Origin: an uncultured Rhodothermaceae bacterium
GTDB lineage: Bacteria > Bacteroidota > Rhodothermia > Rhodothermales > Salinibacteraceae
Direction of reading: 5' to 3'
Assembly (NCBI GenBank): GCA_913056335.1
Contig: CAJXLX010000011.1
Span: 1-47,828 of the forward strand
Length of the DNA stretch: 47,828 nt
In this document: piece by piece, positions 1 to 47,828 of the stretch
Layout: every line of letters starts with the position of its first letter
Numbering within the stretch: the first letter of the stretch is position 1
Notes under the pieces: generated by a model
The model's input: the letters and a program-made list of their open reading frames with translations, nothing else
The model's database searches: none
Told to the model about the DNA's origin: nothing
Position numbers and translations under genes: made by a program

Positions 1-1356
1 GACGACAATGCCATTACGCCGGCCGCTTCTGTATGGACCGGGTCTCGGCTCTGGGTACAAGCATTTGGCAGTGCCAACCTGCAGGCAGGCGACCGCATTG
101 TAATCGCGATGCCGCCGTCCGCTGCTTTTGTACAAGTGCTTGTGGCTGCGCTCTGGCAGCGCCTTACCATTGCGCTGGCCCCGCCCTCCGCCTCGCCCGA
201 ACTGGTCCACCAGCTGGATGCACGGGCCTTCATCCATCCAGAAGCCGCCACCCCGCATGCGTGGGTGCCCGATGGCTGTGCCGGGCCGCTCGCTCCTCCT
301 GAAGCCCTTCGCTCAGCTACCACGGACCGCACTCCCGAAGCCCGCTTTTTGCTCCGCACCTCCGGCACCACGGCCAACGCACGCTGGTACGGGCTCTCCG
401 ACACCAACGTGTTCTCGGTGCTGGCCAGCCACCTGCCCTACTTTAAGCTTAAACACAGCCGCGTGCTCTCGGTCTTGCCATGGTCGCACGCATTTGGCCT
501 GGTACTCGACCTCCTGCCCGCTCTGCTCTCTGGTGCCGAAATCATTCGCGACCCCGAGGGCGGGCGCTCGGCTGCGTCTCTTTTGGAGATGCGTGACGCA
601 TGGGGCGCTACCCACCTCTCAGCGGTTCCCCTAACCATTCAACGTCTGCTCGATCACGACAGCGGTCCGTCCTTTCTCACCCAGCTCGCCGGTGGTATTG
701 TAGGCGGAGCCCCTATCAGCGCGCCTCTTGCCGATGCCCTCTCGCAGACCGAACTACGAGTAGGCTACGGACAGACCGAGGCCAGCCCCGGCATTGCGCT
801 TGGCGATCCGGGGGTGTGGGCCCCCAACTACCTGGGACGCCCGCTGGGCTGCACCGTGCGCATCAGCGACGACGGCGAGCTGCTCTTTCAAGGACAAAAC
901 GCCTGCATCGGGCAGTGGACCGAGAACGGCCTGGACCGGCTGGATCCTGAGCGTTGGGCAGCCACGGGCGACTGCGCCGAGCGCCGCAACGACGGGCTCT
1001 ACTTTCAAGGGCGCACGGACAGCGCGTTCAAGCTGACGAATGGACGCATGGTTCATGCTGGCCCCATCGAGGCCCGCATCAAAGAAGCTATCGACGACGT
1101 CCACGACGCCTTTGTGTGGAGTCCCGACGGCACCCGCCTTGCCGTTGCCTTCTGCTGGGACGCCCCGCACGCACAGCGCCCCACGAACGATGCGATACGC
1201 CCCTACTTGGGTACGCTCCGCAAGCGGCTGGATACGACGCTCTTTCTGGCGCCCGCTGACTGGCCTCAGACCCCAAAGGGCGCCGTAGACCGCATGGCGA
1301 TTCAGCAACGTCTGGCTGACCTCGTCTCGTCTCATTCGTCTTCTGTCACCTCATGA
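1..1356 (+). CDS. AMP-dependent acyl/aryl-CoA ligase, 5' end missing
   Basis: Adenylate-forming ligase of the ANL family, expected to activate a carboxylic acid as acyl-AMP. The reading frame is open from base 1, so the N-terminus lies outside the window. Visible core motifs are the phosphate-binding loop LRTSGTTANARW, GYGQTEAS, the region ending in ATGDCAERR, and a C-terminal PKGAVDR segment that carries the usual A10 lysine. The loop lacks the common GxPK ending, as in divergent short ligases. Its stop overlaps the next gene's ATG by four bases (ATGA), so it is translationally coupled to the ammonia-lyase gene. I infer that it activates 4-coumarate made by that enzyme. The family is clear; the substrate is a guess from context. 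Confidence 0.85.
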   Translation, partial: DDNAITPAASVWTGSRLWVQAFGSANLQAGDRIVIAMPPSAAFVQVLVAALWQRLTIALAPPSASPELVHQLDARAFIHPEAATPHAWVPDGCAGPLAPPEALRSATTDRTPEARFLLRTSGTTANARWYGLSDTNVFSVLASHLPYFKLKHSRVLSVLPWSHAFGLVLDLLPALLSGAEIIRDPEGGRSAASLLEMRDAWGATHLSAVPLTIQRLLDHDSGPSFLTQLAGGIVGGAPISAPLADALSQTELRVGYGQTEASPGIALGDPGVWAPNYLGRPLGCTVRISDDGELLFQGQNACIGQWTENGLDRLDPERWAATGDCAERRNDGLYFQGRTDSAFKLTNGRMVHAGPIEARIKEAIDDVHDAFVWSPDGTRLAVAFCWDAPHAQRPTNDAIRPYLGTLRKRLDTTLFLAPADWPQTPKGAVDRMAIQQRLADLVSSHSSSVTS

Positions 1357-2870
1357 CTGCCTCGCCCCGCTCGCCACTTGCACTGGGTCCGAACGTCACA
1401 CTTCCTGCTCCTGTTGTCGAGCAGTTTGCTGCAACCCCAACCTGGTCGGTTGTACTCACTTCTGCAGCCGAAGACGCCTGTGCCTCCGCCCGCGATGCGC
1501 TGGAGACGCTACAAGCCAACGACACGCCGCTCTATGGCATCACCACGGGCTTCGGGCCGCTGGTGCGCCACGAAAGCGCAGCTTCGCCCACAGCCCGAGC
1601 GCGCAGCCTGGTAAACCACCTTGCTGCAGGAACCGGCCCCTACGCGCCGCCCCCGATAGTGCGTACTCTCATGATGCTGCGTCTGCATACGCTGGTCCAG
1701 GGGCACTCCGGAATTCGGATGGATACAGTCCGTGCCCTGCAGTCCGCGCTGGATGCCAACCTTACACCTACCGTCCCCACCATCGGGTCGGTCGGCGCCA
1801 GTGGCGACCTCACCCCGCTCGCTTTCGTCGCACGCGCCTTAATGGGCGAAGGCCACTGCTTGCGTGAAGATGGCTCCCGCATCGCCGCCGCCGCGGCTCT
1901 GTCTGAGGCGAACCTCGATCCAATCGAACTGGACGCGCGCGACGCGCTCGGCCTCGTGAATGGCACCTCTTTTATGACAGCATATGCTGCACTGGCGTGC
2001 GCCCGAGCCCAGCGCCTCTGTGCCTATGCCGAGGCCCACACCGGGTGGGTCTTTCGTTTGCTGGGCGCCTCCCTCGACCCACTTGCGCCCGATTTGCACG
2101 AAGCCCGTGGCCACCGCGGTCAGATGCAAAGCGCTGCCAACATTCGCGCTGCCGCACAGCCCGGAGACGCCTACACGCCCCTCGACGAACGTCCCCTGCA
2201 AGAGATCTACTCGCTACGCTGCGCCCCGCAGGTGCTGGGGGCGTGCCGCGAGCAGATCGACTATGCAACGCGCCTGGTTGAAACCGAACTCAACGGCGCC
2301 TCCGACAACCCCGTGCTGTTTAACAATCCGCCGCGTGTATACCACGGAGGCAACTTTCAAGGGCAGCAGGTCGCGTTTGCCTCCGATGCGCTCAGTGCAG
2401 CACTTACACAGATTGGCGTGCTCATGGAGCGACAGCTTGACTTGCTACTTACGCCCGCCCACAACGGCGGTGCGCCGCCTCTCTTAGCATGGACGCCCGG
2501 CGCAACGCACGGGTTTGCCGGCGCGCAACTCACCGCAACGGCGCTCGTTGCCGAGCTTCGGCAGCACACACAGGCCACGGCCACCTCCTCGATCCCCACC
2601 AATGGCGGCAACCAGGATGTTGTGTCGATGGGGACGCTGGCGGCTCGCACTGCGTACGAGCAAACGCCCCACGTGGCCCGCATTCTGTCGATTCATGCAC
2701 TGGCTGCGCTTCAGTTGCGGCACCTGCAACACGCCGACAAAGCCCAGGGCACAACGCCCCCGCCCCCTGCTCACTGGCCAACGATGGATCCCCTAAAAAC
2801 CGACCGCCCTCTGCACGACGACATTAACGCGTTCGCCGATACGCTGCTTACCCCATCTGCCCATGACTGA
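1353..2870 (+). CDS. Aromatic amino-acid ammonia-lyase, probably tyrosine ammonia-lyase
   Basis: HAL/PAL/TAL-family lyase of 505 residues, full length for the family. The MIO cofactor triad Ala-Ser-Gly lies at residues 149-151 (GASGDLTP), and the catalytic Tyr is in the LYGITTGFG loop near residue 61. The selectivity position reads SLVNHLAAG with His at residue 89. From memory, the Rhodobacter TAL has YHL here, histidine lyases have SH one position later, and PALs have Phe-Leu. I therefore predict tyrosine deamination to 4-coumarate and ammonia rather than histidine degradation. No other hut gene is adjacent. The gene is coupled to the ligase upstream (4-base overlap) and the DUF427 gene downstream (8-base overlap). 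Family certain; substrate fairly likely. Confidence 0.88.
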   Translation: MTASPRSPLALGPNVTLPAPVVEQFAATPTWSVVLTSAAEDACASARDALETLQANDTPLYGITTGFGPLVRHESAASPTARARSLVNHLAAGTGPYAPPPIVRTLMMLRLHTLVQGHSGIRMDTVRALQSALDANLTPTVPTIGSVGASGDLTPLAFVARALMGEGHCLREDGSRIAAAAALSEANLDPIELDARDALGLVNGTSFMTAYAALACARAQRLCAYAEAHTGWVFRLLGASLDPLAPDLHEARGHRGQMQSAANIRAAAQPGDAYTPLDERPLQEIYSLRCAPQVLGACREQIDYATRLVETELNGASDNPVLFNNPPRVYHGGNFQGQQVAFASDALSAALTQIGVLMERQLDLLLTPAHNGGAPPLLAWTPGATHGFAGAQLTATALVAELRQHTQATATSSIPTNGGNQDVVSMGTLAARTAYEQTPHVARILSIHALAALQLRHLQHADKAQGTTPPPPAHWPTMDPLKTDRPLHDDINAFADTLLTPSAHD

Positions 2871-3354
2871 TCGCATCGCCCCCGGTCCCAACCAGGAATC
2901 GGTGTGGGATTACCCCCGTCCGCCCCGCCTGGAGCGCACCGATGCACGCATTCGCGTGGTGTTTAACGGCACAACGATTGTGGATACGACGCAGGCCTAC
3001 CGCGTCCTTGAAACGAGTCATCCGCCCGTGTACTACAACCCGCCTGGCGATATTGCGGACGGTGTTTTGCAAGACACCGGGCGCACCTCGCACTGCGAAT
3101 TCAAAGGGCGCGCCCAGTACTACGACGTAGCTGTCGATGCAAAGCGGGCGCAGCAAGCCGCCTGGGCATACCCCAATCCCACCCCGCGCTTTCAAGATAT
3201 GGCTGGATACGTCGCGTTTTACGCCCATCACATGGACGCCTGCTACGTCGGAGATGAGCAGGTAGATGCTCAAAAGGGCTCGTTTTATGGCGGTTGGATT
3301 ACAAGCCGCGTTGTGGGCCCGTTCAAGGGCGGCCCCGGCACCATCGGCTGGTAA
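2863..3354 (+). CDS. DUF427 domain protein
   Basis: Protein of 163 residues matching the DUF427 family: small cytoplasmic beta-rich proteins without an established enzymatic role. Typical pieces are the RVVFNGTTIVDTTQAYRVLE strand pair near residues 30-50, YYNPPGDI, the CEFKGRAQYYDV segment, and Trp/Tyr-rich turns later. There is no signal peptide or membrane segment. The start overlaps the last eight bases of the lyase gene, so it is the third gene of a coupled operon with the ligase and lyase. A role in the same pathway is only inferred from this coupling. Confidence 0.8.
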   Translation: MTDRIAPGPNQESVWDYPRPPRLERTDARIRVVFNGTTIVDTTQAYRVLETSHPPVYYNPPGDIADGVLQDTGRTSHCEFKGRAQYYDVAVDAKRAQQAAWAYPNPTPRFQDMAGYVAFYAHHMDACYVGDEQVDAQKGSFYGGWITSRVVGPFKGGPGTIGW

Positions 3355-3375
3355 CCACACAGGGCCGCCCCCGAA

Positions 3376-3400
3376 AAGCCTGGCGTTGGAACGCCGGGTG
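3376..3400 (-). terminator. Possible terminator between convergent genes
   Basis: GGCGTT-GG-AACGCC inverted repeat at 3382-3395, extended by flanking G/C pairs. On the minus strand it is followed by GGCTTTTCGG, so it may end the wall-hydrolase transcript. The T-run is short, so support is weak. Confidence 0.4.
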
Positions 3401-3412
3401 GGCTTCGCCGAA

Positions 3413-4081
3413 CTACGACAGGTTTGCGTAGAACCGGAAGCGCCACTCATCAAGTGTAATTTCCCACTGCGGGTCGACCTTGTGGCTCTGGCTGGCCCAG
3501 TGGGGAAACTGATGGTACGGCATGGACACTTGGCTGAAGAAGTGTCGCGTAGATATGTGGAATGGACGATAGGCGCTGTCGGCGTGGCGCACGTAGTAGG
3601 CTACATGCAGCGCGCGCTGCCAGCTGTCGAGTGGCATCTCAGGCTGCAGGTTCATGTAAAACGAGCGCTTGCCCGACCCGTAGTTGAACGCGCTGAATTG
3701 ACTCGGATCAAGCACCACGTCCCGATACGTCGACTGGCCACGGTACTGCGTTTCCACGCGGTTGCGTACAACCCAGGCTACAAGCTCCTGCTCGTGCGGC
3801 TTTTTAGTTTCAGAGTACACGGCGCGGGCCAGCCAAAGGGTAGCGTTATCGACCTCTGGGAGATTCTGGATGGCCGGACGCACCTCTTCGGATGGGGTGC
3901 CGTACGCGGCTTCAAGCAGTTCGTGCGATGCCTCCTCCGCCTCTGAGGACGTGCCCTCAGCCGATGCATCCTCGGTCAACGAAGACGCATGGGCCGAAAG
4001 GTCGGGCGTGCCGGTCGTTACCATAAAGGCCAGCGAGGCACAAGCAAGTCCGGTAGAAGCGATTTTCGTATATATGTTCAT
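3413..4081 (-). CDS. SleB-like cell wall hydrolase, secreted
   Basis: Protein of 222 residues with an N-terminal signal-like segment (Lys near the start, then a hydrophobic stretch to about residue 25) and an acidic Ser/Glu-rich linker to about residue 75. The C-terminal domain resembles the SleB/CwlJ hydrolase family: LARAVYSETKKPHEQE, the WVVRNRVET helix, then a YRDVVLDPSQFSAF segment. In spore-formers such enzymes cleave cortex peptidoglycan; in non-sporulating bacteria the same fold is used for wall turnover. Glu in YSETK is the likely catalytic acid by family analogy. Transcribed alone, convergent with DUF427 and divergent from pdxB. The exact bond cleaved is unknown. Confidence 0.75.
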   Translation of the reverse strand: MNIYTKIASTGLACASLAFMVTTGTPDLSAHASSLTEDASAEGTSSEAEEASHELLEAAYGTPSEEVRPAIQNLPEVDNATLWLARAVYSETKKPHEQELVAWVVRNRVETQYRGQSTYRDVVLDPSQFSAFNYGSGKRSFYMNLQPEMPLDSWQRALHVAYYVRHADSAYRPFHISTRHFFSQVSMPYHQFPHWASQSHKVDPQWEITLDEWRFRFYANLS

Positions 4082-4417
4082 GCAACAATGCTACTGTGGG
4101 CAGAATCCGAATGCCTTGCCACTGCAGGAAAAGCAGCAGATGCGTGCTGTGGTATTTTGAAACGAATGCTTACGTATTTGCACCGCATTGTACAAGACAA
4201 GGCGATCAACAAGACCTACAAGGCAAGGTTTCCTGTCTTCGTTTTACCCATATCCTTGTTAATAATCAACCTAAATTGCTTCATCAAAAGTTAATGGATC
4301 AAGTTTATTGGCAGTTAGCGATGCTTTAATGTGCTGTTGGTACAATCTTGAAAGTGGTGACGCATCCGTTTTCATCTGACAATATGTGTACTTTTTACTC
4401 AAAGCGCTTTCAGTGCT
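4082..4417. other. Divergent intergenic region, wall hydrolase / pdxB
   Basis: This 336-base gap between two divergent starts is clearly more AT-rich than the genes around it, especially at 4240-4420. It must hold both promoters, but I see no confident -35/-10 pair, operator or RNA gene in it. Confidence 0.5.
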
Positions 4418-5635
4418 ATGGCTCATTCGCCTTCCCTCCGCATTCTGGCCGACGCAAATATTCCCCACGTACATGAGGCATTTGGTACGCTGGGCACCGT
4501 AACATTAGCGCCGGGACGCGCTGTATCTGCATCGGAGGTGCAGGCTGCTGATGTGCTGCTCATCCGGAGCGTGACTGAAGTGGATGCCGCTCTTGTCCAC
4601 GACCAGGCGCTTCAGTTTGTGGGGTCGGCCACCATTGGCACCGACCATGTGGACCAGGACCTTCTGCGCCAGCGGGGCATCCCGTTTGCCCATGCCCCTG
4701 GCTCGAACGCCGACAGCGTGGCCGACTACGTACTTACCGCCTTGCTGCACCATGCCGTTCGAACGGGCACCGATTTGCCTACGCGTACGGTGGGCGTAAT
4801 TGGGTGCGGCAACACCGGGAGCCGCGTAGCACGCCGCTGCGAGGCACTGGGCTGCCGCGTGCTCCGCAACGATCCGCCGCGTGCCAAAAACGAGCCGGAG
4901 CATGCCAACCTGTTTGTGTCGCTGGATACGCTGCTGAAGGAGGCCGATATCATCTCGCTGCATGTCCCCCTCACCACCGGCGGTCCCCATGCCACACGTC
5001 ATCTGTTGGATACAGACGTTGTAGCCGCTATGCAGCCCGCCACCTGGCTCGTGAACACCTCACGCGGTGCTGTGGTTGAGGCTAACGCGGTGCGCAACGG
5101 ACTGCACAACGGCCCCATTGGCGCATTGCTGTTCGACGTGTGGCCTGGCGAACCGGCTCCGGCCCCCGACTTGATTCGCGACGCGGCAATTGCGACTCCA
5201 CATATTGCAGGCTATGCCTATGATGGCAAAGTGCGGGGCACGCACATGCTGTACCAGGCGCTCTGCAATGTGCTGGATCGTCCTGCTACGTGGCAGCCCA
5301 ACGATGTCTTATCTGCCCACGCGCCTGCCACCTGGCACCTGGCCCCACCCAGTGCCCGCTGGCCCCGTACCGAGGCCTGGCATGCGCTCGCCCAGCAGGC
5401 CTATACGATTGCCGAAGACGACCGCCGCATGCGCGCCCTTGCTTCGCATCCGCCCAAAGAACGAGCCAAGGCGTTTGCCGAACTGCGCCGTACATACCCC
5501 ATCCGCCGCGAGATGAACCGCTATGCTGTTGCAGCGAACAGCCTCTTGCCTGCATGGCACCAGCCGGTATCAACAGGACTTACCATGCAGCTTACCATGC
5601 CCGGCGCAACCTCTTCACACATGCGTTCCACTTGA
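4418..5635 (+). CDS. pdxB: Erythronate-4-phosphate dehydrogenase
   Basis: D-isomer-specific 2-hydroxyacid dehydrogenase that oxidises 4-phosphoerythronate with NAD in the DXP-dependent pyridoxal phosphate pathway. It starts MAHSPSLRILADANIP, typical of PdxB. The Rossmann nucleotide loop is GVIGCGNTGSRVARR, the catalytic Arg sits in NTSRGAVVEAN, and the catalytic His is in TPHIAGYAYDGKVRGT, a wording closer to PdxB than to SerA or lactate dehydrogenases. At 405 residues it has the extra C-terminal part characteristic of PdxB. No other pyridoxine gene is adjacent. Cytoplasmic. High confidence. Confidence 0.9.
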   Translation: MAHSPSLRILADANIPHVHEAFGTLGTVTLAPGRAVSASEVQAADVLLIRSVTEVDAALVHDQALQFVGSATIGTDHVDQDLLRQRGIPFAHAPGSNADSVADYVLTALLHHAVRTGTDLPTRTVGVIGCGNTGSRVARRCEALGCRVLRNDPPRAKNEPEHANLFVSLDTLLKEADIISLHVPLTTGGPHATRHLLDTDVVAAMQPATWLVNTSRGAVVEANAVRNGLHNGPIGALLFDVWPGEPAPAPDLIRDAAIATPHIAGYAYDGKVRGTHMLYQALCNVLDRPATWQPNDVLSAHAPATWHLAPPSARWPRTEAWHALAQQAYTIAEDDRRMRALASHPPKERAKAFAELRRTYPIRREMNRYAVAANSLLPAWHQPVSTGLTMQLTMPGATSSHMRST

Positions 5636-5707
5636 AACGAACGCATCGCCCAACTGCAGGGTATGGCCAGATGTCATTCGCCTTGTTTCTCAATTGCGTC
5701 TTCTATC

Positions 5708-5968
5708 ATGATGGATGCCGACACCCATTATCGCCAGTGGCGCTGGCAAGCCCCGCTCGGACTGCTCGCTGTGGGCACCGGTGCCAGCATGCTGGGCCAT
5801 GCTACCCTCAAAAAAGCCGATCCCGACACCACTCCCTGGTCCTGGATCATCGCCGGAACGAGTAGCCTCATTGTACTTAATGCTGGATTGTGTTTATTTG
5901 GGGATGCTGTAAAGCATCGCATGCACTACGAGCGGATGCACGATGCACACGACGCACACACTGCCTAA
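5708..5968 (+). CDS. Small two-helix membrane protein, unknown function
   Basis: Predicted protein of 86 residues from the tandem ATG codons at 5708 (an in-frame ATG at 5663 would add 15 residues without obvious function). Two hydrophobic segments are visible: about residues 13-30 (PLGLLAVGTGASMLGHA) and 40-62 (WSWIIAGTSSLIVLNAGLCL). The tail is His/Asp-rich (HYERMHDAHDAHTA). It lies between pdxB and otsA on the same strand, 49 bases before otsA, so it may be cotranscribed with the trehalose genes. I do not recognise a family; the coding call rests on codon bias and the clean membrane pattern. Confidence 0.6.
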   Translation: MMDADTHYRQWRWQAPLGLLAVGTGASMLGHATLKKADPDTTPWSWIIAGTSSLIVLNAGLCLFGDAVKHRMHYERMHDAHDAHTA

Positions 5969-6017
5969 AGCGGCCTCCGCCGTTCTTTCGTCCTTTTGAC
6001 TTGACGCACGCCCACCT

Positions 6018-7382
6018 GTGAGCCTCACTGTCGTTGCCAACCGCGTTCCCATCCGCCAGTCCGACGACGGCGATTGGGTCCCCTCTGTCGGCGGACTCAC
6101 CACCGCCCTGCTCCCGGTGCTCCGCCAACGAGGGGGGGCCTGGATCGGGATGGGCGAAGACCCCGCCCTGCCCGAGCGCCAGCCCTTCCCCGCCGACGAC
6201 CCCGACTTTACTGTGCGCCGGGTACCGCTGAGCCAGGACGAGCTCGACGGTTACTACTACGGCATGGCCAACCGCGTGCTGTGGCCCGTATCGCACTACA
6301 TGATTCAGCACTTTGAGCCCAACCCGAGCTTCATGGAGACCTACCGTTCGGTGAACCAGCGCTTTGCCGACGCGGTGCTCGACGAGGTCGACCGCAGCGA
6401 TGAGCAGATCTGGCTCCAGGACTACCACCTGATGCTCGCCCCAAAGTGGATTCGCGAGGCCCGTCCCGATGCTACACTTGGGCACTTCTGGCACATTCCG
6501 TGGCCGGCCATGGAGGTCTTCCGCATCCTGCCGTGGGCCCGCGAACTCTTGCGTGGCATGCTGGCCTGCGACCTGGTAGGTGTGCATGTGCAGGAGTACG
6601 TCGACAACTTCTTGGAGAGCGCCCGCGTGCTTCTGGGCGCCGACATCGACGGGCAAACCGTCCATTACAATGGTCATGCTACACGCGTTGAAGCCCACCC
6701 CATCGGCATCGAAGTCGATCGGTTTAAGCAGATGGCCGACTCCGACGAAGTGCGCACCAAGGCCAAGCAGTTGCGCGAACGCCTGGGCACCAAGCACATC
6801 GTCATTGGCATCGACCGGCTTGATTACACCAAGGGCGTGCTCTCGCGGCTGGAGGCGTTCGAGCGCTTCTTGGAGAACAACCCGGCCTACCACGGCACGG
6901 TTAGCTTCTACCAGATTGCCACCCCCAGCCGCACAAAGGTCGACACCTACCAGCAGCTCAAGCGCGAGGTGGATGAGGTCGTAGGTCGCATCAACGGGCA
7001 GTTTGCCCGTGACAACTGGGTCCCCGTCAACTATCGCTATCGCACGTACACGCAGTTTGAGCTGTGCGCCTTCTATCGCGCTGCCGATGCTGCGCTCATC
7101 ACGCCCCTGCGCGATGGCATGAATGTGGTTACGCAGGAGTTCATTACGGCCAACCAGAACGGCGTGCTCATCCTAAGCGAGCTTACCGGTGCGGCCTACC
7201 TCTTGCCCGAGGCAATCCAAGTGAATCCCTACGACAAAGACGGACTCGCGGCCTCCATTCGAACCGCGCTCGAAATGAGCCCCGAAGAGCGCACTACCCG
7301 CCTCACCGCGCTCAAGTCTACCGTCGAAGGCCTCGACGTGCAGCGCTGGGCCCGCGGGTTCTTGGATGCCCTGCATGCGTAG
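6018..7382 (+). CDS. otsA: Alpha,alpha-trehalose-phosphate synthase, GT20
   Basis: Transfers glucose from a nucleotide sugar to glucose 6-phosphate, giving trehalose 6-phosphate. It uses a GTG start, supported because VVANRVPI is the expected N-terminal strand of the family. Motifs follow GT20: SVGGLTTAL, NRVLWPVSHY, QDYHLML, HIPWP, GIDRLDYTKGV with the phosphate/nucleotide-binding Arg and Lys, and the LRDGMNVVTQEF acceptor loop. At 454 residues it is full length. The phosphatase gene follows directly, which argues for trehalose over glucosylglycerol-phosphate synthesis, although the families are close. Probable role: compatible solute or stress protectant, cytoplasmic. Confidence 0.92.
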   Translation: MSLTVVANRVPIRQSDDGDWVPSVGGLTTALLPVLRQRGGAWIGMGEDPALPERQPFPADDPDFTVRRVPLSQDELDGYYYGMANRVLWPVSHYMIQHFEPNPSFMETYRSVNQRFADAVLDEVDRSDEQIWLQDYHLMLAPKWIREARPDATLGHFWHIPWPAMEVFRILPWARELLRGMLACDLVGVHVQEYVDNFLESARVLLGADIDGQTVHYNGHATRVEAHPIGIEVDRFKQMADSDEVRTKAKQLRERLGTKHIVIGIDRLDYTKGVLSRLEAFERFLENNPAYHGTVSFYQIATPSRTKVDTYQQLKREVDEVVGRINGQFARDNWVPVNYRYRTYTQFELCAFYRAADAALITPLRDGMNVVTQEFITANQNGVLILSELTGAAYLLPEAIQVNPYDKDGLAASIRTALEMSPEERTTRLTALKSTVEGLDVQRWARGFLDALHA

Positions 7383-7474
7383 CCGCTCTGTGCTCTGTGT
7401 AATGGAGTCGGGGGATGCCCCTGCCGCCTCCCCTCAACATTCTCGTCTGCTCTCACTTGTCTTGCTCGTTTGCT

Positions 7475-8176
7475 ATGGACACTCCCCCGCGCGTTGACGA
7501 CCCGCTCTTCTTCCTGGATTACGACGGCACGCTCGCCCCCATCGTTGACGACCCCGACGCCGCGTACCCGCATCCCGAGGTGCCAGGGATCGTGCAGAAG
7601 CTACGCGATCGCTTTCCGCTGTGGATCGTAACGGGCCGCGACCTGCGCAGTCTGGGCCGGCTCTTCCCGGCCAACGCCCCCGCCATTGGACTCCACGGCG
7701 CTCAGCGTGGCTCGACCACAGACGCCGATCCGCCCGCCTTTAACGAAGACACCCTGGCGGCGCTCTCGAAGATGCAGAGCAACGTCCCCTCGGTGGAAGG
7801 GCTACACCTGGAGTCGAAGCCCCCAACTTTTGCAGTACACTACCGCCAGGCTCAAAACCCCGAAGATGCCCAGCGTCGCCTGCAGGCCTGGGTGGATACC
7901 GCCCCCGAATTCCTCGAAGCCATCTGGGGCAAAAAGGTCGTGGAGCTGCGCCATCGTGAGCACACCAAAGGTCGCGCCGTGCGCGACATTGCCACCGACC
8001 ACCCCGACCGCCATCCCGTCTACATCGGCGACGACGTAACCGACGAAGATGCCTTTGAGGCGCTCACTGCGGTTGAAGGCGCCTGTACCATCAAGGTGGG
8101 CACTGGCGACACGGTTGCCCAGTACCGACTGCCCGATGTGGATGCCGTCGTCGCATACCTAAAAAGCTATCTGTAG
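7475..8176 (+). CDS. otsB: Trehalose-6-phosphate phosphatase, HAD family
   Basis: Dephosphorylates trehalose 6-phosphate to trehalose, completing the OtsA-OtsB pathway. HAD motif I is [12 protein letters not shown], with the nucleophile Asp near residue 13. Motif II is the IVTGRD threonine, and the late acidic motif is [13 protein letters not shown] chose ATG 7475 (233 residues) because the DYDGT motif then falls at its usual distance from the N-terminus; the 20 extra upstream residues in frame are not family-like. It follows otsA by 92 bases on the same strand and is probably in its operon. Confidence 0.92.
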
Positions 8177-8352
8177 ACCATTCCCGTCCCCGAAAGGCGG
8201 AAAATACTTGCGTGTGTCGTGCCTTCGTTTCTGTGTGTGTAAACAAGCCGCAATACGCACGTGGTGCAGTCTGTCGCAGCGAACACGTCTCTGCATCAGG
8301 GGTCTCACCTATTGCATCTACACACTCCCGTTCTCCAACCCGCCTGCCTGCC

Positions 8353-9231
8353 ATGAGCACGTATGCCCACCCCGACGTTCTGGTTGATACCGATTGGGTT
8401 GCCGACCATCTCGATGACGACGATGTGCGCCTCGTCGAAGCGAACGAAGATGTGCTGCTCTACGATACGGGCCACATTCCCGGCGCGGTAAAAGTCGACT
8501 GGCACACCGAGTTGCAAGACCCGGTGCAGCGCGACTTTATTGACGAGGCCGCCTTTGCGGAGCTCTGCGAGACGAAAGGCATTGGCCCCGACACGACCGT
8601 CGTGTTCTACGGCGACAAAAACAACTGGTGGGCCTGCTACGCCTTCTGGGTCTTCCGTCTCTACGGACACGAGTCGCTCCGCGTGATGGACGGCGGACGC
8701 AAAAAGTGGGCTGCCGAAGACCGCCCCCTCACGACCGATGCGCCCGACCTGCCCGCCGTGTCGTACCCGGTGCCCGAGGCCCCCGACCTCTCCATCCGCG
8801 CGTTCCGGGGCGAGGTCCTGGCGCATCAGCAGCAAGACGGCCCCATGGTCGATGTGCGCTCGCCCGAGGAGTTTCGCGGTGAGATTACGCATCTGCCGGG
8901 CCTGCCCGAAGAAAGCTCTATGCGTGGCGGCCACATCCCAGGCGCCCGCAACGTACCGTGGTCGAACGCGGTGAATGACGACGATGGCACGTTTAAACCG
9001 CGCAAGGAGCTTGAGGAGCTGTATCAGCAGCGCGAGGGCCTCGGCCCCAACGATCCCACCATCGCGTACTGCCGTATCGGCGAGCGCTCCAGCCACACCT
9101 GGTTCGTGCTCACGTACCTGCTGGGCTTCGACCAGGTCAAAAACTACGACGGCTCGTGGACCGAGTGGGGTAACCTCGTCGGCATGCCCATCGAAAAGGG
9201 GAAAGCCAAGCCAACCGCTGCCGACCAGTAG
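8353..9231 (+). CDS. Thiosulfate sulfurtransferase (tandem rhodanese)
   Basis: Cytoplasmic two-domain rhodanese of 292 residues that moves a sulfane sulfur from a donor such as thiosulfate to a thiol or cyanide acceptor. The first, inactive rhodanese repeat spans about 5-125 ([22 protein letters not shown]). The second spans 145-285 ([22 protein letters not shown]) and carries catalytic Cys240 in the loop CRIGERS, a thiosulfate-type loop rather than the CG[S/A]G loop of mercaptopyruvate enzymes. ATG 8353 is chosen because the upstream in-frame extension is not family-like. The sufE-like gene starts 47 bases downstream, suggesting a joint sulfur relay. Confidence 0.9.
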
Positions 9232-9278
9232 TCCCATCCGGACCTCCATCGTGATCTCGCTCTCGTTCTGTCTTGATT

Positions 9279-9731
9279 ATGGCTTCGTTTGAAGATATTG
9301 CCGCAGGCTTCCAAATGGTCGGTCGCGATGGCCGATTGGAGCTGCTGTTAGAGTACTCCGACAAGCTGCCGCCACTGCCCGAAGCCTACCAAGAGCTTCG
9401 TGAGGCTGGGCTCAACATGGTGCACGAGTGCCAATCGCCGGTCTTCCTGCGTCCCGAGGTGCACAACGGCACCGTGCGCATCATCGCGGATGTGCCTCGC
9501 AATGCGCCCACCGCACGCGCCTTCGTATCCATCCTGCACGAAGCCTTCGACGGAGCCACGCCCGACGCCGTTGCCACTGCGACCGACTATCCGCTGCGCG
9601 ACCTGGGCCTGGCCGACCTGCTCGGCGCGCAGCGCACACAGGGACTTTCGGCTATCTATCAGCGGATGAAGCACGCGGTAGCTGAACGCAGCCACACACC
9701 TATCGCAGCCGACTCCGCCGACAGCGCATAG
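9279..9731 (+). CDS. sufE: SufE-family cysteine desulfuration protein
   Basis: SufE accepts sulfur from the desulfurase SufS as a persulfide for Fe-S cluster assembly. The protein has about 150 residues. The acceptor Cys is at residue 51 in HECQSPVFL, the same position as in the E. coli protein, although the preceding residue is Glu rather than the more usual Gly. The family's PPLPEAYQ and LGLADLLGAQRTQGL segments are present. ATG 9279 is preferred over the TTG two codons earlier. It sits behind the rhodanese and no sufS or suf cluster is near, so thiosulfate sulfur may be routed through it. It ends one base before the convergent Nudix gene. Confidence 0.9.
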   Translation: MASFEDIAAGFQMVGRDGRLELLLEYSDKLPPLPEAYQELREAGLNMVHECQSPVFLRPEVHNGTVRIIADVPRNAPTARAFVSILHEAFDGATPDAVATATDYPLRDLGLADLLGAQRTQGLSAIYQRMKHAVAERSHTPIAADSADSA

Positions 9732-9732
9732 C

Positions 9733-10395
9733 TCACGCCACCCGGCCACTAAACTTGCCCGATGCCTGGCGCACCACCTGCAGGAGTTCGGCCAGCATCA
9801 TCGCCGTAGCGCCCCACACGGCGTGCCCATCGACCGCGTAGTACGGTACGTCTATGCTGCGCCCGTGGAGCGTCCACGGCTCTACCGTGCGCGTACCTGG
9901 GTCGAGCAGATGCGGGAGCAATGCGGGCAGCACCATCTCGACCTCGGCTTCCTGTGCAGTAAAGGTGGGCGCACGTGGGCATACCGCCACGAACGGGTGG
10001 ACGCAAAACCCAGATGGCGGAATGTACAACGAGGTGAGCGAGCCCAGTATGGTGGATGCCCCGGGCGGAAGCCCCACTTCTTCGTGCGCCTCACGCAGCG
10101 CGGTATCGCACGGGACCTCGTCCGGCTCGCAGCGTCCGCCGGGGAAGGAGATCTGCCCAGGGTGGTGCGGCAGGTCGTTACGCCGCACGGTGAGCAGGAC
10201 CGTGGGCACGCCATCTGCATTCGGATAGAGTAGCGCAAGCACGCCTGCGTTGGTGCAATCGGTGGCTTCGGTGGGCGGGCGCCGGTGTCCCGCATCGTAG
10301 CGCGGAGCCATGGTTTGCTGGGCCTCGGGCCCCGGTAGGCCGTTGCGGAACTGGCTCTTCAGCGCGGGAACGAGGCGGTCGAACGCAATCGACAT
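9733..10395 (-). CDS. Nudix hydrolase, CoA pyrophosphatase type
   Basis: Predicted to cleave coenzyme A or a related nucleotide diphosphate into 4-phosphopantetheine and 3',5'-ADP. The Nudix box GX5EX7REXXEEXG is complete, ending REAHEEVGL. Directly before it lies LPHHPGQISFPGG, preceded by LLTVRR, the additional signature that marks the NudL/CoA pyrophosphatase subgroup. ATG 10395 gives MSIAFDRL and about 220 residues, typical for the group; an upstream in-frame start is possible but Pro-rich and unlikely. Cytoplasmic. It is convergent with sufE and nothing nearby links it to a pathway. Confidence 0.85.
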   Translation of the reverse strand: MSIAFDRLVPALKSQFRNGLPGPEAQQTMAPRYDAGHRRPPTEATDCTNAGVLALLYPNADGVPTVLLTVRRNDLPHHPGQISFPGGRCEPDEVPCDTALREAHEEVGLPPGASTILGSLTSLYIPPSGFCVHPFVAVCPRAPTFTAQEAEVEMVLPALLPHLLDPGTRTVEPWTLHGRSIDVPYYAVDGHAVWGATAMMLAELLQVVRQASGKFSGRVA

Positions 10396-10564
10396 GGTGG
10401 GGATCGGAATGGGTGAACAGATGGGCATAGGCTCTTGGCGCTCATGCCGCCGTTGGTATGCGTGGTATCTTGCGGGGGTCCGGTAGGCACGGAGGTGCAG
10501 CGCGCGGGCCTTCGCTTCCCTCTGAAACTAACAAAGCTGCCCCCACGCAAGGCCGCTATGTACC

Positions 10565-10608
10565 CCAAACAACAAAGCGCCCCGGCCGCCGTGAGGCCGC
10601 CGGAGCGC
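10565..10608 (-). terminator. Intrinsic terminator of hsp20
   Basis: Strong GC hairpin at 10577-10608, with arms GCGCCCCGGC and GCCGGAGCGC (one mismatch) plus an inner GCC/GGC pair closed by a GTGA loop. On the minus strand it is followed by TTTGTTGTTT, the right arrangement to end the hsp20 transcript. Confidence 0.65.
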
Positions 10609-10686
10609 GTGTGGAGGCACTAAAGACGGATTCGAGGCAATCCGTCTACCTCCAGAACCAGGTGATGTGCGCGCGCTGAGATCCGG

Positions 10687-11133
10687 TTATTGGATCTCAA
10701 TCTGACGCGGCTTGCTTTCTTCGGCCTTCGGGACCGTAATCGTCAGGACGCCATCTTGGTACGACGCTTCGATGTTGTTTTCCTGAATCGACTGCGGCAG
10801 CGTGAAGGAGCGATGGAAGTGGCCAAAGGCACGCTCCACGCGTACGTACTCGTCGCCTTCGTTGCGGGCTTCGTGGCGACGCTCGCCGCTGACCGTGAGC
10901 TGCCGTTCCTGCATGTTGATCTTCAGGTCGTCTTTCGACAGGCCCGGCAGGTCGAGGCGAATTTCGTAGTTATCAGGCGTTTCGACCATGTCGGTGCGCG
11001 GCGCCCACATGCGCGTGGTGTCCTCGTCGCGGCTGTTCTCGTTGCTTGTGGGAAACAGACGGTTGAATACCTGATCGATTTCGCTTTGCAGTGTGCGTAA
11101 GCTTCGGTTGGGTGTGCGGGTTATGTTCGTCAT
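10687..11133 (-). CDS. Small heat shock protein, Hsp20 family
   Basis: ATP-independent chaperone of about 148 residues that holds unfolding proteins in large oligomers. The alpha-crystallin domain covers about residues 45-140: the start of the core is TDMVETPDNYEIRLDLPGL, and the signature ASYQDGVLTITVPK lies near the end. A short C-terminal tail ends IEIQ, the I-x-I motif that docks neighbouring subunits. The ATG at 11133 is preferred over the GTG three codons upstream because AGGTGAT is correctly spaced before it, one of the few clear Shine-Dalgarno sites in the window. Transcribed alone and divergent from the OMP gene. Confidence 0.93.
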   Translation of the reverse strand: MTNITRTPNRSLRTLQSEIDQVFNRLFPTSNENSRDEDTTRMWAPRTDMVETPDNYEIRLDLPGLSKDDLKINMQERQLTVSGERRHEARNEGDEYVRVERAFGHFHRSFTLPQSIQENNIEASYQDGVLTITVPKAEESKPRQIEIQ

Positions 11134-11540
11134 ATTAATCACCTCGTTCGGTTATCTCTATTTGTGGTGCGTTACAGGGAATGCAGAGCACATCTTACTT
11201 CTAACTCCGCCATTTACTTGTGCAACCTCTGTACCAACCCGATACAAAACACTTCTAACGTACAGTTGCCTGCCAACACGGCAGGCTCTACAGCATGGTC
11301 TGACAGCTTTTTAGACGGTGCCTGACAAGATGGGGGCGGACTGTCATCATGTATCAGGAAGCTGACAACATGCAGATGCCAGCACGACACGCAGGATTTT
11401 TTGCTGCGATTTGGGCCGGTTGGTGGACTTGCGCTTTCCGTGAAGGTTCAATACATTTGGTATATGAGATGACGGCGCACCGTTCTCGTGGCGCTACATC
11501 ACTCTCGTACGATACCTTGTTATTGACTCTTCTTGTACTC
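11134..11540. other. Divergent intergenic region, hsp20 / OMP barrel
   Basis: About 400 bases without a convincing gene. It holds a perfect hairpin GCCTGCC-AACAC-GGCAGGC at 11268-11286 and three CTGACA motifs (around 11299, 11330 and 11360). I see no CIRCE element, so HrcA control of hsp20 is not supported. Some in-frame codons extend upstream of the OMP gene but look non-coding. Confidence 0.45.
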
Positions 11541-12176
11541 ATGTCCGATCTATCAAACGTTAGCTTACCCTCACTGCTCGTCCTGACCCTTTTTCTGTGC
11601 ATGGGCACACAAGCCCCTACTGCACAGGCGCAGTCCGATGATGCGTCACCTCGCTTCACGCTGGGCGTGGGTCCAGCACTGCTCTCCACAGTCAGCGCCC
11701 CCCAGACCGGGGCCTACCAGACCTATGGTGTTGGCGCCCGCGCCGAGATGCGCGTGCTGGAGTCGCTCGCTGTTGGACTCACCGGCGGTGTATTTCGTGC
11801 CACCGACCACCGCACACAAGGGGGATTCACGCAGTCTGACTTTACCCGACGCGTTGTTACGGGCACGCTACGCGCCCAGCTTGACGCGTACGAAACATCG
11901 GCTTTTCGAATCTATGGGATCGCAGGCGTTGCGATGCACCACGCTAACCGATCGGGGGAAATGCTCCTCGTTAACGATGCTCCGCCGTACGGCACCAGCA
12001 CGCGTCCAGTTTCCGAAAGCGCACTCCGCTGGGGGCCTCAGGTCGGCGGCGGCCTCGCGCTGATGCGGTTTAAGGGCGCACAGGTCTATGCCGAGCCCAC
12101 ATTTACCGCCCTGCTGCCTGATGCCGACAACTTTGGGCGCGTTCAGCTGGATGTGGGGGTTCGTCTTCCGCTGTAG
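11541..12176 (+). CDS. Secreted outer-membrane beta-barrel-like protein
   Basis: Protein of 211 residues with a clean signal peptide (hydrophobic LLVLTLFLCMG, cleavage likely after AQAQ near residue 32). The rest alternates short amphipathic strands rich in Gly and aromatics, such as RFTLGVGPALL and RIYGIAGVAMHH, and ends in a strand VQLDVGVRLPL. This pattern fits an eight-stranded barrel of the OmpW/OMP_b-brl type, but I cannot name a family. ATG 11541 is chosen because it places the signal peptide at the N-terminus. Transcribed alone, with a terminator-like hairpin 75 bases after the stop. Confidence 0.7.
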   Translation: MSDLSNVSLPSLLVLTLFLCMGTQAPTAQAQSDDASPRFTLGVGPALLSTVSAPQTGAYQTYGVGARAEMRVLESLAVGLTGGVFRATDHRTQGGFTQSDFTRRVVTGTLRAQLDAYETSAFRIYGIAGVAMHHANRSGEMLLVNDAPPYGTSTRPVSESALRWGPQVGGGLALMRFKGAQVYAEPTFTALLPDADNFGRVQLDVGVRLPL

Positions 12177-12250
12177 CAGGTAGATGAACGACCAAAGTAC
12201 TGCACTCGGTCGCGACATGCCGGTGGGTGCCAGCACGTCCTCGCTGTGCA

Positions 12251-12290
12251 CGCCCGACGAAGGACCGTCGGGCGCAGGGGTCGTTTTTGT
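12251..12290 (+). terminator. Terminator-like hairpin after OMP gene
   Basis: Perfect inverted repeat CGCCCGAC-gaaggacc-GTCGGGCG at 12251-12274, followed after eight bases by GTTTTTG on the plus strand. Consistent with an end for the OMP gene transcript. Confidence 0.55.
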
Positions 12291-12349
12291 GGATTAGGTA
12301 TCGTTCACAATTCAGATAGCGCTACGGAGCGATGAATGCATCAACCCTG

Positions 12350-12404
12350 CCTCCCAAAACGGCGACGGGCCGCCCCACCGAGACGTGTTCTCGGAGAGCG
12401 GCCC
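12350..12404 (-). terminator. Terminator of the fahA transcript
   Basis: Nested hairpin at 12367-12404: outer arms GGGCCGC and GCGGCCC, inner arms CCGAGA and TCTCGG with a CGTGT loop. On the minus strand it is followed by CGCCGTTTTGGG. It lies about 50 bases past the fumarylacetoacetase stop. Confidence 0.6.
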
Positions 12405-12455
12405 GCTGCTCTATGATGTGCCGTTTACCTGCGTGACAGCTTCGTCCGTTGCGTC

Positions 12456-13754
12456 TTATGCATCGAGCGGCTGCGCGGGCTGCACCACACCCTCGGTGGT
12501 ACCGAGCCCGATGCGGAAGCCGTTGCCTTGGGCCCAGCCGCGCATGATGACGCGATCGCCATCTTGCAGGAAGGAGCGCTTGGAGCCGTCGGGCATCTGC
12601 AACGGCTTGGTGCCGCGCCAGGCCAGCTCCAGCATGCTGCCGTAGCTGTCTTCGGTGGGCCCGCTGATAGTGCCCGACGCCATAAGGTCGCCCGGACGCG
12701 TGTTGCATCCGTTTACGGTGTGATGCGCCAGCTGCTGCCGCATCGACCAGTACATGTAGTTGAAGTTGGTCTGGCTGATGGTGTGCGGCGCGTCCATCTC
12801 AGGGGTTTGCAGCTGCACTTCGAGCTCAATATCGAAGTTCGCGCGGTCGTTGGGCTGCAGGTAGGGGAGCGGTTCGGGATCTTGCTTGGGGCCGTCGGTG
12901 CGGAAGGGCTCCAGCGCATCCAGCGGCACGACCCACGGCGACACGGTCGTGGCAAAGCTCTTGCCCAGGAACGGACCCAGCGGCACGTATTCCCACTTCT
13001 GGATGTCGCGGGCGCTCCAGTCGTTGACGAGCGAGAGTCCGAAGATATGAGACTCAGCGTCTTTTGCCTGAATCGGGGTGCCCAGCGCGTTGCCCGTGCC
13101 CACGAAGAAGCCCATCTCCAGCTCAAAGTCGAGCAGTTGGCTCGGCCCGTAGGTCGGGGGCGCGTCGTCGTCGGGTTTGCGCTGGCCGCAAGGGCGCTGG
13201 ATGGGCGTGCCACTTACCACGACCGAACTGGCGCGTCCGTGATAGCCCACAGGCAGATGCAGCCAGTTGGGTTTGAGGGCATTCTCGGGCCCGCGAAACA
13301 TAGTACCGATGTTGGTGGCGTGCTCGCGCGAGGAATAGAAGTCGGTGTAGTCGCCCACCTCTACCGGGAGCAACATGGTCACGTCGTCTTGTGCGTGTAG
13401 CACACGACTGCGCAGCGAGTCATCGTCGCGGAGGGTGGCGGTGTCGGATTTGAGCAGGTGGTGCACAGTCGAGCGTGCCGCGCGCCACACCGGACGCCCC
13501 AGGGCCATGAACGGATTTAGCGTATCCGCATGAAACGGGTGGGTGTCGGCGCCCAGCGCATCGTGGTCGAACAAGCCAGCATCAGCCAGCGTCGCCAGAT
13601 CCACAACGTGGTCGCCAATGGCTACGCCAACGCGCGGCTCGGCTTGCGCATTGGGGCGAAATATGCCGTAGGGCAGATTCTGAATGGGAAATGGATGATC
13701 GCTGGGTACGTCGAGGAACGACGCATCCGATGCGGGAATGGATGTAGACGACAT
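12456..13754 (-). CDS. fahA: Fumarylacetoacetase
   Basis: Last step of tyrosine/homogentisate degradation: hydrolysis of fumarylacetoacetate to fumarate and acetoacetate. About 432 residues, the usual length of full FAH with its SH3-like N-terminal domain ([21 protein letters not shown]). Metal and active-site regions are recognisable: [14 protein letters not shown] (catalytic His and metal Asp), [10 protein letters not shown] (two metal Glu) and [14 protein letters not shown] (metal Asp). The ATG at 13754 gives MSSTSIPAS; an upstream start would add nine residues. It follows the conserved unknown gene by 69 bases on the same strand. No hmgA or hppD is in the window. Confidence 0.95.
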
Positions 13755-13823
13755 AGGCAAGGTGGTGTGTAGTGAAGTCAATGAAACGAGGGTAGATGCT
13801 GCGGTGTGCGGCGCTACATCAAG

Positions 13824-14831
13824 CTACATCAAGCTAAGCGCGCGCAGGTCTTCAACCGGTTCGACGAAGCTGCAACTGCCAAAGGAGTGCGCAAGTGCAG
13901 CACGGCTGTGCGAAATATCTTCGACCGAGGCGCTAAGCGGCCCCCACTGCATGCCTTCTTGCGTGAAGGTAAAGGTGTCCGCATTCTCCTCGCGCAAAAT
14001 CGCAGAGACGCCATCCACATCCAGGTCGTGCTCGGCAGCCAGCACCGCCGCGCCAAACACGTTGAAGAAGCCGTGGCGCATGACCTCGTACTGCTCGTCG
14101 TGGTGGCGAGACGGGTGGTGGAGTCCAGCGGTGCCCTTGAAGCGCACCCCCGTATCGCGGCAGGCCACGATAGCACGCGCGACCTGATCAACGGAAGGAA
14201 AAAGCTCCGGCTCCATGCCACCACATCGGATCTTCAGTCCCAGAATGCTTTGTTCGGGCACCGGTTGGTTGGCATTGGCGGAGGCGAAGGTGGGCAGTAC
14301 CTGCGGCAGTTGCGATGCCGTGTCGTCGGTCAGCGGCACCTCGAAGAAGATGTCGAGGTGCGCAAGGCCATGCTGAGCGAGTGTTGAGTCGACCGCCTCC
14401 AGAAAGCGCGCAACGGGCTCCGCCTCAAACGAGTCGAGCAGCGTGGTAGGCAGGCGCACTTCCATCACATCGGGACGCACGTGACTGTTGTGGTCTTCGA
14501 TGCACGTGTCGATGCGATCAAGGTCGTCTGTAAACGCTTCCAAAAACGCATCAACAGTAGCGCCGCCCTGCCCGAGAACTGACAGTCCCACCGGCGGGTT
14601 GCTGGCAATGGCCTGGCGGAAGGGCCGTAGCTCATCGAGCCGTTTGGTAGGAATGACAAAGCGATTGAGCATCCAGCGCTCGGGTTCGGCGCGGTAGCTG
14701 AGGAAGTTCTGCATCGCCTCGTGCAGGGGGAGGTCGGCAGGCGGAAACATGCCTGCGTAATCCACAATGCGCTGCAAGAAGGCCCGCAGGCCCGGCGCAA
14801 TGAGGGTATCGTCGGTATGGGGAGCGTTCAT
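13824..14831 (-). CDS. Conserved unknown protein upstream of fahA
   Basis: Protein of 335 residues with no signal peptide or membrane span. I do not recognise a named family. Notable segments are VDYAGMFPPADLPL near the N-terminus, the central LGLKIRCGGMEPELFP, and FKGTAGLHHPSRHHDE followed by MRHGFFNVFGAAVLA. The clustered His, Lys and Arg residues look like a TIM-barrel-type active site, and the alternating strand/helix pattern agrees, but this is inference. It sits 69 bases before fahA on the same strand, so it may act in aromatic amino-acid breakdown. A 10-base tandem duplication (CATCAAGCTA twice, 13816-13835) overlaps its stop codon. Confidence 0.75.
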   Translation of the reverse strand: MNAPHTDDTLIAPGLRAFLQRIVDYAGMFPPADLPLHEAMQNFLSYRAEPERWMLNRFVIPTKRLDELRPFRQAIASNPPVGLSVLGQGGATVDAFLEAFTDDLDRIDTCIEDHNSHVRPDVMEVRLPTTLLDSFEAEPVARFLEAVDSTLAQHGLAHLDIFFEVPLTDDTASQLPQVLPTFASANANQPVPEQSILGLKIRCGGMEPELFPSVDQVARAIVACRDTGVRFKGTAGLHHPSRHHDEQYEVMRHGFFNVFGAAVLAAEHDLDVDGVSAILREENADTFTFTQEGMQWGPLSASVEDISHSRAALAHSFGSCSFVEPVEDLRALSLM

Positions 14832-15145
14832 GAGCAGTAAGAAGGCAAGTCGGCAGATGCGAGCGGGCGCTGTAGCGCGCGATGTATGTACGCGTAGCGC
14901 GCCCTTTTCGTTATCCGCAGTAAAGCGTGCGGATCCCTATAAAAGCAAACGCACAACGCGCTCTGCAGTCGGGTATAGTAGATACTTCACGAAGCTCTCC
15001 CGATTTGCTTCTTGCAACTGCTTAAGCGTACATATTAAATTGTAATGGTTCTTTACGGCGTCGTGAACGTCACGAAAGACGACACGTAGCATGGCGATAT
15101 GTGTGACGTTCACCGGATTTCTACTCACGGCTTCCCAACCCCATT
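14832..15145. other. Divergent intergenic region with paired operator-like sites
   Basis: This 314-base gap lies between divergent starts. Apart from the two GTGA-N3-TCAC sites listed separately, there is a moderately AT-rich tract (14935-15050). I see no RNA gene or confident promoter. Confidence 0.45.
15063..15113. promoter_or_regulatory. Two GTGA-N3-TCAC palindromes upstream of the TPR lipoprotein gene
   Basis: GTGAACGTCAC at 15063-15073 and its exact reverse complement GTGACGTTCAC at 15103-15113. The two centres are 40 bases apart, close to four helical turns. Each site is itself a GTGA-N3-TCAC palindrome, and the second ends 32 bases before the lipoprotein ATG. This looks like a pair of regulator binding sites. 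The half-site resembles that of CRP/FNR proteins, but the spacer is shorter. Confidence 0.4.
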
Positions 15146-16414
15146 ATGATTGTATCCCGTCGATATTCGTTTCATGCGCTGCTGTGCGCGGTCTTTCTGG
15201 CCGGGGCAGTGCTTGCGGGCTGCGCCACCGGCGACCCCAACATTAACGAAGCAGAAAGTGCGCTGGAGGATGGCAACTATGAGGCCGCGCTGGAAAGCGT
15301 AGAGCGCGCCCTGGAAACCAATCCCGAGAACGCACAGGCATACCTGACGCGTGCCGACATCTATCAGGATCAGGCCGCTGAGACGTCCGATCCCGAAGAG
15401 CGCGTTCGCTTGTACGAGCAGGTAGCCGAGGCGCAACAACAGGCCATTGAAATCAACCCGGAACTGGAGAGTGAGATTCAGGGCCAACGGCAGTTTGCGT
15501 ACATTGACCTGATGCAGCAGGGCGCGCAGAAGTTCAACGAAGCCCAGGAAGCGGGCGAGGAGGCGCTCTTTCAGGAAACCGCCTCGTTCTTCACAAGCGC
15601 GCGTCTCTTGGAGCCCGACTCCAGCGGTGCCTACATTAACGAAGCGTACGCGCGGCTCAATGCCGGGGAGCGCGAAGAGGTGATTCCGGTGCTGGAGCAA
15701 GGCATCGAAACGAGCCCGGATACCGTTGATGCGAATCTGTACTCGATTCTGGGCAGCCTCTACGTTCAGAATGAACGCTATGACGACGCAATCACGCTGC
15801 TCGATGAGGCCACCGGGTTTTACACCGACAACCGCGAGTTGCAGGAGCTCCGTTTGAATGCGTACACCGCCAGTGGAGACGTTGGCGAGGCGCTTTCGGC
15901 CTATCGCGAGCAGGTTGAGGCCAGCCCGGAAAACCCCATTTTCCGCTATAACTATGGGTCCCTTTTGCTCAATGACGAGCAGTACGAGGAAGCGGCCGCG
16001 CAGTTAGAGCGCGCCACCGAGCTTAATCCTGAGAACGGGGATGCGTTCTTTAATCTTGGAGCCTCGTACGTGAATCAGGCGGCGAACCTCGACGAAGAAA
16101 TCTCTGAGATCGAGGAGCGTCTGCGCGAAGAAGAGCGCGAGGCAAACGAAGAAGAGCGCGGACGCCTCGAAACGCTTTCGAGCGAACGTCAGACGCTTAT
16201 CGAGCAGTCGATTCCGCCTTTTGAGCAGGCCTACGACCTGCTCGAACCGAGCAGCCCAAACTATAGCACAGTCTGCCGTGAGCTGTACCGCTCATACGTA
16301 CTTGTGGAGCGCACTGAAGACGCCGAAGAGCTGGAGTCGTGCTTCGACGATGTCGACGAAACGCCGCCCGGCATGGAATCTTCTGAAGAAGGGGATGAAT
16401 CAGGTGGTCAGTAA
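15146..16414 (+). CDS. TPR-repeat lipoprotein
   Basis: Protein of 422 residues with a lipoprotein signal: Arg-Arg near the start, a hydrophobic core, and lipobox LAGC with Cys26. The mature part has several tetratricopeptide repeats (for example GNYEAALESVERALETNPEN near 40-60 and repeats at about 170-300) interrupted by a charged coiled-coil at about 310-355 (EISEIEERLREEE). It is strongly acidic and rich in Glu, consistent with a halophile. TPR lipoproteins usually scaffold envelope complexes; the partner is unknown. Monocistronic: divergent upstream neighbour and an intrinsic terminator 52 bases after the stop. Confidence 0.85.
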   Translation: MIVSRRYSFHALLCAVFLAGAVLAGCATGDPNINEAESALEDGNYEAALESVERALETNPENAQAYLTRADIYQDQAAETSDPEERVRLYEQVAEAQQQAIEINPELESEIQGQRQFAYIDLMQQGAQKFNEAQEAGEEALFQETASFFTSARLLEPDSSGAYINEAYARLNAGEREEVIPVLEQGIETSPDTVDANLYSILGSLYVQNERYDDAITLLDEATGFYTDNRELQELRLNAYTASGDVGEALSAYREQVEASPENPIFRYNYGSLLLNDEQYEEAAAQLERATELNPENGDAFFNLGASYVNQAANLDEEISEIEERLREEEREANEEERGRLETLSSERQTLIEQSIPPFEQAYDLLEPSSPNYSTVCRELYRSYVLVERTEDAEELESCFDDVDETPPGMESSEEGDESGGQ

Positions 16415-16466
16415 GACCCATCTCATGTAACGCGCTCACAGGCCGCGTAACTGGTCTGTGGCACGA

Positions 16467-16498
16467 GGCCCGAACCTTGAAGGGGTTCGGGCCTTTTT
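16467..16498 (+). terminator. Intrinsic terminator of the TPR lipoprotein gene
   Basis: Perfect 10-base stem GGCCCGAACC / GGTTCGGGCC (16467-16476, 16484-16493) with a 7-base loop, followed at once by TTTTTGTT. A textbook rho-independent terminator. Confidence 0.9.
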
Positions 16499-16647
16499 GT
16501 TGAGGAGCATCCCGGCCCTATTTGTTGATCGTTTATCTGTTGGCAGATGCGGTCTGCGCTCTCTGCCCCCAATGCGGTCTCTATTCGTTTTGTGCAGCAA
16601 CCGCCGGGAGTTGCTGCCTCGCTCTACCCATCAACCTGGTTTACCTT

Positions 16648-17814
16648 ATGGCTTCCGATTCGTCGAATCGCGGATTTGGCACCCACGCTGTCCATGCCGG
16701 CCAGCAGCCCGACCCGTCTACAGGCGCCGTTATGACGCCGATCTACCAGTCGTCGACCTATGCGCAGGCGGCGCCGGGCGAGCATCAGGGATACGAGTAC
16801 TCGCGCGTATCCAACCCGACCCGTACCGCGCTGGAAGGCAACCTGGCTGCTCTTGAGGGCGCCGAACACGGTATTGCGTTTGCCTCGGGCGTAGCGGGCA
16901 TCGACGCCATTATGAAGGGACTGCGCCCTGGCGATCATGTCATCTCAACCAACGACCTGTATGGCGGTAGCTTCCGCCTCTTCACAAAGGTGTTTGAGCC
17001 GTTTGGCATCGACTTTTCGTTTGTTGATATGACCGATCTCGACCAAATCGAGGCCGCGATCACCGACGATACGGCTATGATATGGGCCGAAACGCCCACG
17101 AATCCGCTCATGCGTATCATCGACATCGAAGCGGTGTGCGAACTGGCCGAGGCGCATGACATCGACGTAACGGTCGATAACACCTTCGCCACGCCGTACC
17201 TGCAGCAGCCGCTCGACCTGGGCGCCGACCTCGTGCTCCACTCCGCAACGAAGTACCTGGGCGGACACTCTGACATCATCTTGGGTGCGGTGTGCACCAG
17301 CCGCGATGACTGGGCCGAGAAGCTGCGCTTTCAGGTGAAGAGCGCCGGTGCCTCGCCGGGCCCCATGGACTGCTTCCTGGCGCTGCGTGGCACGAAGACG
17401 CTGCATGTGCGCATGGATCGCCACTGCGATAACGCCCGCGCGCTGGCGCTCTTTCTGAACGAGCACCCGAAGGTTGGCCATGTGCGCTACCCGGGACTGG
17501 AGTCGCACCCTGGCCACGACATTGCCGCCAAGCAGATGAGTGACTTCGGCGGCATGATTGCCTTTTCGCTCGCCGACGACCGCATCGAAGCCGCGAAAAC
17601 AGTGCTTTCCAACACCGATGTGTTCTTGCTTGCGGAGAGCCTGGGCGGCGTGGAGAGCCTGATTGAGCATCCGGCTTCCATGACGCATGCGTCTATTCCC
17701 CCAGAGGAACGCGAAAAAATCGGACTCACGGATTCGCTGATTCGACTCTCGGTCGGTATCGAAGATATCACCGACCTGCGTGCGGACCTGGAGCAGGCGC
17801 TCGACCGCGTATAA
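16648..17814 (+). CDS. Cystathionine gamma-synthase/lyase family PLP enzyme
   Basis: Cys/Met-metabolism PLP enzyme of 388 residues. It begins [14 protein letters not shown] and contains YSRVSNPTR (phosphate contact of the partner subunit), [10 protein letters not shown], and the PLP lysine at residue 202 in [12 protein letters not shown]. The C-terminal [17 protein letters not shown] segment is typical of both cystathionine gamma-synthase (methionine synthesis) and gamma-lyase (cysteine from homocysteine). Sequence alone does not separate them here. ATG 16648 is used because the upstream in-frame codons are not family-like and run close to the preceding terminator. Cytoplasmic homotetramer by family. 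No adjacent met or cys genes. Confidence 0.9.
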
Positions 17815-17830
17815 GCGGAGGCGTACTCCA

Positions 17831-17883
17831 CAAAAAAACCTGGAGGCAGCGGCTTCGAGCCCCCACAGCCCGAAGCCGCCAGT
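17831..17883 (-). terminator. Terminator, minus strand
   Basis: Hairpin formed by CGGCTTCG and CGAAGCCG at 17850-17878 with CTGG/CCAG extensions and a bulge. On the minus strand it is followed by GGTTTTTTTGTGG. It can end minus-strand transcription coming from the OMP gene, and its stem may also work for the convergent plus-strand PLP gene. Confidence 0.65.
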
Positions 17884-17978
17884 TGTGCACGTCGGCGTGC
17901 TGCCCACGATGGGCGGATATGCATGTTGAAGCCGATGGTGCGAAATGAGCGCTCACACACGCCCTCCAGGATAACAGG

Positions 17979-18048
17979 TAGGCGGCTTTATACAGCGCGG
18001 AGCGTATGTGATGCGTTTAGGCTCCTGCCCCGCGCTGTATGCCGCCTA
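17979..18048. repeat. Long inverted repeat in a convergent gap
   Basis: Arms TAGGCGGC-TTT-ATACAGCGCGG (17979-18000) and CCGCGCTGTATGCCGCCTA (18030-18048) are exact complements over 19 bases except for a three-base TTT bulge. The loop is 29 bases. A GTAG tetranucleotide begins at the left foot (17978). It is too large and lacks a T-run for a standard terminator. Confidence 0.6.
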
Positions 18049-18066
18049 TGTGTTACAAATCGAAAG

Positions 18067-18684
18067 TTAGAAAAATAGGTGGAGTCGAATGCTGAAGGCA
18101 CTCAGCTTCGGATCGTTCACATTGACATCGTTGCCCAGGACCTCAAGGTCGTCGCTGAAGATTGAGGTGACGCCAAACTCATAGCGCAGCTCCGGTGCCA
18201 GACGCACACCGCCCAGATTAAACTCGACACCCGCCCCTACATTGCCGGATAGGTTGATGTCTTCGAGGCTGTCGTCAAGCTCGTCTTCGCCAATCGGAAA
18301 CGACACCTGCGGCCCGGCCATCGCGTACGGCGTTACGAGCGGAAGTGCCAGGCGGTACTTCAGGTCAAGGGGCACCTCGATTGTGCTCAGGCTAAACGAT
18401 TCGCTCCCACCTTCAAAATTAGCAAACTCGTATTCGCCAACCCGGCGGTAGATGCCGCTCAGGCGCACGCCCAACACGGCAAAGTCACGAGTGTAGGCAA
18501 GCCCCACATGGTAGCCCGTTGACGATTCGAAGTTGGCGCTTGTGTTCTCACTACTCAAATCGTCAAGGCTCTCGAAATTGAAGCCGCCAACGACACCTAT
18601 CTGGGCATTCGACGCCTGTGGCAGGGCCATCCAGCCCAAAGCAGCAATCAGAAGGAGGAACGTGCTATAGCGAATGCGTTGCAT
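18067..18684 (-). CDS. Outer-membrane beta-barrel protein (PorT/OMP_b-brl family-like)
   Basis: Protein of 205 residues with a signal peptide (hydrophobic FLLLIAALGWMALP, cleavage after SNAQ near residue 28). It then alternates beta-strands such as IGVVGGFNFES and YHVGLAYTRDFAVLGVRLSGIYRR, and ends in a terminal strand with C-terminal Phe-Phe (SIRLHLFF), the recognition signal for the BAM machinery. The layout fits the Bacteroidota OMP_b-brl family. Function unknown. Transcribed alone; its 3' region contains the long inverted repeat and the terminator at 17831. Confidence 0.78.
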   Translation of the reverse strand: MQRIRYSTFLLLIAALGWMALPQASNAQIGVVGGFNFESLDDLSSENTSANFESSTGYHVGLAYTRDFAVLGVRLSGIYRRVGEYEFANFEGGSESFSLSTIEVPLDLKYRLALPLVTPYAMAGPQVSFPIGEDELDDSLEDINLSGNVGAGVEFNLGGVRLAPELRYEFGVTSIFSDDLEVLGNDVNVNDPKLSAFSIRLHLFF

Positions 18685-18962
18685 ATAATCAATTGTTTTT
18701 ATTTAACAAAGAAGCAAGCAAGTATCGGGAGTTTGTACGAAGCGCTCAGGGACGGCGGTTCCCTCTGCTTCGTTCATGTAGACGCTGCTTCTGCTCATAA
18801 AGTAACGCGCCCGGTCGTGCAGCCTACGCATTCATTCCACATGGGCTACGCGCGCGGTTCGCGTACGTGCAATTGATGCAACGGCGTGCAACCTCACAAG
18901 AGCAGCCGATGTTGATGCATCCAGCGCTGTCACTGCATCTGCTCAATCCCACCCTCTGCGTT

Positions 18963-20111
18963 ATGAACATTGGCATTACGTGCTACCCCGTCTATGGCGG
19001 AAGCGGCGTGGTTGCAACCGAACTGGGCAAGGCCTTGGCCCAGCGCGGGCACACCGTGCACTTTATCTCGTCGTCTTTGCCGTTCCGCCTTTCACACATG
19101 GGCGGCAACGTGTACTTCCATGAGGTGAACGTGCAGTCGTATCCCCTCTTCGACTACCCGCCGTACACGCTCACGCTCACCAGCAAAATGGTGGATGTAG
19201 CCAAGCACAACGGTCTCGACGTAATGCATGTGCATTATGCTATTCCCCATGCCACCAGTGCGGTAATGGCACGCGATATCTTGGCTGGCCAGGGTATTGA
19301 CGTACCGGTCATCACCACGCTGCACGGCACCGACATTACACTCATTGGGCAAGATCCCTCATTTGCGCCGGTGGTCACGCACTCCATCAACCAGTCGGAT
19401 GGCGTGACGGCGGTGTCGGAATACTTACGGAAGGAGACGTACGATCACTTCGATGTGACGGGCGATATTGAGGTGATTCCGAACTTCATCGATATGGAGC
19501 GCTTCCACCGCCTCGATAAGGAGCACTTTAAGCAGGCGCTCTGCCCCAACGGCGAAAAGGTCATTGTGCACGTGTCGAACTTCCGCCCCGTAAAGAACGC
19601 GACGCAAGTGGTCGAGGTCTTCCACCGCCTCCGCCAGGACGACCTGCCGGTGCGGCTTCTGCTCGTGGGCGACGGGCCCGACCGCGCTTCTGCCGAGCGC
19701 CGCGCTCGCGAACTCGATGTCTACGATGACATCCGCTTTTTGGGCAAGCAGGATCCGGTTGAGGAAATCCTGTCGATCGCCGATGTCTTCTTGATGCCCA
19801 GTGGCTCAGAAACGTTCGGCCTGGCCGCGCTGGAGGCCATGGCCTGCGAGGTGCCGGTCGTGGCCAGCGATATTGGCGGCCTGCCCGAACTGATCATTGA
19901 TGGCGAGACCGGTTTCCTGTGCCCGCTCGACGATATTGACGCGTTTACCGAGTGCACCCGCCAGCTTCTGACGGACGACGAGCTGCAGTCTACAATGGCT
20001 GCGGCGGCGCTGGAGCGCGCCCGGGGCACCTTCCATGTCGACCAGATTGTACCCCAGTACGAAGCGCTGTATGAGCGCGTCCGAGACCGCATGGCCACCG
20101 CAGCGGCATAG
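18963..20111 (+). CDS. bshA: N-acetyl-alpha-D-glucosaminyl L-malate synthase, bacillithiol synthesis
   Basis: GT4 glycosyltransferase that joins N-acetylglucosamine from UDP-GlcNAc to L-malate, the first step of bacillithiol formation. It has 382 residues and starts MNIGITCYPVYGGSGVVATELG, characteristic of BshA. Also present are VHYAIPHATSA, TTLHGTDITLIG, VSNFRPVKN, and the nucleotide-sugar segment SETFGLAALEAMACEVPVVASD. ATG 18963 is used because the N-terminal strand MNIGITCYP is the conserved start. Cytoplasmic. bshB and bshC are not in the window. An intrinsic terminator follows, facing mnmA. Confidence 0.93.
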   Translation: MNIGITCYPVYGGSGVVATELGKALAQRGHTVHFISSSLPFRLSHMGGNVYFHEVNVQSYPLFDYPPYTLTLTSKMVDVAKHNGLDVMHVHYAIPHATSAVMARDILAGQGIDVPVITTLHGTDITLIGQDPSFAPVVTHSINQSDGVTAVSEYLRKETYDHFDVTGDIEVIPNFIDMERFHRLDKEHFKQALCPNGEKVIVHVSNFRPVKNATQVVEVFHRLRQDDLPVRLLLVGDGPDRASAERRARELDVYDDIRFLGKQDPVEEILSIADVFLMPSGSETFGLAALEAMACEVPVVASDIGGLPELIIDGETGFLCPLDDIDAFTECTRQLLTDDELQSTMAAAALERARGTFHVDQIVPQYEALYERVRDRMATAAA

Positions 20112-20146
20112 CTACGAAGCTGCGTCTATTTCGCACTCAACAGCAT

Positions 20147-20203
20147 AACGCCCCGCATCCTCCCAAAGCAATCATGCTCAGGGGATACGGGGCGTTCTTT
20201 TGG
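20147..20203 (+). terminator. Terminator after bshA
   Basis: Stem AACGCCCCG (20147-20155) pairs perfectly with CGGGGCGTT (20188-20196), and inner bases GCATCC/GGATAC partly pair. CTTTTGG follows on the plus strand. Confidence 0.7.
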
Positions 20204-20228
20204 ATGTGCACGTCAGGATGCGGCTCTA

Positions 20229-21404
20229 TCAGGCAGCAGCCGGTGCCATAGCGTCGGTGTTGGCCGCGGCGGTTTCGGCTTCGCGTTCGTCGGCGGTGCC
20301 CACCTCGTGAATCCAGCCGCCGCCGAGCACGTCTTCGCCCTCGTAGAGCACAATCGACTGGCCTGCGGTGATGGCACGGCGCGGCTCGGCAAAAGCCACG
20401 TTGAGCATGTCGTCATCGTCTTGCCAGGTGAGGCAGCCGGCCCCTTCATCGTTGTAGCGGATGGCGCCCCAGGCCGGACGCTCTTCTTTCAGCGACGGGT
20501 ATTTGATGAGGTTGACTTCGCCCGCCTTCAGGGTTTGCTGCATGAGCTCGTCCTTGGGCCCCACGGTAATCGTGTTGGTGTCGGGGTCGATGTTGGTGAC
20601 GTAGACGCGCCGGCCCAGCGCCAGGTCGAGCCCGCGGCGCTGCCCGATGGTGTAAAACGGATAGCCGTCGTGCTCGCCAACGACCGTACCATCGCTCAGC
20701 ACAATGTCGCCGCCCGACACGCGCTCTTCGAGTCCGTCGACGCGGTCGCGTAGAAAGCGCCCGTAGTCGTTATCGGGCACGAAGCAGATTTCGTACGAGT
20801 CGGGTTTGTCGGCCACGCTGTCGAGCCCAAAGTCGGACGCCATCTGGCGGATTTCGGGCTTCTCGTAGGTGCCCAGCGGAAAGATAGAGCGCGCCAGGTG
20901 CTCTTGCGGCAGGCCCCACAGCGCGTAGCTCTGGTCTTTCTTGCGGTCGAGGCCGCGCTTCAGCAGGTAGCGGTCGAGCTCCTCGTTGTGCTGCACGCGG
21001 GCGTAGTGCCCGGTGGCAATGTACTCGCAGTCGAGGTCATCGGCGCGGCGCAAGAGCGCAGCCCACTTGATATGCGTGTTGCAGAGCACACACGGATTGG
21101 GCGTGCGCCCGGCCAGGTACTCGTTGGTGAACCGCTCAATGACCCAGTCGCCAAACTCCTCGCGGATGTCGACGATGAAGTGCGTGAAGCCGTGGCGCAA
21201 TGCAATAGCGCGAGCGTCGTTGATGGACTCCAGCGTGCAGCAGCCGACTTCTTTGCCGCTGTTTCCGCCTCCGCTGGTGGAGTAGTCCCACGTTTTCATG
21301 GTGATACCCACCACCTCGTAGCCTTGCTCGGCCAGCAGTACAGCAGTTACGGATGAGTCGACGCCGCCACTCATGGCGACCAGTACGCGTCCCTTTGCGC
21401 TCAT
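20229..21404 (-). CDS. mnmA: tRNA-specific 2-thiouridylase
   Basis: Introduces sulfur at position 2 of U34 in Lys, Glu and Gln tRNAs, using ATP and a persulfide. The 391-residue protein has the PP-loop MSGGVDSS near the N-terminus for adenylation, NPCVLCN with catalytic Cys105, and the second catalytic Cys207 in YEICFVPD. GQRRGLDLALGRRVYV and the C-terminal barrel are also present, followed by an Ala/Glu-rich tail of about 20 residues beyond the usual end. ATG 21404 gives the standard start. Its sulfur must come from a desulfurase outside the window. Divergent from ridA. Confidence 0.95.
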   Translation of the reverse strand: MSAKGRVLVAMSGGVDSSVTAVLLAEQGYEVVGITMKTWDYSTSGGGNSGKEVGCCTLESINDARAIALRHGFTHFIVDIREEFGDWVIERFTNEYLAGRTPNPCVLCNTHIKWAALLRRADDLDCEYIATGHYARVQHNEELDRYLLKRGLDRKKDQSYALWGLPQEHLARSIFPLGTYEKPEIRQMASDFGLDSVADKPDSYEICFVPDNDYGRFLRDRVDGLEERVSGGDIVLSDGTVVGEHDGYPFYTIGQRRGLDLALGRRVYVTNIDPDTNTITVGPKDELMQQTLKAGEVNLIKYPSLKEERPAWGAIRYNDEGAGCLTWQDDDDMLNVAFAEPRRAITAGQSIVLYEGEDVLGGGWIHEVGTADEREAETAAANTDAMAPAAA

Positions 21405-21692
21405 GGCGTTTGGTGTTGCTCAATGCATCTGGATAGAATCCCTGAACGGCGCAGCGGCTTTCTGCATCGGTAGCAGTGTTCTTTTATACTGCGCTGAACA
21501 AGGAATAGAGGCAACGACCTGTACATCCGCCCGTTCCTGTGCAAGACGGGCGCGGGTGCCTGTTCTGAACAAAGCTTAAGACAATATTCGCTTGTTCTGG
21601 CTATGGATAGCTCGCATCTTTAGGAGCAACTATCTGTGCTACTCTTTGAGCGAGTAGCCAACTCTCGGTCTTTGCACTGCACGCACTGTTTT

Positions 21693-22073
21693 ATGTCCCG
21701 GACTACTGTTACCACTCCTCGTGCCCCTGCCGCTATCGGTCCATACAGTCAGGCTATCCTAACGGATGACACGCTCTACTGCTCAGGCCAAATTGCGATC
21801 GACCCCGACACGGGGCACATGGTGAACGGCTCTGTTGAGGAGGAGACGCGCCGGGTGCTCGACAACGTAGGCGCTGTGTTGCAGGGCGCCAGCATGACGT
21901 ACGAGAACGTGGTGCAGTGCACCGTCTTCTTGACCGACGTAAACGACTATGCCCAGGTCAATGAGGTGTACGGGCGCTACTTCAACGAAACGCCCCCGGC
22001 GCGCCAGGCGGTGCAGGTTGCGGCACTGCCGCGCAGCGCCCGGGTCGAGATTTCGTGCATTGCCGTGCGATAG
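21693..22073 (+). CDS. ridA: RidA family enamine/imine deaminase
   Basis: Small trimeric enzyme of 126 residues that hydrolyses reactive 2-aminoacrylate and related enamines produced by PLP enzymes. The family pattern is complete: APAAIGPYSQA near residue 10, YCSGQIAIDP, ENVVQCTVFLTD, PPARQAVQVAALPR, and the substrate-binding Arg in RVEISCIAV close to the C-terminus. ATG 21693 is chosen as the normal RidA start; an in-frame upstream extension is not conserved in character. It ends 26 bases before the convergent lipoprotein gene. Confidence 0.93.
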   Translation: MSRTTVTTPRAPAAIGPYSQAILTDDTLYCSGQIAIDPDTGHMVNGSVEEETRRVLDNVGAVLQGASMTYENVVQCTVFLTDVNDYAQVNEVYGRYFNETPPARQAVQVAALPRSARVEISCIAVR

Positions 22074-22099
22074 GTCTCAGGATCAGTCTGGGGGCTGCA

Positions 22100-22681
22100 T
22101 CACCCACGCACTTCAATGCGGTACGACACGGTGATCTCCACGTCGTCGCCCGTTCCGATGAGCGAGGGGTCGTTGACTTCGAGTTCCAGCGTGAGCGGGC
22201 GCGATCCGTTCTGCACGATTGAGGTGATGTCTTGCTGTAGCAAGTCGAGCGTAACCTCGGGCTCATCGGAGATGGGACGGCGCTCGGCGACCGGCTGCGC
22301 ATCGGTATTCGCGCCGTAGTACACACGTGCAGAGCCCAGGTAGCTGAATACCTTGGGCTGTACACTGAAGTTACCGGTCAGCCGCTCCAGTTCAACGGAC
22401 CGAATCCGGGCGCTCACTACGTCGCTACGCGTAGCCCCCCCACCAACCATCTCTTCTATCTGATCTTCCAGATTATCGCTGTTGGTGGAGGTGAGGGTGA
22501 GAGTTCCATCTGTCACATCATCGGCACTAAACGGCTCGAATTCGAACTCAAACTCGACCGGGTCCGCGTCGGTGCCGATGGGAATGATATCTTCGGTGCC
22601 GGTGCTGGTGTCATCGCATCCCACCAGAAACAGGGTGGCCACGAGAAGTACGCTGAGTGCGCCGTACGAAAATCGCATCAT
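22100..22681 (-). CDS. Lipoprotein of unknown function
   Basis: Protein of 193 residues with a lipobox ending LFLVGC (Cys22) and then an acidic linker. The mature part reads as a beta-rich domain: FEFEFEPFSADDV, then TLTLTSTNSDNLED, and a C-terminal LTLELEVNDPS / VEITVSYRIEVRG pair. I do not recognise a family. It is the last gene of the minus-strand series after the amidase gene (124-base gap containing a direct repeat). Export to the periplasmic or outer-membrane face is likely from the signal. Confidence 0.7.
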   Translation of the reverse strand: MMRFSYGALSVLLVATLFLVGCDDTSTGTEDIIPIGTDADPVEFEFEFEPFSADDVTDGTLTLTSTNSDNLEDQIEEMVGGGATRSDVVSARIRSVELERLTGNFSVQPKVFSYLGSARVYYGANTDAQPVAERRPISDEPEVTLDLLQQDITSIVQNGSRPLTLELEVNDPSLIGTGDDVEITVSYRIEVRG

Positions 22682-22716
22682 AGGATTTGATGTCGGGTCG
22701 GTGAAAGAGACTGTGC

Positions 22717-22753
22717 GTGCAACGAAGGGTTGGTATCAGTGCAACGCAGGGTT
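22717..22753. repeat. Direct repeat, 15 bases, 22-base period
   Basis: GTGCAACGAAGGGTT (22717-22731) and GTGCAACGCAGGGTT (22739-22753) differ at one base and are spaced two helical turns apart. They lie 36-72 bases upstream of the lipoprotein start, a position that suits an operator. Confidence 0.45.
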
Positions 22754-22805
22754 CAACTGGATTCGTATCACCGTGCTCTGAAACGAGAACTCGTTGCCAC
22801 TGTGC

Positions 22806-24008
22806 TTACTCGCCGGCTACGGGTGCCATGCCGCGTTCATAGTGCGACTTGTACTCGCGCACGGCTCGGAAGATAGCGCTGGCCATGTAGGTCTGTCCTT
22901 GCTCGCTGGACAGGAAGTTAGCCTCCGACCGATTCGACAGAAAGCCCATTTCAACAAGCACTGCCGGCATGGAGGCGCCCCACAGCACATAGAACGGGGC
23001 CTGTTTAACGCCGCGACTGCGCCGGTTTACGCGCTCGGAGAACTGGCTTTCAATGAGCGCCGCCAGGTCCTGGCTCTGCCGCAGGTACGCGCTCTGTGTA
23101 AGCGTGGCACGCACCAGCTGCTGGTCGTCGTAGGCATCGTACACATCGGTATTGTCCTCATACCGAATTACGCTGTTCTCGCGCTCCATGACGCGGCGGG
23201 CCGACTCGGTTTTGGAGGGCCCCAGGAAGAACGTTTCGGTACCATAAGCCTGGCTTGACCTCGCCGCATTCGCATGAATCGAAATAAACAGCTTGGCGCC
23301 GTGCTCATTGGCAAATCGCCCGCGCTCTTCGAGTTCGATGAAGGTGTCATCGTCGCGCGTGTAGAGCACTTCAATGCTCAGATATTCCTCAAGGTAGCCG
23401 CCCAGTTTCTTCGATACGGCGAGCACAACTTCCTTCTCACGCACGCCATTGGCGGTGGCTCCATGATCCTGACCGCCATGGCCCGGATCAATGACCACCG
23501 TGTCCAGGCGCCAGCGCTGCTGGGCCGACTCGACCACATCGCGCGCTGAGCGAGCCGCCTCCTCTGCACGCTCGGCAGCTGACTGGGCCGTAGAGGTGGT
23601 CAAGTTCAGTAGCAAGTCGTCCGAGGCGCCGTCGCGGTAAGCATTGGCTCGAACAGTAGCGTCCTCGGTTAGGTGGATGCGAAAGGTAAAGTGACCATCG
23701 ATGATTTCGGCATCCACCTGTGCGATGGGACCGCCGGTGGGCAGTTCAACCGATTCAGCAAGCGCTGCGTTGTAGAGCGTCCACTCCACAACCGATGCCT
23801 CGTCAGGCTGCTCGGGCATCGAGAATGCTTCAATACGCTCGGTGGTCTGCACACGTAGCACATGGCCTTGGCCATCCGACCGCTCGGCCAGTTCTACATC
23901 ACGAATCTGCACCTGGGCTGCAGCGGGCGATGCAGTCCACACCGTCCCAACCAGCAGAAGCACAAAAACCCAATGTCGATAAGGGGTCTGGGCGTTGCCA
24001 TGCATCAT
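22806..24008 (-). CDS. N-acetylmuramoyl-L-alanine amidase, AmiC type
   Basis: Zinc amidase that cuts the peptide from peptidoglycan glycan strands, needed for cell separation or wall turnover. About 400 residues: a signal peptide (VFVLLLVGTVW, cleavage after SPAAAQ), a beta-rich N-terminal domain of about 130 residues resembling AMIN, an Ala/Glu helical linker, then the Amidase_3 domain. Zinc ligands and the catalytic Glu are visible in VIDPGHGGQDHGA, REKEVVL, FISIHANA and VEMGFLSN. ATG 24008 gives MMHGNA, with the signal peptide close behind. It lies downstream of the DUF1684 lipoprotein gene on the same strand (69-base gap). Confidence 0.92.
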   Translation of the reverse strand: MMHGNAQTPYRHWVFVLLLVGTVWTASPAAAQVQIRDVELAERSDGQGHVLRVQTTERIEAFSMPEQPDEASVVEWTLYNAALAESVELPTGGPIAQVDAEIIDGHFTFRIHLTEDATVRANAYRDGASDDLLLNLTTSTAQSAAERAEEAARSARDVVESAQQRWRLDTVVIDPGHGGQDHGATANGVREKEVVLAVSKKLGGYLEEYLSIEVLYTRDDDTFIELEERGRFANEHGAKLFISIHANAARSSQAYGTETFFLGPSKTESARRVMERENSVIRYEDNTDVYDAYDDQQLVRATLTQSAYLRQSQDLAALIESQFSERVNRRSRGVKQAPFYVLWGASMPAVLVEMGFLSNRSEANFLSSEQGQTYMASAIFRAVREYKSHYERGMAPVAGE

Positions 24009-24077
24009 GGTGTCATGCTTTGGTGGAAGGAGCATGCGTATGTGGTGCAGTCAAGTCACGCTTTCGCTGTGAGTGGC

Positions 24078-24704
24078 TTAGCTATGCAACTGCGACTTCT
24101 TTTCGCCGGCCTCGATCGGCACCGAGATCGTGTTTTCGGATGGTGGGAGTGGGCATACGTAATCGGGGTTATAATCGCAGTATGGGTTAAACGCCTTGTT
24201 GAAGTCAACCACAACGGTGCCATCGTCACGGAGCGGCGCATTCAGGTAACGGCCCGCAGGATACGTTTCGTCACCATTTGTCGGATCGCGAAAGGGGATC
24301 CAGACTTCGCCGTCGAGGCCAGGCTCGCGAAAGACCAGCAGCCGCGTTGTATCTGCTACAGGAACATCCACTTCCCCAATAACGACTTTATCGACCGGAG
24401 GCCCTTTGTACTGCTGCACGCGCAGGGTATCTGTTGTTTCCGTACGCTGCAGCGGCAGCTCGAACCGGTAGGTAGGATCGACCTGGTAGTAGCGCAACCC
24501 CTCGAACCGACGGCGCGTGGACGCGTCGAGCACGGTGCGGTCGGCGTCGCGCATGCGCATGTCGCGGTCTAAGCGGTGCTGCAAGACCTCATTTTCATAC
24601 ACGGCTTCTTCGCTTAGCGTAGCCCCTTCGCATCCCGCCATCCCCACGGCCAGAAACAGCAGAACGATGCCACGCCACGGCACTACGGAAGATTCGGCTG
24701 TCAT
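24078..24704 (-). CDS. DUF1684 lipoprotein
   Basis: Protein of about 208 residues with a lipobox VGMAGC and a mature DUF1684 domain. The family hallmark is at the C-terminus: PFRDPTNGDETYPAGRYLNAP, then VVVDFNKAFNPYCDYN and VCPLPPSENTISVPIEAGEK, with the conserved Asn-Pro-x-Cys and PLPPSEN. The biochemical role of the family is not established. ATG 24704 is chosen over an upstream GTG. Same strand as the coiled-coil gene upstream and the amidase downstream, so probably part of an envelope gene series. Confidence 0.82.
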   Translation of the reverse strand: MTAESSVVPWRGIVLLFLAVGMAGCEGATLSEEAVYENEVLQHRLDRDMRMRDADRTVLDASTRRRFEGLRYYQVDPTYRFELPLQRTETTDTLRVQQYKGPPVDKVVIGEVDVPVADTTRLLVFREPGLDGEVWIPFRDPTNGDETYPAGRYLNAPLRDDGTVVVDFNKAFNPYCDYNPDYVCPLPPSENTISVPIEAGEKKSQLHS

Positions 24705-24806
24705 ACACACTCAATCTATTGTGGCGATAAGAGAACTACCGCTGTTGTATGAGAGCATCCTCTGCAAGGTTGCCTGTATGCGCTCTAATCGACCCAGTTC
24801 GCTGCC

Positions 24807-25550
24807 TCAGGGGGTATAATTTGCGTGGTCTGTAAGCTGCTGGATACGCTGTTCGATCATTGCTTCGCGGTGGGCCGCCCGCTCCTGCATGCGCTGCCGC
24901 ATGGCCTCGACCTGCTGCCGCAACTGCTGCAGCTCGCGACGGCGGTTGGCTTGCTTAAGATCGAACAGCTGCGTGATCGTCTGGCGCAACGTGTCGAGGT
25001 GTGCAGTGCGCTCCGGCCCTGCATCCAACTGGCGGATGCGATAGGCTCGCTGCTCGGCGGCGTGCTCCAGCGCATATTCGCGCTGTACCGCCTCGTAGAG
25101 CCGTTGACTCTGTGCACGAAGCATCTGCATGTAGTCGGATGGAGCCGGAGCAGCCTGCAACGTCTTTGCCCCCGTTGCATCTGGCGTTTCGCGGGCCTCC
25201 TGCGCAGCGTCTGACGCGCGCTCCACGGGCTCCAGGGTTGATTCAGTGAGGCGGTACGGCTGCCCCTGAATCTCGACAACGGGCACCTGCAGTCCGTACA
25301 CCTGGTACTGCATTTGCACCCCGTCAAGAACCAGCCCGGGCGGAAGCGTCTCTTCAGATACGGCATTGCCGTCGATGTATACCGTGTTGTCCTGGATCTG
25401 CAACGTGCGATGCGGGACAGGCTGGCTGTAGACGGCAGGCACATGGATCAGGCTTGCTGTAATGAGCACGACGAGGAGCATCAGCATGGCCTGCCCGTGC
25501 TTACCCAAACGCTGCAAAGGATGCTTCTGAAACGGGGCACACAGAACCAT
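24807..25550 (-). CDS. Secreted coiled-coil protein downstream of anti-sigma gene
   Basis: Protein of 247 residues with a signal or membrane anchor at about 20-40 (MLMLLVVLITASLIHVP). Next comes a short beta domain (TLQIQDNTVYIDGNAV through VVEIQGQPYRL, about 48-105), a low-complexity linker, and a long C-terminal coiled coil (about 135-240, rich in Gln, Arg and Glu, e.g. ELQQLRQQVEAMRQRMQERA). No named family recognised. It starts 12 bases after the anti-sigma stop, so it is in the sigma/anti-sigma operon and may be a sensor or target of that system. Confidence 0.7.
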   Translation of the reverse strand: MVLCAPFQKHPLQRLGKHGQAMLMLLVVLITASLIHVPAVYSQPVPHRTLQIQDNTVYIDGNAVSEETLPPGLVLDGVQMQYQVYGLQVPVVEIQGQPYRLTESTLEPVERASDAAQEARETPDATGAKTLQAAPAPSDYMQMLRAQSQRLYEAVQREYALEHAAEQRAYRIRQLDAGPERTAHLDTLRQTITQLFDLKQANRRRELQQLRQQVEAMRQRMQERAAHREAMIEQRIQQLTDHANYTP

Positions 25551-25562
25551 GAGAGCACGGGG

Positions 25563-26228
25563 CTACCGAGTAACAGAATGCGATACGGAAGAAAGAGACG
25601 TCGAAGGAGTTGACATACGTGTCTGCAGCACCGTAGCCTGCCGGTGCAGGGCCGCCCGCTCGCTGGGAGTATCCCACGCAGGCAGGTCGGCCGATCCGAT
25701 AGCGGTGCTACCGTCCGGCCCCGAGGCCCCGGGAGCTCCGCTCAGTAAAAGCACTACCGCCAGTACCAGTGTTAGCCCCCACGGAACGGCAGCTCCGTTG
25801 CGAGCAGGTGAGGGGGCTGTTGCGCTGGCTGTTGCCGGATTGCGTGCCCTGGAACCAGGTATTGGGTTCTTAGCTGGGTTCTCAGAAGCAAGACGCTCAG
25901 CCCAACGGGCAGACGGGACCGTCACCATACATACGGCTCCTGCGTCGTGCTGCGGCACCCCGTCACCCTGTATGCAGATGTCAGATTCATGTGCCGACGC
26001 TGCGTCCGACGCCGCAGCCTGGCGAGCGTGCCCTACGATCTCGTCGACGACAGTAGCATCAGGACGTGCAGGAGCCTGTGCATCCAACTGGTGCTTGGCC
26101 TCGTGAAAGGCGAACCACTCGTCGAACAGGTCGGGCCGGTGAGCAAGGGCCTGCTCCATCTGCTCGGCCTCGATCTCGTCGAGCTCGCCGTACATGTATT
26201 GAAGAAGGCGGTTGGTATCGTTGCTCAT
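25563..26228 (-). CDS. Probable membrane anti-sigma factor
   Basis: Protein of 221 residues. The N-terminal helical domain (NRLLQYMYGELDEIEAEQMEQAL) resembles the ECF-binding region of Bacteroidota anti-sigma factors, without the HxxxCxxC zinc motif. One membrane helix lies near residues 143-162 (WGLTLVLAVVLLLSG). The C-terminal periplasmic part is short, Ser/Thr-rich and probably disordered. ATG 26228 is chosen because the recognisable helix starts there. The ECF gene lies 104 bases upstream on the same strand, which supports the assignment. I infer that it holds the sigma factor at the membrane. Confidence 0.72.
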   Translation of the reverse strand: MSNDTNRLLQYMYGELDEIEAEQMEQALAHRPDLFDEWFAFHEAKHQLDAQAPARPDATVVDEIVGHARQAAASDAASAHESDICIQGDGVPQHDAGAVCMVTVPSARWAERLASENPAKNPIPGSRARNPATASATAPSPARNGAAVPWGLTLVLAVVLLLSGAPGASGPDGSTAIGSADLPAWDTPSERAALHRQATVLQTRMSTPSTSLSSVSHSVTR

Positions 26229-26332
26229 ACAGGTGTAGCATACGCTCGTAGGAAGGCAAGAAAAAGCACCAACCTGTGTGCCACTTTCAGGATACATAGG
26301 CCGAACCAAACATGCCGTGTAACTGCATGCTG

Positions 26333-26956
26333 CTATGCCGAAGTCGGCCCTTCCATCGATCCAATCAGTGCATCGGGCGTAACTTCAACTTCGTCGAGCA
26401 TGCCTCGCAGGTTCTTAAGTGCGTACCGCATGCGGCCCAGGGCCGTGTTAATGGATACCCCGGTAAGCTCCGCAATTTCGCGGAACGTAAGATCGGTTTC
26501 CTGGCGCAGCAGCAGCACCTCGCGCTGCTCGGGAGCCAGGCGCCGAATGTACGTATTCAGCACACTGCGTTGCTGCGTGCGGTGCAGTTCGTCTTCCGCA
26601 CTGGGCCGGTCGCTTTCAAGCGTATCCCAGAACGAACGGCCTTCGTCCTCGTCACCTGCCACATCCGACCATTTTTTCTGCTTGCGCAGGTGGTCAATGG
26701 TGGCATTACGCGCGATGCGCATCACCCAGCTCAGCCACTGCCCCTGGTGCGTATACGAGCCCCGACGGTCGTTCATCGCCTTAATGACTCGCTCAAACGT
26801 ATCCTGGAACAGATCATGAGCTACGGCCCGGTCGTGCACCATGCCCATAATGTATCCGAAAATCTGGTCTTGGCGGCGCTCAATCAGCGTCCGAAACGCC
26901 TGTTCGTCGCCTGACTCTAAGTACGCCTCGACCAGCGCTTCATCGGTTGGTTGCAT
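26333..26956 (-). CDS. ECF RNA polymerase sigma factor
   Basis: Group 4 sigma-70 factor of 207 residues. Region 2 spans about 15-90 (IFGYIMGMVHDRAVAHDLFQ, then the promoter-melting stretch WLSWVMRIARNATIDHLRK). A linker of acidic residues follows, then region 4 at about 130-185 (LAPEQREVLLLRQETDLTFREIAELTG, SINTALGRMRYALKNLR). It resembles the RpoE-like Bacteroidota ECFs. Followed by a probable anti-sigma and a secreted coiled-coil gene on the same strand. Target promoters are unknown; autoregulation of its operon is the usual case but I see no motif to prove it. Confidence 0.92.
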   Translation of the reverse strand: MQPTDEALVEAYLESGDEQAFRTLIERRQDQIFGYIMGMVHDRAVAHDLFQDTFERVIKAMNDRRGSYTHQGQWLSWVMRIARNATIDHLRKQKKWSDVAGDEDEGRSFWDTLESDRPSAEDELHRTQQRSVLNTYIRRLAPEQREVLLLRQETDLTFREIAELTGVSINTALGRMRYALKNLRGMLDEVEVTPDALIGSMEGPTSA

Positions 26957-27186
26957 AAGCTTGCGTCCGTCGCGTCAATGGGAGACTGTGCGGGCAGCAA
27001 GCACTACAAGGAACGAGCCACACCACGCATTTATTGCCCAGCAGCCTGTTTTGTTGAAGCCAAGGGTCGCAGCACGGCTCGCAGTGTCCATCATGATACG
27101 CAGCGCTGCCTTTCCTACTTGACACCTGCTCCGCGCCACGCACGGGCCATGCCCTGTAGCGCAGATCCGGGCATGAGCGTGAAGCA

Positions 27187-29442
27187 TCATGAGCGTGAAA
27201 CTTCGTTGTGCTGCGGCGATGCCAGGGGCAGCCGGAGCGTAATGGTGCTGCCTTTTCCTTTAGCTGTGTCGATATCGATGGATCCGCCCAGGCGTTCCAT
27301 CACATGCTTGCATACGGTAAGCCCAAGTCCGCTGCCTTGATGCGTGCGCGCCAACCCTTCGCTCTCCTGGGCGAACGCCTGAAATGCCCGCGGCACGAAC
27401 GCCGGGTCAATGCCCGTTCCGGTGTCTTCCACCCGAACCACGGCCTTGTCGTCCTCGGCCAACAAGCGAATGGTGATGCTGCCGTGCTCGGTGAACTTGA
27501 TAGCATTGTCAACAACATGATGCAGCACGCGCTCCATCAGATCGGGGTCTACGTGCACATACAGCGGTGTCTCAGGCGGCTCGACATGCGTGGTCAGCCC
27601 CTTTTCTTTCGCTTTCTCACGCATCGAAGCGGTGTGCGTACGCACCAATTCGGCCAGCGGATGCACCGCGCGGCTGGGCGTAAGCGTGCCCGCTTCCAAC
27701 TGCGCCAAGTCGAGCAGCGAATCGAGCGTAAAGAGCAGGCGCTTGCCGCTACGTTCAATGAGGTCGATGAAACGGCGGTACTTTGGGTCGACCGCTTCGC
27801 GAAGCGTTGGCGTAAAGCCCAGAATGACCGTAAGCGGCGTGCGCATCTCGTGCGTCATGTTCGAGAGCACCGACGACCGAAACTGCGCCACGTCTTCGGC
27901 TTTCTCTTTGGCGTCGACCAGTGCACGGCGGGCCGCCTCGCGCTGCGTGATGTCGGTGATGGCGATGACGGCACAGACCCGGTTGTCGATGTGAATGCGC
28001 TGCATCGCACATAGCACATCAATGCGGGTACCATCGGGCTGGCAGAACGTCGTTTGCACATCCGAGAGCGTGCCGGTGTCGCGCAGGCGGTCGAAGGCGG
28101 CCTCGCGGTAGCTGCGATCGGCCCACAGCGCCATATCGTTGTCGGTGCGACCCACGATGTCGTAGCGCGGGCGCTTCACCAGCGTGCAGAGCGCATCATT
28201 AACATTCAGATAGACGCCGTCATCCAGCCGCACAATGGCCAGCGGCGACGGACTCATGCGGAAGATTTTCTGCATGAGGGTCTGTGTTTCCTGCGCCTGC
28301 ACCAGTGCGCGCTTGCGCTCGGTGATGTCGACCAGGCTCACCAGGGCACAATCATTGCCATCCAGCGCAATGAGCCGTGCGCTCACGAGCACTGTGCACG
28401 GGGTGCCGTCCGCTTTTGTAAGCGTAAGTTCGCGGTCATGAAGCTGCTCGTGCGCGAGGAGGTCGCGCGTGAGTTGGAGGCGCCGGTGTTCGGGCACCCC
28501 CGTGCGCACATGCCCCATCTGCTCGCCAGCCAGCTGCGCCGCGTCGAAGCCGGTAAGCGTTTCCATGCGCTCGCTCACCTCCAGAATCACTCCGTCGTGT
28601 AGGCGAATGATTGCGGCGGCAGGCCCCAGGTGGAAGGCGGTATCGAACAGGCTAAGCGTGCGCGCCAGGGTTTCTGACAGGCGCTCGCGGCCTGTGAGGT
28701 CGCGCACGGCGATCAGCGCCGCTCGGCGTCCCTGATGTACAATAGGCACCGACGCCGACTCGACAATGCGGGTTTCACCCTGGTGGGTGCGCAGCGTGTG
28801 CCGGGCAAAGTCGATTCGGCGCCCCGTGCGCACCTGCTGGCGCCGCTGACTGGCATGCTGCTGCGCCTCTTCGGGCAGATACCTCCAGATAGACGTGTCG
28901 AGCAGATCTTCAAGACGCGCAGCTTCCGTCATGGCTACCGCCGCCGAGTTCGCGTATTTGATGCGGTCGTTGGAGGCCACAATGAGAATCGCATCCGGGA
29001 GTAGTTCCAGGAGTTCGCGATGCAGTGGCTCCATATCGGGGCGGGCCGCGTGGGCCGTGCGCCGCAAGACGCCATTCAGACATGGCCCCTCGCCATCATC
29101 CTCGCAGGCATCGGTACACGGCCTCACGGTACCGGTCCACGAATTCGAAGGGCCGTCGCGTAATGCAATTGGGACCGGCTCGCCGGTGGCGCAGGCCTCA
29201 CGTAGCGCCGACACCAGTTCGTTGTGGCTGTGCATGAGCCGCTCCACAGCATCTTCGTCATGCGCCGACGCTGCATCTACCGTGACTGGCCCCAGAGTGG
29301 AAGAGCCATCGTTGTTGAGCCATAGCTCTACATGAAAGGTGGCATCAGCCAGCGCATGCAGTTGTTGGCGATACACCGCGGCCTGAGCCTGGGCTGTGTT
29401 GAGCTGTTGCTGTAAAGACGAGCGTGCATCAGACGATTCCAT
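27187..29442 (-). CDS. Multi-PAS sensor histidine kinase, orphan
   Basis: Cytoplasmic-looking histidine kinase of about 751 residues with no membrane span. An N-terminal coiled coil and a degenerate sensory domain occupy 1-130. PAS domains follow at about 135-245 (PDAILIVASNDRIKYANSAA), 265-375 (GVILEVSERMETLTGF) and 390-495 (GVYLNVNDALCTLVKRP), with PAC-like ends such as SLVDITERKRA. HisKA has the phospho-accepting His in NMTHEMRTPLTV. HATPase boxes are NAIKFTEHG, EDTGTGIDP and GSGLGLTVC. No receiver domain and no response regulator gene are nearby. ATG 29442 is preferred over a GTG 11 codons upstream. The signal sensed is unknown. Confidence 0.9.
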   Translation of the reverse strand: MESSDARSSLQQQLNTAQAQAAVYRQQLHALADATFHVELWLNNDGSSTLGPVTVDAASAHDEDAVERLMHSHNELVSALREACATGEPVPIALRDGPSNSWTGTVRPCTDACEDDGEGPCLNGVLRRTAHAARPDMEPLHRELLELLPDAILIVASNDRIKYANSAAVAMTEAARLEDLLDTSIWRYLPEEAQQHASQRRQQVRTGRRIDFARHTLRTHQGETRIVESASVPIVHQGRRAALIAVRDLTGRERLSETLARTLSLFDTAFHLGPAAAIIRLHDGVILEVSERMETLTGFDAAQLAGEQMGHVRTGVPEHRRLQLTRDLLAHEQLHDRELTLTKADGTPCTVLVSARLIALDGNDCALVSLVDITERKRALVQAQETQTLMQKIFRMSPSPLAIVRLDDGVYLNVNDALCTLVKRPRYDIVGRTDNDMALWADRSYREAAFDRLRDTGTLSDVQTTFCQPDGTRIDVLCAMQRIHIDNRVCAVIAITDITQREAARRALVDAKEKAEDVAQFRSSVLSNMTHEMRTPLTVILGFTPTLREAVDPKYRRFIDLIERSGKRLLFTLDSLLDLAQLEAGTLTPSRAVHPLAELVRTHTASMREKAKEKGLTTHVEPPETPLYVHVDPDLMERVLHHVVDNAIKFTEHGSITIRLLAEDDKAVVRVEDTGTGIDPAFVPRAFQAFAQESEGLARTHQGSGLGLTVCKHVMERLGGSIDIDTAKGKGSTITLRLPLASPQHNEVSRS

Positions 29443-29631
29443 ACCGTACCGGGTCGTATAGGTGTTTACACGCACTGCTTCAGAGCGCTTCTTCAGAGCA
29501 CGTGGATATTAAACTATACGCAGGCTGTACCACGTGGTGCGCTGCTTTCGCCCCTCTTCCCAAGACGTTACGCCCCTCTGCAACACATGCGCCTCTACAC
29601 GCCGGGTCCTGTGCAACGTCCTGTATGTTGC

Positions 29632-29994
29632 CTATGGCACCATTACGCTGTTAACCCGCGCTTGCCCAACCGGGCCGTCGTGTGTAAGGGCCTGCGTGAA
29701 CGCTCGGTGGCCATTAGATGGAATGTCTTCTACCTCAATGTGCTGCGTGCCCATCTGGGCGCCGGTTTCGTCAAACAAGCTCACTTCGAGTTGTGCCACC
29801 GGGATGTCTTCCGAACCGGTGTTATGCACATCGGCCGTAAACTCACGGTTGCCATTCGGCTGTTCTACATAGCGGAAGTTGCGAACCTCAATGTCCTCAG
29901 AACGCGGCGATTCATTGCCCCCACACCCTATCCCTATGCCACCAAGAAGCAGCAGACTTAGCATAACGAGCGTTGGATTCAGCCGGGTACGCAT
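29632..29994 (-). CDS. FxLyD-like lipoprotein
   Basis: Small lipoprotein of 120 residues: signal with GGIGIGC (Cys24), then one Ig-like beta domain with IEVRNFRYVEQPNGNREF, NTGSEDIPVAQLEVSLFDETG and a closing HRAFTQAL segment. The N-x-G...V-x-L-x-D pattern is that of FxLyD domains, found in exported proteins and usually involved in binding, with no known reaction. ATG 29994 places the signal peptide at the N-terminus. Same strand as the CAP-domain gene upstream, 197 bases away. Confidence 0.72.
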   Translation of the reverse strand: MRTRLNPTLVMLSLLLLGGIGIGCGGNESPRSEDIEVRNFRYVEQPNGNREFTADVHNTGSEDIPVAQLEVSLFDETGAQMGTQHIEVEDIPSNGHRAFTQALTHDGPVGQARVNSVMVP

Positions 29995-30191
29995 AACAAC
30001 AGAACACGTGTGTCGGAAAAACAGAGACGTGCTCAGAACGCGCTCCTGTATCTTATTGGTACCGTTCTGACGGAACGGGGCCAGAAGATCACACAATATA
30101 GATACAAGGAGAAACGCAAATCGCTTTCATTGCGGCTTATGATCGCGGATGCGGCTGTTAGAGGCTGCAGCTTTGTAGATTTTGCAGCACG

Positions 30192-31322
30192 CTACCTCGA
30201 ACACAAGGAAGGAGCCTCGCTGGCATCTTCTTCGCGCCCGAACCAGATGACGGCAAAGTCATCAACGATTCCTACGCCCATAGCCTGCCACGTAAAGTTG
30301 GTCCACTGCCCCCGGTTCACCATCACCGCGTTATGACCTGGACTTGCCTTCCACTGCGCTATAATCAGTTCGGCATCAGACGGCCCCTGGTATGCGATCT
30401 CGTATCCCGCGCTGTCGTAGTCGGTCAGCTCCGCGGGCTTATCCCACATGCACGACGCGTTGGCGTGGTCGTCGGTGTAGCAGCATGGGCTCCACGATCC
30501 ATCGTCGGACCAGCTGTGCAGGTTGCAGCGACTTGCTTCGTGTGGGGCCTCGTCGGCTAAGTCGCGGACGTGGGCCTGGGCCACTTCGGTCAATGCACCG
30601 GACAGGGGCACCTCTGGCAGGTTTTGGGAAGCGCGATAGGAGCGCACCGATTCGATGAGCGCATGCTCCTCTTCAGAGACGCAGACGCGCGCTTGGCGCG
30701 AAGGGGTCCGTTCGGGGTCGTCTGAGGAGGCCATTGCCTCTTGGCCGGGAGCCCGACAGACATTTCTCCGGCATGCCTCTTCTTCAGCACAGCGCCGCCC
30801 TCCACACTCGAATGAGCCCATAAGTCGCGGATCGCGCTCGTATCCTTCAATCGAGCCCAGTGCCTTGCCCACCTCTGTCATGAAGGACCATGGGCCGGTT
30901 CCGCGCCGAGGCGTCTCGTTCCATGCTACGCGTGTCCAATTATCCGGCTCAGACGAGCGCAGATCCATCATTTCCCCAGCAAGCTCAACGCGTCCCGAGT
31001 CGGTTGCCACGATGTTGAGCCGCATGTTTAGGGTGTCGTTCGCGCGAATCGGCTCGGTGCGCAGATAGCCCGATGTGCGGTTCAGTTCTTCGGTGGATAT
31101 CTCGGCGACTTCTAACGTGCGAACTATGCGGTCAACCATCCGGCTTGTGGATCCCGTCGAATCGGACTGGACAACGATAACGTCATCTCCTTCCCATATC
31201 ATGCCGCCCTCGGCGAGCACGCCGCTGCCCCGGCATCCTACGTATGCAAGCGCAGTCACCATCAGCAGTGCGGCGCTCGTCCACCAGATTAGCTGAAATG
31301 ATGCGTCTCGATCCTTTCTCAT
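30192..31322 (-). CDS. CAP/SCP-domain lipoprotein with Cys-rich linker
   Basis: Protein of 376 residues. The N-terminus has a lipobox-like LAYVGC (Cys30). Residues about 40-165 form an unrecognised domain with a GMIWEGDDVIVVQSDS start. A compact Cys-rich stretch follows (FECGGRRCAEEEACRRNVC), then a CAP domain from about 210: EEHALIESVRSYRASQNLP, a His in HSWSDDGSW, and the CAP signature GHNAVMVNRGQW near the end. Several further Cys pairs in the CAP part suggest disulfides, so it is surface or periplasmic. Bacterial CAP proteins have varied or unknown roles, and no enzymatic function should be assumed. Confidence 0.78.
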   Translation of the reverse strand: MRKDRDASFQLIWWTSAALLMVTALAYVGCRGSGVLAEGGMIWEGDDVIVVQSDSTGSTSRMVDRIVRTLEVAEISTEELNRTSGYLRTEPIRANDTLNMRLNIVATDSGRVELAGEMMDLRSSEPDNWTRVAWNETPRRGTGPWSFMTEVGKALGSIEGYERDPRLMGSFECGGRRCAEEEACRRNVCRAPGQEAMASSDDPERTPSRQARVCVSEEEHALIESVRSYRASQNLPEVPLSGALTEVAQAHVRDLADEAPHEASRCNLHSWSDDGSWSPCCYTDDHANASCMWDKPAELTDYDSAGYEIAYQGPSDAELIIAQWKASPGHNAVMVNRGQWTNFTWQAMGVGIVDDFAVIWFGREEDASEAPSLCSR

Positions 31323-31703
31323 ACCTTTTGTTCTATTGTTGGATAAGCAGGCGAGTCTTCCAGCGAACAGATCTGGCAGCGTAGATGCGCCTCCGCCAAT
31401 AAGCGCGATCTGGTTCAGCGCCTGCGGGCGTTATAGCAGACATCCTCTCGGGCCAGCGATGCACCTGTCCTTGCACTTGACCTATTCTAAGGAGCACGGC
31501 TGCGCGTAGCATGGTCGCTATGGCATGACCGGTGGATGCCTGCCGTTCGGTTGCAGGCGGCTCGGTGGTGGGTTTACCACACAACCAATCAGCGCGCGGA
31601 ATGTCTAATTTATTCCTGTCGCAGCTCCGACATTTGCTGTCGTATGTACGACACATCCGGGCACAGGGCCTGCTATGTCTATCCTGCAATGCGGATGGCC
31701 CTG
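31323..31703. other. Intergenic region with no gene recognised
   Basis: This 381-base gap lies between the CAP lipoprotein start and the AraC stop. Open frames across it have odd composition (many Arg, Cys and His) and no domain pattern, so I do not call them. It presumably holds the CAP gene promoter and the AraC gene's 3' region. Confidence 0.5.
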
Positions 31704-32294
31704 CTATGCCGCGTGTCCATCTGCATCTTCAGAGGAAGCATGGGCATCGCGATAGGCCGACGGCGACTGCCCGCTGGCCTCGCGAAAGATTTTCGAGAAG
31801 TGGGATGGCGATCGGAATCCAACCGCGTATACCACTTCCGCGATGGTCTCCGGATCGGTTTGAAGCAATGTTTGAGCGTGCTCGATGCGACGATGGCGGA
31901 TAAACTTGGCGGGTGTCATGTCCACCGCTTCTTTGAGGCGGCGCGTGCACTGTCGGCGACTCAGTGCAACTGCCTCGGCCAGTTGATCGACCGTAAAGTC
32001 GGGGTTGCTCAGGTGCTTGCGCGCAGCCAAATGGGTGGCAATACGCTGCTTCAGAGCGGCAACATCGAACTGGCTTTCGAGCGGATGAGGAGGGCGGTGC
32101 ACCGCCAGGTCGATGTTTTGCTCTTGCGCCCGCTCTTTAAACGCATCGGCGGTGCGGTGCACATGTTCGGCATTGCGCACCATGCGCTGTACCTGCCGGG
32201 TGCCCAGCTCCACCACGCCATCGCTTGCCTGGCGCAGCGCACTGTTGAGCGGATATTCAGAACCTGTTTCTGATCGTTCAGTCTGGGGATGCAA
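31704..32294 (-). CDS. Short AraC-family regulator, possibly derived from a hybrid sensor
   Basis: Protein of 196 residues. The C-terminal 105 residues are a complete AraC DNA-binding domain: the first helix-turn-helix has FTVDQLAEAVALSRRQCTRRLK, and the second has EVVYAVGFRSPSHFSKIFRE, ending GQSPSAYRD. The N-terminal 80 residues hold no cupin sensor. The stretch RMVRNAEHVHRTADAFKERA looks like the second helix of a histidine-kinase dimerisation domain, as in Bacteroidota hybrid two-component systems with AraC outputs. I infer a protein shrunk from such a hybrid. Target genes unknown; the neighbours are not obviously regulated. Confidence 0.8.
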   Translation of the reverse strand: MHPQTERSETGSEYPLNSALRQASDGVVELGTRQVQRMVRNAEHVHRTADAFKERAQEQNIDLAVHRPPHPLESQFDVAALKQRIATHLAARKHLSNPDFTVDQLAEAVALSRRQCTRRLKEAVDMTPAKFIRHRRIEHAQTLLQTDPETIAEVVYAVGFRSPSHFSKIFREASGQSPSAYRDAHASSEDADGHAA

Positions 32295-32453
32295 GTGACG
32301 CTGGTAGGTGGATCAGCCTTGGCCATCCCCAAACCCAGCCAGGTTTTTGAGGAACATTTCGACTACACAATTCGGAATGATAACATTTTTAAACCTATTA
32401 ATTCATGTCTTCGATTTCAACCCAGCGTCCCCTCCAATACGGCACCTCAGGAG

Positions 32454-35150
32454 CTACACCTGCTCCAGATCCGCGAGATTAGCCCGCAGGCGCTTTAGTT
32501 CCGCAGTAGCATCGCGCTTTTTCTGACGCTCACGCTCTACCACCTCGTCAGGCGCCTTGGTCACGAACTGCTCGTTCTGCAGCTTGCCTTCCACGCTCTT
32601 CAGGAAGCCCTCTTTCTCGGCAATGGTCGACTTCAGGCGCTCGCGCTCCTTGTCAAGGTCGATCATGCCCTTCAGCGGCACAAACACTTCGCTGTCTTCC
32701 ACCACCACCGATGCGCTGGCCGTAGGCTTCTCCAGGTTGTGGCCTACGGTCAAGTCCGTGACGCGCGCCAGCTGCTCGAAGTAGCCGGGATACGCCCGCA
32801 TCGCTTCGGCGCGGTCGATGGCCGTTTCTGGCAGACTGATGACCGTGCGCACTTCGGTGCCGGCGCCCACGCCGTAATCGCTCTTGATGCTACGAATGCC
32901 TGAGATCAGCTCTTGCAGATGCGCGAACGTGTCGTGCGTGGCGGCGTCGTGCGGCACGTCGTTCGCCTGCGGCCAGTCGGATACGATGCAGGCCTCGCCC
33001 TCCTCGCGCGGACGCACCTTCCACCACAGCTCTTCGGTCACGAAGGGCATGAAGGGATGCAGCAGCTGCAGTAGCGTTTCGAAGATGGATGCCGCACGCG
33101 CAATGACCTGCTCATCCATCGACTCGCCATACGGCGGTTTGATGAGCTCCAGATACCAGTCGCAGTAGTCGCGCCAGAACACGTCGTAAACGATGGACAC
33201 CGCTTCGTTGAGGCGGTAGCGGCTAAGCGCGTCCTCAATGTCGTTAATCGCCGTGTGTAGACGATGGAGCATCCACTGCTCCACCATCTCCAGCTCCTCG
33301 AAATCGCGCGGATCGTGATATTCCCTGGTGGGATGCCCCTGCGCATCCGTCTCCATGAACTGCCCGAAGACGTTGTAGGCGTTCCAGATCTTGTTGGCAA
33401 AGTTGCGGCCCATCTCAAACTTCGACGGGGCCAGCTTGATGTCTTGGCCCTGCGCGCAGAGCAGCGTGAGGGTGAAGCGCGTCGCATCCGCCCCGTACTG
33501 ATCGACCATTTCGATGGGATCGATGCCGTTACCCAGGCTCTTCGACATCCAACGGCCCTGCTCGTCCTTCACCATACCGGTGATGAAGATCTCGGTGAAC
33601 GGCGGCTGACCGGTAAAGTGGTAGCCGGCCATCACCATGCGGGCGATCCAGAAGAAGAGGATGTCGTAGCCCGACACCAGCACGTCGGTCGGGTAGAACG
33701 TTTTGAGGGCGTCGGTGTCGTCGGGCCAGCCGAGCGAGGCAAACGGCGCCAGCCACGACGAGAACCACGTATCGAGCACGTCTTCGTCTTGCACCATCTC
33801 CTCGTCGGTGTCGGGATGGTCGACACTCACCACGTAGCCGCGCTCCGGGTCGGGATTGCCATCGTCGTCGGTGTAGTACCACACCGGAATCTGATGCCCC
33901 CACCAGAGCTGACGTGAGATGCACCAGTCGCGGATGTTCTCCATCCAGCGGAAGTACTCGTTCTCCCAGCGCTTCGGATGGAACGTAATCGTGCCATCGC
34001 GCACGGCCTCGATAGCAGGCTCGGCGAGCGGCTCCATCTCCACAAACCACTGCCGCGAGATGAGCGGCTCAATGACCGCGCCCGAACGGTCGGACACGGG
34101 CACGTTAATCGTGTGCTCCTCAACATCGGCCAGGAGCCCCTCGGCGTCGAGGTCGGCCACGATCTGGTCGCGCGCCGCAAAGCGGTCAAGCCCCTCGTAC
34201 GGCCCGCCGTTAGCGTTGATGGTGCCGTCGGGATTCATCACATTGACGGTATCGAGGTCGTGACGCTCGCCGATCTCGAAGTCGTTTTCGTCGTGCGCAG
34301 GCGTCACCTTCAGCGCGCCGGTGCCAAACTCGCTGTCGATATATTCGTCGGCGATGATCGGAATCTCGCGGTCGAGGACCGGTACGCGGGCGGTTTGGCC
34401 CACCAGGTGCTGGTAGCGCTCGTCGTCGGGATGCACTGCCAGCGCCGTATCCCCAAGAATGGTTTCGGGACGCGTGGTGGCAATCGTCACGTAGGCAGGG
34501 TCGCCGTCGGTAACGAGCGGATAGCGCACGTGCCAGAGATGCCCAGCGCGCTCTTCGTTGTTGACCTCCTCATCCGACAGCGCCGTTTCGTTGGCGGGAT
34601 CCCAGTTCACGAGGTAGTCGCCCCGGTAGATGAGGCCGTCGTCGTAGAGCTGCACAAAGACCTCCTGCACCGCCCGCGAGAAGTCCTCATCCATCGTAAA
34701 GTAGCTACGCTCCCAGTCGCACGAGTCGCCCAGGGTGCGCTTCTGCCGCAAAATGATGTCGCCGTACTCCTTTTTCCACGCATACACGCGCTCGATGAAT
34801 GCCTCGCGACCCAGGTCGTGGCGCGTCAGGTCGTCTTCCTCTGCAATCTTGCGCTCCACCACGTTCTGCGTAGCAATGCCCGCGTGGTCGAGCCCCGGCA
34901 TCCAGAGCGTTTCGTCGCCTTTCATGCGGTGGATACGGGTGAGCGCATCCTGAATTGAGTCCTGCAGCGCATGACCGATGTGCAGCCGCCCGGTCACATT
35001 CGGCGGCGGCATCGTGATGCTGTACGACGACGCCTCGGGATCGTCGTTCGCCTTAAAGAAGTCGTTCTCCTCCCAGTACCGATACCATTTGTCTTCGATC
35101 TGCGAGGGGTCGTAGACGGTCGAGGCAGGGCCTGTGTCCGATTCGGCCAT
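32454..35150 (-). CDS. valS: Valyl-tRNA synthetase
   Basis: Class I aminoacyl-tRNA synthetase of 898 residues that charges tRNA-Val. The HIGH motif is GRLHIGH at residues 57-60, and the KMSKS-type loop is WMSKSLGNGIDP. The large editing domain lies between them (with TTRPETILGDTALAVHP), followed by the anticodon-binding helical domain and a C-terminal coiled coil (DLDKERERLKSTIAEKEGFL) that is specific to ValRS. ATG 35150 is used because MAESDTGPASTVYDPSQIE is the natural start; the frame extends upstream without conservation. No T-box or leader is seen in the 228-base upstream gap. Confidence 0.97.
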   Translation of the reverse strand: MAESDTGPASTVYDPSQIEDKWYRYWEENDFFKANDDPEASSYSITMPPPNVTGRLHIGHALQDSIQDALTRIHRMKGDETLWMPGLDHAGIATQNVVERKIAEEDDLTRHDLGREAFIERVYAWKKEYGDIILRQKRTLGDSCDWERSYFTMDEDFSRAVQEVFVQLYDDGLIYRGDYLVNWDPANETALSDEEVNNEERAGHLWHVRYPLVTDGDPAYVTIATTRPETILGDTALAVHPDDERYQHLVGQTARVPVLDREIPIIADEYIDSEFGTGALKVTPAHDENDFEIGERHDLDTVNVMNPDGTINANGGPYEGLDRFAARDQIVADLDAEGLLADVEEHTINVPVSDRSGAVIEPLISRQWFVEMEPLAEPAIEAVRDGTITFHPKRWENEYFRWMENIRDWCISRQLWWGHQIPVWYYTDDDGNPDPERGYVVSVDHPDTDEEMVQDEDVLDTWFSSWLAPFASLGWPDDTDALKTFYPTDVLVSGYDILFFWIARMVMAGYHFTGQPPFTEIFITGMVKDEQGRWMSKSLGNGIDPIEMVDQYGADATRFTLTLLCAQGQDIKLAPSKFEMGRNFANKIWNAYNVFGQFMETDAQGHPTREYHDPRDFEELEMVEQWMLHRLHTAINDIEDALSRYRLNEAVSIVYDVFWRDYCDWYLELIKPPYGESMDEQVIARAASIFETLLQLLHPFMPFVTEELWWKVRPREEGEACIVSDWPQANDVPHDAATHDTFAHLQELISGIRSIKSDYGVGAGTEVRTVISLPETAIDRAEAMRAYPGYFEQLARVTDLTVGHNLEKPTASASVVVEDSEVFVPLKGMIDLDKERERLKSTIAEKEGFLKSVEGKLQNEQFVTKAPDEVVERERQKKRDATAELKRLRANLADLEQV

Positions 35151-35339
35151 GGGGATGCAGGGGTTGGTGAGCGGCAACAGCAGTGGATCGCATACGTGCG
35201 GGGATAGTGGGCGCACGCACAGCCCCCAATGTAGCACGCATGCGATACAATGCGCAGTGTAGCGATACCGCGCCCCGTGGTTTCCCTCTGATTTTTACAT
35301 CAAGGCGTTTGGTGTTGATAGTCGAGAGAGCCGTCCCCT

Positions 35340-35373
35340 CACTCAGCCAAGCCCCCTATCGTCATGCTGAGTG
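35340..35373 (-). terminator. Hairpin at the end of the heme operon
   Basis: CACTCAG (35340-35346) and CTGAGTG (35367-35373) are perfect complements with a 20-base loop, just after the hemS-like stop. There is no T-run on the minus strand, so it may be a processing or stability element rather than an intrinsic terminator. Confidence 0.4.
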
Positions 35374-35378
35374 CGATC

Positions 35379-36443
35379 TTACGCCGGGGTGGCGGCCTGC
35401 TCGCGGACGATGACGCGCCAGTCGCTGCGCTCGGGCTGACCCGGTTTGCGCTTGCCAAACAGCCGCGCAATGATGCCGCCGTTTGTATCCAACAGTTCGA
35501 GCGAGGTCACAAGCCCGTCGCGCGTCGGCTTCTCCACGACCCATGCCTGCGCGACCGCTTCCTCGTTTAGATGCAATTGGAAGCCGGGGTCGAGCACGTT
35601 GTACCAGGGCCGCGTGGCTTTTAGCGTATGGACCGGCCCGGTGTGAATCTGAATGCAGCCGGGGCTTCCCACAAACACCATGATGGGCGTTTCGTGCTCG
35701 GCAGCAGCCTGCAGCGTGCTCCGCAAACTCGACGCAGGCACGCGGTGCGTAAACTGCCCCTCGGCCAGCCGCAGCGCCTGCGGGCGCGCCACGTCGTACT
35801 CGCGCAGCAGCGGAAAGAAGTCGTGCGTATCCTCCAGGTCGGCCCACGCCGATAGGAAGCCCTCCACATCGATCTCGGCATCGGGCGTTTCTTCGCTGGC
35901 GGATTCGGACGACTCTACGGGCTGCTCAATGGACTGGTCGTCGTGGCGATAGGTGTTCACCAGGTCGGTGTAGGCGTCGAGATTACTTTTGCGCGTCAGG
36001 AAAACCTTGTGCACAGCAGTGCCGCTTTTGTCGAAGAACTGCAGGCTCCGGCGCAGGCCATCGCGTCCGCCGCTCCACGGCATTTCAACGGCAAAGCCCA
36101 GATGCCAGTGGTCCATGAAGAGGCGCAAGTCGATGTCGTCGTTCAGCGCGATGCCCATGTTGTGACTGTCGCTAAACGACACGTCTTCGTACACGCCGGT
36201 TTTCTCGTGCACAGCCGCGTCATTGCGCGTCAGGGCCATCACCGGGCCCAGCGATTCGAGGTCGCGTAGCAGCGCCTTCCAGTCTCCATTTAGGCGTGTC
36301 ACGTGGTCGCCACATCCGGTAGCCACAAGCTCGGCCTCGCTCACGCCCAGCCGGGCAGCGGCATTGCGGATACGCACATTTGGGTGGTCGTCTTGAAACG
36401 CGTTCCAGCGCGCTTTTAGGTCGGTTGCATTCATGTTAAGCAT
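35379..36443 (-). CDS. HemS/ChuS-type heme handling protein
   Basis: Cytoplasmic protein of about 354 residues with two homologous halves, as in ChuS/HemS/HmuS proteins that receive imported heme and in some cases degrade it. Typical parts are RIRNAAARLGVSEAELVATGCG at the N-terminus, VMALTRNDAAVHEKTGVYE, a VFLTRKSNLDAYTDLV segment ending the first half, and IQIHTGPVHTLKATRPWYNVLDPGF in the second. The halves are joined by an acidic Ser/Glu linker near residues 185-205. The ATG at 36443, 10 bases after the hmuV stop, fits operon spacing; a second ATG lies three codons in. Last gene of the heme operon. Confidence 0.88.
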   Translation of the reverse strand: MLNMNATDLKARWNAFQDDHPNVRIRNAAARLGVSEAELVATGCGDHVTRLNGDWKALLRDLESLGPVMALTRNDAAVHEKTGVYEDVSFSDSHNMGIALNDDIDLRLFMDHWHLGFAVEMPWSGGRDGLRRSLQFFDKSGTAVHKVFLTRKSNLDAYTDLVNTYRHDDQSIEQPVESSESASEETPDAEIDVEGFLSAWADLEDTHDFFPLLREYDVARPQALRLAEGQFTHRVPASSLRSTLQAAAEHETPIMVFVGSPGCIQIHTGPVHTLKATRPWYNVLDPGFQLHLNEEAVAQAWVVEKPTRDGLVTSLELLDTNGGIIARLFGKRKPGQPERSDWRVIVREQAATPA

Positions 36444-36453
36444 AAAGTTAAGG

Positions 36454-37290
36454 TTAGTGGGATGCGAAGGTATGTGCCGAAGCCGCATGATCGGATTCAG
36501 CATCTGCGCTGCGCTCGGCTACGATGAGCGGGCAGCCCTGCGTGGGGTGGTCGATCACGCACACGGCACAGCCAAACACGGACTGTACGGCGGGTGGCGT
36601 GAGCACCTCAGCAGGCGCGCCGCTCTGATACACCTGTCCGTCGCGCAGCATCACAACCTGGTCGGCGTACTGAGCAGCCAGGTTCAGGTCGTGCAAGATC
36701 GCCAGCACACCGACTCCGTCATGCGCGCGCTGCGCTGCGGTGGTGAGCACGCGATGCTGGTGCGCCAGGTCGAGGCTGGCAGTGGGTTCGTCAAGCAAAA
36801 GGTAGCGATGGCCCGAGGCGGGCCGCGTCCAGATCTGCGCCAGGGCGCGCGCCAGTTGCACCCGCTGCTGCTCGCCCCCAGAGAGCGTCGGGAACGAGCG
36901 CTCGGCGAAGTCGGCGAGTCCGACTGCGGCGAGTGCAGATTCAGCAATCTGCCAGTCACGGGCGGTTTCGGCGCCGTTCAGGTGCGGGGTGCGCCCCATG
37001 AGCACCACTTGCAGGACCGGAAACGCAAACCGCAGATGCGACTGCTGGGCCAGCACCGCCCGGCGGCGCGCCACCTCGCGGTTCGAGCACGCCGCAAGCG
37101 GCTGGCCATCCATCGACACGGTACCCGTGCTGGGCGTAAGCTCGCCACTGGCTACGCGGAGCGCGGTGGTTTTGCCTGCACCGTTGGGACCCACCACTGC
37201 GGTGAGCGTACCCGGCTGCACGGTCAGGTCAACCTGGTGGATGAGCGTGGATGGGCCCATCTGTACGGTAATGTCGGATAACGAAAGCAT
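36454..37290 (-). CDS. hmuV: Heme ABC transporter ATP-binding protein
   Basis: ATPase of 278 residues that powers heme import through the inner membrane with HmuU and HmuT. Walker [11 protein letters not shown]-loop LAQQSHL, signature [15 protein letters not shown], Walker [13 protein letters not shown] and the switch His in ILHDLNLAA are all present. A GHR insertion before Walker B and an extended C-terminal tail of about 25 residues are slightly unusual. Unlike most heme loci, the gene is separated from hmuU by 360 bases packed with palindromes, so its expression may differ from hmuU. Confidence 0.93.
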
Positions 37291-37400
37291 GTCGAATCCA
37301 CACGGGTAATTTGTTGAGAACAGGCGAACGGGGATCGTTCGCTCCAGCGAGTACCGCCCGGGATATCCGCGTTGCTCCTGATCCCGGGCTAAGGGAACCC

Positions 37401-37428
37401 ATAGCCGGGGACCGCTTGCGTCCCCGGC
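37401..37428 (+). repeat. REP-like palindrome, copy 1
   Basis: ATAG head followed by GCCGGGGAC-cgcttgc-GTCCCCGGC: perfect 9-base arms, 7-base loop. Same orientation as copies 2 and 4; the head deviates from GTAG by one base. Confidence 0.75.
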
Positions 37429-37525
37429 GATCTTCGTACCGAATGCTATGCACCCGTCTCATTCCTTGCGGTGGCGCGCTGACCAGATCCAGCGGCGGAC
37501 CGCTGGACACAGGGAGAAATTGGTA

Positions 37526-37604
37526 GCGGTTCAACGCTAAGTGATGGAGGCAGTATGTCAGTAGCCGGAGACTGGGAGCACCGCCCGGTGCGAACGTCTC
37601 CGGC
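37526..37604 (+). repeat. Long intergenic repeat A, containing REP-like palindrome copy 2
   Basis: The first 54 bases match repeat B (from 42892) without gaps: both begin GCGGTTCAA, share GCTAAGTGAT, and reach GTAGCCGGAGACTGG. The REP-like unit is GTAG at 37561, then GCCGGAGAC and GTCTCCGGC arms around a 23-base loop with its own GCACC-gccc-GGTGC hairpin. Weaker similarity continues past 37604 up to the hmuU stop codon. Confidence 0.75.
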
Positions 37605-37650
37605 GGGGGCCAACAGGAACCCATTCGCTCCAAGAAGAAAGCTCTGTCTA

Positions 37651-38808
37651 TCACAGCGTGTACCCCACGCCGCGCTTGCGATCGCGCAGCAGGAGCCACA
37701 GGAAAAACGGCGCGCCCAGGAGTGCGGTTACGATGCCCAGCGGAAGCTCGGCGGGCGCCACAATGGTGCGCGACAGCAGATCTGCCCCCAGCAGCAACGC
37801 GCCGCCCAGCAGCGCCGAGCCGGGGATGAGCACGCGGTGGTCCGGGCCCACCGCCAGTCGCAGCAGGTGCGGCACCACCAGTCCCACGAACCCGATGACG
37901 CCACTCACCGCCACCGCCGCGCCCACGACGAACGCGGCCAGCGCAATCACCCGCTTCTTGATGCGCTCGGTGTCGATGCCCAGATGCATCGCCTCGCCCT
38001 CGCCCAACAGCATCGCATTCAGCGGACGCGCCATAAACGGCGCGGTGAGCACCCCGCCCAGCAGGCACGGCCCCACCACCGCCAGCTGACTCCAGGTGGC
38101 CCCGCCCAGACTGCCGAGCGTCCAAAACGTAAGGTCGCGCAGCTGGTCGTCGTCGGCCACGAAGATCATCAGTCCGGTGCCTGCCCCCGCCAGTGCGTTG
38201 ATGGCAATGCCAGCCAGTAGCATCGTCGCCACCGAGGTGCGTCCGCCGCTCGTAGCCAGCTGGTACACCACCACTGTGGCTGCTACGCCGCCCGCGAAGG
38301 CCGCAATGGGAAGCAGAAACACGCCCAGCCACGCGGCCCACGCGCCAAACACGGTCGCGCCCAGCACAATCGTAATCACAGCGGCCAGTGCGGCTCCACT
38401 CGACACGCCAATCAGGCTCGGATCGGCCAGCGGATTCCGGAACAGCCCCTGCATCACCGCACCCGCCACGGCGAGTCCGCTCCCCACGCCAATGGCCATC
38501 AGCACACGGGGCAACCGAATCGCGGTGAGCACCAACGCCTGTTGCCGCTCGAATGCCCACGGTAGCGACACACCCACGCGATCCGCCAGAATGGCAAGCA
38601 CCTGCCCCAGCGTCATCTCCACCGCGCCGATGGCCAGGCTCGCGCCGGTCGCGCCCAGCAGGAGCAGCACGAGTCCGCCCAGCACCAGACGCGCCTTCTG
38701 CTGGTGCTGCTGACGTATCAGGCCGGGTTTGGGACCGTCAGGGCTGGATGCGGTGCCTGTGTTGGCAGCGGTTGAATTCGAAGCCGGTGCGTCAGCAGTT
38801 GTGGGCAT
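37651..38808 (-). CDS. hmuU: Heme ABC transporter permease, FecCD family
   Basis: Inner-membrane permease of 385 residues with about ten hydrophobic helices (for example VLGGLVLLLLGATGASLAIG near 42-61). FecCD hallmarks are RLPRVLMAIGVGSGLAVAG, MQGLFRNPLADPSLIGVSSG, FWTLGSLGGATW and the GFVGLVVPHLLRLAVGPDHR segment that contacts the ATPase. The N-terminal 35 residues are a hydrophilic, low-complexity extension. It begins 21 bases after the hmuT stop and works with HmuT and HmuV to import heme. Confidence 0.93.
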   Translation of the reverse strand: MPTTADAPASNSTAANTGTASSPDGPKPGLIRQQHQQKARLVLGGLVLLLLGATGASLAIGAVEMTLGQVLAILADRVGVSLPWAFERQQALVLTAIRLPRVLMAIGVGSGLAVAGAVMQGLFRNPLADPSLIGVSSGAALAAVITIVLGATVFGAWAAWLGVFLLPIAAFAGGVAATVVVYQLATSGGRTSVATMLLAGIAINALAGAGTGLMIFVADDDQLRDLTFWTLGSLGGATWSQLAVVGPCLLGGVLTAPFMARPLNAMLLGEGEAMHLGIDTERIKKRVIALAAFVVGAAVAVSGVIGFVGLVVPHLLRLAVGPDHRVLIPGSALLGGALLLGADLLSRTIVAPAELPLGIVTALLGAPFFLWLLLRDRKRGVGYTL

Positions 38809-38829
38809 AGCAGAGTTGGGCGGATGCGG

Positions 38830-39717
38830 TTACTGCGCGGCAGAGGCGGAGGCTGCCTCCAGTTCGGGATGCAGTTGCTCGGTGAGCGTACGCACGGCGG
38901 TGCCCAGGCGCGGGCCGAAGCCGAGCATGAGCAGGTCGTCCATCGCCACGATGCGCCGGTTTTCGCCTGCGGGCGTCAGTTCGATGCCGGGCTGCTCCAG
39001 CACGCCTTCCACGCCGCCTACGCTGTCGAGGCCACGCGTGAGCATGAGGATCACGTCGGGCGCGGCTTCGACCACCGCTTCGGCGGTGAGCGGCTTGAAT
39101 CCGTCGATGCCGGTGAGTGCGTTCTCGGCTCCCGCCAGTTCGATCATCGCCTCGGCCGAGGTGCCCGATCCGGCTACATTCATCGTGCCGCTGCCTCGCG
39201 CGTAGATGAACAGCACGCGTGGCGTGGAATCGGCGTCTTCACGAAGCGCACGGGCGTCTTCAAGCTCGCGCTCCATGTCTGCAATGAGTTCAGCCCCCGC
39301 ATCCACGCGACCCAGAAGTTTAGCCACGCGGCGGATTTTCTGCTTTGCGCCTTCGACGGTGGGCTCGTCGGCGATTGTCTCAACGCGCACGTCGGCGCTG
39401 CGCAGTTGGTCGAGCACAGCGGGCGGACCGGTGCCTTCGAGTGCCAAGATCAGGTTCGGGTTGAGCGAGAGCACGCCCTCTGCCGAGAGCTGGCGGTAGT
39501 AGCCAACGTCGGGCTTCTCGGTGGCGGATTCGGGGTATACGCTGGAGGCGTCGACGCCTACCACGCGCTCCCCTTCACCCAGCGCGTACACGATTTCGGT
39601 GACGGAGCCGCCCAGCGGCAGGATGCGATCGGCCCCGGTGTCTTGGGCCGTAGCGGATAGCACACTGCCCAGTAAAAGCAGCGCGATGCCGAGTATGAAT
39701 AACGGGATGCGTTGCAT
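38830..39717 (-). CDS. hmuT: Periplasmic heme-binding protein
   Basis: Substrate-binding protein of 295 residues in the class III (vitamin B12/heme) fold. The signal peptide is MQRIPLFILGIALLLLGSV, with cleavage near TAQD. The mature start RILPLGGSVTEIVYALGEGERVVGVD is typical, as are YPESATEKPDVGYYRQLS and NLILALEGTGPPAVLDQLR. The Tyr of the VGYYRQ segment is a plausible heme ligand by comparison with HmuT/ShuT, but this is inference. It delivers heme to HmuUV. Placed between the HmuY-like gene and hmuU. Confidence 0.9.
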   Translation of the reverse strand: MQRIPLFILGIALLLLGSVLSATAQDTGADRILPLGGSVTEIVYALGEGERVVGVDASSVYPESATEKPDVGYYRQLSAEGVLSLNPNLILALEGTGPPAVLDQLRSADVRVETIADEPTVEGAKQKIRRVAKLLGRVDAGAELIADMERELEDARALREDADSTPRVLFIYARGSGTMNVAGSGTSAEAMIELAGAENALTGIDGFKPLTAEAVVEAAPDVILMLTRGLDSVGGVEGVLEQPGIELTPAGENRRIVAMDDLLMLGFGPRLGTAVRTLTEQLHPELEAASASAAQ

Positions 39718-39781
39718 AATTGTGTGGCCTTATGATCAATGTGCTTATGAACTCGGGTCCGTGTACTGGTTCGAGGAAAAC

Positions 39782-39808
39782 GCCGGGGACGTGCCAGTCC
39801 CCGGCTAC
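39782..39808 (-). repeat. REP-like palindrome, copy 3 (inverted)
   Basis: Read on the minus strand: GTAG head, GCCGGGGAC-tggcac-GTCCCCGGC, 9-base perfect arms and a 6-base loop. It is inverted relative to the other three copies although all genes here share one strand. It lies in the gap between the HmuY-like gene and hmuT. Confidence 0.75.
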
Positions 39809-39843
39809 GGTACCTCGCTGTCCTGGCGCATCCGCTCTGCGTC

Positions 39844-40515
39844 TCACTCAAACGACGTCGACCCGTCGGTTTGCACCACGTAGTCGAAGGTGTAGTAGCG
39901 CGATGGGTGCGCCTCGCGATCGGCGGGCAGTTCCGGGGCGCCCTGGTAGTAGCTCTGGACGCGGATTTTGGCGTAGCCCTCGCCGTCGGCGGTGCGCACA
40001 ACAATCGTACGTCCAGGAACGGGGCGGACGTAATTCTGGCCGTTGCTGTTGTAGCTGTACCATCCGTTGCCCGAGCCGGTGGGAATGGCGAGGGCCTCTT
40101 CGGTGTCGGGCTGCAAGCGTTCTGTGTCTACCTCAACAACATCTCCGAAGGCGGCTTCGGCCACGTACGCCGCGCCGTTGCCCGGACCGCTCGTGCCGCC
40201 GTTGATGCGAATCGTGGTGCCTTGCAGCGCAATGTCCCACGCGGTCGAGTTGGAGTCGGCACGCGCCTCGGTGCCCGATTCGAGCACAATCTCATTATCA
40301 CGCAGGCTAAAGAACGTGTACTGGTTCAGGCCCTGCGGACGCCCGTTCTCGCCGACGGTAACGGTGGGATCAGCCGGCAGGTCTTCAACGGTTTGCACCT
40401 CCAGTTCTACCGTTTCTTCGGGTCCAATCGGGGTGCTGTCGTCATCGCAGGCGCTGAGCGTAATCAGCAGCGCTGCGGAAAGCAAGAGCGTGGTAAGTTG
40501 TGTGATCGTACGCAT
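39844..40515 (-). CDS. HmuY family heme-binding lipoprotein
   Basis: Lipoprotein of 223 residues: signal with LITLSAC (Cys23), acidic linker, then an all-beta domain of the HmuY family. Matching segments are NQYTFFSLRDNEIV, STAWDIALQGTTIRINGG, NGWYSYNSNGQNYVRPVPGRTIVVRT, and the end KIRVQSYYQGAPEL ... YYTFDYVVQ. HmuY of Porphyromonas takes heme from host proteins and passes it to the TonB receptor HmuR; here the gene directly follows the receptor gene. Heme ligands cannot be fixed from sequence alone, since family members use His, Met or Tyr. Outer-membrane location likely. Confidence 0.87.
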   Translation of the reverse strand: MRTITQLTTLLLSAALLITLSACDDDSTPIGPEETVELEVQTVEDLPADPTVTVGENGRPQGLNQYTFFSLRDNEIVLESGTEARADSNSTAWDIALQGTTIRINGGTSGPGNGAAYVAEAAFGDVVEVDTERLQPDTEEALAIPTGSGNGWYSYNSNGQNYVRPVPGRTIVVRTADGEGYAKIRVQSYYQGAPELPADREAHPSRYYTFDYVVQTDGSTSFE

Positions 40516-40573
40516 GAGTACTACAGGTAAGTGCTGTGAAACAAGTACGTTAGTGGGATGCGCAGGCTATATG

Positions 40574-42694
40574 CTATAACGCAGCGCGCAGTCCCACGAA
40601 CCAGGTGCGCCCAGAGAACTCGGGCGTGTACTGGGCATCGGTATAGTCAGTCAGGTTATTCGCGCCGACCTGGAGGTCGACCGTGTCGGCGAGTGTTTGG
40701 GTGAGCGTGAGATCGAGTATGGCATGGCTCGGAGCGTACTCGGCGTCGGTATCTACAATGCCGTTGCCGTTCACATCCGAGAAGCCGTAGCGGCTGCGGT
40801 AGCGTCCACGTACCGAGGCCGTGAAGCCTGCAGATTCAGCCCGCGCCATAAAACGAACGGTGGCCCGATGCCGCGACCGGCCTCGCAATCCGGCATAGTC
40901 GCTGACCGGCACCGCTACATCGCGCCCGGCGTCCGTCCGCCGAAAGATGCGCCCGGCCTCCAGTTGGTCGAGCACGGCGCGGTCTTTGGCTTTGAGATAG
41001 GTGTAGCTGACGGCGGCGTCGAGCGCCGGGTGTGGCTGCCACGACAGTTCGGCTTCAAGGCCCTGCGTAAAGACGCGTCCGCGATTGAAGTAGGTAAAGA
41101 CTTGCTGACCGTTCGTCTTGCGCGCTACCGGCTGCGTGTCGATGAGATCGCGCACTTCGTTGTGATAGAGATTGGCATCGAGCGTGAGCGCGGCAGGCAG
41201 GTCCACCCGCACCCCGACGTTGTAGGAAACCGAGCGCTCCGCATCCATCGCGCCGCCCAGCGTAGATGGATCCTGCAGGAGGGCGGCGATTTCGTTGTTC
41301 GCATCCAGACTGTCGAGTCCGCCGCGCACCTCTTCGGCGCCAAACACGCTGTATCCGGCCTGCGCATTGGTGAAGTTGAGGTACAACTGCCGGAAGGCGG
41401 GGGCTTTGTATCCGCTCCCCACCGAGGCCCGCACCCGCAGTCCGTTTAGCGGACGCACGAGCGCGGCCAGCTTTGGACTGATACGCGTGGCGTAATCGCT
41501 GTGGGCATCCAGGCGCGCACTTGGCACCAGATCAAGCCAGTCTGCGGGTGTCCATTCGTCTTGCACGAAGACAAACCCGCCGGTGCGGTGGCCGGTCACG
41601 CGGTCGGCATCGACCGATTCGCGGATGTACCCAGCGCCCACGGTGGCCAGATGCGTATCCCCCCACGCGGTCTGAAGCTGCGCCTCGCCCTTGCGATAGC
41701 GCTGGTTGAAGCGCGAATTGTTGAGACGAAGCCCGTCATTCTGACCCACAAGGCGTATTTCCGTGCGGTAGCCCGAAGCCACTGCGCTAAGCTCCAGCGT
41801 GGTGCCCGGACGCAGCGTGTGGGTGAGGGTTGGCGCAAGGCTCCAGTCGGTCTGCTCTCCAGTGCTATCGAAGCGCTGCGTGTCGTTGCCTTGCATCTGG
41901 GTGATGCGCGACTGATCTTCGCGGGCCAAGCGACCGCGCACCTCCAGATCGGTGTCGGTGCTGAGCGCGTATCCGAGCGTGCTGCGCGCCACATAGTTCG
42001 TAAACGATGGCGTTGTGGGCGTAGCGCTGGATGTGAGGGTATAGCCATCCGAAGCGTAGCGGCTCACAAACGCCTTGCCCCGCCATGCACCCTCGGCCCC
42101 GGCCACCCGCACCGATGCATCCGACGTGTTGTGCGTGCCGTACTGAGCACGCACCTCTCCTTGAAGGCCATCTTCCGGGTCCTGCGTAATGACATTCACC
42201 ACACCCGCCAGCGCCTCGCTCCCGTAGAGCGACGACGACGGTCCGCGCACCACCTCCACCTGCTGCACATCGGCCACCGTAATGCGATCCAGGCTCAGCG
42301 TGCCCGCCGTGCGCCCAATCACCGGCTCGCCATCAATCAGGATGAGCGTGTAGTCGGCATCGAAGCCCTGCACCTGCACGCCCGCGCCGTGGTCATAATT
42401 CAGCTGGATGCCCGGCTGCTCGGCCAGAAGATCGGACAAGCGGCGCACCCCACGGGCTTCAATCTCGCCCGCATCAATCACACTCGTCGGCACAGGCACC
42501 TGCCCCAGCCGCTTCTGACTGCGCGTGGCCGTCACCACCACGCGCTCCAGTTCCACCGGCGTGCCCCAGGCCGTGGTGTCGGCGCGCGATGTATCGGGCG
42601 ATACGTCGGAAACCGACTGCGCATGCGCGCCGCTTGCACACAGCGCAGCCATTGCCAATCCTGAGATTACCAGCGTCCAGCGGGTGTCTCGCAT
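40574..42694 (-). CDS. hmuR: TonB-dependent heme receptor, HmuR-like
   Basis: Outer-membrane receptor of 706 residues: signal peptide ending SGAHAQ (near 26), a TonB box region with VVVTATRSQKRLGQVP, a plug domain (LSDLLAEQPGIQLN, ILIDGEPVIGR, VVRGPSSSLYGSEALAGVVNVIT), and a 22-strand barrel ending FVGLRAAL. ATG 42694 places the signal peptide correctly. As first gene of the heme operon, next to the HmuY-like lipoprotein, heme is the most likely substrate, but the exact ligand cannot be proved from sequence. An iron-type operator palindrome lies 12-32 bases before the start. Confidence 0.9.
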   Translation of the reverse strand: MRDTRWTLVISGLAMAALCASGAHAQSVSDVSPDTSRADTTAWGTPVELERVVVTATRSQKRLGQVPVPTSVIDAGEIEARGVRRLSDLLAEQPGIQLNYDHGAGVQVQGFDADYTLILIDGEPVIGRTAGTLSLDRITVADVQQVEVVRGPSSSLYGSEALAGVVNVITQDPEDGLQGEVRAQYGTHNTSDASVRVAGAEGAWRGKAFVSRYASDGYTLTSSATPTTPSFTNYVARSTLGYALSTDTDLEVRGRLAREDQSRITQMQGNDTQRFDSTGEQTDWSLAPTLTHTLRPGTTLELSAVASGYRTEIRLVGQNDGLRLNNSRFNQRYRKGEAQLQTAWGDTHLATVGAGYIRESVDADRVTGHRTGGFVFVQDEWTPADWLDLVPSARLDAHSDYATRISPKLAALVRPLNGLRVRASVGSGYKAPAFRQLYLNFTNAQAGYSVFGAEEVRGGLDSLDANNEIAALLQDPSTLGGAMDAERSVSYNVGVRVDLPAALTLDANLYHNEVRDLIDTQPVARKTNGQQVFTYFNRGRVFTQGLEAELSWQPHPALDAAVSYTYLKAKDRAVLDQLEAGRIFRRTDAGRDVAVPVSDYAGLRGRSRHRATVRFMARAESAGFTASVRGRYRSRYGFSDVNGNGIVDTDAEYAPSHAILDLTLTQTLADTVDLQVGANNLTDYTDAQYTPEFSGRTWFVGLRAAL

Positions 42695-42705
42695 CTCACT
42701 ATTCT

Positions 42706-42726
42706 TATTTAGACCGTTTCTAAATA
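42706..42726 (-). promoter_or_regulatory. Iron-responsive-type operator, receptor gene
   Basis: Perfect palindrome TATTTAGA-ccgtt-TCTAAATA just upstream of the receptor ATG, overlapping the likely promoter/leader. A second small palindrome ATAGC-aata-GCTAT adjoins it (42724-42737). The arms resemble the TTTAGAA-N3-TTCTAAA box bound by the Fur-family regulator Irr; which regulator acts here is unknown. Confidence 0.6.
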
Positions 42727-42891
42727 GCAATAGCTATGGTAGCGGATGTGCGGCTCTGATGCAAGGAGCGAGGTGCGACTCAACTCACAAGATTGCGTGA
42801 ATGATGCCGTTTGTCAGAGCCCTTGGAGACGGAGAGCCGTCGTTGTACACCGCTTGGTGGCGCTGCCTCGGCAGAGACTGAAAATAGAGGT

Positions 42892-43028
42892 GCGGTTCAA
42901 TGCTAAGTGATAGAAGGAATGGATCTGTAGCCGGAGACTGGAAGCGTCTCCGGCACGGACGTATCCGGCGGAGGCAAACGGAGGACCGTTCGCCTCCGCA
43001 GAAGTTTTATCACGAGAGCTATCACTTA
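42892..43028 (+). repeat. Long intergenic repeat B, containing REP-like palindrome copy 4
   Basis: Its first 54 bases match repeat A (37526 onward). The REP-like unit is GTAG at 42927, then GCCGGAGAC-tggaagc-GTCTCCGGC (42930-42954). A second long hairpin follows at 42968-42999 (GCGGAGGC/GCCTCCGC outside, AACGG/CCGTT inside). An outer perfect stem TAAGTGATAG (42904-42913) / CTATCACTTA (43019-43028) encloses both, giving a folded multibranch unit. Confidence 0.75.
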
Positions 43029-43043
43029 ACGTCTATCTACTAC

Positions 43044-43090
43044 CAAAATAAAACGTCCAGGCAACCCGTGTAAAGGCTCACCTGGACGTT
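43044..43090 (-). terminator. Terminator of the P19-like gene
   Basis: Perfect stem AACGTCCAGG (43052-43061) / CCTGGACGTT (43081-43090), 19-base loop, followed on the minus strand by TTTATTTT. It separates the P19-like gene from the receptor operon. Confidence 0.8.
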
Positions 43091-43138
43091 ATTTGTCACC
43101 TCCTATCCGCATGTCGATTTCGAATCCTCAATCTTACA

Positions 43139-43714
43139 CTACCGCCGCGTAGCCGCTGCAATCTCCTCGAAGTCAAGCCCCTCGAAGGTGAACGACTGCG
43201 CCTCAAAGAGCGGCGTGCCGTGCGCATCGCGCCAGCTTTTGTGGAACGCCAGCTCGGTCTCCTGGGGCGGATGCACGTCGAACGTAACCGTGTATGCGTC
43301 GGTGGGTGAACCAGGGAGCGACACGTTACGGGCGTAGTGCATCGCATCGCCGAGCGTGACGTGCGGAATAAGCGAGACGGTTTCGGTATCGCCCGTGGAC
43401 TCGTTGGTGATGGTCGCGAAGAAGTGGAGATACGCGACGAATCCGCCCCGCGTTGTGCCCTCGGGGATGTCTATGCTCTCGTCGGTTGCCCAGGTGGTGA
43501 GCACCTCCAGGTGCACATCGGTTTTGTCTTCAGCCAGGTTCTGGTCGTGCGGCGTTACGTCGTCTTTCGGTGCGCCCTCAAACACAAGCTGAATGCCGGG
43601 CTCGATGACCTCTTCGCCGATGATCATCTCCTGGGCCTGTACAGGAACGCTCATGAGCATGATAAGCACGAGGGATGCGCAGAGTGTTTGCACAGCAGTA
43701 GGCAGATGTCTCAT
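43139..43714 (-). CDS. P19/Tp34-type periplasmic iron-binding protein
   Basis: Protein of 191 residues with a signal peptide (LVLIMLMSVPVQAQ, cut near 28). The mature sequence follows the Tp34/P19 iron transport family: MIIGEEVIEPGIQLVF, then DVHLEVLTTWATDE, a GGFVAYLHFFATITNEST strand pair, and LGDAMHYARNVSLPG. Candidate metal ligands by analogy with Campylobacter P19 are His68, His118 or Met125, His126 and His158. Family members bind copper/iron and assist iron uptake, usually with an FTR1 permease, which is absent here. Transcribed alone with its own terminator and an iron-type operator 52 bases upstream. Confidence 0.72.
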   Translation of the reverse strand: MRHLPTAVQTLCASLVLIMLMSVPVQAQEMIIGEEVIEPGIQLVFEGAPKDDVTPHDQNLAEDKTDVHLEVLTTWATDESIDIPEGTTRGGFVAYLHFFATITNESTGDTETVSLIPHVTLGDAMHYARNVSLPGSPTDAYTVTFDVHPPQETELAFHKSWRDAHGTPLFEAQSFTFEGLDFEEIAAATRR

Positions 43715-43765
43715 AGGTCAGGTACGGATCGAGTGATAGCAGACAAATTCAGGAGCGACTACAGT

Positions 43766-43786
43766 TGTTTAGACAAGGTATAAATA
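43766..43786 (-). promoter_or_regulatory. Iron-responsive-type operator, P19-like gene
   Basis: TGTTTAGA-caagg-TATAAATA matches the receptor operator at 14 of 16 arm positions with the same 5-base spacer. It lies 52-72 bases upstream of the P19-like start, where a promoter would be expected. Confidence 0.5.
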
Positions 43787-43837
43787 GACAGGATGCACCG
43801 ATCGATGCAAGCGCATGCGTACAGCTTCCGCAGGTCT

Positions 43838-44695
43838 TCACTGCGAGGAGGTCTGCACAGTCACTGCTTCCATCTGATCGAGTACGCGCTGGGTGAAGAG
43901 CGCCATGAGCCGGCGCCGCACCTCGCGCTGATGGTCGAGATAGAACGCGTACTCGTCTTCAGTGAAGTGCCCTGCCACGAGTCCCACAAGCGAGCGTTTC
44001 AGGCGGCGGTCTTCTTTCAGGAGATTCCGCGCCTTTGCCTCTTGGTCGGCAGGATCCATCTCCGCAAAGCCCGTATTGTATTTCTGGAGATAGCGGGCCA
44101 CTGTTGTCAGAATGAGCGGATTCTGCAGCTTACAAATGGGACGCAGCGTGCGGCTCTGGAACTGCTCCATCGGGCGCTGATCCTCGGTATCGACCGGCAC
44201 ATACGGGCGGATGCGGAGCATGGAATCGTCCCGGGCATCAGCATCCAGTCCCCACAGCTCGGACGTGGCCAGTTCGATGCTATTCCCTGCCGGATCGCGC
44301 ACGTACAGCGACACGGCGTGCTTGTGATGCGGCCACGTGGCCGTGTCTTCGATGGGAATATCGTGCGCGGCAAAGCGCTCCTGCCACGCCTCCACCTGAC
44401 GAAAAGGAATCGCCAGCGCAACGTGTCCGGGTCCGTCGGCCCCGTGGGCAGGCAGCGATTCGGTTTCGCGCGTCACCTCGGCGATGAACACATGCAGAAT
44501 GCCGCGTCCGCACCGAAACGAGAGATGGCGATCCGGCTCGTCAAACACCACGGGCAGATTTAGCACCGTGCCATAGAAGTGGCGGGCGGCCTCCAGATCG
44601 GAGGCGTACAGACTGGTTTCGAGGACGTGGGTAGGGCGAATAGGGGTGCGGCGTAAATCAGGAGGAGATCGGTGTGAAAGAGACGACCTACGCAT
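43838..44695 (-). CDS. VOC-domain protein with unknown C-terminal helical domain
   Basis: Protein of 285 residues. Residues 20-145 are a glyoxalase/extradiol-dioxygenase-type VOC domain: THVLETSLYASDLEAARHFYG, GHVALAIPF, and YVRDPAGNSIELATSE, with metal-ligand candidates His23, His91 and Glu141. Residues about 170-285 form a separate Lys/Arg/Glu-rich, mainly helical domain (TLRPICKLQNPLI, RYLQKYNTGFAEMD, HFTEDEYAFYLDHQREVRR) that I do not recognise. The ATG at 44695 overlaps the carbonic anhydrase stop by eight bases (ATGCGTAG), so translation is coupled. Substrate unknown; a role in inorganic-carbon uptake or its control is inferred only from the operon. Confidence 0.82.
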   Translation of the reverse strand: MRRSSLSHRSPPDLRRTPIRPTHVLETSLYASDLEAARHFYGTVLNLPVVFDEPDRHLSFRCGRGILHVFIAEVTRETESLPAHGADGPGHVALAIPFRQVEAWQERFAAHDIPIEDTATWPHHKHAVSLYVRDPAGNSIELATSELWGLDADARDDSMLRIRPYVPVDTEDQRPMEQFQSRTLRPICKLQNPLILTTVARYLQKYNTGFAEMDPADQEAKARNLLKEDRRLKRSLVGLVAGHFTEDEYAFYLDHQREVRRRLMALFTQRVLDQMEAVTVQTSSQ

Positions 44696-45329
44696 CCCCC
44701 AGAGCCGATGAAGACGCACTGATACGGTAAATAGGCGGCACTTGGTCGGGGCTGTCGACCTCGACGCCCAGGTCGTGGATTTCACCGTTGGCAAGCTGGT
44801 AGATCCAGCCGTGAATGGTTACTTCGTGCCCGCGCTGCCAGGCTTTCTGCACAACGGTAGTGCTGGCAATGCCTTCCACCTGATCAATCACGTTGAGCTC
44901 GCAGAGGCGGTCCCACCGTTTGTGGTCGTCTGTGATGCGGTCGAGTTCGTCGTGATGCTGGTGGTAGCATCGCTTGATGGGCCGCAGCCAGTTATCGATG
45001 AGGCCGTGGTCGGTGTGCTCCATCGCAGCTTTGATCCCGCCGCACTGGTAGTGCCCACACACCACAATGTGCGGGACTTGCAGCACTTCGACGGCGTACT
45101 CCAGCACCGAAAGGCCGTTCAGGTCGTCGTGGTCGATTCGGTTGGCAATGTTGCGATGCACGAATAGATCGCCCGGGTGGCATTCCACAATCTCGTTTGC
45201 GGGCACGCGGCTATCGGAGCAGCTAATCCACAGGAAACGCGGCGACTGGCCCTCGGTGAGGGCTTCAAAGAAGCTGGGATCTTGACTGGCCGCCCATTCG
45301 CGATTGCGCTGGAGCAGTTCGTGCGGCAT
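44688..45329 (-). CDS. Beta-class carbonic anhydrase
   Basis: Interconverts CO2 and bicarbonate. Protein of 213 residues with the full beta-class zinc site: Cys37 and Asp39-Arg41 in WISCSDSRVP, then His93 and Cys96 in VVCGHYQCGG. The HRNIANRIDHDDLN loop and C-terminal HGWIYQLANGEIHDLGV are also typical. ATG 45329 gives the usual MPHELLQRNREWA start; the frame continues upstream without conservation. It lies between a P-II-like gene and the VOC gene in the dabA operon, so it probably acts on the bicarbonate pool built by DabA. Cytoplasmic. Confidence 0.95.
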   Translation of the reverse strand: MPHELLQRNREWAASQDPSFFEALTEGQSPRFLWISCSDSRVPANEIVECHPGDLFVHRNIANRIDHDDLNGLSVLEYAVEVLQVPHIVVCGHYQCGGIKAAMEHTDHGLIDNWLRPIKRCYHQHHDELDRITDDHKRWDRLCELNVIDQVEGIASTTVVQKAWQRGHEVTIHGWIYQLANGEIHDLGVEVDSPDQVPPIYRISASSSALGDA

Positions 45330-45464
45330 GGGAGTGGAGACACAAGCCTTGAGGTTGACATTACAAGTGCGTGTTACACTGTGCCGCGTCGGTTTGGTCC
45401 GATCTTTCGGGCGGGGTACCGGGTGCTGCAGATGCGAATCGAGGTCCGTGTGCCCTGCCGCCAT

Positions 45465-45827
45465 TCAGTCGGTCTCCTCGACAAACTTTTTGAGGCGCAC
45501 CACTTGCGTATCCGATACGAACATAACGCCCGAGCTATTCTCGAAGAGCGGCGTCAGTCCGTCAATGATCGACTGGATCTTGCTTTCATCGCTCACCGCA
45601 AAGAACATGACGAGACTCGCCTCATCGTTGAACAGCAGGTTGCCTTCGTGAAAGCCGCTTTCGCCCCGCCCGGCTACATTGCGGTGAATGGTATAGCCGC
45701 TTACGCCCGACTCTTCCAGCAGGTCTTGCACGAATGTCTCGCGCTTGCCCTTTACGATGATTTCGATCTTCTTGAGCGGGTGGAGCGCGTGCTCCGTCTG
45801 CCAGTTGGGAGGATTGGTAGCATCCAT
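45465..45827 (-). CDS. P-II-like regulatory protein of the Dab operon
   Basis: Protein of 120 residues with a P-II (GlnB-like) ferredoxin fold: LKKIEIIVKGKRETFVQDLLEE, then SGYTIHRNVAGRGESG, ASLVMFFAVSDESKIQSIIDGL and GVMFVSDTQVVRLKKF. The T-loop (about residues 50-65) is shorter than in GlnB and lacks the uridylylated Tyr. Similar short P-II proteins occur beside bicarbonate transporters and carboxysome genes, where some bind adenine nucleotides and bicarbonate. Here it lies 47 bases after dabA and before the anhydrase, so it likely senses energy or carbon status for this operon. Confidence 0.82.
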   Translation of the reverse strand: MDATNPPNWQTEHALHPLKKIEIIVKGKRETFVQDLLEESGVSGYTIHRNVAGRGESGFHEGNLLFNDEASLVMFFAVSDESKIQSIIDGLTPLFENSSGVMFVSDTQVVRLKKFVEETD

Positions 45828-45874
45828 GGTAGGTCGTTATATCTGTGCAAAGAGTTGTTGGGGGATGCGCACGG

Positions 45875-47828
45875 TCATACCGAAAGCGCACGCTCGGGCT
45901 CCGATGCCGGGACATCGTCTCCGCCTGCGGGTGCGGCGGTCTCGGAGGCGATGTGCCACGTACCTCCCGGCTGGTAGTGACACACCGCGTTGTTCTGCTC
46001 GGGGTCCATCACAGCCAGCGCCATCCATTCGTGATCAAAGAGCGCTCGCAGATCGGCGTTACGGTCCAGGATTCTCGCCACGCGCGTTACCGGAGCCTGA
46101 ATTACGGCCATCAGACGCAGCGGATGGTGGTAAGGCGTCGTATCGTCGCTCTGAAGCGATTGCAGCGGCAGACCGGTCATCAGGTCGCCGCCGTTGCCCT
46201 GCCACACGCCAAAGTTGCCCACCACATTCTGCGTGATCTTGGAGCCGCTGCCGTACACGGCATTGTCAACCGTCGAGAAGTAGTACTGCGTGTTGATCCA
46301 CTCGCCCACCACAAGCGGACCGGTCATAATCTGCGCCAGCGCGGTGCCGTTCGCATCGGCCTGCCAGTCATAGGCGTGTAAGAAGGCGCGCCCTCCGAAA
46401 TTGCACTGCGACGTGAGCGCCCGCGGTCCGATGATGAACGCCGCATTGCCCGACAGCCCCCACTCCGGACGCACCTCGGCCCAGTCAACGGCGCGGCGCT
46501 CGGTGTCGGACGTGCTCTGCTCCAATCGGGCGCCTCGTAGCGACGGCGCGCGCTCCGCCGTGGCGTGCTGCTGTGCCGTGCTCAGATCGTGCTGCAGCTG
46601 GTCGACAAAGACCGCCTGGGCCTCCGTAAGCGCGGGCGTGCGAAAGAGCGTCGCCGCATCTGTGGTTGTGTTATGCTCAGCCGCCAGGAAGACGGTATCG
46701 TCGGGGATGTCGATGCCGCGCTCGCGCAGCGCAGTGCGCACGCCGGGCTCGTTACAGATCGCCGCCAGCGCCCGCGCGTTTGGTCCGCCGGGATGCCCTG
46801 CACATGCACCGCAGTCCAGGCTGGACTGGTACGGGTTGTTGGCTGTCTCGCTGGCATGCCCGGTAAAGACGACCACCGGCGCAAAGCGATCCCAGCCCAT
46901 CAGGCGGAAGGCAGCTTCGGCATACGCCACTTTCTCAGAATGGGTAAAGCCCACCGATAGCTCGGCGTTGCCGTCGGACTCAACATGGTCGAGCGTGAGC
47001 GTGCAGAAGTCATCCGGATCTGGCACGCGCTCGTTCCACGCCCGCCGGGCCGCTCGCAGCGCCGAAGGCCCCAGCGTACGCGCCGCCAGTCCCGCTCCGA
47101 AGAACCCACCGGCTGCCTCCACAAACCCAAATGCAGCGGCCACGTTGGTTTTGAGCGCCTTCGTCAGGGTGCGTCCGGCATGCAGCCAGTCCATCCACCC
47201 GTCGTGGGTGGTCGCTGTATCCTTGTGCGCCGGGTCGGGCCGCTCACATACGCGATGCGTTGGCGACACGATGGGCGGACACAGCTCGGTGCGGGTATCG
47301 GCGCCGTACGCTTCGTACTGCATTGGCAGCCCAAAGAACCCGGCGTAGCCAAACGTTTCGTAGGCACCGGTCTGCTCGATATGGCGACGAATCACCTCCG
47401 ACCGCACGTCAATGCAGAATACGAGTTGGGCATCGGGGTAGGGGGAGGCCGAGGCGTGCGTCTCAGACGATGCCGCGTTTTTCAGGTCCGCCAGCAGCTG
47501 CTCGCGGTAGGTCGCTTCCCACGCCTCCAGCCAGGGGGCCGCCCACTCCGCCCGATCCGGTGCGCGTTCGGTATTACCGGGCGTGGCGTCTTCATTTCCG
47601 GAGGCAATAGATTGCCCAAGCGCGCGGGCGGTGTGCAGACGCGCAGCCAGGTAGCCGGTTAGGGTAATGGGATGCGCAGCCTGCCACGCATCATGCTTTG
47701 CCTGGGCGCGCCACTTAATGAACGACGCCCACCCCGGCAGGTCGACCAGATGACGTTGCAGAATGGCTTCCCACTGCGTTTCGTCGTAGCCCCGCAGCCC
47801 CTCGGCCAGTGCCTCTGGCGGATGCTCC
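45875..47828 (-). CDS. dabA: DabA-type inorganic carbon transporter subunit, 5' end missing
   Basis: DUF2309/DabA protein: the cytoplasmic, carbonic-anhydrase-like subunit that with membrane partner DabB drives vectorial CO2 hydration and bicarbonate accumulation. The frame is open to the window edge, so only the C-terminal ~650 residues are visible. All four expected zinc-site residues are present: Cys and Asp in VFCIDVRSE (around 47400-47420), His in FTGHASETANNPYQ, and Cys in SLDCGACAGHPGG. Later landmarks are CNFGGRAFLHAYD and VGEWINTQYYFSTVDN. dabB is expected beyond the right edge. Followed by P-II-like, carbonic anhydrase and VOC genes. Confidence 0.93.
   Translation of the reverse strand, partial: EHPPEALAEGLRGYDETQWEAILQRHLVDLPGWASFIKWRAQAKHDAWQAAHPITLTGYLAARLHTARALGQSIASGNEDATPGNTERAPDRAEWAAPWLEAWEATYREQLLADLKNAASSETHASASPYPDAQLVFCIDVRSEVIRRHIEQTGAYETFGYAGFFGLPMQYEAYGADTRTELCPPIVSPTHRVCERPDPAHKDTATTHDGWMDWLHAGRTLTKALKTNVAAAFGFVEAAGGFFGAGLAARTLGPSALRAARRAWNERVPDPDDFCTLTLDHVESDGNAELSVGFTHSEKVAYAEAAFRLMGWDRFAPVVVFTGHASETANNPYQSSLDCGACAGHPGGPNARALAAICNEPGVRTALRERGIDIPDDTVFLAAEHNTTTDAATLFRTPALTEAQAVFVDQLQHDLSTAQQHATAERAPSLRGARLEQSTSDTERRAVDWAEVRPEWGLSGNAAFIIGPRALTSQCNFGGRAFLHAYDWQADANGTALAQIMTGPLVVGEWINTQYYFSTVDNAVYGSGSKITQNVVGNFGVWQGNGGDLMTGLPLQSLQSDDTTPYHHPLRLMAVIQAPVTRVARILDRNADLRALFDHEWMALAVMDPEQNNAVCHYQPGGTWHIASETAAPAGGDDVPASEPERALSV

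Follow-up and report, generated by a model that had tools for sequence, protein, structure and literature searches.

The locus considered here lies in a stretch of 47,828 nucleotides (the window) from an uncultured Rhodothermaceae bacterium of the order Rhodothermales, and it raises the question of whether two similar palindromes, one ahead of a heme-type receptor gene and the other ahead of a gene for a P19-like iron protein, are read by a common regulator and, if so, by which one. The receptor-side element (42706-42726; TATTTAGACCGTTTCTAAATA in full) consists of two perfect 8-bp arms around a five-nucleotide spacer, TATTTAGA-CCGTT-TCTAAATA, and ends 11 nt from the receptor ATG (42694). The P19-side element (43766-43786; TGTTTAGACAAGGTATAAATA in full) reads TGTTTAGA-CAAGG-TATAAATA, is incompletely symmetrical and stands about 50 nt from the P19 ATG (43714). 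The pattern ATTTAGA-N5-TCTAAAT is thus exact at the first position, and the second differs from it at two of 16 arm positions. A first-pass annotation had placed the two elements at these positions, with equal N5 spacers and agreement at 14 of 16 arm positions, and had seen the motif nowhere else in the window; the window sequence bears this out, as a search at up to three mismatches returned the two element sites only, against a mean of 0.03 in 100 dinucleotide shuffles.

The minus-strand run that begins with the receptor is a heme-uptake set, comprising a TonB-dependent receptor of heme type (HmuR-like; 40574..42694, Pfam Plug and barrel domains, with HmuY next to it), an HmuY-like heme-binding protein (39844..40515; PF14064, E 1.2e-10), the periplasmic binding protein of an ABC importer (38830..39717; PF01497), a FecCD-type permease (37651..38808; PF01032), the ABC ATPase of the heme importer (36454..37290; PF00005) and a HemS/ChuX-type heme-handling protein (35379..36503; PF05171 in two stretches). 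Against NCBIfam, heme families rank top for the receptor, yet they score below cut-off. The P19-like periplasmic iron protein (43139..43714; PF10634, E 2.4e-27) is encoded on the same strand, upstream of the receptor, and its solved P19-type relatives are periplasmic proteins, probably of high-affinity Fe2+ transport. A terminator-like hairpin with a T-rich tail follows the P19 gene on the minus strand (43049..43090); it is absent from the output of a strict terminator scan, and its assignment is based on a 10-bp perfect inverted repeat with its T-rich tail (43052-43090) and a fold z-score of -2.6. Such a terminator would divide the P19 gene from the receptor unit and account for the presence of an operator at each. 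The gap from this terminator to the receptor promoter is occupied by one copy (42892-43045) of a dispersed, MITE- or REP-like repeat, about 155 bp long and containing nested inverted repeats. BLAST matched it 44 times across the genome (73-100% identity), and in the aligned copies conservation extends to further bases on both flanks.

The position of each element relative to its promoter is informative as to the likely mode of control. A strict sigma-70 scan did not detect the receptor promoter, which is instead assigned from orthologue conservation: a -35-like TTGCAT (42759..42764) and a -10-like TACCAT (42736..42741), both on the minus strand, form a TTGnnn-N17-TAnnnT arrangement just upstream of the operator that recurs in 11 of the 11 receptor orthologues examined in the family, where 0.09 would be expected. 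The operator starts 9 nt past the -10-like element, and so it should cover the receptor transcription start. A receptor-like arrangement of promoter and operator is found at six of eight P19 orthologues; in the window itself the strict TTGnnn-N17-TAnnnT pattern is not present, and a tentative minus-strand promoter consists of a -35-like TTGCAT (43805..43810), common to Longimonas halophila (the nearest named relative, itself of the Rhodothermales), and a -10-like TATTTA (43781..43786) at an 18-bp spacing. By comparison with L. halophila, the P19 -10 may lie within the operator in both organisms. Both operator positions would suit a repressor.

If the palindrome is the operator of a regulon, it should be found elsewhere in the genome, and we scanned the available assembly (3.26 Mb, 86% complete) with the core TTTAGA-N5-TCTAAA. 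There are three exact sites and seven at up to one mismatch, with one in the reversed-letter control. At two mismatches the scan returned 24 sites and the control 22, and since this is no excess, only near-perfect sites were used and the predicted regulon was not widened with two-mismatch matches. The distribution of these near-perfect sites is non-random, and their targets are known or likely iron genes; the earlier proposal of an iron-linked operator shared by the receptor and the P19 gene is upheld. One site (C2:52367) stands about 34 nt 5′ of a solute-binding protein of iron-ABC type, followed by a permease and an ATPase, a transporter whose substrate is presumably iron, to judge from its class and context. 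Another (C23:18365) lies 5′ of a DUF4856-imelysin-HTTM operon, two (C1:36551 and 36663) fall in the interval separating a pair of small genes of no assigned function, and one (C55:2720) lies 5′ of a small gene adjoining a TonB receptor. The region of the fur gene holds no site within two mismatches and thus gives no sign of autoregulation.

Several of these small genes merit description in their own right. The twin Fur-type sites on C1 (G000:C1 36551-36679; L108 3225-3996) separate divergent genes encoding proteins of 99 aa and of about 70 aa, the latter with several Cys; sites and small genes are kept together in L. halophila and in G054, and a relative found in G047 also has a site. These two genes are candidate iron genes. 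The site on C55 (G000:C55 2720; L110, and L007 1558-1905) is of TTTGGA type and is followed by a protein of about 115 aa, and small proteins resembling this one follow sites in G052, G054 and G061. A Pfam search found no family for the 99-aa C1 gene or for the C55 gene. In G052 and G054 (L045 and L114), a gene judged by eye to resemble 2-oxoglutarate:ferredoxin oxidoreductase comes immediately after a Fur-type site, which suggests iron control of an iron-sulfur enzyme.

Conservation across relatives provides evidence of a different kind. In L. halophila, the receptor site has identical arms and a changed spacer, and the P19 site is kept with arm changes (TATTTGTA-N5-TCTAAATA). Of the 114 genomes in the order, 88 have exact sites and few contain the reversed control. 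When receptor orthologues were chosen by protein alone, blind to the motif, 24 could be anchored, of which 20 have a site within two mismatches upstream and 14 an exact one, with a p value against shuffles of zero or close to it; most of the sites stand 5 to 30 nt ahead of the start. The P19 orthologues are more divided, with 13 of 22 having a site within two mismatches and nine having no close site. Both window elements are annotated as Fur-type operators (with no strand assigned) on their sequence, the shuffles, the genome scan, the comparison with L. halophila and orthologue conservation. Phylum-wide counts of the exact pattern showed enrichment in the order and the class and were noisy in AT-rich families, for which reason a spacing-controlled test of receptors was used instead. 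A set of 79 receptors drawn from the wider group, among them those of Hymenobacter, Spirosoma and flavobacteria, gave 25 with an N5 site at up to one mismatch (for example TATTTAGAATTATTCTAAATA in Hymenobacter); the reversed control gave none, and spacings other than N5 in the range N2 to N9 gave 0 to 4. One family of the order (f12) has no exact sites, and two of its four receptors examined have no close site; a TTTGGA-N5-TCTAAA variant precedes its iron-type ABC genes (L209, L219 and other loci), so that the system there seems to have drifted rather than gone.

As to the regulator, Fur (PF01475) is found in 107 of the 114 genomes of the order and in 77 of the 77 good ones, and the window genome encodes a single Fur-family protein (109 bits on PF01475). 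Against curated models this protein scores best on Fur (94 bits), and since it reaches the cut-off of neither Fur nor Irr, its assignment as Fur also draws on alignment with solved relatives. The closest of these are Fur proteins, and the protein retains the HDH motif, the Glu just before it, the helix His and the two Cys pairs. The main competitor by content of the genome is the one DtxR-family protein, which carries a FeoA domain. A DtxR/MntR-family repressor sensing iron or manganese could in principle bind the element, because DtxR proteins also bind AT-rich palindromes, and MntR/DtxR operators likewise mediate metal-dependent repression of uptake genes; in one relative (G057), moreover, the DtxR gene has a site less than 1 kb away on its contig. 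However, the best curated match of the window genome's protein is MntR, and its gene stands 5′ of a Mn/Zn ABC importer; no site within two mismatches occurs in the 11-kb region that contains them, unlike the link between gene and operator that would be expected of MntR/DtxR. Furthermore, DtxR is undetected in G072 (94% complete) and G074 (98%, three contigs), which keep the receptor site, and in G095 (99% complete), which keeps two exact sites. We therefore regard control by a DtxR/MntR-type repressor as improbable.

The first-pass annotation had called the element Irr-type, and the half-site TTTAGA is indeed common to the two, with the receptor site matching TTTAGAA-N3-TTCTAAA at one mismatch. 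Yet the P19 site has no such match within two mismatches, the window sites do not retain the inner A..T of that consensus, and the sole Fur-family protein found, at 35.6 bits on an Irr model whose cut-off is 170, is Fur and not Irr; it retains the metal ligands of Fur as well as the two Cys pairs. Irr also acts as a repressor when iron is depleted (PMC3413700), which is the opposite sense of control and the wrong one for uptake genes, so that binding by an Irr-type regulator is extremely unlikely and the label does not stand. A regulator from some family other than Fur, DtxR or Rrf2 is likewise very unlikely: the genome is 86% complete, so that a second regulator might be missing, and the assignment of Fur is based on sequence, points that count against the Fur reading in general, but in another bacterium of the group this element has been tested and is a Fur box. 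RirA/Rrf2 control was rejected, as no Rrf2-family protein was found in the window genome by a search that was positive in 13 of 14 control genomes. The classical E. coli Fur box was also rejected, since GATAATGATAATCATTATC has no match in the window within three mismatches, in agreement with the annotation, which had noted the unlikeness. Lastly, the palindrome might be a chance similarity or might act as an RNA hairpin, which at 11 nt 5′ of the receptor start codon could block translation. This can hardly be credited, given the 0.03 matches expected in the window and the outcome of the conservation tests, in which the arms are kept while the spacer diverges, before many different iron genes and at widely varying distances from the start.

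The case for Fur draws on a comparison with Riemerella anatipestifer, whose Fur box was predicted as ATTTAGAATTATTCTAAAT and precedes hmuR; in EMSA, purified Fur bound promoter fragments including that of hmuR, and the fur deletion was analysed by RNA-seq (PMC5609570). A second box, at rhuB (ATTTAGAATTATCCTAAAT), showed Fe2+-dependent Fur binding (PMC10986502), and metal-dependent binding of Fur at such boxes, with repression that depends on iron, is known only for this organism (PMC5609570, PMC10986502). It should be mentioned that the abstract of PMC5609570 prints the E. coli consensus, whereas its table and text give the TTTAGA form ATTTAGAATTATTCTAAAT, and that PMC7976709, which appeared afterwards, prints the E. 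coli form again. The window sites have the same arms, the same N5 spacing and the same location at an hmuR-type heme gene as the R. anatipestifer box, and the table of regulated genes in that organism includes imelysin and gamma-carboxylase (HTTM-type) genes, resembling the DUF4856-imelysin-HTTM operon found here. There are also differences, in that the window spacers (CCGTT and CAAGG) are GC-richer, the distance to the receptor ATG is 11 nt here and 78 nt in R. anatipestifer, and the window sites are predicted ones. A search of the available literature found no Fur-box work on the Rhodothermales. The element had been described as unusual for this lineage, a view that does not hold given the R. 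anatipestifer box and the frequency of the motif before heme receptors across the group. The E. coli Fur box GATAATGATAATCATTATC is likewise a 19-bp palindrome with an odd central base, read by a Fur of the same family, but its half-site is GATAAT and not TTTAGA. In Magnetospirillum Fur, Arg57 contacts guanine in the major groove (PMC4506495), whereas the protein here has Asn at that position; the equivalent segment is ATVYN in all Fur proteins of the order that were aligned and ATVYR in E. coli Fur. This Asn could be the cause of the different box.

The analysis determined the sites, the genes that they target in the genome, how far they are conserved, the promoter geometry (from conservation) and the regulator inventory, whereas the identity of the binder and the direction of control are transferred from R. 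anatipestifer. On this footing we infer that the two elements are, with high probability, operators at which the single Fur of this genome, in its Fe2+-bound form, acts over two separate promoters. When iron is sufficient, Fe2+-Fur dimers would bind ATTTAGA-N5-TCTAAAT, covering the expected transcription start of the hmuR-hmuY-ABC importer-hemS operon and, at the P19-like gene with its own terminator, the likely -10 region, and RNA polymerase would be blocked at both. When iron is depleted, Fur would be released, and the P19 iron pathway would be switched on together with heme uptake.

The mechanism is an ordinary one; what is new is its membership in this lineage, and the element looks odd only relative to the E. 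coli box, as the broad bacterial group to which it belongs probably uses a Fur site of its own. A more ambitious idea, which we put forward tentatively and think somewhat less likely than its opposite, is that a group-wide Fur with Asn for Arg57 has shifted to an Irr-like TTTAGA half-site, such that one change in the recognition helix separates two classes of box, and that the two small Cys-containing genes at the twin boxes are unrecognised parts of iron homeostasis. The analysis offers a concrete predicted iron regulon for the halophilic Salinibacter/Longimonas lineage, with new members named, and it indicates that a much wider group probably works with the non-classical Fur box that was described from a single duck pathogen; scans with the E. 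coli box would miss this TTTAGA-type box.
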